64,000 nucleotides of DNA from Hyperoplus lanceolatus. Lineage: Eukaryota > Chordata > Actinopteri > Uranoscopiformes > Ammodytidae. The first letter of the stretch is position 1, and each line of letters opens with the position of its first letter. The stretch covers positions 24,130,001 to 24,194,000 of the forward strand of contig CM049405.1 in NCBI GenBank assembly GCA_026929865.2, read 5' to 3'. The notes under the pieces were generated by a model. The model was given only the letters and a program-made list of their open reading frames with translations, was not told the origin of the DNA and ran no database searches. Positions 1 to 64,000 of the stretch are shown here, piece after piece. The translations under genes were made by a program, and so were the position numbers.

Positions 1-635
1 TGGTATCATGTTACTGATGGGAGGTGCCACTGTCAAACATATTTACCTTCAGTTAAGACCATGTGACCTGATACTGCTAAACAGCCCTTATGCTAACAGT
101 GCTCCAGCTGTGTGGTGGGCTGTCTGAGGAAAAATATGACAAAGAAAACAAGTTTCAGACAGTATATGCCAAAGCAAATTGCAGGCCTTAGACTACAACA
201 TGGACTACTGGTGACAGACATGACATTGGCAACACTGAGCTACATTTGTGTTTACATGTGTGTGTGCTTAACATAATATTTTAAGAGTAAACATTTTTTA
301 TTGAGTACATTGTACACCTTTCTATATAAATGAGTAATTTTCTAAGCTATGTATTTATTTTCTTACTGACTTAGACTATATGTGTTGCACTTAACTAGCG
401 TTACCGCCTCTTCTTTTAGAATGTTCCTGTTTTTTTATTCAACATTTTGAGCTAGGTTGGACTGGACCACTAGTATGGCTAGCACAGAGCATATGGTGAC
501 ACTGTAATTTTATAATCCCATTAGTACCAATTCATGCAAGAGAGGCCCGGGGATGCTTCAAAATTTCAGATAATGATGCATTGCAATAATTTGTTGAAAA
601 GCAGTCCCGTTAAGTGTTGTCCTTATCCTCTATGA
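1..635. other. unannotated AT-rich DNA
   Basis: No gene, recognisable repeat or RNA is visible here. The sequence is AT-rich and non-coding in all frames. Confidence 0.5.
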
Positions 636-792
636 CAGGGGTTTTCAAAGTGTGAGAGAGTGAGCCCCCCCTCAGAGAATACATTTTTATTTCTAAATCC
701 CTGTGTGTTTTGAAAGATCATTTAAATTATTTTACAATTTTTATTTTTTTTGTTTTTTTAGATATTTTTTGGCATTTTTATGCTTTATTGAT

Positions 793-1058
793 AGTAATAA
801 TAATAATGCATTTTATTTGGAGGTGCCTTTCAAAGCTCTCAAGGTCGCCGTACAATTCAAAAACATATACAGTTTAAAAGCAAAGCAGGTACACAAATAT
901 AATTAAAAACAGTTTAAAATAAGTACACAATGGGTGGTGAGGTGATGAGGAAGGTAGGTTCAGGTGGGGTATGCAGATTTAAAAAGGTGGGTTTTGAGTT
1001 TGGATTTGAACTGGGTTATGGATTCAATGTTGCGGATGTCGGGGGGTAATGCATAGTG
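793..1058 (-). mobile_element. LINE 3' end, 5'-truncated (L2/RTE-like)
   Basis: Read on the minus strand, this segment encodes a short carboxy-terminal piece containing FKSKLKTHLF, a motif common at the end of LINE reverse-transcriptase proteins in fish. A stop and a short 3' UTR follow. The minus-strand 3' end is an (ATT)n tail, seen on + as AATAATAATAATAAT near 793-808. A related piece encoding FKSRLKTH lies at 61075-61345. The LINE family is inferred from this motif and the tail only. Confidence 0.55.
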
Positions 1059-1060
1059 TA

Positions 1061-1194
1061 GAGACAGAGTTGAAATGGGGCAGAGAGGGGAGTGACATGC
1101 AGAGAACGACCGCGGGCTGGAATCGAATCCGGGTCTGCTGCTGGCCGAGGCCCATGGGGGGGACGCCCTACCATCTGAGCTAAGGGCGCCCCCC
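1061..1194 (-). mobile_element. tRNA-derived SINE, 3'-truncated
   Basis: Read on the minus strand, the copy begins GGGGGCGCCCTTAGCTCAG, which includes a polymerase III A box (TAGCTCAGATGG). A B-box-like GGATTCGATTCC follows, then the same body as the full copy at 52251-52438, ending near CAACTCTGTCTCT. The A-rich tail is missing. The sequence passes directly into the LINE 3' piece on the same strand, so either the tail was lost or two insertions abut. Confidence 0.8.
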
Positions 1195-1379
1195 ATTTAA
1201 ACATATTTTTGAAACATTCTAAAAAAAATTGTGCGTTTTTAATACATTTTAACATCTTAATCCAGTGTTTTTATCCTGTTTACTTTAAGCATGGATAGTA
1301 GTGACTGAGTGTGCAGCGGAGTGAGAAAGATAGGCAGACAGATGTCCAAATTATTGACTAGTTAAATGTCATTCACACA

Positions 1380-1550
1380 CCCAGTGTTTTTTCACTAGTG
1401 CCTCCAATGTCCTGCTGGAGGAAAATAGTCGCCAGTGGAGAACCAGACCCTACTAGGGGGGTCCGGGGTTCACCTTTTTAAAGTGAAATGCATGAATCTT
1501 GTGCACTTTGAGAGGAAAATTAAGAGGCTAAATATGAGGAATTTTGTGTG
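1380..1550. repeat. dispersed repeat shared with 39290-39480
   Basis: This stretch shares a recognisable block with the interior of the 38.4-40.2 kb hAT element. Both have a purine-rich GGGGGGTC-type patch, then a TTTTAAAGTRAAATGCAT block, then GAGAGGA and AGAGGCTAAAT, in the same order and orientation. The family is not identified. Confidence 0.5.
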
Positions 1551-1901
1551 AAGAAATAATTTGGAGACACTGGGTCTGATAAACTAGAAGCCATTGAAGA
1601 AAGACACATGGATTTTCCATAAAAATATTAATTTAAAATACAAAAAATTATCCAGGGTCCTCTGGGTTGGGCTTGGTGCTCTTTTTCTTTAACGAGACCT
1701 ATTTCTCTGTAATATAATGAATGCAATTAAATGCAGTGAGAGGAACAAAGCAGTAGAACTCTTGTCCAGCTATGCCGTGATCTTAATATAAAAAACACAA
1801 CCTTAAAAAAAATATATATGTTTTTCTTCACATATTCATCCCCCCCCACCTTAACCCTGCGCCCCCCAGGGGGGGCGCGCCCCACAGTTTGAAAACCACT
1901 G

Positions 1902-4821
1902 CTCTGACACAAAGAAGAGTTCGAAAAACTGACATTGTACTTTAAATGTCTTCTGACAGGAAATAAGACCCTATGTTTAATGCTTAAATTTGAGTTGCAG
2001 AACTTATTACATCTACCTACTGAGTTACAGTAAAGGCCTTAAAGATAGCCAACATCCTTCTGAAACACTATACCCATATTTAGTTTGTCCTTATTAGGCC
2101 TGTAATTTAACATTACTCAACTACATGGTGAAATGAAACTTGACACACTAGACAAATGGCCAGAACAAAAAATAAATAAGTGTCATCAACATTCATCAGT
2201 CATTGTAATTCAGCGTACATGCTCGGTAAGTAATTAGAAAGCGGGTTTCCATTTTTGGAACGTCACGGGGTGATGATGACAACCCGGTTCAGCTGTGTAC
2301 TGTGTCTCACACTCTAACCCTGAAGGCTTGAGGGGGTCCTTGGTCCATCTGCTAATGGGGCCCTTCCTCCCCTCACAGTCAACCACCTGGACGTCCGTCA
2401 GCACCAAGAAGGGTCTCGGAGGCCTCTGGAGGTGCCGGGCTCAATCTCAAAGAAGTTAGTTCCCAGAGGAAAGGGGGGGGGGGGGGGGGGGGGGGGGCTG
2501 ATTTGGGGGGAACTTGTCGTCATCTCTTTACCCTTTGCCTGCCTATATTTCATTCACTCATCGCTTGTTTCCTGCACTAACCAAAACTGAGTTCCACTGT
2601 ATAATGGGGATGTTGAGAGGAGGTTGCAGCCAGGAGCAACGGACAAATGGGGGAACAGCACAGGTGACGGAGGATGTGTTGCAGACTGCAGGAGTTTTTT
2701 TTAACAAGGCTTGTATCAATGACAGGTGGCAGTAAACAGGGGATATACTGTGGTATGTGTGGCTTCAAGTCAGACCACCGCCATGTATTGCTGTGACCCC
2801 CTTAATCACTTCACAAGTTAGTTGATGAGAAGACCAATGAAAATATATGTGCGATCATATCGGTGTCAAAGATAAGATGTGTGGGGCTTAATGCAATAAT
2901 TTACTTTACAGTGAATTCTGTTTTTAAATACCCTTTAATTATTAGGCTAAATACCCTCAGTTATCAATAACGTTTTACCTCTGTTTGTGTGATTTAATAT
3001 TCCCATATGAATTTGCCTATTTTCCCTTCTGTCAATGACAGGGACATGTTGGATATAAAGCATACTTTGCTAACATTTAGTTTTTAATGTTTAAAGCCCA
3101 GATTAAATCAATATATTTTTGTTATAATAGGACATATCTGCTTATTAAATTACTTGACCGATGTTCTCCATTTAGAAAAAAAATTAGAAACCAAAAGGAA
3201 TAAATAAAGTGAGACATTTTTGTCTCCTTCCTCCTTTTTATGCATTTATAAATTCAATTAGAAGATCACAAATACATTTAAAACACATTTTTAGATACAT
3301 TGAATGGCCAAATGGGACTTATCAGTTGGACTTCAACATGCAGGCAAACTTGTCAAAGATGATGGCCTTCCAGCAGTGAAAGGCAGCTTGCACATTCTTC
3401 TATCACCACCATAATTCACCCTGCTCTGATTCAATGCAGACACACAACGATAGGACGGTGTCATTTACAGCGGGAGAAGATTGCAGCACTGCGGGGCAGC
3501 TGTTGATAATGTGTCCCGGTAAAAAACAACACAGGTTTATCTGGCAAATACTCTGCAAAATCACCTGTCACCCTGGGGCCCGGAGGTGCCTAGTCAAATT
3601 GCTCTTTTGTTGCTCTAGCTTGGACCTCTTTTACATCAGTTATTGGAATCTGTGTGGGGCCTCCAGACAATCACACAAGATCAAATGCAAGGCAGGAGCT
3701 GAACATACAGTCACAGTTAATAACAAAATCATTCTGACAGAGGGTCGCTGTTACCAATGGAGGAGGTTGAAATTGGTTTGATAGCCAAGTGATTTAAATT
3801 CATGTACCAGACTCATAGATTGCAAAACATGTTTTAGTGAAGATACTGTAGTTGGCTTTTTCTTGATACTGTACCATGCCTCTGAGTGCACTGAAAACAT
3901 GCCTCTTCAAAAATGAAGTTTAAAAGAAAACAAACAAACAATACAAGGTGTGTATCACAATCTGCCAATGGAACAAGTGAAAATGTACTCATTAATTTTG
4001 AGGTATATTTTACTAGTATTAAGAAGTTTTATGTATCATAATAAGCATTTAATGCTCAAAGGCAGTATTGTCCGCACATTATTGTCCAGGGGGAGGGCAC
4101 ACCACCACAACACCACCAATAGACAGTACTTTTTTTCCAATTTTTTCTCAGTATGAGGCTGTACCCAGCGCTACACAAAGTGAGAAGGGAATAATGAAGT
4201 GGACCCCACTTAGAGGGCAGAGACAAGTAGAAGAATTAATGTCAGGCTTGAATAAATAGACTAATATGCTCCTACAGACTGGGTGCTTGAGGATAACGGT
4301 CTGCTAATTAATAGTAAGATGACAAAAAAAAGCTCATATTGAGTGTGTGTTCATGTGATTAAATACACTATTGCTGCCTGTAAAAGGAAAGGCAAACGAG
4401 AAGCAGTTTAAATTGTAATTGATTTCCTTTTTGCTAAGGAGAAACCTTGGACCAAAATTATTAAAGCTAACTCAATTAACGTAGGGGTTATACTGAGACA
4501 GTGTTACAATGGTCTACTCTACGATGCTTTACAAGCCGCTGTAATAGTTGCACTGCTAGGAATTATGTTTTCTACTCATTGCCATGGGAACAGCAGTGCA
4601 ATCTGGTGCTCTGGTTCATACTTACAGACAGGCAATCCTTAGCACATTGCCTGCTGAGTCTAGACTTATTTCATGGGGATTGACACGTATCTATGGGAAA
4701 TGGTTTAAGAACAGTTCAGATACATGTCTTGATACCTGTGCAAGGTACAATAAACAAATAAATGGTATGTTTCATTCATTGCAGTCAAAGTAAATGCTTC
4801 TCTCCTGCAGATCAGTTTCTG
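1902..4821. other. non-coding DNA with one long poly-G tract
   Basis: No gene is recognisable. The short open frames have no family resemblance. The only notable structure is the homopolymer at 2473-2497, listed separately. The 2230-2460 part is less AT-rich than its surroundings but shows no splice-bounded coding frame. Confidence 0.5.
2473..2497. repeat. poly-G tract, 25 G
   Basis: An uninterrupted run of 25 G lies here, with further short G runs just downstream. Such tracts can form G-quadruplexes and are prone to length error in both replication and sequencing. Confidence 0.9.
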
Positions 4822-5220
4822 CAGGCCTTTCTCCAATCTCCGTGGGGAGGAGCCCGGTCAAAACATCACCAGACCAATCAGGGCCCGCGTTCTGATCTAA
4901 CAGTCATCCCTAACAATGTAAGGCAGCTTCTGGTAGGTTCATGTAGTCGTCAATCTAGCCTTTTGAGACCAGCCATAACTCACAAGATTCACATTTGTTG
5001 ATCAATGTTGACGTCATTGACTACATGATCCAATCAGGGACTACGTTCCACTAACGGACGGAAAGTGGGGAGGGTCCAGTCTGCCTGGCGCAAGATGGAA
5101 GACAACGTGAACCAATCAGAGGCTGCCTTTCATATTGACAAACATTAGGTCCTAATGCGGGCCCTGATTATCCCGGTCAGGCTCCTCCCCACAGAGATTG
5201 GAAAAAGTCCCAAAGGCCAG
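4822..5220. mobile_element. palindromic MITE, about 0.4 kb
   Basis: The two ends are long inverted repeats. The left arm (4822-4890) runs from AGGCCTTT through CCGTGGGGAGGAGCC to ATCAGGGCCCGC. The right arm (5153-5220) contains the reverse complement in the same order, with several small differences. The centre is unique and has no coding frame. This is the form of a miniature inverted-repeat transposable element. The superfamily is not assigned because no target duplication could be fixed. Confidence 0.65.
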
Positions 5221-5579
5221 GCTACGGCCAAAGCTATTCGTCAAACCCTATTGTTTTATTATTTTTATTATAAGAGAGACCGATACATAGGAATACATTC
5301 TTACCTTTGCCACACAACTATACAGCTGATGATGGAAATACATTATTTAAGTACCCAATGAAAATAGAATGTTTTTAATACCAAGAGAAAAGTAATAAAA
5401 TAATTCAAATTAATTAATTCCACTAGCAGTAATGGATATTTCCAAACACACACAACACTCTAAAAAAAGGAAAATACTTAAGTCCATTTTCATTGAGTCA
5501 ATGTCCCGTTGCTGAAAGGGAAAAAGCGATTTCAGGTCCACAGTCATTACTGATAATCAATGCCTGTGTAATGAAGTTA

Positions 5580-6465
5580 CACTCAACAAAAATATAAACG
5601 CAACACTTTTGTTTTTGCTCCCATTTTTCATGAGATGGACTTAAAGATCTAAAATTCATTCCAGATACACAATATTACCATTTCTCTCAAACATTGTTCA
5701 CAAATCTGTCTAAATGTGTGATAGTGAGCACTTCTGCTTTGCTGAGATAATCCATCCCACCTCACAGGTGTGCCACATCAAGATGCTGATCTGACATCAT
5801 GATTAGTGCATAGGTGTACCTTAGACTGTCCACAATAAAAGGCCACCCTGAAATGTGCAGTTTTGTCTCACAGCAAAATGCCACAGATGCCACAAGCATT
5901 GAGGGAGCGTGCAATTGGCATGCTGACAGCAGGAATGTCATCCAGATCTGTTGCTCGTGCATTGAATGCTCATTTCTCCACCATAAGCCATCTCCAAAGG
6001 CGTTTCAGAGAATATGGCAGTACATCCAACCGGCCTCACAACCGCAGACCACGTGTAACCACACCAGCCCAGGACCTCCACATCCAGCAGGTTCACCTCC
6101 AAGATCGTCTGAGACCAGCCACTGAGACAGCTGCTGAAACAATTGGTTTGCATAATCAAACAATTTCTGCACAAACTGTCAGAAACCGTCTCAGGGAAGC
6201 TCAACTGCATGCTCGTCGTCCTCATCGGGGTCTTGACCTGACTCCAGCTCGTCGCCGTAACAGACTTGAGTGGGCAAATGCTCACATTCGATGGCGTCTG
6301 GCACGTTGGAGAGGTGTTCTCTTCACGGATGAATCTCGGTTTACATTGTTCAGGGCAGATGGCAGACAGTGTGTGTGGCATCGTGGGGGTGAGCGCTTTG
6401 CTGATGTCAATGTTGTGGATCGAGTGGCCCATGGTGGTGGTGGGGTTATGGTATGGGCAGGCATC
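5580..6465 (+). mobile_element. Tc1-like transposon, 3'-truncated
   Basis: The element starts after a TA dinucleotide (5578-5579), the Tc1/mariner target, with the terminal repeat CACTCAACAAAAATATAAAC. The first 300 bp match a Tc1 family widespread in fish that has terminal repeats of about 200 bp. The transposase frame follows. Similarity stops near 6465, so the second half of the transposase and the right terminal repeat are missing. The copy cannot move on its own. Confidence 0.9.
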
Positions 6466-6495
6466 CATAGTGTTCAGTGTGTGAACGCACCTTAA
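5878..6495 (+). pseudogene. Tc1-like transposase, N-terminal part
   Basis: The frame starts at the ATG of MPQMPQALRERAIG; an upstream in-frame ATG at 5863 is less likely, because the family starts at MPQM. Residues 1-120 form the paired helix-turn-helix DNA-binding region, including the RSVARALN and TVRNRLREA helices and a GRPR-like NRRPR linker. The first catalytic aspartate lies in FTDESRFTLF. The frame leaves the family after MVWAGI near 6465 and stops at 6495 in unrelated sequence. The second aspartate and the glutamate of the DDE triad are therefore absent. About 196 residues of a usual 340 or so remain, with no internal stop, which suggests loss of the 3' half rather than slow decay. 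Confidence 0.9.
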
Positions 6496-7542
6496 CATTT
6501 CATTGACATCTGAGAGTACCTCTGTGCGGTTATCACAATATAAAAAAGTGAGGTCTCCAGAGATTAATGTCATTGGAAGGAAAATGTCCAAAATTGCTTG
6601 AAATGAGTGGTGTTCTCAGTGTGATGTTGAAAAAACAGAAAATGTCTCCTGTACTCATAAATTAATTTCTTTGATGGAAAAGGGCACCTTAATTATTTTC
6701 TTCCTACGCTTCCAAGTTTTGCTGGAATAAGCATGATGAGAGTGTGATTCAGAGATGAGTAATGTAATTACAGATAAAACTAGTCATGAAGTACAGGCCC
6801 CCTTGTCTAATTTAAAATGCCTGAGCGTTTTCCTTTGAACCTCTGCAAAAGGGACCTCTCTAGTAAATGAAATACATGCATTTCTCTCATTCTATTTTGG
6901 TGGGCATGGGCGAAAAAAAATCTCTGTTTGGCTTTCCTCTCCATTCTGTTACCTCTAAAGTCAAAGATTAAAATCTGGAATGTTCCAAATGTAATTAACT
7001 TATCGTTCCTTGCTTCCCAGCAAGGATATAAAAAAAATGCATTATTCTGAAGTACAAATGGATGCTTAGCATCACAGGAAATCAAATGTAATAGGCTTTG
7101 ACAATAATGAAATTTCTATTCCACAGATGAAGTAACTCTTATCTAGCCCCGGCTCCAGAGGTTCAGAAAACACCCAGAGACAGAGGATTCTATAATGTGA
7201 CTTTTGTAGATGGAATATTATTTAATGTTTCCCAAAAATTACTCTTCGACACATGCGTTATCTCACTGATTGCTTTAATTTCAAGACTGTTAGCCAATTT
7301 AAAAAAAATAAATAAATGTAAGCGCAGCTAGGCGCTAAGGCAACCAGCTGCCTATAAAGTGAAAAATGTCTTCATCTTATCCCTTCACAATATGAAATGC
7401 TTCCATCTACAAATTCTAAATTGAATTCACGTGTGGGAAAATGTTAAATATTTAAACTGGCATTTTGGAAGAAACTGCAACACAGTTATATCCAGACACA
7501 GCTCTTCATGGTGAAACTCCATAACATATACACACAACACAA
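6466..7542. other. non-coding DNA after Tc1 break
   Basis: The bases following the Tc1 break (6474-6495) resemble, in reverse complement, the start of a stretch at 56522, both containing AAGGTGCG followed by ACACAC. This may be the end of a small DNA element that replaced the Tc1 3' half. Nothing else is recognised. Confidence 0.35.
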
Positions 7543-7681
<139 letters not shown>

Positions 7682-7766
7682 AAATCATGATGTGTTCCTG
7701 TCCATGGACTGTGAAGAGACATGAGTACAGGGTCAGGTTGAGGTTGGTAATAGGGCAAAGATGAAC

Positions 7767-7771
<5 letters not shown>

Positions 7772-7806
<35 letters not shown>
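7772..7806. repeat. (GA)n microsatellite
   Basis: A run of GA dinucleotides about 35 bp long, 90 bp downstream of the CA array. Confidence 0.95.
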
Positions 7807-7811
<5 letters not shown>

Positions 7812-8476
7812 TGGATTGGAGGCTGGGCCTTGTCCATTCATCATATACAGTAGGTCCATGTTTGTGTGGTCGTTTGACTCTTTTTGTGCTTAGACACACA
7901 GTTCTAACCAACCAATCTCAGTTTTATACCTGAGCACAACCTAGACAGGCCACACACCAAAGGTCCTATCCGTTCCCTTTTGTGTTCTAATTTCATCTGA
8001 AAAATGGCAGGCGTATATACTGTATATAGGAGAATGCATACTACGTAGCATTACAAGCACTAGCACTACTGTCTATGGGATAGGTGGTATCCTAGCTCAG
8101 TTCAGTACACTGTCAGCCACAGTAGCTGATTTTACTATAGAGTAGAATCCATGTACGCTCATCATCATTGTTATCATCAAAAACATTTCTCTCTTTCAAT
8201 AATATTTAAGCAAAATGTAAAAACTAGCAAGCTACATTACAAGATGAGCAGAGATGGTCTTAGAAGGTTTGTTTGATGATGAATATTTTACAACTAATTA
8301 GGCTGCGTTCGCAGTTTACCAAGGTTATTCCGCCTGAAACACTTGTTCCACTTTCCTCTCCAACATTAACAGCACTTAATTGCAGAACAGGGGTTCACAA
8401 CTACTTTCATGTAGACAGCATAGCATTAGCTCTGTTTAAAGAAACAGAAAACGTGTCTATTTAAATTTGAGTCATT
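7807..8476. other. unannotated DNA
   Basis: No gene or recognised repeat is seen between the GA microsatellite and the 8.5 kb hAT element. Confidence 0.5.
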
Positions 8477-8484
8477 ATTTGTAT

Positions 8485-9473
8485 CAGGGCTGTACGCTTG
8501 TTTTTTTAGGTGGTAGCACTGGTGCTAGCAAGCAAAAAAATTCAGTAGCACAAAAATAAATTTGGTAGCACACAAAGTATGATCGAAAACTTGCATAACC
8601 TTAACCCTTGCATTTTGCTTTAATTACCTTTGAGCATGTTATCTTGGTCTCATTTGAGATTCTCAATTAATATTATATCCTAGTGTGTGCAGTAATAATT
8701 ATGGAAAAATGAATAGGGGTGTACTGATTGCAATTTAGACAAAAGAATCTAACCTGCCAATTGCAATTTTTTGCTGATTCAGAATTATTATTATTATAAT
8801 GTCCTTCTGTTAATTAAAACCAAACTTTAAAACATTAAACATAGCCTATTAAATAAATAAGTATACATATTGGTACAATTTAGGATACATTAAATAGGTT
8901 GTTGCGAATGTGTTGGGAGTAGCTTTTCAGTGGCTTATTTAAAACTTTGTTTAAATAGACTAGGCTACTGTTGACTGTTCGCTGCAGCTGAAGGAGTTGC
9001 CTTTCAAGCTAGAAAAAAGCGCTAACTTCCTGTTCTTATCAGCTTCAAAATAAAAGTCAACTCACATTTGCTAGTAACAGGCTTTTAATGTGAAGGCGCA
9101 CAGGAAATGTTCTGTTTGTACACACGCTAACTTAACTGCGGTAATGTGCCGTCTCCTTCCGGTTATTACCGTTTGGTGAAGTTTTTATACCTAGAATCAC
9201 TGCACGAGCACAGATCCCGAGGACACATATCTTTCACCAGCCAAAGTGGAGGGTGGACTCAATAACGTACTTGCCTAAGTCTACATTTACCCCCATTTGG
9301 AGTGTTAATGTAGAGCACTCTAAGCAGTGTTGTGCAGCGCTCCTCTGTGTTTCAAAGTCAGCCTCTCCTCATTAGCAGCCTGTCGCACGAGTGCGAATGG
9401 ACTTGTATTCATCATCGCACGTGATCAATTTCAGTAGCAAATGCGATCAAAACTGTCGCACTGTACAGCCCTG
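8485..9473. mobile_element. non-autonomous hAT element, complete
   Basis: The element is 989 bp long with a perfect 11-bp terminal inverted repeat, CAGGGCTGTAC at 8485-8495 and its complement at 9463-9473. It is flanked by a perfect 8-bp target duplication ATTTGTAT at 8477-8484 and 9474-9481. An 8-bp duplication with CAG termini is diagnostic for hAT. Subterminal GTAGCAC motifs recur inside the left end, and GTAGC and GTCGCAC motifs recur inside the right end; these are likely transposase-binding repeats. No transposase frame is present, so it would depend on a partner in trans. Confidence 0.93.
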
Positions 9474-9481
9474 ATTTGTAT

Positions 9482-10249
9482 GCATATTGGCAACTGTGCA
9501 CTTTTCCCTCACCTTTAATAGCATTGAATGTATCTGCTGACTCCTGTTATTTTCAATCTTTATTAAATTGATTTACGTTTGTCAAGAAAACATAAGTGTG
9601 TAACCCTTCCCAATCATGCTTGTATCTAAAATTCTTGATGTCTAAACTATAGTTTCGCCTTTCAAAACTATAAGACGATGACATTCAAAAAGAGACCCAG
9701 ATAATGGCTCGGGCAGTGGAGCCGTGTGGACGCTTGTATTCTTGTTGAACTGGTGCGTGACCTCACCTTGCTACAGCCACTGGAACTTAACTAGCTCCAT
9801 CACTGCCTTTACACTGTCCCTCACCATGTGACCCTGAGACCACAGCACCATTTATGGGGTGTGTGTTTTTGTGTGTGTGGAACTATCTAAGACCCTTTCC
9901 TCTCTCTCTGCACCTGTGGTCTTCACACATTTCCATGGAGACACCATTACATCATGATCAGGGCTGACAGAGCACAGGACCCCAGCTCTTCCTCTGAGCT
10001 CAGGCCTATACATAATGTGATGATGAGTGAGCTTTAAAGTTTAGCGTGCAAGCCTTGAGTCCTGCACGCCATGCTGTCAGATAGCCAGCGGTGACACACT
10101 CACTTAAAAGGGGTTTTGCATCTGTATAGCCTAAAGCTATGAATGTGATATCTAGAGTGAGACACGGCAGATGAAAACATAATTTATTTATATCTATTTT
10201 CCTTCCTTAACACCTCTCCGTTTCATACTAATTTAAATCAAAGGTCTAA
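9482..10249. other. unannotated DNA
   Basis: Nothing recognisable beyond a short TG-rich patch near 9860-9880. Confidence 0.5.
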
Positions 10250-10480
10250 AGATATACATTTAGGTGTTTATTTGACTAAACCTTGTCTGTTTGCGTCTGT
10301 ATATTTCTTCTATGCAACCATCTTTGACGGCCATCATCTCAGCATTTCTTTTGAATGCTCTGAACCACACATTTTTATTTCTGAAGCACTTGCATAAACA
10401 AAAAATAAACTTTCCATAACCATTCTTAGCGCAATTCTGAAGGTTATTACCAAAGGATTTGTACATACTGTATGTTGTTA
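10250..10480 (-). repeat. family A repeat, left part of a split copy
   Basis: This matches, with many substitutions, segments at 60420-60620 in the same orientation and 31010-31290 and 37450-37735 in the reverse orientation. Shared blocks include a GTCTGT...GTATRTTTCT patch, CAACCNYCTTTRACRG, ATCATCTCARCATT and CAGAAGGTTA. It is taken as the reverse orientation of the element defined at 37150. The rest of this copy lies at 11085-11200, separated by younger insertions. Confidence 0.55.
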
Positions 10481-10485
10481 GTTGT

Positions 10486-10700
10486 CTATTGATTTGATTT
10501 GATTCAATTTATTTCAGACATATCAAACATACAAAACAAAATGAAAAGCATGGAAATACAGTAAACAAATAATGTTTTCACAAAAGAAATTAAAAATAAA
10601 AGAAAACAAATTATCTGTATTGCTGAGATATGCCTGAAAAGGAGCAGGAAGAAGTATATACTTATTTAATCCTACCCCTTTTCCATAGTAAAATAAAAAT
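10486..10700 (-). mobile_element. LINE 3' terminus, 5'-truncated
   Basis: On the minus strand the segment ends with AATAAA and then repeated CAAAT units, which is a LINE 3' tail. A GGGGTAGGATTAAATAAG block upstream is common at fish LINE 3' ends. It interrupts the family A copy and is therefore younger. The LINE clade is not certain. Confidence 0.5.
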
Positions 10701-10815
10701 AAAGAATAAAAATATTTATTAAACTAAAAAACTAAAAACTAAAATAAAATAATAATAAAAAAATAAAATAAAATTCTCTGTACCATTGGCGATACTATAA
10801 TTGCCATTTATAAAC

Positions 10816-10875
10816 TATACATACATACATACATACATACATACATACATACATACTATACAGTTAATATACAAA

Positions 10876-10916
<41 letters not shown>

Positions 10917-10963
10917 CATACATACATACATACATACATACATACTATACAGCTATATATATA

Positions 10964-10994
<31 letters not shown>

Positions 10995-10995
10995 T
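10816..10995. repeat. compound (ACAT)n and (AT)n microsatellite
   Basis: Two ACAT arrays (about 10816-10855 and 10912-10945) alternate with two AT arrays (about 10878-10911 and 10967-10993). The two ACAT blocks share the flank ACTATACAG, so the compound unit seems to have been duplicated. Confidence 0.93.
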
Positions 10996-11084
10996 ATACA
11001 ATGCATATGATATGTTTTGTTCTTGTATTCATACCTTAAATGCATTTTTAAGACCTGTATAATTTTTTTTTAACTCTGGCACTA

Positions 11085-11200
11085 TCCAACAACTATAATT
11101 AGTGAGATATTGCCATATTTGCATATTTATTCAAACATTTCTGAGACTATATTTTAATGTATAGTAATCATCTGGCAAAGTTTCATGATGATATAAACTA
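11085..11200 (-). repeat. family A repeat, right part of a split copy
   Basis: The reverse complement of this stretch follows 37155-37260 closely. Both contain ATCATCATGAAACTTTGCCAG, a TTTGAATAAATATGCAAATA block and AGCAATATCT-type sequence, in the same order. Confidence 0.65.
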
Positions 11201-12111
11201 GACACAGTAAGCCTAAGACATTTTACTTAGCACTATGAGAAAATTATAGCATGATGCTTTTCAGTCACAGTAGATTGATATTTTCCGCAAACAACAGCAT
11301 CCTCTTTGACAGCACTGGAGATAATGCATGGATATTAAATGTGGTTGTTTATTACTCTGCACAGCTACTCCACAACCCTTCATCCAGTTCATGACTCTGT
11401 GCCAAATGGCCTGGAGCAAAAACTCGGAGACTCTGAATATGAACTCAGCTCATCTGTGACATCCACACGTGCATATTCCAGTAAATACAGACCTGCTGCT
11501 GTTATTATTGGCCACAAACATATTTTCTGTACCTTTTTAAAATCCACTCTTAAAACACAAGATGTAATGTGTTGAGTTAACTTTTACCCTAAGTTAAGTC
11601 ATTCCGAATGATTTCTTTTTTTTTCAGAGCGTGCCCATTTTCAATTTGAACACTGATTTAGCAATGATGCGTTTAATTTCCCATAACGAGTGTTGTAAAT
11701 GGCAGTTCCAGTCCCTCTAAATAAGAAGCGTACGGTAGATACACTGGAACAGGGGGGGGGGGGGAATTGTCAGAGTGGATTCATTGTCTGCTTTATTGCG
11801 AATCAAGCGTGGCCTGGAAATAATTCATCAAAGCAGTAAAAACAGCTGTGAAGTGAGAAGTCTTCCCGTGCGGTTGTTATACCCTAAGTGCTGTTCTCTC
11901 TCTCTTTGTCTGCCTCCTCTCTCTTCTAGATCACAAAGGCAATGCAGAAACAAGTCCACACGTTATAAAGGTCAACCTCTTTCTTCTAATTGTTGGAGGC
12001 TGAATACGCTCACTGCTTGGGACAAAAGAGCAGTGAGAATGTGGGTGAAGTGGGCAAGGACATGAAATGTGCTGTTATACTCAAAGTGTGCATATGAATG
12101 TACTCGGTTCT
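11201..12111. other. unannotated DNA
   Basis: No gene is recognised. A run of 13 G lies near 11752-11764. Confidence 0.5.
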
Positions 12112-12399
12112 GTGTGTGTGTGTGTGTGTCGGTACTTGTTGTGTACAAATGTTTGTGAGAACCAATTTCAGTTATAGACCGTAAGAGTGAGGACATTTTT
12201 GGTAAGTAAGGACATTTTGGCATGGTTCTCACTTTGGAACAGGCCTTTAAAGGAGCTGTTTGAGGGTTAAGGCATAGGTTTTAAGGTACAGGTTTGAATC
12301 AGGTTTAGGTTAGGGTTGGGGTTAGGCAATTATTTTAGCTGGTTAAGGGCTAGGGAATGCATTATGTCAATGAATGTCCTCACAAGTATAGCCGTACAA

Positions 12400-12430
<31 letters not shown>

Positions 12431-12432
12431 AG
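12112..12432. repeat. TG-flanked dispersed repeat with telomere-like core
   Basis: The unit is bounded by TG arrays on both sides (12112-12128 and about 12403-12430). Inside are repeated GTGAGGACATTTT-type blocks and a degenerate TTAGGG-like stretch (AGGTTTAGGTTAGGGTTGGG near 12301-12320). It ends in AATGTCCTCACAAGTATAG. This organisation recurs as a common interspersed repeat in fish genomes. No coding frame is present. Confidence 0.7.
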
Positions 12433-14635
12433 TGTGTGGCGTTTGAGTGCGTGTGGTTGTTAAGACTCTCCTCTGTGCGAGCCCTGAAGGTTGGCGCACA
12501 CTTCACTGTCATTTCTCATCCTAATGGTCCCTGCCACGTCGCCCTGCCAACGCGCGGCTGGTGAACAACCAAGAGCCAAGAGGAAAGAAAAGAAAACTCA
12601 ACAGACATTCAATCTGTCTCTTTCTTTTTCCTCTCTCTCTAACTCAGAACAAAAGTCATTTTACAGTTTAAAGAAAATAGACAATAAAAACGAGCGCTAT
12701 TTACCTCTCCGGAGAATTTCTTTACATCCACGTATAAATATAAGGTGGTAAATCAAAAAGGACTTATGAAAGCCACATCTGCTAAGCTACTTTAGCACAG
12801 ATATACAGTATGTAGCATCAATGGTATATTGTATAATTTGGTACTAGTGAAGACAATGCAGTGACAATTCCACTCAACAAACCACATGTTGCGCACTGTT
12901 TTAGTTTTAATGACCTGCAACTTTACTTTCCTGGCTCCAATCAACCTTGTTTCCAGCAGCAACACACAGCAACACTGTGTTTTGTGGGACAGCCCAGATA
13001 AACCCTCTGTACTATAGGTCTACCTGCCCGGCAGCAAACAGCACACAGACACAGTTAGCCCTGCTGGTGAATATAGTGGAGCGTTTAGCAGCCAGATATT
13101 TCCCTCAGGAGTGTGGTGGAGACCAAACCAAACTGAATGGAGAGTTAATATTGACCTTATTCAGACAGACAGAAACAAAATTCTAAATGAATGCTAATGT
13201 TGCTCTATGTCTGCCCAATGTGTAAATAGGCAGCTGTGTAGGTAAAATGTTAAAATGTAAGCTTAAATATACCTCAGGTTATTAGTTAAATAAAAGGTCC
13301 AATTGAAAGGACACATGCAATCACAATTAGGGGAAGCTAACACTTCCCTGTCAGAAAAGCAAAAGTAGATGAAGAGCAGCCGTTGTATGTGTTAAAATGT
13401 GTGTACATTGCACACCAACAAACTGTTGGCTTTAGGGACTGGCACTGCAGAACTTTAAATAAGGACAAATGAAACATCCAGGCAACAATGAACTCACAAT
13501 CAAATTTTAAATGAATTTGTAAATATATACTGTAAATTCTCAACAACAATGCAGGTGACGATGCAGAATGATAAACATGATCCAAATCTCCTAATTACCA
13601 CTACATCCTTTGCATCCAGTCCATGCAGATTCAATTAATGCAATGTCTCTCTCTCTCTCTTGCTTGTAGTGTGGCTGTTTGGAATTCATGGCTGCACTTG
13701 GCAAATTTGGTTGTCGCTGACTGTCGGCTTAATCAAGTGATAACTTAATTTTTTTGAACGTTTAAAGGATTTTAATTAGCCGCACTCATGTACTGTGACA
13801 CAAACTGCACGCCTCTTGGACTCAAATCTTTTCTTGTTACTGGCTGCGGAGTGTGGGCAGGGGGGGGGGGGGGTAAAAAAAAGCTTCCTCAGCAGGTAGT
13901 GTCATTGTTCTTGCATCCATCTTTCTCTGCATGGACGGATCATCCATTTTTTCTGCTGTTAAGGAAACTGTTTTTTTGCTTTGGCTCACTTTCTATATTC
14001 AGAGAAATCTTCCTTTCCATGATGATTCCTGGCTTCTGAGATTGGTTCTGGCAAAGACGATGAATCTTGGACTTCTCAGTCAGGAGTTTTGGGAAACTAT
14101 TTTTTGCGCGTTGGCACCAATTCATTTGTGGTTTAGAATGTTAATATGAGATGCTTAAAAAATATACAATGCTGCTGTATATTCAATCTGCAATAATTCT
14201 ATAGCTCCTAAGTCCAAATGTATAGGTATTTGGATTCCTACTGCTTTTCTTTTATTCTTTCAATCAGTCTGTTTCAATACCCCCCCCCCCCCATACCTGT
14301 TTCTCCTAGGGGACATAACGCTGGTGTCAGTCACTCCCATCACCTTTGCAGCTCAAATGTGTCACTATCTGCCTGTAAAAATCACCTGCAGCCAGAGTAC
14401 AAACCTCATCTTTGCTACAGTTATTTCATAGTTTTGCATGGCTATCAAAAAGGTTGTCTATACATGTAATTTAAATGGATCAATAATTTGGCAGGGCTAG
14501 TCAGCGATAACAACCTAGCGATTTTGTAGTTAGATAGCAACTTTTCAGACCACCCTGGCAACCTTTTTCAAAAAGCACCTAGCAACACATTTGGAACTGA
14601 ACAAGTGACTCAAACAGATTGGAACATCTAAGTCA
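12433..14635. other. non-coding DNA with homopolymer runs
   Basis: No gene is recognised. Homopolymers of 13-14 bases occur at 13860-13873 (G) and 14280-14292 (C). The 13630-13800 part combines a CT-rich tract with several ATTA and TAAT motifs, mentioned under findings. Confidence 0.5.
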
Positions 14636-14643
14636 GTCTCTGC

Positions 14644-15726
14644 CAGTGTTGGGAACGTTACTTTAAAAAAGTAATTAGTTATAGTTACTCACTACTTGTT
14701 CCAAAAAGTAACTGAGTTAGTAACTGAATTACTTTATAATAGAAGTAATTAGTTACCAGGGAAAGTAACTATTTGCGTTAGCCTACTGTAAAAAAAAAGT
14801 TGCTATATGTCAAAAAAATTGATTTTTCTGAGCAGTTTTCACAAGTCAGTTGAAATGAGTAGAACAAACAGGCAGGCCTACTTGTAGGCTACATAACCTT
14901 CAATGTGTATTGCACATCAATAGACAGCAAGAGGTTTATCCTGCACTTCAAGTATTTTGTTCTCAACAAAAGTAGTAGAGGAAACTGCTGAATGTACCGT
15001 GCTGATCTGCTATATCACTGGATTCACTTCAGGGGTGTCGGCTAAAGCCACTATAGTAGCCTAAATAATAAAACACTACTTAAGGCCAAAAACGTCAGAC
15101 TATTAAGCATGAGACGATGAGAGGAGGAGTAAGGATTTATCCTATGTTTATTTCCTTCTTTAACATGCACAGCAGCATACAGATCCCAGGAAAAGAACAG
15201 TAGCAATATTCGGCTTGTGATGACACGCTAAACAGCTGTTTCAACCGGCGAATCGCGGCCGTTTAATAACGTGCATAAATTATAATTTATAGAGATGGGA
15301 AAACTCCATGCACTTACTCACAAGGGCGATGCAAACAAACTCAGGGAGGGCACGTTTCGACCGATTGGTAATTACTGCGGCAAAGTGCAGGCTCACACAA
15401 CAGAGAGAAAAAGAAAAAGAAACTTCACTAAACAGGCGCTCCGGCTGACTGACGTGACGGCGCTAACTGACAGTTATAATGTCATCCACACTGAATAAAA
15501 CACAACTTAAAACACACCGGTCTCCTCACTAGCAGTATGGAGCCAGGGGTGCGTTCGGATTACACAGTTTATTCAATCAATTCATAGTAACGCACCGCAT
15601 TTAACGTTCAGTAACGATAACGGCGTTGTAACGACGGAAAAAGTAATTAGTTAGATTACCCCGTTACTGAAAAAAGAACGGCGTTACCTAACGCCGTTAT
15701 TTTAAACGGCGTTATTCCCAACACTG
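14644..15726. mobile_element. non-autonomous hAT element, complete
   Basis: The element is 1,083 bp long, with terminal inverted repeats CAGTGTTGGGAA at 14644-14655 and 15715-15726. The flanking 8-bp duplication GTCTCTGC at 14636-14643 and 15727-15734 is perfect. Subterminal GTTACT and AGTAATTAGTTA motifs recur at the left end, and GTAATTAGTTAGATTA with CGGCGTTA motifs recur at the right end. It has no transposase frame; the small open frame inside it resembles nothing. Confidence 0.94.
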
Positions 15727-15734
15727 GTCTCTGC

Positions 15735-17099
15735 CATATAAATGTGCATGTGGAGCAGGGCCGTCGTATAGGGGGTAACGGTTATGACGATTTTTATAAG
15801 GGCCCACACAGCCCCCAGTAGAATCTATGACAAAATTATTATGCATACAGTGAACTAATATATAATCATACAAATGATTCCGAATTAAAACAAAGCCACA
15901 AGTCATACAATATTCTAATTTTAATAATTTCAATAACCCCCTTGGCCCCTTCTTAAAAAATGGTTTGGTCCACCCCGCGGTTCGTTCTTCCTCATTGGAA
16001 TTGTAAAGCACATATACCAATGTGAAATATGAAGCCAAATGCTGCATGCAGGAATTGTTGTCTATGTCAGTATGTAGCTCTGAGTGCATTATACTTGTCA
16101 TGGACAGTAGCCTACTACTTAGTCTGTGTAAACAGTTTTATAATTTTACTCTGTTGCTCTTAAGGGAGCTTTCTGAAGTACTTTCCAAAGTAACCCCAAA
16201 GATGATCATCAGAGTTATCTCAAAATAGTTTTTGAGACTTGAAATATTAAATAGAAAACCCTGAATTATAAACTGTAGGTGGTGAGTTTAAAATATGACG
16301 GCCTATGAAGCCACGAGGTGAATAAAATAACATTGAGTTGCATTGTGGGAGATTTTGATGACCCTCTTACTTTGGACTAAAAGTCATGATATCTGTGCAA
16401 AATTTTCACTGCTTTTATTTTTGACCATTCCGTTTTCTAGTTCCCAACTGAATTAAAGTTTAAGGCAGACTGAGATAGTAGAGGCATATACCTTCATCTT
16501 GTTGAGCTTCTCAAACAGCAGTGTAGTCTTAATTGCATTAAAGACACTGGAGAAACATGATCCTCACTGAGAGGCCAGTATTTTATTTTCTCTGGTTGGG
16601 GCAGTTGGACAATTGTTGGAAAGTTTGCGTTGTGGAAGAGCGAGAATCATGGGTAATGTTCCCAGAGATTGCCGTGAAAGCATTTTGGTGTTGTGATTGG
16701 AGTCTTTCAGTAAATGACCTGCTGTTGTTGTAACATGTCCCTGTGAATGTCCCTGTGAAATACATTAAACCTCATCCCGATCTGGACCATCTTGTTCCCT
16801 AGTGTCCTCACAATCGACATGACTATTGTGGGGGATAAACGGTTAATATTTCCTCATACTCCTCTCAGTTTGGCACTAGATCTGTAACGAAGAAACTTAG
16901 ACTTACGCTCGTCTAGAACTTTGGGTCTTGGTACCGGGCAGTAGCTACTGGAGATTTGGTGAGCAGTATAAACTGGTCCCACAGAAACTTGCTTACGCGT
17001 TGCCATACTGACAAGAATAACAAACCCAAGGAGGGACCACGAGCACCAGCAGACCACCCAAAAGCTGTGCCATCACTGCAATCAGGGTTGTAAAAGCTA
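15735..17099. other. unannotated DNA
   Basis: No gene or clear repeat is visible. Short open frames have no recognisable domain. Confidence 0.5.
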
Positions 17100-17400
17100 C
17101 CACATTATGCCAAGGTTAAAAACATTATCAAGATCAAGATGGGAGCCATTCAAACAGGCCGCCACCACCGCAGAGCATTTTTCTTCAATATAGAATAGAC
17201 CCACAACAGAAATGATCTCATGGATCTTTTCACATAGAGCAGGTCCAGATCATTATGTTTAATTTACAGAGAATACAGAGAAGCAACTATCCCCAGGAGA
17301 GAGCAATTGGTGGCAGTGGCAAGAAGCACATTCCCTTTTTAAAGAAACCTTGGACAGAATCTTGCTCGTAGGTGGGCGACCATCTTTTTTGGTGTTCTGG
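17100..17400. repeat. probable dispersed fish repeat
   Basis: The stretch holds ordered blocks often seen together in fish repeats: ACAGAAATGATCTCATGGAT, CACATAGAGCAGGTCCAGAT, GCAACTATCCCCAGGAGAGA, TGGTGGCAGTGGCAAGAA and CCTTGGACAGAATCTTGCTC. No frame or terminal structure is visible. The call rests on recollection of these blocks as repetitive. Confidence 0.45.
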
Positions 17401-20103
17401 GAAGATCAGACAGAGATTGATATCAACAGACAATATTTTTTAAAGTTATCTTATTATTTGCATCAAACATAAATTGTCTAAACTGTTGTCTGATTGTGTT
17501 TCTTTGTCCCATCACACTGTGTTTAGCGGTAACTTGAAGCGGTAGTGAAATGTTATAACAATTGATAGAAACCAAGGGCAAAGTATCTATACAATATAGG
17601 CAGACAGTCGAAAGGACACATGCTTCATTTGTAGTGGGTAATATAATCACGTTATGTCATCCGATATTCCGGGGGGTAACATATGTATGGCATAAAGCCA
17701 ATAATTATGTGATCATCTTACAACATGTACATTGCATATCCCCAATTCAGTATTGGTCAGGTTGTATGCAGTTCATTCTCACCTTGAGATATGACTTTTC
17801 ATTTTAAGTGAAAGACGCAACCAGTAGTATCTTCCTATACTTTAAGGGCATGAATGTGTCCTCCCTAATGCTCCATAAAAATAGTCTGCTGCAGCCCATA
17901 TACTGTGTAACCTAATGATCACTCTAGTTGCCTGCTGGCCTGGTAACGGTCTGGAACATTTTATTTCTTCACGTAAGTAACTCGGACGTGTGCTGTATAT
18001 CAAATATCTGTGAAAGTGAATAGCTACTTCATGAATGTTGTACAATGGAATTGCATTAAGTATATGATGAAAGAGAGCAGTAAAACCAAGCAGACTTTAT
18101 CTGTTCCATCTTTTTCTGGAGGTCCTTAAAGTCTGCAAGATATCTGTAATTTGCACTAAATATAAACTCCAAACATCTATCTTGGAGCTGGGATGTATGA
18201 CAGCTTAAGTGTGGGTGTGACAATGTACACTTGTGAGCATATGCCTGTCATTTTGGTATGTGCAGTATGTTTGAGTGAGTGTTCACCAAGTGTACAGTAT
18301 ACCTAGTCTTGTACCATGTACCCAAGTACTAAAAGTCCAAATTTCCCAGACAGGCACATCTTTTGTCACATTCTCAAAGATGACATTGTCCTTCCACACA
18401 GTCTCTCCACTGGTAGTTAATGCCTCATTGAAAACCATTTGCTATCCTGTCCTTAATTGTGGCTAATAATCCAATCACACTCCCGCTATCAATGTGCCAA
18501 GCACCATTAAGATAGAATGGGGACATCAAGGAAGCAAGGAAGGAAGGCAGGCTAATGACATTCACAAGAAAGTGAGTGTTTGCTTGTAGCTGGAGGTCCA
18601 GACTATGACTTTTGAGTCGATATCACTGAGCTTTAATGACTATCAAATAGACATTAACGCTTTATGCTGAGATAAAGTGGAAAACTTTCATTCTGTGTCC
18701 TGAAAAGAATTGTATTACCTCCTCAAAGATTACCCTGTTTCAGACAGCTGTCACTTGGACATTACACCGAGGAGTCTAGACCATGACATCTACAACAGGT
18801 CAGAATATCATTTCTCATTTTCGAATGTTTCATTTGCATATATTCCACATGTGAACACAACACCTGCAGCGGCTCGTCGGTAACCGTCTCTTTGAGTAAT
18901 CTGATGTCATTGTGCAGCTGCAGCAGCCTGAATACAAACCAAAAAGATGTAAGGAGGAATGAGTTGGCCTTGAAGAGTTTGTCTTGGCTGGGCTCTTTCA
19001 AATGGCAGAACCGTACAAATAGGAGACTGTTACAAAGCAGCTTGGCACCTCAGTGTTTTTCTTGCTCCTAATGATTTCGGTTGACATATGCATCCCTCCC
19101 TCCAAAGCAAACATGGAATTTGAATTAGGCTGGTGACAGTGGACCATGTTTCAATGGAGAAGACTTTGATGTTCGCCTTAGAAAAAGGGTCCGGCAACTG
19201 TGTCAAAACAAGAGCTGTCTGGGGCATCCCATAATATGCTTGACGACAGCAGTAGACGTGTGCCTGGGAGACATGGAAGGCTAACTCATTGCATTTACTT
19301 TTTATTAACATTTTTTTTTTAGCACAATTGGGAAACTTGAACATTCTCTAGCTGAATTAGCGGGCATGGTGATTCAACAAATGTTAAGTCCAAATGTAAC
19401 CCAGCCTGAATACTAATTTGTCAGTCACGGTTGAAGGTAGAAACATAACTGTGCTTTGTAGGGTAGTGGTGTTTTTTTTTTAGCGTGATGTCAGTGTTGC
19501 TTGTAGTACATTTCAACTGTTTGCTTGTTGTCTGTCTGCGGTGTGGGGCACAGCTCATCTGAATTAGTCATGAAGTAAAAGGTGACCCATTTCACTGTTA
19601 CAGTTCTGTGGCCTCCAGTCTGAGTCACTAGCATTTCCATCCACCAGTTTTATATACATTTTAAATTTGCACATTAAAAAACAGCTGGACGTAAATTGAT
19701 GAAAATGCTTACCCGTACAATTAATTTTTCCCCCCACATGACTTAGAGTAAAACAGCAAAACGCTACTACCAATACCTCAAAATTAATAACATAGTATTA
19801 GTGGTTCTAGTGTTAGCATGAATCCCTAAAAGAGGCAAAGAGTGAGGAAATTAAAATGGTGTGTCTCAATCTTAATGGACCACAGCTTTAATTATGTGTT
19901 CATAGATTCAGTGTAATGAAATTGTGAGCAGTCAAGCCAGTCTAGATGTGAATAAAGAGAACCCAAAAGTTATCGACTGGATGCAGTAAGGCATCCTGTT
20001 ATGTCTAAGCATGCTAAATCTGATCACTAGAATTGGGACCTTCTAAATATTTTTCTGATATACCAAATAGCAGGGAAGTATGGATATTGGGACGCAGAGT
20101 GTA
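17401..20103. other. unannotated DNA
   Basis: No gene, RNA or repeat is recognised in this stretch. The few open frames above 60 codons look random in composition. Confidence 0.5.
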
Positions 20104-20217
20104 TTTCTTTAGGCGCACACACAGTTCAGACTGGTAGTGGATGGTGAGAAGATATTCACTGATTAAAATAAGCCATGTTTTTGACAAGCGTTCTCCAGAA
20201 TCACAGACGCCACCTTT
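20104..20217 (+). repeat. single arm of the 41 kb fold-back MITE
   Basis: The sequence parallels 41100-41208. It has a CACACA...CAGACTGGTAG start, then GTGAGAAGATATTCACTGAT, then TTTTTGACAAGCGTTCTCCA and the terminal GCCACCTTTAA. Only this arm is visible; the inverted partner is absent. Confidence 0.6.
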
Positions 20218-23054
20218 AATATTATTCCCTTACCTTTATCAATCTAAAACAGTCATTGAGTGTAAATGCAAAATATACCATTTCATTCTATTTTATTCTC
20301 TAACTCTTCAGATTTGTAGAAGTTGGCCATGCGTGATGCTGAACTATCAACTATTATAACTTTGTAAAGTATGAAACATGTAAGTTGATGATATGTACAG
20401 ACTGACATGTGTTTGAGATGGTTGTGTTACTTTTGGAATTACCACTTGATTAATAATGGAGAGAATCTAACATATTTATTTTTTTATATTCCTGTGTAAA
20501 TATTAAGAAATACAAAGATTGCATGAAAATATACCGCTGATGAAAAATACACAAGGGAAAGCTGAAAATAAGTATTCATCTGGAGAGGAAAGCCTTTTGA
20601 TAAAAGGTCACCCCTTCTCCTTTTATACATATTACCATTCATTCAACCAAAATAGAATTAACAGTACGCTCCCCGTTTTCTAACCTCTGCTCCACTGAGA
20701 CTTTCCATACAGTCCCAAAGAGACAGTGAGAGATGGCACAGAGGAATGTAGGAAAGGAGGTATCAGATGATAGGGAGCTTTCATTCATTCTGCAAAGCTT
20801 GGTTGTCCTTTACAGTGTTGTTTGTAAAGGCCAGCAGAAATGCACTGGGCTAAAACATTTGAATGCCATATGCATAAAATATAGATGATGTGCCAATCAC
20901 ATGACACATGTACTGTATGTGCTCACCAGTTCTTTGCAGCTGTGCTTGAAAGTCATTCTGTCTTCAGGCAATTTGACCATATGAGAAAAACGCACTTTCA
21001 AAAAAAAGACCCCAAAAACCGGGACACATTATTTAATAATTCATCCCGTTACATTATTCATCAGCGGTAGATCTTCATGAGTAGGTAGTGACTACTGCTG
21101 TTCTCAGGTGATTTTATGCCACACACCAAGCTTCTAAGAAGAGAGCTAATGGGTTTCTGGAACTCTTTACCCAGGCAAACATCCCAGCTGGTTCCCCCTC
21201 ATCATCTCATAATTATCTTTTTATGGTTGCTTTCTTTTATGACTGTCTGAGATCAACTTGGATGTGTCTTTCAATACGCTCACCTATCATCCAGCTTTTA
21301 AACTTCTCCATTAGGGTAAATGTTTAATTTGTCCTTGTCACTGTGAGTACATTTAAGGGACTGCTATTGGGTTCACTCGCAACTCACAATAGCTAAAGGT
21401 AAAGAGCAGCTGACTCATGCTGACACTAACCGGTCATCAGAGGGTCCTTTGATATGCACAGGAGGATTTTTCTGGAGTTTAAAACAATGTCTTACATGTA
21501 AATTGACACCAACATAATTGTTGTTTCACAAACTAGAACTACCGCCTGGTAGTTATATACCTCTGTGAAGCATATAATTGCTGAACATTGAAAGTATAGT
21601 GGTGGTAGGCAATGCTTAAAAGAAGGTAAAGCTCCTAAGAAGCCACAATATGGTCCCAAGTTACTGCGACATGGCAATATGTAAGGTTGTAGGAACATTT
21701 GACCCGTTACCTCCAAAATCTAATCAGTTCACCCTCAGCTCAGTCCTTTAGTTAAGGACACTGCATGATTGATACTAATTCTAAGACACGCACACTTGGT
21801 ATACATTTTGTTCCATTAGCGTGTAGATTCCTTAAAACAAACAACTCACTCTTCATCACCATTATCACCTCTTCGTCAAACACCATCACATCAAGTTAAC
21901 CGAAGTAAACTCAAAGGAATTCCATGCCTTGATGACAAATTACAGCTACTGTATAATAAACACATGTGGCCACTCTCAAGCAACTGCAAACCCTGAGAGG
22001 AAGCCACCCTAATCTGGCCTCACACGAAACAATATTCATTTAGAATCATCACTCTGAAGAAACTGGCAGAGACAGCTACTTTGTAGTCTTGATAACTTTT
22101 GAAACAAAAAGGGACCGCACGCTACTCACCAAAAATAGAGCCATAAGGGATGGAGTACAACTCTGAACTTGGACTTGTGACTGGAGTAGGAACAGAGAGG
22201 AAAATCTGAACATGAGAAGAGAGTGAAACACTTCATTATTCAGACAAGACAGGTTTATGCCAGTGTGACACAGGCTTGAGTTATGTAGTCAGAATACACA
22301 TCTGGCAGAGCCTACTGTAGACTCAACCCACTGCCATACGTTCAGTGTTTCCCTCTCTTTCTTTCTGTCTGTCACAAGTTAGTGTGGAGCGAATCCTTCT
22401 AATGTCAAACATGCTTAATGTTTATGACACATCTTGCATCCAGTACATCAAATCTGTATGAATCCATTACCTAGTGTGGCTTTGAGTTTTTAGCCGTATG
22501 AAAGGACACCTGAATTGAGCTTTCATGTTGAGTATGGCAAATTCCCATTCAAGATAGGTCAGTTATCAATCTGAATAGCTAAGGACCTGTGGCCAAGATA
22601 CAAGGTGACAACTCAGCCATGTAAACATATGTGATTTATTTTAAACTTGAACAGATTAAGAAGAAACATTGTCACATTGATCATCATTACAACATTAGCT
22701 ACATTTAGCTGGCATGCATGGTAGCAAAAGTTAATACAACGTATACTACCTTTCTCCACCATAGTTCCCCTTGTGTCAATGAGAGCCCAGAAGAGGACTA
22801 CTGATGTCAGGGACTGGTACAAAGTGTTCTTCCTAGTTTGACTGTGATTACATTGTAATTACTCAATTATGGCCATTTTCATATCTTCTCACGTCTTATA
22901 CATATTTCATTATTAGCCACTCTGAATTATATCTTCTATCAAAAAGAGCATTGTTCAGCTTTTCTACTGCCACATGTGAAAGGTCAGTGAACTCAACATA
23001 CCAGTTGAGGAGATCACTCAACTGATTTATAAGTGATGGTGACACACATATGCC
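20218..23054. other. unannotated DNA
   Basis: No gene or recognised repeat is visible in this AT-rich stretch. Confidence 0.5.
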
Positions 23055-23186
23055 TCGTTTCACAGAGTGGAGTGGCTCAGTCTGTTGCGGCTCAGTCTGC
23101 TTATATTAGCATTTCCATTGCCGAAAATTGGGTAGGGTCCTCAAATAAGCGAGCTGAGCCGCTCCTAATTTCCGTTCTCCTCTGTT
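23055..23186. mobile_element. fragment of a small DNA transposon
   Basis: The segment (CCTCGTTTCACAGAGTGGAG onward, then AATTGGGTAGGG and AGCGAGCTGAGCCGCTCC) resembles the end of a common fish MITE. It is cut off at the junction with the next fragment, and no second end was found. Confidence 0.4.
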
Positions 23187-23310
23187 GGGGTTAGGGATGG
23201 GAATCGAGAACCGGTTCTTGTTCAGAACCGGTGCCGAGTCAACCAATTCCTTGGAATCGTTAACATGCCTGCTTAACGATGCCGCTTATCGCTTATCGGT
23301 GCTCTTTTTG
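23187..23310. mobile_element. hAT-like transposon end fragment
   Basis: The sequence begins TTAGGGATGGGAATCGAGAA and contains two copies of AACCGGT, then GGAATCGTTAACATGCCT. This is a terminus typical of a fish DNA transposon family. The sequence changes abruptly near 23305 into the Gag-like frame on the opposite strand. No matching right end was seen in the window. Confidence 0.5.
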
Positions 23311-24364
23311 GGCTCTAGCTGTAGACCTATGATGATGCTCTGATCCCAACAGCCCCGGCAGAACTGTCTGAGTAAGTGTTCGTTTGAATTTTCAACTGAG
23401 GCTCCCCCTCTAGAAATCGTTTTTGTGAGGAGGGTGTGGAGTCGGTTAAGAAATGCGGAGGGTTTCTCCCCATTGTTCTGGTTTGAGCTGAGAAAGGCTG
23501 CAAAGAGCTCCTCTCCATCCTCCACAACACCGAAGGCAGATTCAAGCTGAGTGACATAAGCACTGGGAGGTGAGGAGATTCCAAGGGGTTTCACCACATC
23601 AGTAGCTGGATTCAGCAGGCTTTCAAGAATTTTCCTTACCTTGTGTGTATCACTAAAGGAAGGATCCTCAAGAAGAAGGTCAACCTGGGTGTGCCAGGTG
23701 TCATAGTCAACCTCACCATTAGGCTTTGGCATGCGACCAGAGAAGATGCGCAGACGGACAGGCATGTGTGATGAAGTTCTTGAGTCATTTCGGATGACAT
23801 GCTCCACAATCACTTTTTGGATCTGAGGGGGGTTAATGACACTCTCATCACTGTGAACTGGGCTCACTGGCACACTAGCAGATACCTTAGGAACATATAT
23901 GGGTTCTGCAGGTTCACCTTGGTTATCATTGTCAGATGTGTTATCATTTTGAGTTGTATCTTGGTTCTCTTGTAGCTCGCTTGTGAGTACACTTAAGAAG
24001 CCTGTTTTGCTACTACCTGCGACTAGCTTTAGTTCACTCAGGTATCTGAGGGCTATCTCCCTGCCCATCTCTTCTTGACAGACATCTCTAATGGTTCTCA
24101 CAGACCATTTTAGGGAAGGATATTTGGGGCTTGGTAAGGTGCCTAAAGTAATGGGGTCTATTCTAGAGATGGACCGGTCAGACAAATACTCTATCAGGGC
24201 TCTACCCTTTGGATGTTCTAGCTCATCAGGGGTCCGGACAATTTTTGACAATTTCCCATTTACTTCAAAACATGAGCTATCTCTTCATCTGAGTAATCTC
24301 CCTCAATGCCTGTTACCAAGAGGGAGCTCTGACCCTGAAAGTCAAACTGGTTACAAATATCCAT
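23286..24364 (-). pseudogene. PNMA/Ty3-type Gag-like gene, broken
   Basis: The minus-strand frame (24251 to 23286) encodes about 320 residues. The N-terminal part (LEHPKGRALIEYLSD, KWSVRTIRDVCQEEMGRE) precedes an acidic linker. From about residue 165, LRIFSGRMPKPNGEVDYDTW through EDPSFSDTHKVRKILESL and ELFAAFLSSNQNNGEKPSAF is the Gag capsid fold shared by PNMA proteins and Ty3/Gypsy retrotransposons. The open frame has no ATG at its 5' end. A likely true start, at 24364, opens a 34-codon frame that stops at 24260-24262, so a one-base shift near 24266-24270 separates it from the main frame. The C-terminal end is lost at the junction with transposon DNA near 23305, and no CCHC knuckle is seen. 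Two defects make it a pseudogene. Confidence 0.8.
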
Positions 24365-24463
24365 AACTAACTCGGTGCAACAAATTATTAACGTACAACG
24401 TGTGTAGCGTGGGATGGAAGGTCAGGTTGCTACTTAAACCAATCTCCTGGCTAGCTCGCCACT

Positions 24464-24700
24464 TTGTGTAACCTTCTGATGACCCCTAGAGGTGGGGTAT
24501 CTATTCTAAATGTCTATGTCTAAGTTTATATCAGGTTACTAAAGATTCTAAGTTCACATTTGGTTGGTAAGGGGATTGATTGTAGCTTAATACACCAAGA
24601 TTAATGAGACCTCCAACCCACACAACAACACGTGACCACGACTTGAGAGAATAAAAGTTTTGTATTTATAAAGATATCTTTGAAAACTAAGTTGCACTTG
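24464..24700 (-). mobile_element. possible LTR upstream of the Gag-like frame
   Basis: On the minus strand the sequence just upstream of the Gag leader ends ...GGTTACACA, then AAGTGGCGAGC, which would fit an LTR end next to a primer-binding region. A TATAAATA box lies about 200 bp upstream (minus strand, near 24664). No second LTR is present in the window, so the limits and the assignment are inferred. Confidence 0.3.
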
Positions 24701-27700
24701 TTCTCTCAGCAATGTAGAAAAAATAGAAATATCGACCCAGAATAATGAAACAAAGTGAAATAAAACTGTACCTTAGAAGCACTAAGTACTTAAAATAAAT
24801 AAAATATATCCCGCATGGGACTAGAAAAAAACACAAAATGATCACAGCTCATGAATCTTAGTTCCTTCAAATATACCTTATCAACTGTATAGTCAATTTG
24901 TCAGTTTAGTCTTGGGCCCAAGAACCAAAAGAAAAACCTGAGTACTCAGAATAAAGAAAAAATGTCAAAACAAAATAATCCTCAGTTCGGTTGGTTCATT
25001 TTGTTCCTACCACCGCGTGGATTTGAGCACAATGTCCATGCAACTACGGATGTCTGATGAGAGATGATGGATCCAATAACAGCGATGATGGTGGAAGCAG
25101 TAGAATCAGTCCAGTTGAAACAGTTTGTCCCCTGAAAAAAAAACCAGCCAGGATAATCGTCAATATACACTTTGAAAAGCACTGGTCCGGAGCTTCCACT
25201 CGATTTCTCCCGAACCGACCACTAGTGGTTTTCCTTATCTCTATTGTCTAAATTGTAGTTTCTCACATTAGGTAGTTTATCAATATCGTTATCTTCGTCT
25301 TATTAGATGTAGTTGCATGTGTCTCGCAGTTTCTCTGTCTGCGTCATCGGCTGTCGGCCGTTCATGCGCCTGTGATGCGTTCAGGGGGCATTGTAAAGTA
25401 CAGTATCTAGTGATTATTTTCTGAAAATGATGCTTTTAGGGAATTCCTGTGACTTTGGAACTACAGAAAATAACCTGGGTTACAATAGCATACCAATATA
25501 TAGCTTATTCCTGTTTGATTACAAGTAGGGTGGCCAAAGCTAATATCTGTGCTCAGAACATTTACAAAAGGACAATCAAAACTGAGAGGGAGACTGTCTT
25601 GTATCCCCATCCTCGGCCTACAGTTCTTTGGATGGAATTCCTTGGACCTGACCGATAAGATATATCATTATTTGGACTGTTTGGCTGATAATAATAGTGT
25701 TTGCTCCTGGGTACATACTGAGCAGCTCTATGGACGCTGTTAGCCATCTTGTCCTTCAAGGCAATTCCCACATCCTCTGTTTATGTCCAGAACAAACATG
25801 TTTTTCCGTGAGCTGTAAATTACCGGCTGTCACCCGTAACATATGGCAATTTACTCCCACATCATTGTAGGCCACCACAAGGTCAGGAGCACTTCCTGTG
25901 GTACCACTTACTTCCCATTCTTCTATGGTGTTAAACAACAAGTCCCTATTGCACTTTGAATTATGCCCTGACTTATGGACATGTGTGTGTATGATGCTGT
26001 AATATTAGTTATTAGAGAAAATGCCCTTTACCTGACCAATGGAGATGCTACATAGTCTATGGGAACTTGTGTCAATTGTATTTAACTTATGTATAGTATT
26101 TGAGATATACTGTACCTCACATTAAATGCAAATTTACTACCAATGACAACATAGGCCCAATGGAGTTGATGGCTAGGAACGCAGGGCATGAGACTTTACT
26201 CTTTTGGAAATTGTACCTCTCTTTCTTTTAGCTTCATATTGTTCGCATTGTGTTAGCTGTAATGAGAGAGAAGAATTCGGGCAATTAGCTAGTGCAAAAT
26301 CATCTTCACAAGGGATCAATTCTGTGAGTGAACTGAACAGTATCTGCAAGCAGAAACATATTTTTTAAAGGTTGCATGTCTGAGTGGAAAATTGCTGTCA
26401 GTGAGCATGGGCCTGTGACAAGCACATGCTAGACCCTATGCACCCACAACTGCTCAACTATCGCTAGATCAGACTGTCGAGACTTGCTTGACTGGAAGTT
26501 GACTTTCGAGACTTTCGAGGCAGAGATGGAATAGACAACTGCCTGATCTCTCCCACCTATTGATTGGTCACTTCATCACACTGACCATGACCTTGGCTTT
26601 GATTGACTGTTTAGTTTGATCAATGACATAGTTTTGTCCCAGGATAAAGATAATGAAATCAAAGTAATTTGAACAATGTTAATTCGAAATGAACTGCGTT
26701 GACTTAGTGTAATAATTTCTTGCTTGAAATTGTCTTTGACTGCAGAAACTGAACAACTTCAAAATCACACAGACCTTATCTGCCTTTTCTATCAAGAGGG
26801 GTGACTATGATCAACGCATACATCTCAGCTTTCAAAGAGAGCCGCAGGGTGCTGTGTTCAACTCTGCCACTGGAGTCATATAATAGTGGCATAGCTAGCG
26901 AACATATCGGAGATCAGTGGATTTACCAATTAGTAGAATAGTCAGAACAAAACTGTGTTTTTTGAGGCCAGTACTGAAATTGATATTGATTACCAAATGT
27001 CTAGTCTAGCTTGGAGGCACAGGAAATTGGTTGAAAACCAGTGTTGAACAATGTTTTTTTTGTGTACTTGATACTTATTTGGTGCTAGCGCATTTCAACA
27101 CCTACCGCAGGCAAAGACCCAAGGCATACTTGTATTTCTCAGGCCAGTCATAATCACTTTCAACAGATTATCAAGAATAAGATAAGCCTGTTAGTATTTA
27201 CAAAGCTTTGCCCTTTGAGTGTCAGCATTAAAGTGGGAACACAATCCGGTCTCCTCTTATTCAATTTGATGACAGCTTGGAACGGGAGGGTTCTTTTGAA
27301 GAAGTGGAAGTGAGCTTCTGCCGTGACCTGTCAGGAATGAGGTCTGGTCCAACTAGAGAAGGACTTGACAGGACATCCTCTTTGATGTCTCCGCCGTAAA
27401 CACATGACGCCTGATGGACTGGGTCAAAACTGGTGCTCTTGTTGTTTCGTGATTGTCAGTTTTTGATTCCCCACCCAAGGAGAAGTAAGCCTGTGGGTTA
27501 GCTCAGGTTTCGCAGCCAGCGTTTAAACACTTCTGCCTGGGAGACTAGACACACTGCAGTGGTGGCCAATTAGGATCAAGTGTCAGCACCGTTGACACGT
27601 GAAGGACGGAATTCACTTGTGCTTGGTCAAACAAGGATAGGGAGGGAGGTAGGGAGTGTTGGCGGTGACAGGCTTTGTCACAGACATGGTGGGGAAGATA

Positions 27701-30139
27701 TAAAACACATGCACTTTGTCGCCAGGCGGAAACCTTCACTTCTATCCAGCATGATTGGATAATGTAGATAGTCCAAGCTTTCCTGATTGATTTTCATAGG
27801 CTGGGGTTTGAGTCATGCATGTACATATGAGGTGCTCATTTCAAATAATGTCTCACATTATCTGATACCAAATAACTAACTTAACTTTGACCCTAAACAA
27901 GTATGACTGAACAACTCTCCACCAACCACACTATGCACCCTATCCATACTGCATATGCAGTAAAGGACACTCATTTAATGAGCCCTCCAAGTCTTTAACA
28001 GAAAATACAAAAACAAAACAAACTGCTTTCCCCTGCAGGTGTATAGTACAAAAAAGGATCTGCAGATGTTTATGTTAGACCATGTGCATCTCCCTTCACC
28101 AACAATGTGTGGCAGCCTGTATGAAGCCTGAGAGGTAATGCTCATGGCAAATGCACTCATCAGAGAACAGTCTGCTGCTTCTAAAGCTTACTGTCGCAAG
28201 TGTATTAAACTAGAGACAACGGATGAAGGTAGATGACTCTAATCATCAGTCAGAACCCTCGCAGTCAACCTAGATTCTTCAGTCAAGCTTTCTTTTTTTC
28301 CAATATGCATTAAAATAAACACTGACGTTATATTTTTCATGCATTCTATGCAGCTATCCATTTCTGTTTCAGTGGTAAACATGAATACATGCAAAACGGC
28401 GTTTATTAAAAGCAAGGTTTCAGAGATCTAAACTCTGTTTTCCTTTTCGTGTAGAAAGTGGGATCTGAAATGAGACAATGGTTACCAAAACAAAACCAGA
28501 AACACATGGAAACAGTGGGAAACATGAAAGACAAGAAAACACAACTTCAAGGAGCTTAAACGGTCATCACAGTGTGTTTATTACTGACAGTGACACTTAA
28601 GCATATCTGCAGTACAAGTTACACCCATGCCAAGACAGCAGTCACTGTGAGTGTTGTGGCCTTGTCGTACACACATCATGCCCTGTATGTTTACATCATA
28701 ACACCATACAAACTTAAACGGTAGCTTGAGTGCACCAGCACACAACAACCACTGAAGAATGCAGATTTAAATGGGCATGCCCATTTCACGCTTATTAATC
28801 TTGCGATTGGTGCATTGTTAATGGCGGCGTTTCATTATGTAGAGATGCTCTCGCTGGCCTCTCCTCCATTGTCCCTGTGTGTTTTTACTCGGCACTCACA
28901 TCGGCTGCTGTATCTTTTAATGAGATCAGACTTCATTAAAGAGGGCCCCTTCACAACCTTCCCCAGGTCTTTTAACGCAAACGCTTCAATTAGCCACAAC
29001 GGATGGCTGCAGGTTGGAGTTGTTAGGGACAGAAAGGCACAGAGATGCAGAAAAATAAGGAACCATGTGATCATAATGAAGTTGGACTGCTATGAAAAGT
29101 AGGTGTCGAATAAATCTTCATTGTCACTTGTGGAACTTTCAACTATGTGTATAGTGTAAAGACAGCACATGTGGAGTGTACATTCCTCAATGTGTTATTG
29201 TATGCCTATACTGTTGTGTTGACCATCTGTGTACGGATATTTACAATAAAACCCTTTGATAGATTCAGTTGTCATGGGGAAAGGCTTTTCTCTCTTTGGG
29301 CACATAAATAAGTGTTATGTGTTGCAAACGGTTGTCATAGAAACTACATAAGAAAAAAACATTTTCTGCCATGTCACTATGGTGATGGCTTCCATGAAGC
29401 ATCTACCATGTTAGAGACATCTGTTTGTCAAATATGTCCTGTATGGATATCATACATACCATGATTACTATGATATTTATCATTCGGAATCAGTAGGGTC
29501 ATTTTAACCTTTCCGATTATTTACTTCTGGATCATGAATCAGTGGTCACTTAATGCCCTGAATGACTACACACTCTGATTAAATCTGCTTAGATCGGGTC
29601 TTCAAGTGATGGAAAATAAGCCTCATAGCTGTGTGGTGAACGCTGAGTGCATGTGGATTAAAGAAAGAGGATGACAGACACGGCTGCAAGATGCTGTATT
29701 TTGAATCAAATCCAACTAGAAAGCATTGTAGCCCGGAGGAGAGGAAAAAAAACTCCAGCAGTGCTGCTTGTGGGCCCGGGGGACAATGTCCAAACACTGT
29801 TCAAGCAGGGTGCGTCCATTTGAAGCTTTGCTTGTTTGGACAAAACTCTGTTCCGTTTTTAATCCTCTTAATCTTTTCAAAGCTTTGGCTTTTTCTAAAA
29901 TGACTTGGCAGCTTTTCCCCCATTTCAGCACCCGCTTGGACATGACATCATCAGTGTAACTTGAAGGGAAAAAAGCTGCTGAATTCCATAACATTCCCAA
30001 CATCTATTGCTTGACATGACAATTTCTTTCTATTTTATGTCACAGATTAATAGCAGGAATGATCGTTAAATATATGCTGCCAACATTGTGATGTTGATAT
30101 TATATGTACGTTAACACACTCTGGTAAGGTCTTCCTGAA
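24701..30139. other. unannotated DNA
   Basis: No gene or clear repeat is seen in this stretch. Open frames are short and without recognisable domains. The 28,790-29,090 segment has several TTAAT and ATTA motifs and balanced composition, and is noted as a weak candidate for a conserved non-coding element. Confidence 0.45.
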
Positions 30140-30260
30140 GATCATCTGTTTCATCATCATGAAACTTTGCCAGTTTATGACTTTCATTAAAACAGAAAAA
30201 GAATGTGTTTTGGAAGCAAAATAGACGATCTCAAAATTGGCATGTGCTTGAAAAAAAAAT
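30140..30260 (+). repeat. family A repeat, internally deleted copy
   Basis: The copy joins the left part of the family (ATCATCATGAAACTTTGCCAG, CTTTCATTAAA) directly to the right part (TGGAAGCAAAATAGACGATC, TCAAAATTG). The roughly 400 bp found between these parts in the 37 kb copy are absent. Confidence 0.55.
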
Positions 30261-31009
30261 ATGACGATTTTGCTAGTGTAAAACTTCCTATAAACACATC
30301 AAGCTGATACAGAGCAACATTAGGATTACTTTTTTTTCTGTCCTGAGTCCCATTTTACATCAGTGTTTTGTCTCCCAGCTCTCGAGAGAAATATCTTGGT
30401 CTTTTCCGCATAAATGCTCCACTATGTTCATATTTTTCTGTTTGCTCCTGGGCATGTTGTGCACAGAGCAACAGCCTTATTCTGCTGAAAATGATGCCTG
30501 GAAACACAGAGAGTGGCAGTAGAGTGATAGAGAGAGAGAGAGATGAGGCAGCTTTGGTCTACCTTCAGTAATACCTCGAACAATTAAAAACCTATAGTGA
30601 CAACACTAAATAACATTGAAGCTAATGAAGGTCCCTTTATAGGAGCTGTCTGTTCAGCCACACAATGCAAGACAAGAGGGCTACAGCCTGCTATTTCTCA
30701 TCATCCCCATTCATTTTGAGTGGACTCGGCAAGACGCAAGCCTCCCTGCTCAAACAGATAGAGGAATAATCTGTTGACAGGCATACGGCCATCCTACCAG
30801 CAGCATTCACTGTAGTTTCACCATTTGTGGTGTTTCTTTCAAAATAAAACCTCCCACAAGCCAGATGTGAAACAAATGAAATACAATTAAGAACACATAT
30901 TTCAGTCTGTACTCAATATAAATCATATGTATCATACAATTATTATATGGCAAATCTCCACATTCATTTAAAATGTGTTTTAAATCCGACAATTAACAAC
31001 AAATTAACA
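30261..31009. other. unannotated DNA
   Basis: Nothing recognised apart from a short GA tract near 30530-30543. Confidence 0.5.
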
Positions 31010-31290
31010 CATCATTATGTAATAACCTTCAGAAGAGTGCTAAGAATGACTATGAAAAGAAGAGTTGATTTAATGTTGGTGCTAAGAGGTTGAGCTTTTT
31101 GGTTCAGAGTAATGTTGAGAATTGAATGGCCATTAAAGATGGTTGTATCTGGATAAATATAAAGACTCAAACCCACAGGGTTTAGTCAAATAAACGCCTT
31201 AATGTACATTTTAGACCTTTGATTTATACAAGTATGAAATACGACATGTTATGGAAGCAAACATAGTCAAACATGTCGCTTGAAAAACAA
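31010..31290 (+). repeat. family A repeat, right part
   Basis: This matches 37450-37735 over its length: AACCTTCAGAA, GACTATGAAAAG, GTTGATTTAATG, CCATTAAAGATGGTTGTAT, AATGTACATTTTAGACC and TTATGGAAGCAAACATAGTC occur in the same order. Confidence 0.65.
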
Positions 31291-32449
31291 TGTTCTTGCC
31301 TGCAGTGCCTCGCCTTAAAAATGTACATCTTGTATGAGGAGAGGTATGAATCTTCTCTTTCCAAACGTTGCTACTGAAAGACAAAGGTCATATGAATGCC
31401 TGGGTAAGTACTGTTTAAGAAACAAACATTTCCTCTGCTCTGTAACTGGCTGTTTTCACTCATACAGCCAGATGGCATTCTATATTTTTTTTCTGAACTG
31501 CCTCTGTCTCTCTTTACTTGTGAAGGCTCTGCACTCAAAACACATTCCAAGCATCACCAAGTCCAATTTATTCTTAAGCCTGGTCAGGAGAGGAGAGCAT
31601 TCCTACTATTGCACGTAAGGGAGTCTTATCCTTGCATTTCTCCATTTGGTCCCCATCAAATATTAATATTTCTGTGAGTGCAGAGTAAATGTGGATTATA
31701 AAAAGAAAGAAGGGCAGCAGGACTTTAGAAATGTGCTTGAAAGGGAAGGCTCAGAGAAAATTCACTCGCTAATCAAAACAAAAAAAAAAAAAAAAACTCC
31801 AGGTCAGGGCAAATATCTCAGAGAGAATGAGAAATTTCATTTTGAGCTGGTTATGAAGCCCTAACCTCGCCAAAACTATATAAAAAAACATCTCCCACAA
31901 GGCATCATGGGAAAACGCTTGGTTAGAAATAAAGCTGAAGCCTCCCGTTGTGATGGTGTTGAGGCGGCTGGGAGTCAGAGATCAGCACTCAGACTCAACT
32001 TTTTTTCTTATTATTGTCTTTATTGGTTTCTGGTTGTCATTACTATTTCATCTCTTTATATGTGGACGTCCAAGGTTGCCAAGTGGTCAGTGAACACGGT
32101 TTTACAACCCAACATTTAGATAGAAAGCACCAGAGTGACATTCATAAAACTTTGAAGTGTTCCATTTTGTGTTTGCAAAGGAACTCAAATGAAGAAATGC
32201 AGTTCCATATGAATCTGTGTACCTTCCGTTCAATCCATATCCGTTTGGAAATCAAAACACGAAAAAACTAAAAGTGACCTGTTTTTTTAATAATCATCCT
32301 CTCATTTACATTATATATTATACTAAAAACACGTTTTTATCCATTTTTAATCACAAATCATGACCAGGATATCAAATATGAGAATACTGGCCTCAATGTT
32401 GATTTTGAAAAATACATGTTTCAACTTAGTGAAAGAAGTGCGTGCGCAC

Positions 32450-32492
<43 letters not shown>

Positions 32493-35400
32493 ACATGGGA
32501 GAGGAGGAATATATTTTTTTCAACATGATGAGCCTTGAGATGAACGATAACCTTTCGAGAATAAAGTGGAATTGCAATTTCATGGATAAAGATAAAATAC
32601 AATGTTGAGAATAGACTTGACAAGACGATGGTAACGTTGATATTATGTTGACATATTCAAACTTCTGGGATCGATAACTCAAGATTTTTTTTAATTAAAA
32701 ACACAAACGATGCATCTTTGCTATTGTCCTAAGGCAATAAGCTACGACCTAATGTTTGCCAAATCAATACGTCCTCTAAGCTAATCAGACATTGCTCTCT
32801 ATGTCATCTTTATTAGTCAATTTACACAAGGCACATTGACATTTGTCAGACAATGGTCAGTAATCCTTATTGCTCATATATACTGTATATTATACACAAA
32901 TAAGTGTGGAAGAGAATATTTTTACGCCCTCCAAGAACTTTAGAGAAAAAAACATGCTCATAAAAACCAAATCATTTGTACCTTTGTGTACGCTTTTGAT
33001 TTCACAATTACACCTTGATGCTTTCCCCCCGTGCTGCTGCTGCTGTGTTCCATTGCTCCCACGTCCACTTTGTGCATGTGGAGATAAGGGAAAAAAAGCT
33101 CTGCTCTTTATGACAATCAGCGTCCGGAGCCTGTTTACACGTGCATGGCTATCTGAGAGGCGTGTGTACGGTGGAGGCTTTGACTTTGTAAGCCATATTC
33201 AAACAGAGAAGGGGGATTACATCTGTTCTTCTAGAGCCAGAGAAGCGTTCCCCCAAGCTAAGCTCCCGGTGGGGGCTTATTTAAAACAGGTTCCCCCCCA
33301 CACCGCAGACACATCTGTACAGAGCAGAATGGACAGAGATAAGAGGAAGGTAAAAAATAAATAAAACACTACTGAGCTCCAATCAGATATGGAAATGTTC
33401 AGGACGTGCTTAAGCAACAAACGTGAAGAGATGAAGAAGCATGGGCTGTGATTGACAGGACCGGTGGGAAGACGTTAAGAGCTAGAGGGAGGCAGAGGGA
33501 GGCTCAGATAAAGGGGAGGGTGAAGAGAGCCATTTAATTAAACATACCTCGTGTCATACAGTCAAATGAATTCTTCTTTAAGAACTCTAGTGTATAGAAA
33601 CACATTGGCCATTTCCACTAGCCTGGTCCTACCAAACCATCATACTTCATTTCATTTGTACAGAAGTTCTGGAATTGCTCAATTGACAAACATTCCCTCA
33701 CTTGAAGGCGGGTGTCTATTGAGGTTTAAAACTATTGTGCCACTCTGGATCTGCCAACCAATCGCATAACGTTTGGTCGTGACGTATGGCATGCACCGGC
33801 TTCTGACTTCCAGGCTGACTTAAACTAAAGCTGCTGCACAACCTCAACGTCATTGTTCTCAGCCACTCCCTGTGTTCGCTGATTGGACAGTCAAAAAATT
33901 TGGCAGAGAAAACCCGCAAATATACCGCGGACCCAGACTGACTACTGAGGGGAAATGAAAATTGAGCGTAAGTAGGTAGTTGGGCAGTGCCAGACTACAT
34001 TTCCACCTTGTGCTCCTTAGAAATCAACTTAATGCAACAAATAAATTAGAGCTACAGAGGATGTTCTCTGATGCAGCGCTCTGATTTTCTACACTAGAAC
34101 CCTCTGGATTGTTTGAACCGGCTATGGAGTTAATTCATATAAGACCACAGAAACTACTTTGCTTTTGGAAATACACTATTCTGTTTCTAGCCCCTCGACC
34201 ACAGTACAAGGGCTCCTTTGACAACACTGTATCGTCTATACTTTATTTATGTCTTTTGTTGGGGTCCTCACACCACTACTGACACTGTTAAACATCTGGT
34301 CTGGTGATTTCTTGTGGTGTGTGGAATTCTTTGGTTGAAACTTTCACACAAACAGACTGGACCAGACAGTCTCATGGTTGTTGGTTGTGCTAATGATGAT
34401 ATCTCAAAAACGCAGACCCCATCATAAACAGGTGCCATTCATCAGGCTGACAAAGCTAATCATGCCAAGATTTTTGTATGTTTATTATTTGCTTTATTGT
34501 ACGAGGACCATTGTGTCCATTAAACTAATGACATTCCTATCTGCCTTTATACTGTGTGCGTGTTGCTAATTAGCACATTTTACCATGCTAACAACACTGA
34601 ACAAGATGCATGGATAAGGAAAACATTCTTACTACTACCGATTTTACATTTCCTTTTACTACCTCGACTTTTATCCAACTTATAATTGTATTTTCTGTAC
34701 AATGAGCCTGACAAAGCTGCTTGTGTGGTCACTTGTTTGTAGGCAAAGACCACGTTTACATGCACAGCATTATTGCAATATTAACCCGGTTCAAATCATA
34801 TTCTGAATTATAAGAATATGTTTCTGAACACCTTAGTCAGAATAGGAAAATAAGGTCATAGTCGAGCCATAATCACATAAAGACATGCGGAGTAAATATT
34901 GTAAATATTCATACTGGAGTTTTCGATGCATTTTTCAGCTTTTACTGCAGTTTGTGATGCATGTCCTGGTTACGGCTGTTAAACTAGTATGTTTAAACCA
35001 TCGTGTTAACATCCTCTTGGTTTACAAAACAAGAAAACAATAATGAAAGTGTTAATTCACCTTGGATGCTTAGTTCACTTACATATGATTTACGGCACAT
35101 TAATGTTTTTCAAAAGTGTTGATATGGCAGTCCAGAGTCTATATCTGTGGTTACATTCACCAATAAGCATTTAAACGTGAGAAAGAGACAACCTGAGGGA
35201 AGAAAAAAGAATAAAAAGAAGCCCAGCCAGCGAACAGGGGCACACAGAAGCATAAATCATCCCAGCTGACAAGGAGACAAAGGTCTGAAACATGTAATAA
35301 CTCAACTCTTACTGTGAAACTGTCACTGGGGTTTGAATGTTGTTGTTTTTTTACACCAGTGTGTGTTTGTGTGTGTGTGTCGTGTGTGTGTGTGTGGCGA

Positions 35401-36084
35401 GAGGGAGATGGTAAATTATCTGGCTTATGGAGGACACCTCTGTCTGGAAGAGGGATGGCTGGATTCGGCCCCTGTGGGATGGTCGGGGTATATTTTTCAG
35501 CAATGACGTCCCGGTCAAAATTATAATTCCAAGAGATTGTAGCACAAGGTAAGCACAACACAGAGGCTGGGCTTGCTGCAAAAGTGTCTCACCATATTTA
35601 CTGCACATTGGCCATCAAAGAAAATAGTCTATGCTCTGCAGATTGAGTGTTGCGTGAGTGTGTGTGTGTGTGTGTGTGTCCGACCAAATGTGCATAGGGT
35701 TCAAACAGGATTCCCCCTGTGGGCAAATGAATGTGGCCTAATCGCTATATAGATTTGTACACAAGTGCATGTGCTTGAAGGCGTCCTTGCGCATGTCAGC
35801 ACAAACCCCCAGAATGTCGAGTCAACACACAGACACACGCATACACACAAACCCCTTGACTCTGTTAGGTGGAAGGAATATCCCAAAACACGCCATGCAG
35901 GTGAGGCTGATAATAACTGATTTGGTTACTGATACAACACGCATGCTGTGACCTTGAGAGCAGCAGCAGACAACGCACGCCGTTTAGTGTATACCTTTGT
36001 GTGTGTAAATAAGATCTAGGATGTAAACAAAAAAAAGGTCATGGATTGAAGAGGGGATGCATTTGTCCATTTAATGGTATATGA
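31291..36084. other. non-coding DNA with TG arrays
   Basis: No gene is recognised. A (TG)n array lies at 32452-32490, with smaller TG-rich patches near 35362-35398 and 35655-35680. The 164-codon open frame at 32870-33364 has no recognisable domain and a cysteine run caused by a TGC repeat. The stretch 33,630-34,000 (starting TAGCCTGGTCCTACC, ending GTGCCAGACTA) may be a degraded MITE. Confidence 0.45.
32452..32490. repeat. (TG)n microsatellite
   Basis: A run of about 19 TG units, preceded by GCGCACGCG. Confidence 0.95.
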
Positions 36085-36420
36085 TTATTATAATCCATCC
36101 ATTTTTTTTGTGATGCCAGTATTAGCAGGCTCAGCAAGGTATTGCCCTGACTTCATTCTTCCTAGCTACTTCTTTTTGCTCCTCCAGGGAGATCCTACAC
36201 ATTGTAACTTTAGAAGGGTTACAGAGTATGTTTTCCGTTTATCTCTGGTGTCCCAAATGACCTGGAATATCATTAAAGGGAGTCAAACAGGGGTCCTCCT
36301 GGTCAGAGGCACAGACTACCTTAACTGGCTTCTTGCAATGAACATGAGCATGGCATCTACTCACAACTTCCTCTTGAGTTCCGAACCTTTCTCCAAGGGC
36401 GGTCTCACACCTGCCTTGTA
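36085..36420 (-). mobile_element. decayed RTE/Rex3-like LINE relic
   Basis: Read on +, it opens with AATCCATCCATT, the complement of the GATG-type tail of RTE elements. Diverged blocks follow in the order expected for the antisense of an RTE 3' coding region: TTGCCCTGACTTCATTCTTC, CTCCTCCAGGGAGATCC, GTCCTCCTGGTCAGAGGC, CTTAACTGGCTTCTTGCAAT and GAGTTCC...CTCCAAGGGCGG. The frame is destroyed. It is much older than the Rex3 copy at 62.8 kb. Confidence 0.45.
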
Positions 36421-36632
36421 TTGTTCGTAACTCAACAGTTGTTTGTGTATGTTTGTATGAATATTTCTACAGTAATTTTTTTTTGTTCAAACAAAATAAG
36501 TTTGAAATACATGCAAGATGTATGTACGTTTGAATGTATATGCCACTCAGAGTTTTCCAGTAAAGGACTGAAAAGAAACCGTAAGATATCAGTATATTGT
36601 GCTTACCCTCTGTCCCTTCCTCTTTGTCCCTT

Positions 36633-36669
<37 letters not shown>

Positions 36670-37149
36670 ATCTCCCTTTCTCATTCTGTAAAAACAGCAG
36701 TGGACAAAATTACCTGAGGTGCCTGCTCAAGGTGGTTAATGTGGGCCTGTCATTTAAACATTCTTTGATATTGCCTTCCCAGCAAAGTGTGTGTTTCTCA
36801 GCAAGGGGCCTGGGATAACACACACAGCACATACAGTACACACATATACCCACTGTGTGTATGCATGGGTCTGTTTAATGAATATTATCATGGTGGAACA
36901 CAAAAGACAAGCCTGATTTATTCTCCCACAGTGTGCTGTAAATGGGCACGGACACCTGCCGGCTCTGCCTCTCTTTAGACCTGTCAGAGGAACAAAATAA
37001 CAGCAAAGTGGCTATTTTGTAAGACAATAGGAGCTAGATAAGCAGAGGTGAAGAGTACTTGGTCCCGTATGACATTCATTCAAATGAAGCTAAACCAGTA
37101 CCATTGAGCTTTAATGCAAAACTCTGCAGGTGAATCGGGTAAACAAAGT
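36421..37149. other. non-coding DNA with (TC)n
   Basis: A (TC)n tract of about 29 bp lies at 36637-36665. Nothing else is recognised. Confidence 0.55.
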
Positions 37150-37735
37150 ACTTATAAATATCATCATGAAACTTTGCCAGTTGATTACCTTCATTGAATC
37201 AATAAAGTTTTTAGAAAAGTTTGAATAAATATGCAAATAAAGCAATATCTAACTAATCATGCAAACATTTGAATATCTATCCTATTTGAAAATCTTGATT
37301 TTCGATGAAGACATTTATATGCAGCCTTTTTTCATTTAAAAAAATAAAAATCCAAAACTACTATGTGCAGTTCTTAAAAATGCATCTTCGGTTTGTTTTA
37401 ATGAAAACAAACAATGTATCATAAATCAGGCAATAACAACATATGATCAAATCCTCATTTATTAACCTTCAGAATGGTGCTTTGAATGATTATGAAAAGT
37501 TTAGTTGATGTAAGTGCTTCAGAAGTTGACATTTTTAGTTTGGAGTATTGAAAAAAAGTCGAGAAAATGTCCGTTAAAGATGGTTTTATAGGAAAATGTA
37601 CAGACACAAACAGACAAGGTCTGGTCAAATATACACCATGATGTATATGTTTGAACCTCTTATTGATACTAGTATGACAGAAGACATATTATGGAAGCAA
37701 AATATACAAACATTGCACAGTGCTTGCCGGTGTTG
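37150..37735 (+). repeat. family A repeat, longest copy
   Basis: The copy combines a left block at 37155-37260 (matched in reverse at 11085-11200) with a right block at 37450-37735 (matched at 31010-31290, and in reverse at 10250-10480, 38060-38210 and 60355-60645). There is no coding frame. A second, inverted right block follows 340 bp downstream at 38060, giving an inverted-repeat layout. Confidence 0.65.
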
Positions 37736-38059
37736 CCTTCAACACAAATCAACAGAGTACTCTTAGAAGAGATTTACAGGGGCTTTTAAACATTGGTCTG
37801 TATTTGGGTGTAAGGCAAGAGAGATGTCAAGTTGGGTTCAAAAAGTTCATATTCATCACCCAGAGAGCGAGACAGGCTCTCACAGCAGGCTTCTCCCACT
37901 GTGAGGGAAGTAAAATGTGTGTCTGTGCGCGGAGGGGCTTCAGATCTGCTGTCAAAAGGTCCACAACAGACTAAAATAACCAGAGAGAAAATTGTTGGAA
38001 CAAAACTGCTTCTTAAGGCAAGACACGGCAGGCAAAGAAACACAGATTTTTCAATCCCT

Positions 38060-38210
38060 GGACAATTTTGAGATATTTGGCTATTTTGCTTCCATAACAT
38101 GAAATTCATGGTCCAAAATGTACATTAAGGTGTTCATTTGGGTGTTTGCATCTGGACATTTCTCCAACACAACCATCTTTAACAGCCATTATCACGCTGA
38201 AAAGAACTCC
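38060..38210 (-). repeat. family A repeat, inverted right block
   Basis: The reverse complement contains TTAAAGATGGTTGTGTTGGA, AATGTACATTTTGGACCATG and TTATGGAAGCAAAATAGCCA, as in the copies at 31.0 and 37.5 kb. Confidence 0.65.
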
Positions 38211-38223
38211 AGATTTTGTTTCA

Positions 38224-38310
38224 GTGTGCACACAGTACAGACAGGTAGCATATTGTGAGGAGATATTAACTAATATTGACAAAAAGTGATTTTAACATCA
38301 AGCTTTTCCC
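38224..38310 (+). repeat. single arm of the 41 kb fold-back MITE
   Basis: The sequence parallels 41100-41180: a GTACAGACAGGTAGCATATT start, then GTGAGGAGATATTAACTAAT and a GACAAAAAGTGATTTTAACA block. The terminal part is diverged. Confidence 0.5.
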
Positions 38311-38702
38311 AATAATAATAATTTTTCCCTATTCACCTGCAGTGTCTCGCATTAAGTCCTCTAGTGCAGGGGTGGCCAACCTGCGGCTCACGAGCCGCAT
38401 GCGGCTCTTTGCCTTGCTTCGTGCGGCTCTTCAGTTCATATCAAATTTTGTGATTATAATTATTATTTTTTTTCTATACTTTTTTTGTGTGGGCCTATGT
38501 GTGTGCATGTTCGCAAACGTTTCATGCGGCTCTTACGTTCGTTTTACATGTTGTTTATTATTTCATTTTTTATTTTGTTAATGTGTATGTGTAGGCCTAT
38601 GCCTGTTCGCAAATGTTTAATTGAGGACACAACATAACGTTCGCAAACGTTTGGTGTGGACGCAACCTAAAACTGCCCGCTCAGTTTGGAGGGAGGTTTT
38701 CC

Positions 38703-38865
38703 GTGAGTAAACAATTTGTGTCAAGTTCGCTCCGAAACAGAGTGGGAGAGTTTATATTTTTTGTTGAACGTTATACCAAGCCATTCTGCCTTATATGCCA
38801 GGCGTCATTAGCGCATTTCAAGGCTTCAAATCTTCAGCGCCACTTCAGCTCACTCCATGCTAAAA
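38703..38865 (+). pseudogene. hAT transposase N-terminal exon, zinc-finger type
   Basis: An open frame encodes ERYTKPFCLICQASLAHFKA followed by SNLQRHFSSLHAK. The pattern CLIC, then H and H-X-X-L-H, is the BED/C2H2-like finger at the start of hAT transposases of the GTF2IRD2/SCAND3-like type. The exon runs into a consensus splice donor, AAAA|GTAAGT at 38865-38866. No further transposase exon is found before the right terminus, so it is a remnant. It supports the + orientation of the element. Confidence 0.65.
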
Positions 38866-39059
38866 GTAAGTCCCACTAAGCAACATGCATAGTAAGAGAA
38901 AAACGCTATTGTAAATTGTTATATTTTTGTTTGTGGACTTGGTTGAACTGAGAGTTTGTGTGTGAGGCAGTGCAAACAATGTTCATTGTTGAAAATGACT
39001 GGCCCGACGTCTTAGTACTGTAGGAGTCCAGTTCTGTCATTATCACAGAGGCGGCCGTA

Positions 39060-39910
39060 ACGATCTGGGGGCCCGTTTCAAGTCCTAGTGTGGGGCCCCC
39101 CGTTTTTTTTTTTTTTTTTTTTTCAATAAATAATGCGAAAATTAAAAAGATTGTGGAATCCAGTTGGTTCTTCGATGGATTATGAGGTAATAGGCCCCTG
39201 GACCAAGACTCTCAAAGGGCCCCCCCACTCCTACCTATCCAGTCAGTTACACTGACTTTTCCGCACAGATACAATTATTGGCAAAAAACATATTAAGAAA
39301 GTCAGTGTTTCCAAGATGATTTTGGGACACTGTGGGAGGGACCCTGGTCCTTGTTGGGGGGTCAGGGGGCATTGCACACTGAAAGAAAATGTGTACCGTT
39401 TTAAAGTAAAATGCATCAATCTGATGCACTTAGAGAGGACAATTTAGAGGCTAAATCAAATCTTGAGCTGCAGAAGGAACATTATTTTTCTGATTTTTCT
39501 TAAGCAGGCAGCATCATTTACTCTGCAACTGCAAAAACAGTAGATTGGTCTGCAGACCCATGTTATATGATGGAGAGACCCATTTCAACAGATAAAGGGT
39601 GGATAGCTACTTTTTATGAACAGTATAGAATTTACACATAGAAAGTTTATTCCTGTATGTGTGGGGGCCTTAGAGGCCCCTCATGAAGCCCCTAAGACAG
39701 AGCTAATAATGCTGTTGCTTTACAATTGCTTTTGTATTTCTCCCCTACTAGTTGAGGGGCCCATGATGATTTATTTCCTTATATTTAGGCTATTCCTTTT
39801 TGGAACCTTTTATTGACATGAGTGACTGAGCTCTTTGACTATAAGACATGTAAAGTTATCAGTACCTTAGCTTAGGGCCCCCTTGAGCTCTTGTGCCCCT
39901 GGGCCTGGTA
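39060..39910. repeat. GGGCCC-rich nested block
   Basis: The block starts near GGGGGCCCGTTTCAAG and ends near GGGCCCCCTTGAGCTC...GGGCC, with more GGCCC/GGGCC patches between. A run of 21 T lies at 39103-39123. Part of it (39290-39480) matches 1380-1550. It probably inserted into the hAT element; its ends could not be fixed. Confidence 0.45.
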
Positions 39911-40043
39911 GCATGCACAAGCATTATTTATTTAAAAAATAATAATAATACAAAATTCAACTGAAACGGGTGAAACATAGTTAAGGCCGTTACTGCATTA
40001 TCATTTTGGTTGTGACATTTACAGTAAATCTGACTGAGCAGAG

Positions 40044-40046
<3 letters not shown>

Positions 40047-40118
<72 letters not shown>
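40047..40118. repeat. (TG)36 microsatellite
   Basis: A pure run of 36 TG units inside the right part of the hAT element. Confidence 0.97.
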
Positions 40119-40120
<2 letters not shown>

Positions 40121-40614
40121 GTGTGGGGGAAGGGATGGGGGGATGTTCATGTGTACCCGTGTGTACGATGTGGCTCTTTGCAGTAACACAGTAAAAAATG
40201 TGGCTCTTAGTCTCTGACTGGTTGGCCACCCCTGCTCTAGTGAGTTGTAGCATCTGCAAAGAAAATGGACTTATAATAGACACACATGCCCATACGTGCA
40301 CACTGAAGCGTGAACACATACATACCAACACAAAATTATGACTCCGGGTGAGATCCTTTTCTGAATGTAGAGGAATGGGCCAATAGTGGCACTTCTGCTG
40401 TCATAAGAAATGTAGGTTCCATCACCGCTAAACTAAATGTAACGCGCGGCTTGCCAGAGCGTGGAGTGAAGGCCCAATGTATTTCATTGTAAATGATACG
40501 TGGGATTTCCGTTCATGATAAATGTTTTCGCTGTTCAGCCAAAGGACTCCTGAGCTCGGGTTGCATTTAATAATTTCATCCTGTCTGTCAGCAGAGCAGC
40601 ATCCTTTCCCCCCT

Positions 40615-40630
40615 GACACACACACATACA

Positions 40631-40684
<54 letters not shown>
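40615..40684. repeat. (CA)n microsatellite
   Basis: About 70 bp of CA repeats with CATA and CAAA interruptions at the left. Confidence 0.95.
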
Positions 40685-40686
<2 letters not shown>

Positions 40687-40889
40687 GACAGCAAAATATA
40701 GTCAAAATACTCTTCATTTATGACTATACAACTGAATGTCGGTCTTTTCTGCACAGATGTTTACTGGTATTATATCCGCCTGTAAACTGCAAAAAACTTA
40801 TAACTTAAATAAGGTTAATGCCTTCTATTAATGTTTAATAGAAGCTGTTGATAAACTGTCCTCTCCAAATTGCAACATGTTTTGTTGCC

Positions 40890-41208
40890 AATATCACTTG
40901 ATAAAAATCAGTGAAAATCAGTGAACAGCCTGCTACTTGTCCGTACTGTGTGTGCGCTGACATTTCTTTGTGTTAATACACAGCCTAGGCTCTGTAAACT
41001 GGCATGTAAACAAAGGGTATGTAAACAAAGGAGCCACCGTAGCTATCAACATGCCAGTTTACAAAGTCTAGGCAATGTATTAACACTGGATTTTCTTTTC
41101 AGCGAACAGACAGGTAGCGGAGCGTGAGGAGATATTCACAAGTTTAGTCTAAATTGATTTTTGACAACAAGCGTTCTCCAGAATCACCAACTCCACCTTT
41201 AACAGCAG
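40890..41208. mobile_element. fold-back MITE
   Basis: The two halves are inverted copies around a centre near 41030. GTGTTAATACACAGCCTAGG and GTAAACTGGCATGT on the left are mirrored on the right by the complements of the same blocks at 41048-41090. Further out, ATCAGTGAAAAT and GCTACTTGTCCGTA mirror TGAGGAGATATTCAC and ACAGACAGGTAGC. The right tip is CTCCACCTTTAA; a TTAA end also occurs in the related arms at 20.2 and 52.1 kb, which suggests a TTAA-targeting (piggyBac-type) family. There is no coding frame. Confidence 0.65.
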
Positions 41209-42389
41209 CCGACTATTTTTGCACAACCTCAGACTGTCAAAACTATCATCAATATCTATCCCAGAAAAACCAATAGATAGGTCAAGAGGTACAGGCTACA
41301 TCTGGTTAACATTGGCACCTTCTCCGATATCAGTCACTGTCAGGGGATTCAACAATGGAACTACTGTAAAATAGAGAGAGACAGAGAGAGAGAGAGGCTG
41401 ACAGAGAGAAGAAACACAACAATAGAAGAGTGAGTGTGAGAGAGTGATAGAGAGAGAAAGAAAAAGAGAGACAGAGAGAGTGCTTTAAACTGGCTCTAGT
41501 CTGTCTCAGTCTCTGCACTGAACATCCCTGGCAGCTGTTTATCTGCTGCTGTTTACACAGAGAATAAGGTTGTACTGATGCACCTCTCTATAAAGCCTGA
41601 AAGCTATAGGGAATTCTTCCTTTGCGTATTCTTCCATTGTTCCTTGATAAAGGTGTATCCACTGCCACGGCCTTGACTTGTACCTGGAGTATTAGTTTTA
41701 TCTCCTGTCGGTGAATCTGGTAATTTGATGCAAGTCACATATGAATACAACAGAGTACTATAGGGTCATATGGAGGAACAACATTAAGAGAAGTCGTAGT
41801 TTTACAAGAAAAAGTTGTAATATAACGAGTATAAATCCCATAAGAACCCGGACCCAGTTCTACTTATAGGAAAAATATGAGGGATGGAACACAGACTAAG
41901 TAGACCACATAGAACACATTTCTGATGTTTTTTGATTTTTTTTTTTTTATATAATTCAAAATATTATCCAAACTTTTTTTGTTTTTAACCCTAATATTAG
42001 AATGTGTTGTCATTCATTTTTGTTTAAATTTGTTCAAATGTACTTTGAATTTAGAAAAAGAACATATATTTATTTAAGATAAATGAAAGACTAAAATTAA
42101 TTGATTAGCTTATTACCATTTTTGTTATTGTGACAAATACGTCACTCCAAATTTGTATGACTATTTTGAGGCTCACGGCCCGATGTGACGAATATGTCAC
42201 AGCGATATTTACCTAAGTTGTTCTATATAAAGCTGTTAATGAAATATGGTCAGACTAATTTAAATGTAATACAGGACACTCTATTAAAGCATTAGAAGTG
42301 TTAAATGCGTTTTAACTCACCTTTAGTAACAAAAAACAATTTCTCCAATTGTGTGCAGCTGTCACACTGAAATCTTTGGGAAGTCACTA
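41209..42389. other. non-coding DNA with GA-rich tract
   Basis: A GA-rich, imperfect simple repeat occupies 41370-41485. Nothing else is recognised. Confidence 0.55.
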
Positions 42390-43539
42390 GCCTCGTTTGA
42401 GATGGAGCCGTCTTGCTGAGCGCACAGCATTATGGTTAGACTTTTTGTCCGACTTGCACCTGCGGCTGGCTGCGGTTTGGCTGCATGAGACTTTGAAGTC
42501 CCGCGGGATCAAGACAGACACTGGAGCAAGTCGCTGCAGTTTCTCCCCACGGGCTGCGGGAGCGAAATGTTTGATGGGAAAGGTCTTGCTGACAGTCGGA
42601 GCCGAGCGCTAATTGGGAGTTTAAACCCCGTGCCTTTGATGCATTTCCCCAATTGGTTACGCAAATATCACCGCTCAAAATTAAATTACGATTCATTCTT
42701 TTTGATTTTCATTTATGTTTAATCATTAGGCCGCCACAGTATATGAATTTAAGCAGAAATGTACTTAATCAGAGTTAAACCTCCTCTGGTCTGAGCCCTT
42801 GACAGAGAAATTATTTGGATGTGTAACTCTCCTGTATAGATTTATTTAAAAATTAACACAAACTTGAGTCACATAAAATCTTGGTGAAGTGATATCTTTA
42901 TACCATTAAGATTCAATCATAGGCTTATTTCCAGTGATCTAAATGGTCTGGGAATTGTATTTTACATGTAGTCTCGCAAAGCCAGACCAAAACTACAACA
43001 AGTAGTATGATGTTGCACATCATAATAAAGTTCATCATATCCATCTCTACAATAATAACAAGGGATCTTTTCTTAGACCTTCTTTAACTTTATTTAGGCC
43101 GATCATATTTGTTATGTGAAGGGAGAAATACTAAACCTTCTTTATTTGGATTTGTAAATTAATTTGTATCACTTAAAAGTAGGTTTTCTAGTAAAGTAAC
43201 AAAGAAAGATAAAGATGTGTGGGGAATGGGCATATGTCTCGTTTCTTGTTTTGAAAATGTCCCTCGCTTTTAAAGTGTTTACTCGTCTTTGTGTTGTGTT
43301 CTGCTTCTAATCGGTTGTAGCATGTGTAGCTCTTCTCCGAATATGTTTCTAATAGGCCTTCAAAATAAAACTAGAAAATGAACTGCGTCCGCAACAAAGA
43401 CGCTACTTCCTACGGCACATTCAAGTCGAGCCAACTCGGAGCTGTCCGGCTGCAGTCTGGCTTTTTCGTCACTCCCCCGACTGCACTCGGCTACTCTCGT
43501 CTACTTTCCAGATGAGCCGAAACTGGGGTCGAACGAGCC
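42390..43539. mobile_element. candidate non-autonomous TIR element
   Basis: The left end GCCTCGTTTGAGATGGAGCC pairs with the complement of the right end, GGCTCGTTCGACCCCAGTTT, agreeing at 9 of the first 11 bases. Composition rises in GC near both ends. The flank CTA occurs on both sides if the right end is trimmed by one base, which would fit a 3-bp Harbinger duplication. It has no transposase. The ends are imperfect, so this is a candidate only. Confidence 0.35.
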
Positions 43540-44088
43540 TACTTCCTGACACAGTCACATGGCTGTCACATGACAACCACAGGATGTTGAGTATATGTCA
43601 CTAAGGGACTTAATGAGTAAACATCTAGTATAAACCTTTTGGGACATTCAAAGTGGTCATGTTATAAGAAGAAAAAGTTGTAATTACAAGAATCGTAGAG
43701 TCGTATTTTTACAATAAAAACATCTTACATAATTCAACTTACTAATCAGGCGAGGGCAGTTTAATGGCAGCGTCTTTGTTACCCACTGTTTGTCTGGTGA
43801 TGTGCTGCTGATGAGCCAAAATAGAGAAAGTATTTCCTCATTTGTGTAACCTATACTGAAGTACAACTTGACAAGATGCTCCAGGTTCCTCATTTTAATG
43901 CTGAGGAAAATAATATTTTTATATTTCTTCTCTAACATAACACACAACCTAAAACTATGAGTTCATCATGATATCATTCTGACTCTTTTCTTGTAAAATG
44001 ACGACTTTATTCTCAGAAAATTGTCGTTTTTTCCCCCGTCAAGGTGGCCCATCAAACTCAGTTGTACTTTGAACTCCATCAAGTCTCT
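43540..44088. other. unannotated DNA
   Basis: No gene or repeat is recognised here. Confidence 0.5.
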
Positions 44089-44368
44089 CCCTGCGTTCCA
44101 ATACCCGTTCAACAGGCCCTCGTTCACTTGCCCTAGGCACTTGCCCTCGGGGGAATCCCCGCCGCCATCTTAAGTGTCGTTCCAATTGTCTGGAAACTGA
44201 AGTGAACTTCGTGAGATAGACCCTCGGAGGGCTGAGTGATCAAGTGAACATCCATGGTCACTTCGAGGTGGATATCACCCACAGTGCATTGCAGTTCGTC
44301 TTCTTCTTCTTCTCCTTTTATTTTCCGGTAGACTGTATGCTTTTAGGGACATCGCGGCCACCCGCACG

Positions 44369-44464
<96 letters not shown>

Positions 44465-44967
44465 AACGCCTCAATTAGGCTATCCTATTTCCAAAGGAAC
44501 AATCCAGTGAATGTATTGCAGTTTATACATATTGCTGCTATACCACCGATGGCTGCCAATTATAGGACTATTTAAAACAAAAGTTTTTGGTTGAAACTAA
44601 CATAAATAAGAAAATATGTCGGAGCAAACAATTTACATGTGTAAGTAACATTATCTTGATAATCTGAGTTACCGTGTCGAAATTCAATGTTTGTTATGCT
44701 ATGGAAATGGCTTTCTGCAATATAGACTACCTTTGCAGAATGTTATAATTCTGTATTATTTGCATTCAGATTTACCTATGTAACTGACGGTCCATTGCGA
44801 CTACAAGGGCAAGTGAGCAAGTGGGTTCCATTTAAATCCCCCGCTCCTCCCCCGCCCAGTCTCCCTCCACACTCCAAGTTCCCTCCGTGCAACGTATGCT
44901 GTTACGTCATACCAAGGGCTGAGGGTAAATGAACGAGGGGAAGTGCAACTACTAATGGAACGCAGGG
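44089..44967. mobile_element. non-autonomous TIR element with (AT)44
   Basis: A perfect 12-bp terminal inverted repeat, CCCTGCGTTCCA at 44089-44100 and its complement at 44956-44967, bounds 879 bp. Inside, CCTCGTTCACTTGCCC on the left mirrors a diverged block (GTAAATGAACGAGGGGAAGT) on the right. Another copy of the GTTCCA motif lies near 44178. No target duplication could be fixed and no transposase is present. The centre carries an (AT)44 microsatellite. Confidence 0.65.
44373..44460. repeat. (AT)44 microsatellite
   Basis: A pure run of 44 AT units, self-complementary and able to form a cruciform. Confidence 0.97.
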
Positions 44968-45598
44968 CATATCACAGAATATGCATGAAAAATAAGAAAT
45001 TATCACAGTTAAAGTGAATTAAAAAACTGGCACTATACACTTGTGTGAACAATAGTTAATCATATTTATTATGCGTTAAATACACAAAAACTCATCTAAT
45101 CTTCCCCATCAGGACTGTGTTAAGGTGGTTTGATTGGCAATGGCATCTCCCAGTAGTATTGGCATTAAGCCCCACAACTGTCATCACATAAAAACTATTG
45201 CCATATTCTGACGTATGTGACATCACATTTTCCAACTGACCCTGCCCATTTCAAAGCAGCGAGAAAAACCACAGAGAACACAGCATTGACAGAAATCTGT
45301 AAATGAACCAAAACACTTTTTCACGTTGGCAGGAAAATATATTGTTTACGTAGAGACCCACATTGCTCAGAGTAAGAAGATGATTGAGGAAATGTGCTTT
45401 CAGGGCCTTCCCGGGGATTTCTCCATAAAACAGACCCATGATCTATCACTGGGTGGAGGCCTATAGATTTCTAATAAAAGACACTGGTGGAGGGTGTATG
45501 TCATCGCGTATGACTGTGAGCATTGTGCTACTGTTTTGGGTGAGTTGACCTCTAGGTAACCATGAGTCATCACTTCCCTTGTTTAGGGGGAGAACTGT
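44968..45598. other. unannotated DNA
   Basis: Spacer between the 44 kb element and the Harbinger transposon; nothing is recognised. Confidence 0.5.
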
Positions 45599-45624
45599 GG
45601 CACATTCTCAATTCGCGTTCTTCT

Positions 45625-45930
45625 CATGGCTTGTGTCCTTGTGTCCTTGTGAAACGTCACCAGCAGGGTGGGGTTGGAGCCCAAGTACTGTTCACATACA
45701 AAATTCACATCAAGCCAAGGACAGTCCGAAAACCCGGAAATGTCCTTGCCCCGCCCATTTTACCGAGGACGCATCATATCAATTAACGTTATTTTCTGGA
45801 CTTGTGTCCTTGTGAAACGTCATGAGGTGAAGCCAAGTACTGTTCACATGCAAAGTTCACACAAGCCAAGTCCAGTCCGAAAACCCGGAAATGTCCTCGC
45901 CCCGCCTGTTTTACCAAGGATGCATCGGAT
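45625..45930. repeat. tandem subterminal repeats of Harbinger left end
   Basis: Two direct copies of about 130 bp lie about 170 bp apart (45625-45775 and 45796-45930). Each holds CTTGTGTCCTTGTGAAACGT, CAAGTACTGTTCACAT, CAGTCCGAAAACCCGGAAAT and CCCCGCC...TTTTACC. Their CTTGTGTCCTTG core is inverted at the right end of the element, so they are likely transposase or Myb-protein binding sites. Confidence 0.75.
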
Positions 45931-47240
45931 GGTAACTTGTGGTGACTTGTGAGCGTGAATTTCCCAGAATGCACTTGGCGGTGACGTGCGCCGCGCGGAC
46001 AGCGCAGCTTAAAAAAAAAAAAGTTTCATGTTAAAGGTCAGTCCCTCCGTTCACACTTTTTTTCCCTTGCGGTGCTTAAATTTCTCCGTTTGGATTATCG
46101 CTGTTAGTTTAGAATTGTGGCCGGATACCTTTGCATTGATCGAGTTTGTGTGTCGATAATAAACTGAGTAATTTACTTTCGTTTGTTAGATGCTAAATGA
46201 TCTTTGCTTTGTGAGCAGTTGAATCGCCATTAGGCTACTTAGTTAAGTTAAATAACGGCGGTGTGTGTTTTTCCTTTCGTAAGAGATTAACGGCCTATTT
46301 CCTGCATTTTGTCTGTATAGATTGACTGATCTGAATTATTGGTTTGGTATTATTTTATTACACCATAATAATGGATATTCATTTCCCTTTTTGTTGTAGA
46401 CCGCATTCTTGACATCTGTCGGCTAAGCTACTGTCCGAGCCAAGTAAACAAACCTAAACTGCGTTCTGACTCCAGAGGTGTTCTTACCAACCATAGATAG
46501 TAAAAGGAAACTACACCTACCAACACACCAGGGTGACACCACCGCTATAGTAGGCCTACCTATATCCTTCCACCACACTAGTTTCTACAGTCTCTAAACA
46601 ATTGTTCCATTTTCCGGTACAATAGGCGGCGGTATGCACCAAGAAAACTATAGTTGCAACCCGCTAATACACGAAAAGAAGAAGACAGTTGGTGGTTGCA
46701 CCGGCTGCATTTAATAATAATCAGTCAGGAAAAATGTAAAAGATGAGGAACCCGCCGATAACCCAAAAAGTAGAAGTAGAAGAAGAAGAAGAAGAAGAAG
46801 ACGACGACGACGGAAAAACTACACAACTGTAAGTTATATGTCGAAATATTACTAATGTTTTACAGAAGTGACGCCTTTAAACTCACGTTATTGACTAATA
46901 TTAACCTGCTTGAAATTTGCTCGGACAGCTAGTAAGTCCGTTAGCCGGACATGACTCAGACGACATCCAGTAGCCTATTAAGAACATTTTCCTCCAACTG
47001 ATAACGTTTCAACGTTGTAATTCGCTTTATTTGTTCCCTGGCTTATCAGTTTGTCTTAGGGAAAAGTTGTATTTTTAAAACAAGTCACAACCTTATATTT
47101 TCCTTTTTATTTTTTTGAATTGACTTCAACGTTGTGCTCTTCTGGATCGACTAATTTGCTTGTCTTATTAGCTATTGTGCAAAAAAGTGTTATAGGCTAC
47201 TAAGTAATACCCATTAAATTACCTGCAATATTTTATCAAG

Positions 47241-48193
47241 GGACAACAGAGGAGACAAGGGCCTTGATTGAGTGGCGGTCGGCGAATGAGCCCCTCTTCA
47301 CCGGCCGCCGCAACACCTCGAAGACCGGGTGGGAGTAAGTACTGCTTTTGTGAGATTATATTATGCACGTCAGTATTTGAACGGCTGAAGTCAGATACAT
47401 GTCGTAACCATCTTTTATGGTAAATGTGTTAATTGAAGTTACAGTGTTGTATGCCTACTGTATATATGCATATTTTTTTTTTTTTTTTTTGCTTTGTTAA
47501 GGGACTTCATTACCACTTCTTCCATGGCCATTACAGCGAAACAGGCCAGGAAGAAGTGGAACAATTTGAAGGACAAGTATAAAGTAAGTTTCCTCTTTGT
47601 CTGCTTTGTATTATTCACTGATTGATAGATTTCCTGGGGAAATTAACATATGGACAACAATAGATTTTGTAGTGGCTTTTGAAATAGGCTTTGCCTACTT
47701 TAGAACTGTGGTTGCATTAAAATGTGTGCTGTAATTAAAACTCTGTTCACAGGAGCTTAATAACCCTCCCACCGGGAAAGGGGTAGAGGCCGGCAGTGCC
47801 ACTGCAGCCACCTGGCAGTGGTACGGTACTATGGACGCTGCACTCCAGGGGCAGCATGCGATCAATCCGCCCCTAGTTGTGGCAGCCAATACGAGTGCCA
47901 CTGCCGGTGGGGTGCTGATCACGCCGGCCTCTACCCCTTCCACTTCCACAGCAGGAAGCCAGTGCAGTGGAAGCCAGGCATTGGCCTGTGCCCCTTCCAC
48001 TGCATCCCGCAGCCAGGCCAAGAAGAGGCCCAGGGAGAGACTAGTGGATATGTTGTTGGAGGAAGGGGAGCGAGAGGCGGAGAGAGAGAGAGAGAGAGAG
48101 GCAAGAGTGAGGGAGGAGGAGCGGGAAAGGGCAGCTGCAGCCCGAGAGGAGCGGTTTTTAAATCTTTTTGAGTGTTTAGTTAAAAAATTGTAA
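47241..48193 (+). CDS. Harbinger Myb/SANT-like DNA-binding protein, 5' exon unresolved
   Basis: Three exons are supported: 47241-47334, 47502-47583 and 47753-48193, each bounded by AG acceptors and GTAAGT donors and joined in frame. They encode 204 residues. Residues 1-58 form the Myb/SANT-like domain: TTEETRALIEWRSANEPLFT, GRRNTSKTGWEDF and KQARKKWNNLKDKYK give the three-helix pattern. A TWQWYGTMDAAL motif follows, then a Ser/Thr/Ala-rich linker, a basic patch (SQAKKRPRERL) and a charged coiled coil ending FLNLFECLVKKL. An AATAAA overlaps the end (48194-48199). The protein would help bring the transposase to the nucleus and terminal repeats. The start is missing: an acidic exon from ATG 46743 to the donor at 46829 joins in the wrong phase. 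Confidence 0.8.
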
Positions 48194-48955
48194 AATAAAT
48201 ACATTATTTTCGTTTCACATCATCCAACTCATTCTTCATAGCAAGTGTCTTGTTTATAGGTCATTCTTCAACTACGGTGATATGCGTCCTTGTAATACAG
48301 CAGGAAAACAAAAGCATAGCATTTCTTATTTTAAATCTGTCACACTTGACAGTAAAAGGACTTTAGGAAAAATAATGGTTAATCAGTGTATTTTTATTAT
48401 AAAGTTGGGTTTTATACATAGTTTTGGCTATTTCACCCTTGTCCCTAGGTAAAGTTTTGGACATTGGCTAGTGATTTCCATCACTTTTTAATGTGGTCTG
48501 TATAAATTCCATCAGCCACTATCAGGAAATTCTTCTAAATAAACCCATTAGTACATCTCTCTAAATTTTTATTTAAAAAATAATTAACACCAATTTTGCC
48601 TGTACATGAAGTATGACCCTTATATTTACAACAGAAGTATTTTACAATATGTAGGCTACAGTTAACATTCATGGTAATTATATGTAGAACAAGAAACATC
48701 AAAATATTACACACTTGTGTCAAATGAGGGTTAACAGTGAAAGCAATAGGAAAAAGGCTTTTTCAATGTATTGCATTGTACAATTTTTTTAATATTTGTT
48801 CAGTAAAATTCCATATAGAACAAGGAATAACATCCATCTTCTGTATACGAATATCTTGGTGTAGAAAGCCTTAAAATTATGAAAGCAATAGTATTTGTTT
48901 GAAGAGTGCAGTAAAAACAAACAGCAGAACTAAAAGTAATTTGCACTAAAATTAT
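48194..48955. other. 3' UTR spacer between convergent Harbinger genes
   Basis: AT-rich spacer. The Myb-like gene has AATAAA at 48194-48199. The transposase has AATAAA on the minus strand at 48568-48573, giving a 3' UTR of about 380 nt. Confidence 0.65.
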
Positions 48956-50617
48956 CTAAATGTAATCATGTTCTCCCAAACATGCAGGGAGTTCTTCAGG
49001 TGCAGAAATGCGAGCAGCAAGCCTGGCTCGGATGGCGTTCCCTGAGTGGGCCCTGTCCAATTCACCGCATTCTTGCTCCTGTTCTTCCTCCTCCTCTTCC
49101 TCCTCCAAGACGTCACCTGCTGTCATGCAAATGTTGTGCAAAATGCAGCATGCAGCAACAACCTTTGGGGTGAAGATGGGCCTGACCTCCACAGCCCTCA
49201 AAAATATGGTCCGCCAACGAGTTTTCAGCATCCCGAATGCCCTCTCAATGATAATGCGCCCTCTGGTGTGATGCCTGTTGAACCTGGCTTCAACTCTGCC
49301 TAGTAATCAAAAGTCACATGGAAAAATAAAGGTGTTTGTCAGTGTAACCAAAATATATATTTTTGTATGTTTTCATGAAACAGAGAGGGATCTTACCTGC
49401 TACAGGCTGGCGGTACGGGGTGATGAGGGCCACAGGATGCTGAAGGCACGGGTATCCCCCATCCCCCAGCAGGAAGTACCCGGCTGGCGGATACAGGGCC
49501 TGGCTGTATATTGGTGAGCGTCGCAGCACCAGGGCATCGTGCACAGACCCCGGATTTCCAACATAAATGTCTAAAAACGACCCTTTGGAATCAGAGATGG
49601 CTTGGAGGATTATTGATGGAAAAAGCTTCCGGTTGCAGTAACCAATCCTCTGTTCCGCAGGTGGCACCATGCGGATGTGGCATCCGTCGATGGCCCCGGC
49701 AGCACTCCGGAAGGCCTCATGGCCGGAAAGATGAGCAAAGCCTGCTCCCACCTCCTCCATCTCCTCAGGCTTCGGGAAGTGGATGACCCGGTGAATAATA
49801 GCCATGAGCTTGTCCACCACCTTGTGGACCGTCCTGCAGACTGTGGAGAGGGGCATGGAGAAGATGTCTGCCGTCACCCTGTAGGAGGCTCCACAGGCGA
49901 GCCAGTAGATGGTCACAAGGACCTCCACCTCGTGGCTCCATCCATGGGACTTCTCCCTGGGCAGCATATCCACCAGCCGGTCCATGCTATCCCAGGAGAG
50001 TCTGAAGGCTGGCCTCAAGTCGCCTCCGGAAAAATACACTGCCAGGATTGGCACAGTGATATTGTACTGCATGTAAGGACCACGGTCCTGTGTAAAGACT
50101 AAAATACAACTATACTTTAAAACATTTCATTGTTTTTTTTTTTAAAAGTATTTCTTATTTACCATGTCTGTTGACTGTTTAATCCATTTAAAATATAATG
50201 GTAAATTTATGATTGTCTGATATGAATTGTGGAAGTTGCCGGATTTAATATTCCTATAACATTTTAACTGGGGTTGTAGGCCTACTTGTAAGGATTATGT
50301 TTCATTGCTTACTAAATAATTTATTAACTCATTTGTAGCTCACAAAACAATTATTCCTGGGTTTTTCACAGCAATTACATTAAAAAATGTATCTATCAAT
50401 TGAAAGGCAAAAAAAACGTTACATGTACCTTGCTTAAGAGACAAGCGATGATGGCTTGTCTTCTCCGCATCCTCCACTTCCTCCTCCTGGCTCTCCTCTC
50501 GCGGATCTGCATCCTCAGTCGGGCCCTCTCCTGCTGAGCCAGCCTGAACATCGTCCCGGCCAGAGCAGCAGCGGCAATCAGGATCCGACGACGAGGATGA
50601 ACTAAAACGGCATCCAT
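48956..50617 (-). CDS. HARBI1-like DDE transposase, three exons, intact
   Basis: Exons on the minus strand are 50617-50429, 50087-49397 and 49299-48956, joined at GT-AG sites in phases 0 and 1. They give 407 residues with no stop. Residues 1-63 are an Arg-rich exon (RERRARRRKWRMRRRQ), likely a nuclear signal or DNA contact. Exon 2 carries the helix-turn-helix region (VTADIFSMPLSTVCRTVHKV) and the catalytic core: AGAIDGCHIRM with the first aspartate at about 197, NPGSVHDALVLRRSPIY, and LGDGGYPCLQHP with another conserved aspartate at about 272. Exon 3 has GRIIIERAFGMLKTRW with the glutamate at about 312, then an acidic run and an HDYI terminus. All motifs of the family are present. It is convergent with the Myb-like gene. 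Domesticated HARBI1 is shorter and lacks an adjacent Myb gene, so a transposon copy is favoured. Confidence 0.9.
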
Positions 50618-50853
50618 GCCAAACTTCTAACTAACGGAAATAACTAAATGGATATCTAACTAACTAACCAACTAACTAACTATATCTATCTAAACAACTA
50701 TCCTATATCGTAAGTAATCTAATATAAATCTATTTACTAATCTATTCTGCTAGAGCCTATCTAATGTGTAATTATTCTTTCTAGTATATCTTTTCTCTCT
50801 CTCTGTATCTCTTACCAACCTTAACAACCCACAATGTTTGTTTTACCACTTGC

Positions 50854-50861
50854 CTTTTATA
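50854..50861 (-). promoter_or_regulatory. TATA box of the transposase gene
   Basis: The minus strand reads TATAAAAG, about 240 bp upstream of the transposase ATG at 50617. This would place transcription start near 50825. Confidence 0.55.
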
Positions 50862-51122
50862 GTAGGTGATCAATGTAAATGAGATGCAGGTGTGTACAGT
50901 TGTGTGTGCCGTGTAAAGTTTGGTAGCCTATGGCCTACTTTATCTAATGAATAAAATTATTTCATTTTAATAAGCCTATATAATTACAGTTCGGAAATAA
51001 AAACATTTCTATTTAAAATTGGAAAGGGAAAGAGGCAAGTTATTTTATTTATCTATTTTTATTGCAAATAAACATTACAGCATAAAAAATACAGGTTGAT
51101 TGAAAACAGACGCGCTGGGCTG

Positions 51123-51130
51123 TGACGTCA
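51123..51130. promoter_or_regulatory. CRE-type site TGACGTCA
   Basis: A perfect palindromic cyclic-AMP response element lies about 265 bp upstream of the transposase TATA box. A half-site-like TGACGTGC lies near the left end (about 45981), and two AACGTCA motifs occur in the left subterminal repeats. Binding by CREB/ATF proteins is inferred from the motif. Confidence 0.4.
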
Positions 51131-51314
51131 TCAAGTCAGCTTCTGTCCCAACTGCAAAATAGCGTCCCGTCCTTGGAAGTCTGTTCTTCCAAGTCGAACT
51201 CCGGAGTCCGGACTTGCAAGGACACAAGTCTGTACTTTGGTGTACTTGGTTTTGAGAAACGGCCTATGTTTCTATGTTTACTCTTTAGATTATTTTGCCA
51301 AAAACACTTGGCGT

Positions 51315-51757
51315 GTTGTGATAGCTCAAGGTTGGACCCAAAAGCAGAATAGATACCAGGTAGTCAGTTTAGAACAATGTTTATTTAGGCAGGCAGGCAG
51401 GACACTGGACGGCTGAATGGTGTGGCGAGCAGAGACAAGTGGAAATCCGGAAACCCGCAGGCAGGCGAGCAGGAAAGGCGAACACCGGAGGCACCACTCT
51501 GGTACGTAGTAGACTCTGGCGCTGAATGACTGGAGTCCACAGGTTTAAATAGGGAGCCCTGATTAGCCCAACGATCCACACCTGGAAACAGCCTGCCCTG
51601 ATTAGCCCAACGATCCACACCTGGAACAGCCTGCCCTGTAGTGCCACCACGCCCACATGCCAACAGGGAGGTAGATACGTAGAACACAAAGAGGAGAGAC
51701 AGACAAGGGAAAACACACACAGGAGAAGGAGAGACTGCCAAGCTGTGAGTCATGACA
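51315..51757 (-). mobile_element. solo LTR of a retrotransposon
   Basis: On the minus strand the 443-bp unit begins TGTCATGACTCACAGCTT and ends GAGCTATCACAAC. The 6-bp duplication TGGCGT flanks it at 51309-51314 and 51758-51763. It has LTR order: a TATTTAAA box (minus, near 51547), then a stretch containing AATAAA (near 51380), then the U5-like end. A tandem pair of about 40 bp (CCCTGATTAGCCCAACGATC core) lies at 51558-51640. No internal region or second LTR is present, so it is a solo LTR left by recombination. Ty3/Gypsy origin is likely but not shown. Confidence 0.75.
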
Positions 51758-51944
51758 TGGCGTTCATACAGTAGCTTCTGTGCAAATCATAATATAGTTG
51801 AACTTTTTTCCTGGAAACTTGAAGTTCGAAACTATGAGACAAATCTACGGAAAAGTCACAGAATATGGCAACATGGTGCAACACTCTATTGAAAGAGGGG
51901 GGCACAATGTCTTAGTGGTGATGGAAAAGGAGGGTTTATAAAAT

Positions 51945-52133
51945 AGGCCCGCTTTGTTTACATTCCCTTTGATGCATACCAGTTTACAGAGCCTAGGCTG
52001 TTCATTAACACTTTATTTTCTTTTCAGCGCACACAGGACGGACAGGTAGCAGATCGTGAGGAGATTTTCACTGATTTTGACATAAAGTAATTTGTCATTA
52101 AACTTTCTCAAGAATTGTTTACCCCACCTTTAA
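51945..52133 (+). repeat. single arm of the 41 kb fold-back MITE
   Basis: The sequence parallels the right half of 40890-41208: CAGTTTACAGAGCCTAGGCT, TTAACACTTTATTTTCTTTT, CAGCGCACACAGG, ACAGGTAGCAGATCGTGAGG and the tip CCCCACCTTTAA. Only one half is present. Confidence 0.65.
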
Positions 52134-52250
52134 GGTTCATAATGTGTTATGCTCACTACACTTTGGACTTCCACATAATACAAGCAAACAGTCGCCTGGC
52201 TGAAGGATGCACAATGTTGTGTGTGCCTGTGGTTTAAAGTTGGGGTTTAT

Positions 52251-52438
52251 GGGGGCGCCCTTAGCTCAGTTGGTAGGGCGTCCCCCCGGGCTGGGCCCAG
52301 CAGCAGACCCGGGTTTCGATTCCCACCCGCGGTCGTTCTCTGCATGTCACTCCCCTCTCTGCCCCATTTCAACTCTGTCTCTTATGCAATAAAGCATATA
52401 AATGCCCCAAAAAATATCTTAAAAAAAGAAAGAAAAAA
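52251..52438 (+). mobile_element. tRNA-derived SINE, full length with 15-bp duplication
   Basis: The head GGGGGCGCCCTTAGCTCAGT includes a polymerase III A box (TAGCTCAGTTGG, 52262-52273), with a B-box-like GGTTTCGATTCC at 52312-52323. A tRNA-unrelated body follows, ending in CAATAAAGC and an A-rich tail. A perfect 15-bp duplication, AAAGTTGGGGTTTAT, flanks it at 52236-52250 and 52439-52453, so the insertion is probably recent. A truncated relative lies at 1061-1194. Confidence 0.95.
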
Positions 52439-52453
52439 AAAGTTGGGGTTTAT

Positions 52454-55400
52454 TGGCGTTGTTGTAGAAATAGCTTCTGTGTACTTATTTTGTGATAGTA
52501 GTGACGGTAATATTGAAAGTGTTTAGGTGATGGAGGAGTGTGCTATCTTTCTACACAGCTTCTGTCTGCAGTATCACTTCAGATCTTAGTATGGGTTTTC
52601 CAAAAAGGCAATCTTTTCTCTGTAAATGTTTGAAAAAGCAATTCAGATGTTACAGTGCTTGAAATGATATATCTATATGTGCAGCCTGTTCAGTGTGTGT
52701 GCTGAAAGTGCATTCCAGATCATTGAGATTTCTGTTTAGCTTCAGCTGAGTGCAGTAATGCAATGTGTTTCACTTTATAGATGGACATTATCATTAGAAA
52801 CCAATCGTGTCATGTTGATCCATACAACCAAAGTGATTGCGATAACTAGAGGTGGGCGGATACAAGTAACTCACGATACAATACTTTGACTATATTTGGC
52901 CCTCAATCAGATTTGTTAGGGTCCAATCTGTGAATCACAACACTGTACAACACATTTCTTTGTGCACCTTTAAATAGTGATTTTCAAAATAGCTAAAGGG
53001 GTAGTCCGTTCTACAGAACACCTTCATGTTGTAATATAACGATAAACCGCAATATGTTTTTTTTGTCCCACTCATAATAACTGACTTTTAAATGACATAT
53101 TATCCAAAGAAAGGGCATCCATGTCTAAACAGTCTACTTACGTTTCACCCAAATTTGAATCAGAGAACCTGGATTTAAGCCGTCAAAATGAAAGCATAAC
53201 AATTATTTTTAATTCTCTGCCTGCAGCTTTCTGAGCCTATTTTTGTCCGGAATCATGAAGCAAGATTAGCCAGCTGTCTTCTGGTTTAAATTGGGGTTTG
53301 TGGCATCACAAACGTGGATCAATCAAACCAGGTCCTGCATGGCAAAACGTGTGAACTACAGGTCAGTCTCTTCACTGGATAACTCATCATTCATTGTTCA
53401 TGTTTACGGATCACTATGCCTTTAATGCCAATTATCTTTGAGATACAATAACAATTGGTTGAACAATCATGGGTCCTCTTCAGAGGAATCAATGATGGTT
53501 GTGGTTGCATATTGATTTTGTTGATTTTCCAAACCTGTCTCCAACAGATTCTTTATATTACTAATTTGTGTAACATTGTTATCGGGGAAATCTCAGCGGA
53601 TCATATTCAAGGTCAATATTTTTCCACTGAGGAAAGTGTTCTGTTTTAGTCCTAGTTTTGACTTTGTTCAGGTTTACAATAAAAGCATGGGTATCATGTT
53701 TCGAACTCAACTTACTTCTTTTTTTTTAAGACCACCACTTTTCAAAACATTAAAGAATACTTCAGCGATGTAGAAAGCTGCTCCTATGTCGGAATAAAAA
53801 TCTCAATTGACGCAGCAAAACTGTGTGCAAAAATATTGTCTTCTAGAGCTGACTACACACTCTTCTTTTTTCAAATAGCTTCAAGCAGAGATGAGGAGCG
53901 GGCTACAGAGGGTAGCCCTGGTAGGCTCACAGACGTTTTTTATGCTAAGGTAAGCAAACTACTTGTGGTAGCTTTTGGTATTTAAATGGTGCATGTTTGC
54001 TCACATGCAGACTGTGAAGTGTGTTCAAGCTTTGTGTTGAAGTTGTTTTTGGATAAAGGCCCATGATCTCACAATAACAGGACGTTATAGGCAGCAAAAA
54101 ATGAGAGCATTGCCTCAGCGTGGTAGCTGTCTTGCTATCATATTTGTTGTCCATGGGCCAAGCAGCAGGTGGGCCACAATTCTGCCTTCACTGTAATTGG
54201 TCAATAACACAGACATCTGTATATCAAATTTAATCTAATCCTTGGAATGAGCAGGTAAATAATAAACGTTGGCCGTTCTATTGTTGTACATTGGGAAAAT
54301 AAATGAACTATTTACTTGCTATGTGTGTTATACGGTAGATCCCAGGTGGTATTTTACCACTGAATCACCTATGCATATCCATGATACACATTTTTCATCA
54401 ATCTTGTTTATTATAATCATACGGTGAACATGATTCCATGCATGGTTTTGTAATTTCATCAGTGCCCAAGAAATGAGAACCCTGTACGCCCCCCATGGAG
54501 ATGGCGATGATGAACTTTATTATAGGCTATATGTTGTGAACAATATGGATGTACATGCAAACTAAAAAGCAATTCCAAACAATTTGTAATGATTTGGTTT
54601 AACCTTACATGTGTATAGAAATGACACATCACTTCAAGTGAATGTGACTCAAATGTCTGTTCAACAAATCAACACAGGGGGTTGAATGCTATTTGCAGTC
54701 AGTTTTGAAGGGTTTGGATTTATGCAGAATACACGTGTTAAATTGTTGATTTCAGAAATGTACGCATTCAATTTTTTCGTAACTGCTTAAAGTAGCTACA
54801 AAGAGCTTTCTATGTTGCTGAATGAAGCGGAACCTTTGGATGAAAGAGGTAGTGATTCTACGACACCAGCGCCTAATTGTGTGCCGGTGTCGCATGCATT
54901 TGTTTAAGACACAAGTGAAAGAGAGACAGCGGGATGTATCGCAAATGTATTGTATTTATATGTGACTATGTCGGATTAATAACAGTAATATGACAATGGT
55001 GAAGCAAAGTAAACTTTGATTGTGCAGCGTTTAGGATATTCAGGTCTGCGTGCCATAATTCATTTAATAATAATTTTATTTAAGTATTGTGTTCCAATTT
55101 TCTTTTTAAAATACATTTTGTTCCAACATTGCAACACATAAACCTGAATAGCATTGGTGTTTGGAGTGACTTTAAGTCCAAGTAGATACAAGTCCTCCGC
55201 CCTGAAGCCCTTTATAACATCAAACACTTAGAAAAGCTAAACAATTTGGGATTTACAGTGTGCCTATCAGTTACACACACACACATGCACGCACGCACAA
55301 ACACACACATAAACACACACAAGCTAATTCTCAGAAGAAAATATTGTATAATCGATAGATCATGAGATTTTGTTAAGAGCTATGAAAAAGCCAGTTTATG

Positions 55401-55704
55401 AAGTATATTTTGTCAACCATGACGCTTGACTGTGCGGCACGTACCAGACCATTTCTTGTCTGGTCTGCTTACTTTATGACTGAAAGCACATCAACAGCAC
55501 CAATGACGTGTGTGTTATTGATGTACATATGGCATCCCGCAGAGAGCAATATTGTGACAGCTTTGTCACAAATGCTCAATAACAATTAGATAGATGGATG
55601 ATGGATAGGTAACAATCCTGCTGCTACTTAAAGGATAGAAAGGAGGGGACTGAGTAAACAACACAATTATATTTTGTATCTCTTTTTGTGAGTTGAGTCT
55701 CACT

Positions 55705-55758
<54 letters not shown>

Positions 55759-58700
55759 TTGTTGGGTGGTGTAACAATCCTAGCAGGCTATCTTCATCTG
55801 TAAAGATAGTTAAATAGATTTAAATGCAAAGGAACACACAAACCTGACTGCAAGGCATACATGTCCTAATCAATCGGCCTATAGGCAAACAAAGTACCTT
55901 TTGATAAGCTGTAATGAGTAGGGAGGTCTCCGAAGGGCCACTGCAATTGACATAAACATGCAATAAGCAGTACTGCAGTTAAAGCCTGCAGCTTCATGCA
56001 GGTTTCATGTTGAACAAACATTGATAATACTGACCTGATCAACCATACAGAAACATCTCAAGAACACTTTCAGGAATCTTCTTCAAGCTTCGCACAAATG
56101 TCCACTCTGACCCAAGGAGGAATTGATATATATTTTGCAGTAATGGTTATAGTAAAGAGTATTACATGTCCTCTTCCGAAAATCACTGCTTTAAGTTGAA
56201 TTCACAGTAAAAACATTTTTTTTGTGTTTTCTTCTTAAGCTGTATACATGTGTACAAACAATGCAAATCATTTTGCCCTCAATATATATGTTCTTTCATG
56301 CAGCATCCGTCTATGCCATTAACTGGGCCTCTGCATTTTATTAAGACTTAAAGGACTAAAAAGCTTTGTGGTCACATGAGGGCAGCAGAAACAAGTTGTT
56401 AACACTACAATGACATATCACCACCTTTTGAGTTCATGAGACAAACTTGATGGTCACTCTCTACAGGACAACATCACTGTTCAAATGGGACTTTTACTGT
56501 CCATCTGATGATGTAAGTCTAAAGGTGCGAACACACTAGGCACTTTACACGCGTAAGATTTACGTGAATGTTGCTTTATCATTTTGTGTCAAAAATGGTT
56601 ATATGCGCGTAACGTGCCTAGTCTGCCTCCCGATATTGTATTTCCCTAATCAACCATGGCTGCTATCAGACCCGACCCGTGCATGTCCGCACAAAAACAA
56701 AAACAACACGGCCAACAACTGTGCCAAAAGACAAACTGAACAGCACAAATAGCCTAGCATTAAAACAGCATTGCATATTCACGGCAGCTACATAACAAAC
56801 ACAGTTACAGCAGCATCGGTGCACAGCGGCACAACATAAAGGCAAGTAGTCAAAATTACCCTACCTGGCTGTGACAGGGGACCGTGACAGGGGACCGTGG
56901 CTGGCGTAGATCAACACCGGTGCTTCGTGTACTTGTCGTGAAAGTCCCGCGGACATAGTCGTCATGTTTGGGTTCATAATATGAGGCGCTAGGTTCAGCA
57001 CTATGGATCCCTGTTACATTGTTTTCAAGTTGTCATTTGATACATTGCTCTGCCAAACACATTTATTACAGCGGCATTTGATAAGGGAACCACTTCACTA
57101 TAATATAAGGCTACATTCCATGGGCTAATTTTGCTTATTTATTTTTTTAATTTGTAGATTTCCCGTGATTGCATCATGTGCTTTTCCAGCATGTGATGAT
57201 GCCTTGATGTTTCAAGGTCGACCGCACAGTCAAGATAAGGGACAAGTGTAGAGAGTGAGAATTATGATGCTGATAAATCACTCAGTGCATATCGTAGCTG
57301 TAAATGAAAGCCGCAATCCAGAAAGCTTTCGATAAAAAAAAAATACATGTTTATTTCCTGTGATCACAACAAGCAGTGATTATTCATAGACAGCTCTGGG
57401 ATTTGATATCCACACCCCAACACCTTCCTAATGCATATGCCTTAAGAGCCCCATACTCTAATAGCCCTTATTTAAATTCATTAGAAGTGCATGTATACCC
57501 AGCCATTTCAAAGCATGTAATTCTCTTTACCCATTAGTGCATGCTCTTAATGTGCTCCGCTACACATATTTATATAATCATGTTGTAGCAACATTTAAAT
57601 GGCAAGTATGTGTATTATATGGCACACTTGTTGACAAGTTAATTCAATGACACTTAAGAGAAAAGAATGCAAGCATAAAAAGCAATAAATTAAAGAGGAG
57701 ACAAAAGTGTGTTTGAAAATGATCAAACGTAGTATTTACCATGGGCTTTATAAAGTAAAGTAGGAATGTCCTCTTAATGGAACTCTTTTGTATGTGGTTA
57801 TCATATATTAACACAACATGCCATATGCAAATAAAGCATCCGGACATTTAGGATACTTAAGGTATAGACTTTACAAACAGTAACCATCTACAGGATTCAC
57901 TATTTGTAGGTCTAAATGTAAGTCTTAATGCTACCATGCTTGTTGCCCATCAGTAAATGGCAGATAAAGTTACTATGCGGTTAGTTAGTTTGTGATTGCA
58001 ATTAGCCAAACAGAGCTGGAGGAGTGTGAATATGAGACCTACATGTAGCACATGCATTTTTGAGTTATAAGAACAATCGTTTGTAACATAGTATGGCCTG
58101 ATTTGGTTTCAATCTCTTTTAAAAAAAGTACACTTCAGAGCTATAATAGTCAAATTAAAGTGTAGCTTTGGTAAAATGATGATTGCTCTGCCCAGCAAAT
58201 TCAGTGTAAGCATCATAACACAATACACGGGCCATCTGTGATGGTTAACTGCTTTGCTAATTTAAAAATCCAACACTGAGTCAGTCTCCACCATTTTTCA
58301 GACTCTGATTAACCGCTTAATACATCACATCTCTATTCTTCTACCTTCTTTGTCAATCTTATAACATCATGTATTGTAGAACACATCTCTATTTAAGAGA
58401 GTGGCATGTCTTCGTTTGCAATGTATTGATTTCCTTTGCAAAAACTTCCTTCTGTCTTCCAGATTCACACACACATACATACACACACATGCACACGCAC
58501 ACACACACACCTAACTATTTGCCTCAACTCTTGTTATCCATACTTGCTGATGCTAACTACCGGTTAAGCTTCCTTGTTACTTAGGAGGATACAAATCAGC
58601 ATAATTGAGAGCAGATGGCGTGGAAGTATGTGTGTGTATGTGTAGTTGTGGACTGGGGGGGGGGCACATTACAGGACATTTGTACCTGAATGAGGCCTGT

Positions 58701-60354
58701 GTTACGAGCTGAAGTGGTGCCTCCATGGAGCCAGCTGCGCGTCAGATAATAAGGCAAGCCTTAACGGTTCCTGGCTGCGCTATTCCATTTAACAACCGTT
58801 GCATTGGGAACAGGTGAGGAAGAAAGCTACTGTAAAAGACCCAAAAAACTAATGATGAGTGACATTTTGCCGACATGAAGCCGCGTGCAACATGTTGCAG
58901 TGTTAACGGGATGGGGGAAAATAACTAGCCGCCTCTCCTTAAGAGTCCTGAAATGCCGACTGCATTAGGCTGTCATTATGAATGCAAAGCTGCACGCACT
59001 CACCGAGCCCCCCAGCATCCATAACCATTATCGTATCCTGTGAGCCATGGACAAAGCTGAAAGTCAACCAGGCGGAGTGGCTTGCAATGTGCTTTGCAAT
59101 TAATATGCGCTCATTCCCGCATGAGGTGTTCTCTGCCATCTCAGTCCCATAGGCCTCTCTGTGTAGAATTGGCCTAATACAGGATACACCGCTGAATATA
59201 TAACAATTACAATATGTTGAACGTCTGACAAAAAAAGCCAAGGAGAAAGAAAGTGGGTTCCCGTACAGAACAAAGTATTTTTCTTTTCAATCTTCAATGG
59301 GATGATTTTGGTACAATCGCTAATTCTCCCTGTTTTTGATTTTAGCGATGTGTTATAAATGCATGCATCATCGTCCACATTGATGCTGCTTGATGCACTA
59401 TATCACAAAGCTCTACTTTTTATAACTGCTGATGGGTTTCATCTCACTGTATGTTATATCATGTATTGGGCTGACCTTGTCATACCATTCGAAGAGAACA
59501 ACACTGTCTTTTGTTTTTTTTTTTACAAGGCCTTATGTGGCAAGCTGCCTATGTATCTGTCTTCGCTGCTAAGTGTCACCAACACAACATATCACAGATT
59601 GGATTGTATGATGATATTGCTTATATGTAATGTAATTATTGGATAGTTTTTATGTTTGTAAAAAAGGACATGCTCTCAATGGCCTTCCCTTGAAAAAAAG
59701 GTTATAATAATACATTAAAAAAAACTGAATAACATGGACATAGACTCTTACTTACAACACAGTCCGAGGGGCAATTGACAAGGCTGTCAAATAAAAAGAT
59801 ATTTATGTTTATTTTCAACTCAAACCCGATTTCAAAGTTCCCTTTGCGGTTGTAAATGATCAGAAAAAGTCCAATCTCCCGATAATTATTTTCCTCCTCT
59901 CTCCTCTTCCAGTTGGGCGAAAGGAAATGACTTATTTAGGCCAGGAGATGAAAGGATGAGGTATAAGACCAGGGATACTTCACAGGGCTGGCTGTGTGAT
60001 GTGTGTGTTTGAAGCGAATGCACACAGAACCTTTCAAAGACATCTGGAGACCGAATCGCCACTGGCACTGTGTTGCCATGGCAGCCACGTGTCTGCTTGC
60101 TCCATCCTCCACTCCACTTTTTTTTACCCTAAGCAACCTCTGGTTAGAAATAATAATGTAATAAAATAGGAAAGCTAAAGTAGATCCAATGTTGGATTGG
60201 AGAGACATATGGTGAAATTATGGTGTATTACCGCAGCAGGTAATGTCTCCAGCAATTTCAGTCACTGTATAAAGAAAAACGTCATTCCATGGCACTTTGA
60301 ATACAATGCTTAGGTGAGACAAGGTAGGCAAAAATTATTTGTTTCAAGCACTGG
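52454..60354. other. non-coding DNA with microsatellites
   Basis: No gene is recognised across about 7.9 kb. It holds a (TG)n array at 55707-55757, a CA-rich patch near 58465-58512 and a G run near 58658-58667. A stretch near 56522-56640 beginning AAAGGTGCGAACACACTAGG may be a transposon end. The 58,860-59,220 part has balanced composition and is noted as a weak conserved-element candidate. Confidence 0.45.
55707..55757. repeat. (GT)n microsatellite
   Basis: A pure run of about 25 GT units. Confidence 0.96.
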
Positions 60355-60645
60355 TCAGTTTTGCGATTTTGGGCTATTTTGCTTCCATAACATGTCTTCT
60401 GTTATGAAATGTACATGTTGGAACCAAATGTACATTTAGTTCCAAAATGTACATTTGGCTAAAACCTTGCCTGTGTTTTCTGTCTGTATGTTTCTCTTAT
60501 ACAACCGCCTTTAACAGTGATCATCTCAACATTCATTTTTTTCAATACTCTGATCAAGGAATCTCAACCTCTAAGGCACTTATATCAACTTAACTTTGAA
60601 TAATCATTCCAAGCACTATTCAGAAGGTTAGTACTCGATTATTTG
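60355..60645 (-). repeat. family A repeat, inverted right block
   Basis: It matches 10250-10480 in the same orientation and 37450-37735 in reverse. GGCTATTTTGCTTCCATAAC, AATGTACATTTGG, CTTTAACAGTGATCATCTCA and CAGAAGGTTA are shared in order. Confidence 0.65.
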
Positions 60646-61074
60646 TTCATATGTTGTTGATTTATGATATAGGGGAGAGTGGCCTGAGTTGTGCGAGTGG
60701 GGAAGTTGTGCCACCCCTTGTTTCTAGAAAACCGTGGAAGAAATTGGAAATGTGACCATATATTTAAGAAGAGCCATCCATTTGACTCATCCTGTAAAGA
60801 AGGGAGACACAAGGAATAAGATATAAGCACATTTAAGCTAAAAACACTGTGTTTTGCCTTTCAAAGTAAAATTTCCATGATCAAGGTTTTTTGATTATTG
60901 TGTCTGAACAATTATAGACAAGTTTGAAAACATTTTAGTGCTTTAGTATGCTACACTTTAAGTCTATACAGTTAGCACAATGTCAGCCCTAAACTGCTGC
61001 ATCATGCTAATTAGCCAAAATTCTGGGGTTGGGGTGATTTGTGCCAAAGGGCCTAGGTAAGTTTTAAGTAAGTA

Positions 61075-61345
61075 AGTAAAATGTATTTATAAAAGCACAT
61101 TTATAACAGTTTGCACTGTCCAAAGTGCTGTACATTCAGTAGGTAAACAATGAAGGTAAAATCACAATAACAAAAATAAAAGACTTAAAGCCCATACATC
61201 CACATATAAACAACGATAGTAGTGCAGAGGTAAGATAGTTAATGGGGAAGAAAAGCCAGGGTGTACATATGGGTTTTGAGCCTTGATTTAAAGGCATAAA
61301 TGGAGGGGGAATCACATTTGTCAGGTGGCAGTTGGTTCCACAAGC
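61075..61345 (-). mobile_element. LINE 3' end fragment
   Basis: On the minus strand it encodes FKSRLKTHM and then a 3' UTR. It ends in a TTAC repeat (AAGTAAGTAAGTAA on +, 61065-61080). It is related to the fragment at 793-1058 and splits the TA-target transposon. Confidence 0.5.
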
Positions 61346-61396
61346 ACAGAGCAGCTAGTGCAAAGTAAATTTCTGAGAGTTGTGCCAGTGGCATGG

Positions 61397-61556
61397 CTGT
61401 ATACTCTGGTCACCAAAAAGAAATTGATCGTCTACAGTAGCTCAGAAGAGACTGAGATCTCCATTCCACATAACGATACCACTGACAAGAGTTCAGATGG
61501 CCAGAAAGATGATGATGGTGACTTTGTCATTGTGAGCTTTGCAGGTAAAACTAGAT
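61397..61556 (+). pseudogene. coding remnant inside the TA-target transposon
   Basis: The frame encodes SSSEETEISIPHNDTTDKSS and then DDDGDFVIVSFAGKTR. The acidic run followed by GDFVIVSF resembles carboxy-terminal ends of some fish transposase-like proteins, but the family is not named with confidence. The frame crosses a possible splice donor (GCAG|GTAAAA near 61544). No catalytic region remains. Confidence 0.35.
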
Positions 61557-61963
61557 CTGCTAGGCCTTGTTTAAGAAAATTGACCTTCAATCTTTGTAAA
61601 ATATTTACTTTATTTACATTAAATAAACCTTAAATAAGTAATTGTCTTATGGATTTGTCTTGCAGTACAGTTTATGAGATATATATATATCTATGGCACA
61701 ATTTACCCCATGGTATTCTCTCTTGTGGCACAACTTACACCACACCGGGGGCAAGTTGTGCCACAAGACAACTTTTTTTCCGAAAGCTATATTTCTTAAA
61801 CAGTTTATTCCAGATCCAAAGTTTTTATTGCCAGGAATGCACGCCAGGAATGCACACCATCCAGAAATATATGTACATATTTGAGTTGGAGACATAATTG
61901 TCAAGGCCTCACTTTAAAGTCACTTTGAGTAAAAATTGGCACATCTCTCCCCACTCTCTCCTA

Positions 61964-62665
61964 CTTTGTTCTTAAAAAAACATGCCGGAAACGCATTGCA
62001 AGGAGGCAAAAATATATTTGTGGACATATCAGAAAAGCATATTTTCATATCCACTGACTGAGGGGGCGTGTTGGTGTCTGTTTGATTGACAGCAGCTGGT
62101 TGTGTTGAGTTGGGTGCTTGTGTTACACCATAGGGGACGAGGCTGAAAGCAAACAAAATGAGTAAAAAAAACAAGGTATGTCTACCTGTTGCTTTATGTG
62201 CTCCAACTGGGCAGCTAATTAGCAATCCAGTCTGCAGACCGATGTTAGCAGTGGAATTCTCCTAAGTTAATGTTTGTTTTGTTGCTAGTTCAATCAGATA
62301 AGGGGCAGAAAAATATGTGTGCTACTGTTTGTAAGTTCGATAAGAAGGAAAACCATGTGTGGCTGTTGTTTAAAGTGTGTCAATGTTAGCGTTACACTGC
62401 ATGTGATTTATGGAGTTATATAAATGTTAACATCAAGTATTGATTTTGCGCACAAGAGTGGACGTCATGCGTCACTGGCTGTACTTTAACTGCAATTCAT
62501 ACTATTATTAGGACTTTGTTCCCGAAAACCCTACCCATCTCCTGAAACGTTTTCACAAAAATATCAATTAATTCATAATTTATGCAAAAGAAACTTATTT
62601 TTTTCAGTTGAAAATATTATTGAACACTCCCAGTGTATCTCTTCTTATAGAACTGCATTGACTTA
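61964..62665. other. non-coding DNA with one possible mini-exon
   Basis: A short ATG frame (MSKKNK) at about 62158-62175 runs into the donor-like AAG|GTATGT. No downstream exon is identified. Nothing else is recognised. Confidence 0.3.
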
Positions 62666-62776
62666 ACACAATGATGGGCAGTTTACCTAACACCCTGGAA
62701 GTATCCACAGGCAGCTTCAGCTGTGATTTATCAGGAAACAGGTGGGACCCCTATTTGTTGAAAGCACGACAATACA

Positions 62777-63462
62777 CCTCTAAATCGGAGGCCATGGTGC
62801 TCAGCAGGAAACCGATGGATTGTCTACTACAGGTAGGGAATGAGTCCTTACCCCAAGTGAAGGAGTTCAAGTACCTCGGGGTCTTGTTTGCGAGTGAGGG
62901 AACAATGGAGCGTGAGATTGGCCGTAGAATCGGAGCAGCAGGGGCGGTTTTGCACTCGCTTTACCGCACTGTTGTGACGAAAAGAGAGCTGAGTCGTAAG
63001 GCAAAGCTTTCGATCTACCGGGCGATCTTTGTTCCTACCCTCACCTATGGTCATGAAGGCTGGGTAATGACAGAAAGAACGAGGTCGCGGGTACAAGCGG
63101 CCGAAATGGGCTTTCTCAGGAGGGTGGCTGGCGTCTCCCTTAGAGATAGGGTGAGAAGCTCAGTCATTCGTGAGGAACTCGGGGCAGAGCCGCTACTCCT
63201 TTACGTTGAAAGGAGCCAGTTGAGGTGGTTCGGGCATCTGGTAAGGATGCCCCCAGGGCGCCTCCCTAGGGAGGTGTTCCAGGAGCGTCCAGCTGGGAGG
63301 AGGCCTCGGGGAAGACCCAGGACTAGGTGGAGAGATTATATTTCCACGCTGGCCTGGGAACGCCTCGGGATCCCCCAGTCAGAGCTGGTTGAAGTGGCCC
63401 GGGAAAGAGAAGTTTGGGGTTCCCTGCTCAAGCTGCTGCCCCCGCGACCCGATTTCGGATAA
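62777..63462 (+). pseudogene. Rex3 reverse transcriptase, C-terminal part
   Basis: About 228 residues are open, from TSKSEAMVLSRKPMDC to the stop at 63460-63462; codons upstream to 62671 belong to flanking DNA. Visible motifs are VKEFKYLGVLFASEG, FVPTLTYGHEGWVMTERTRS, AAEMGFLRRVAGVSLRDRVR, RSQLRWFGHLVRMPPGRLPR, RGRPRTRWRDYISTLAWERL and the LLPPRPDFG end. This is the region downstream of the reverse-transcriptase palm. The endonuclease, the palm and the catalytic FADD box are absent because of 5' truncation, so it is inactive despite the open frame. Confidence 0.92.
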
Positions 63463-63487
63463 GCGGTTGAAGATGATGATGATGATG
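62777..63487 (+). mobile_element. Rex3 (RTE) LINE, 5'-truncated copy
   Basis: The insertion is flanked by an 11-bp direct duplication ACGACAATACA at 62766-62776 and 63488-63498. It carries the end of the Rex3 reverse-transcriptase protein and finishes in a GATGATG tail (63470-63487), typical of RTE elements. The clean duplication and open frame indicate a young copy. Confidence 0.93.
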
Positions 63488-63498
63488 ACGACAATACA

Positions 63499-64000
63499 TG
63501 ATTCTCTCTGACAAATAAAAAATAAGAGGATGCTGCAGTGTAACTGTAGACACACATTGATCATTGTCAAAACATCCACAGAACAAGAGCAAGAGAGCGA
63601 ATTTGCACCCCCCCCCCCACACACACACACACACACCAACACACAAACTGCTGTTTACCTATGTGATGGATGGGGAACCTACTAGCAAACACTTTCATCA
63701 CAGATGTGACCAAACACACATGCAAATGCAAAGAAACAACATGCACCAGCATAGTACAGACAACACATCCCCTGATATTAACCACCTATCCAGCAGGTTA
63801 GACCCACGGCGTATGTTGCCGCAGTAACTGACTCTCGGTTGCGCTGAACCTGCTTCTTGAAACGGAAAACCGAGAGTTTCCACTAACTCAGAGCGAACAA
63901 ACTCTGGGTTGCCTCAAAACCAGCTACCTGAAATAGGACCCAGAGTGGCAAATTACCCAAGATCAGGATTTTCTATGTTTGTTGTTTTCTTTCAAGTCTC
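63499..64000. other. non-coding DNA with C and CA runs
   Basis: A short C run and (CA)n lie near 63608-63638. No gene is recognised to the end of the window. Confidence 0.5.

Follow-up and report, generated by a model that had tools for sequence, protein, structure and literature searches.

A probable two-gene PIF/Harbinger transposon copy with an open predicted transposase frame and an apparently broken Myb-like start

Fish Harbinger diversity is a subject already described, and according to PMC9179366 the work of a PIF/Harbinger element is divided between a Myb-like protein, which serves nuclear import and binding of the ends, and a DDE transposase, which serves excision and insertion. The same article gives fish Harbingers terminal inverted repeats of 25-50 bp and, generally though not invariably, 3-bp duplications (PMC9179366). 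For Harbinger-Snek in Laticauda colubrina, PMC8437027 counts 2263 copies with only the transposase intact, 452 with only the DNA-binding protein intact and 269 that are fully intact.

The DNA analysed here is a 64-kb window, a stretch of 64,000 nucleotides from Hyperoplus lanceolatus. Its segment 45599-51264 is probably a PIF/Harbinger DNA transposon copy of the animal two-gene type, fairly young, with a translatable transposase, and either non-autonomous or Myb-dependent. That the genes belong to PIF/Harbinger is read from their two-gene layout together with the DDE profile and the Myb-like domain. HARBI1 and NAIF1 are host genes derived from Harbinger proteins, of the same two kinds as in this element; unlike those host genes, both genes here lie side by side between end-like motifs, in transposon fashion. 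The element resembles the teleost two-gene Harbingers of PMC9179366 in pairing a DDE transposase with a Myb/SANT-like gene, in matching the DDE profile in full and in the length of its Myb match, about 90 residues here against ca. 85-100 aligned there; it differs, on a likeness drawn by description, in that repeats of 25-50 bp and a 3-bp duplication are not clear. With Harbinger-Snek of sea kraits (PMC8437027) it shares the superfamily and the two-protein coding plan, and single-protein copies are common there. Unlike the solo-ORF variants of Harbinger-Snek, again by description, the second gene here is mostly present and seems to be without a readable start only. Since single-protein copies outnumber full ones in the counts given for Laticauda colubrina, an intact transposase beside a doubtful partner would be an ordinary state, and the element as it stands is a single, rather well preserved representative of a widespread transposon superfamily.

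The transposase gene lies on the minus strand and comprises the following features.

50855-50861, minus strand: TATA-like box, about 245 nt 5' of the transposase ATG
50617-50429, minus strand: predicted exon 1 of 63 codons, opening with the ATG at 50617, weak donor AAG/GTACAT
50087-49397, minus strand: predicted exon 2, with D197 and D272 of the inferred triad, donor CAG/GTAAGA, PF13359 profile positions 1-96
49299-48956, minus strand: predicted exon 3, with E312 and the stop codon, acceptor ACTAG, PF13359 profile positions 105-158
48568-48573, minus strand: AATAAA, 382 nt 3' of the transposase stop, with ATTAAA 162 and 463 nt beyond the same stop

Joined at GT-AG sites by the predicted splicing, the three exons give a transposase frame of 407 codons that is stop-free to its terminal stop, the same frame as in the original prediction. 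The spliced product matches PF13359 (DDE_Tnp_4) over profile positions 1-158 of 158, with an E-value of 7.8e-28 and 97.5 bits (cut-off 24.8), and the exon 2 and exon 3 frames read separately reach 49 and 43.2 bits. Because the joined product matches the full profile and the exon frames match it in part, there is good support for the second splice. Support for the first is weaker, given a low donor score (1.38, against 7.01 for the second, on a hand-built splice matrix) and an exon 1 with no Pfam match at E 1. D197, D272 and E312, placed by position from the family motifs, we take to be the DDE triad. It should be mentioned that the last acceptor, ACTAG/GC, was picked with the open frame in view; it leaves the frame open, and an alternative acceptor for the last exon, which runs into a stop after 294 codons, was rejected. 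At the same G+C, random sequence would leave 407 codons open with a probability of about 2e-7, a figure that ignores the free choice of splice sites.

The start codon of the transposase is supported by the TATA-like box and by the ATG-free leader: the 215 nt of leader hold no ATG, against a mean of 6.2 in single-base shuffles, and only 1 of 2000 shuffles was likewise free of ATG. A TATA box and poly(A) signals had been claimed earlier, and both are present, the former as the TATA-like box at 50861-50855 and the latter as an AATAAA 3' of both genes. That a frame of 1224 nt is intact limits the neutral divergence since insertion, or since the last selection, to approximately 1.6-3.4%, on the assumptions of neutrality, of 3.2% of substitutions leading to a stop, and of 5-15% indels per substitution with 80% of them disabling. 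This bound would fit a fairly young copy and is silent on present activity.

CpG retention was considered as a sign of youth and set aside as uninformative, the observed/expected ratio of the transposase exons (0.51) being close to that of the remainder of the window (0.43). The ratio is 0.64 for the element, 0.51 for the Myb-like exons and 0.89 for each end. The five 1200-bp stretches richest in CpG begin at 45601 (0.88), 46001 (0.98), 46401 (0.86), 14801 (0.94) and 15201 (0.95), and those from 45601, 46001 and 46401 cover the left end and the first Myb-like exons. The highest in the window, from 46001, may mark a promoter.

The partner gene lies on the plus strand, convergent with the transposase gene, and is modelled as follows.

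46400-46828, plus strand: putative upstream Myb-like exon of the inferred gene model, 5' limit set by eye and unscored
47241-47334, plus strand: Myb-like exon; its acceptor at 47241 together with a T-ending donor gives the first Trp of the domain
47502-47583, plus strand: Myb-like exon of the gene model
47753-48193, plus strand: last Myb-like exon, with the stop; AATAAA directly after it, at 48194

The three clear exons match PF13837 (Myb_DNA-bind_4) with 32 bits (cut-off 27), which bears out the earlier claim of a convergent Myb/SANT-like partner. The first part of the Myb domain calls for an upstream exon with a final T and phase 1. Donor 46829 (ACT/GTAAGT) joined to acceptor 47241 in phase 1 brings back the Trp and lifts the match by about 10 bits to 41.8, from profile position 2 onward. 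A phase-0 join at the same donor was rejected: at 32.0 bits it hardly differs from the 31.9 obtained when the upstream exon is left out, and phase 1 gives 41.8. Two points count against this exon model. Acceptor 47241 has a poor score of -2.16, a little under that of its neighbour 47250 (-1.71), which lacks the Trp; the phase-0 acceptors for the Myb-like start score -9.43 and -13.2. The whole model also depends on a splice matrix built by hand. An exact inverted repeat of 17 nt (47778-47794 and 47923-47939) lies in the last coding exon of this gene.

The domain frame is otherwise open up to the stop, and the difficulty lies at its start. In the frame of the 46829/47241 join, the putative exon 46400-46828 holds no ATG. 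Just one ATG of that exon has a frame open to the donor; it lies at 46743, a single base off the phase of the Myb domain. Single-exon starts were scanned for by taking each ATG from 46001 on that lies at most 400 nt from a GT in phase 1. This gave 11 donors, of which three are T-ending (46152, 46393 and 46396), and none of the three ranks with the 15 top-scoring donors in 45600-47235. As read, the start of the Myb-like protein appears to be broken, barring a further small exon or a one-base assembly error. The phase mismatch falls within 46743-46828, and since this stretch carries a GAA/GAC repeat as well as a short run of A, either a phase change or an assembly error is plausible there.

The ends of the element carry paired motifs and a duplication.

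45599-45611, plus strand: left terminal motif GGCACATTCTCAA, identical at 10 of 13 positions to the reverse-complemented right end
51252-51264, minus strand: right terminal motif GGCCGTTTCTCAA, which pairs with the left end at 10 of 13 positions
45628-45641, plus strand: left inner end motif GGCTTGTGTCCTTG, identical at 13 of 14 positions to the reverse complement of the right inner motif
51217-51230, minus strand: right inner end motif GACTTGTGTCCTTG, which in addition matches 45799-45812 (inner left repeat) exactly in inverted orientation
45608-45926, plus strand: direct duplication in the left end, 45638-45775 against 45801-45926, 82.6% identical (BLAST)

The end coordinates 45599 and 51264 were taken from the original prediction and are not independently fixed. 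The outermost match is not rare alone, as 101 of 619,369 pairs of 13-mers drawn from the 800-bp stretch surrounding each end are as good or better. The end pair is supported, however, by the second, 13/14-identical motif besides the outermost one; the two inner motifs sit 29 and 34 bases inside their respective ends, and the sequences between outer and inner motifs are unlike. Of the local inverted alignments between the ends, the exact 14-mer (45799-45812 with 51217-51230) comes out best, and its score of 28 was beaten in 2 of 200 shuffles (29 and 30; mean 18.9). A laxer alignment of narrower end regions, scoring 27 where shuffles averaged 24.8 and reached 46, turned up no long inverted repeat between the ends. 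The triplets on the two flanks are unequal, TGT before 45599 and TAT after 51264, and share two of three bases. At the best end pair that does have equal flanking triplets only 8 of 14 bases match; target-site duplications can decay. Proper terminal inverted repeats with a 3-bp duplication are not confirmed: the repeats look short and imperfect, and the flanks are TGT and TAT.

These observations bear on several readings. A fully autonomous two-gene Harbinger, recently or currently active, would have its Myb start in a missed small exon and would belong to a family whose repeats are naturally short and imperfect. The intact 407-codon frame, the TATA-like box, the leader without ATG, the poly(A) signals and a Myb domain otherwise open to its stop are all in keeping with it, as are the paired end motifs (10/13 and 13/14), which lie about equally deep in either end. 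We nevertheless regard it as unlikely, since the well-scoring donors offer no in-phase Myb start and equal flanking triplets occur at no well-matched end pair. Together with the imperfect inverted repeats, the same two observations leave the suggestion that the element may still be active unproven, and a vertebrate Harbinger copy that is autonomous and mobile at present, its Myb start in an unrecognised small exon, seems distinctly unlikely. Were it so, the copy would be a natural active element usable without reconstruction, and if movement were shown, a naturally active vertebrate Harbinger would be at hand for studying the division of work between the two proteins.

An assembly error in the low-complexity stretch, with both genes really intact, would explain the Myb phase mismatch, which does lie in 46743-46828 with its GAA/GAC repeat and short A run; neither the imperfect ends nor the unequal flanking triplets depend on the Myb phase, and we give this reading a slender chance. 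Domestication of the transposase alone as a host gene, a HARBI1-like fate in which selection keeps the transposase frame and the remainder decays, would suit an intact transposase beside a Myb start that looks broken and imperfect ends, but it is most improbable, for the Myb gene and the end motifs still adjoin the transposase and the Myb frame runs uninterrupted to its stop, as a young transposon would have it.

We return to a fairly young two-gene Harbinger copy with a translatable transposase and a defective partner start as the probable reading. From the roles known in the superfamily, the DDE transposase would cut the element out and insert it elsewhere, and the Myb-like protein would act in nuclear import and bind the ends of the element. 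The Myb-like start would have been lost when a change of one base in the first coding exon shifted its phase, and the copy would be immobile alone, or mobile only with Myb-like protein from another copy. The transposase of this copy may still be made, and its autonomy is doubtful. Of the earlier description as a complete two-gene Harbinger with intact transposase, the Harbinger assignment and the transposase frame stand, whereas completeness is not borne out, the Myb start looking out of phase and the repeats imperfect. An intact transposase does not make an autonomous element where the start of the partner gene is doubtful.

A search of the 64-kb window with 45400-51450 found no second copy of the element, the matches being the query itself, the left-end duplication and nine of 21-43 bp. 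The stop-to-stop frames of exons 2 and 3, intron residues included, had no relatives in viral or prokaryotic contigs, and the exon 2 frame had no match in the plasmid collection. Stretches fitting the peptide patterns numbered 3 and 600 in viral contigs and 21 and 583 in prokaryotic genome contigs, none of which was confirmed by tblastn. This outcome is expected, because the collections hold viruses and prokaryotes. A solved-structure match to a 64-residue ribonucleoprotein subunit (E 0.0084) was taken as chance.

ARAGORN and Rfam, the latter at the gathering threshold, returned nothing over the window. Outside the element, 52255-52420 on the plus strand has by eye the look of a tRNA-derived SINE with a tRNA-like head, and ARAGORN calls no tRNA in the window. 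Farther along the same strand, 62662-63462 holds 266 open codons that by eye resemble the C-terminal portion of a LINE reverse transcriptase, with no Pfam match at E 0.01. At 5839-6495, also on the plus strand, 218 open codons match the helix-turn-helix of Tc1/mariner-type transposases (PF01498, E 7.7e-12), and the 8 Pfam matches of this frame at E 0.01 include no DDE-domain family. On the minus strand, 23286-24284 holds 332 open codons with a match to PNMA (PF14893, E 1e-19), a Gag-like family.
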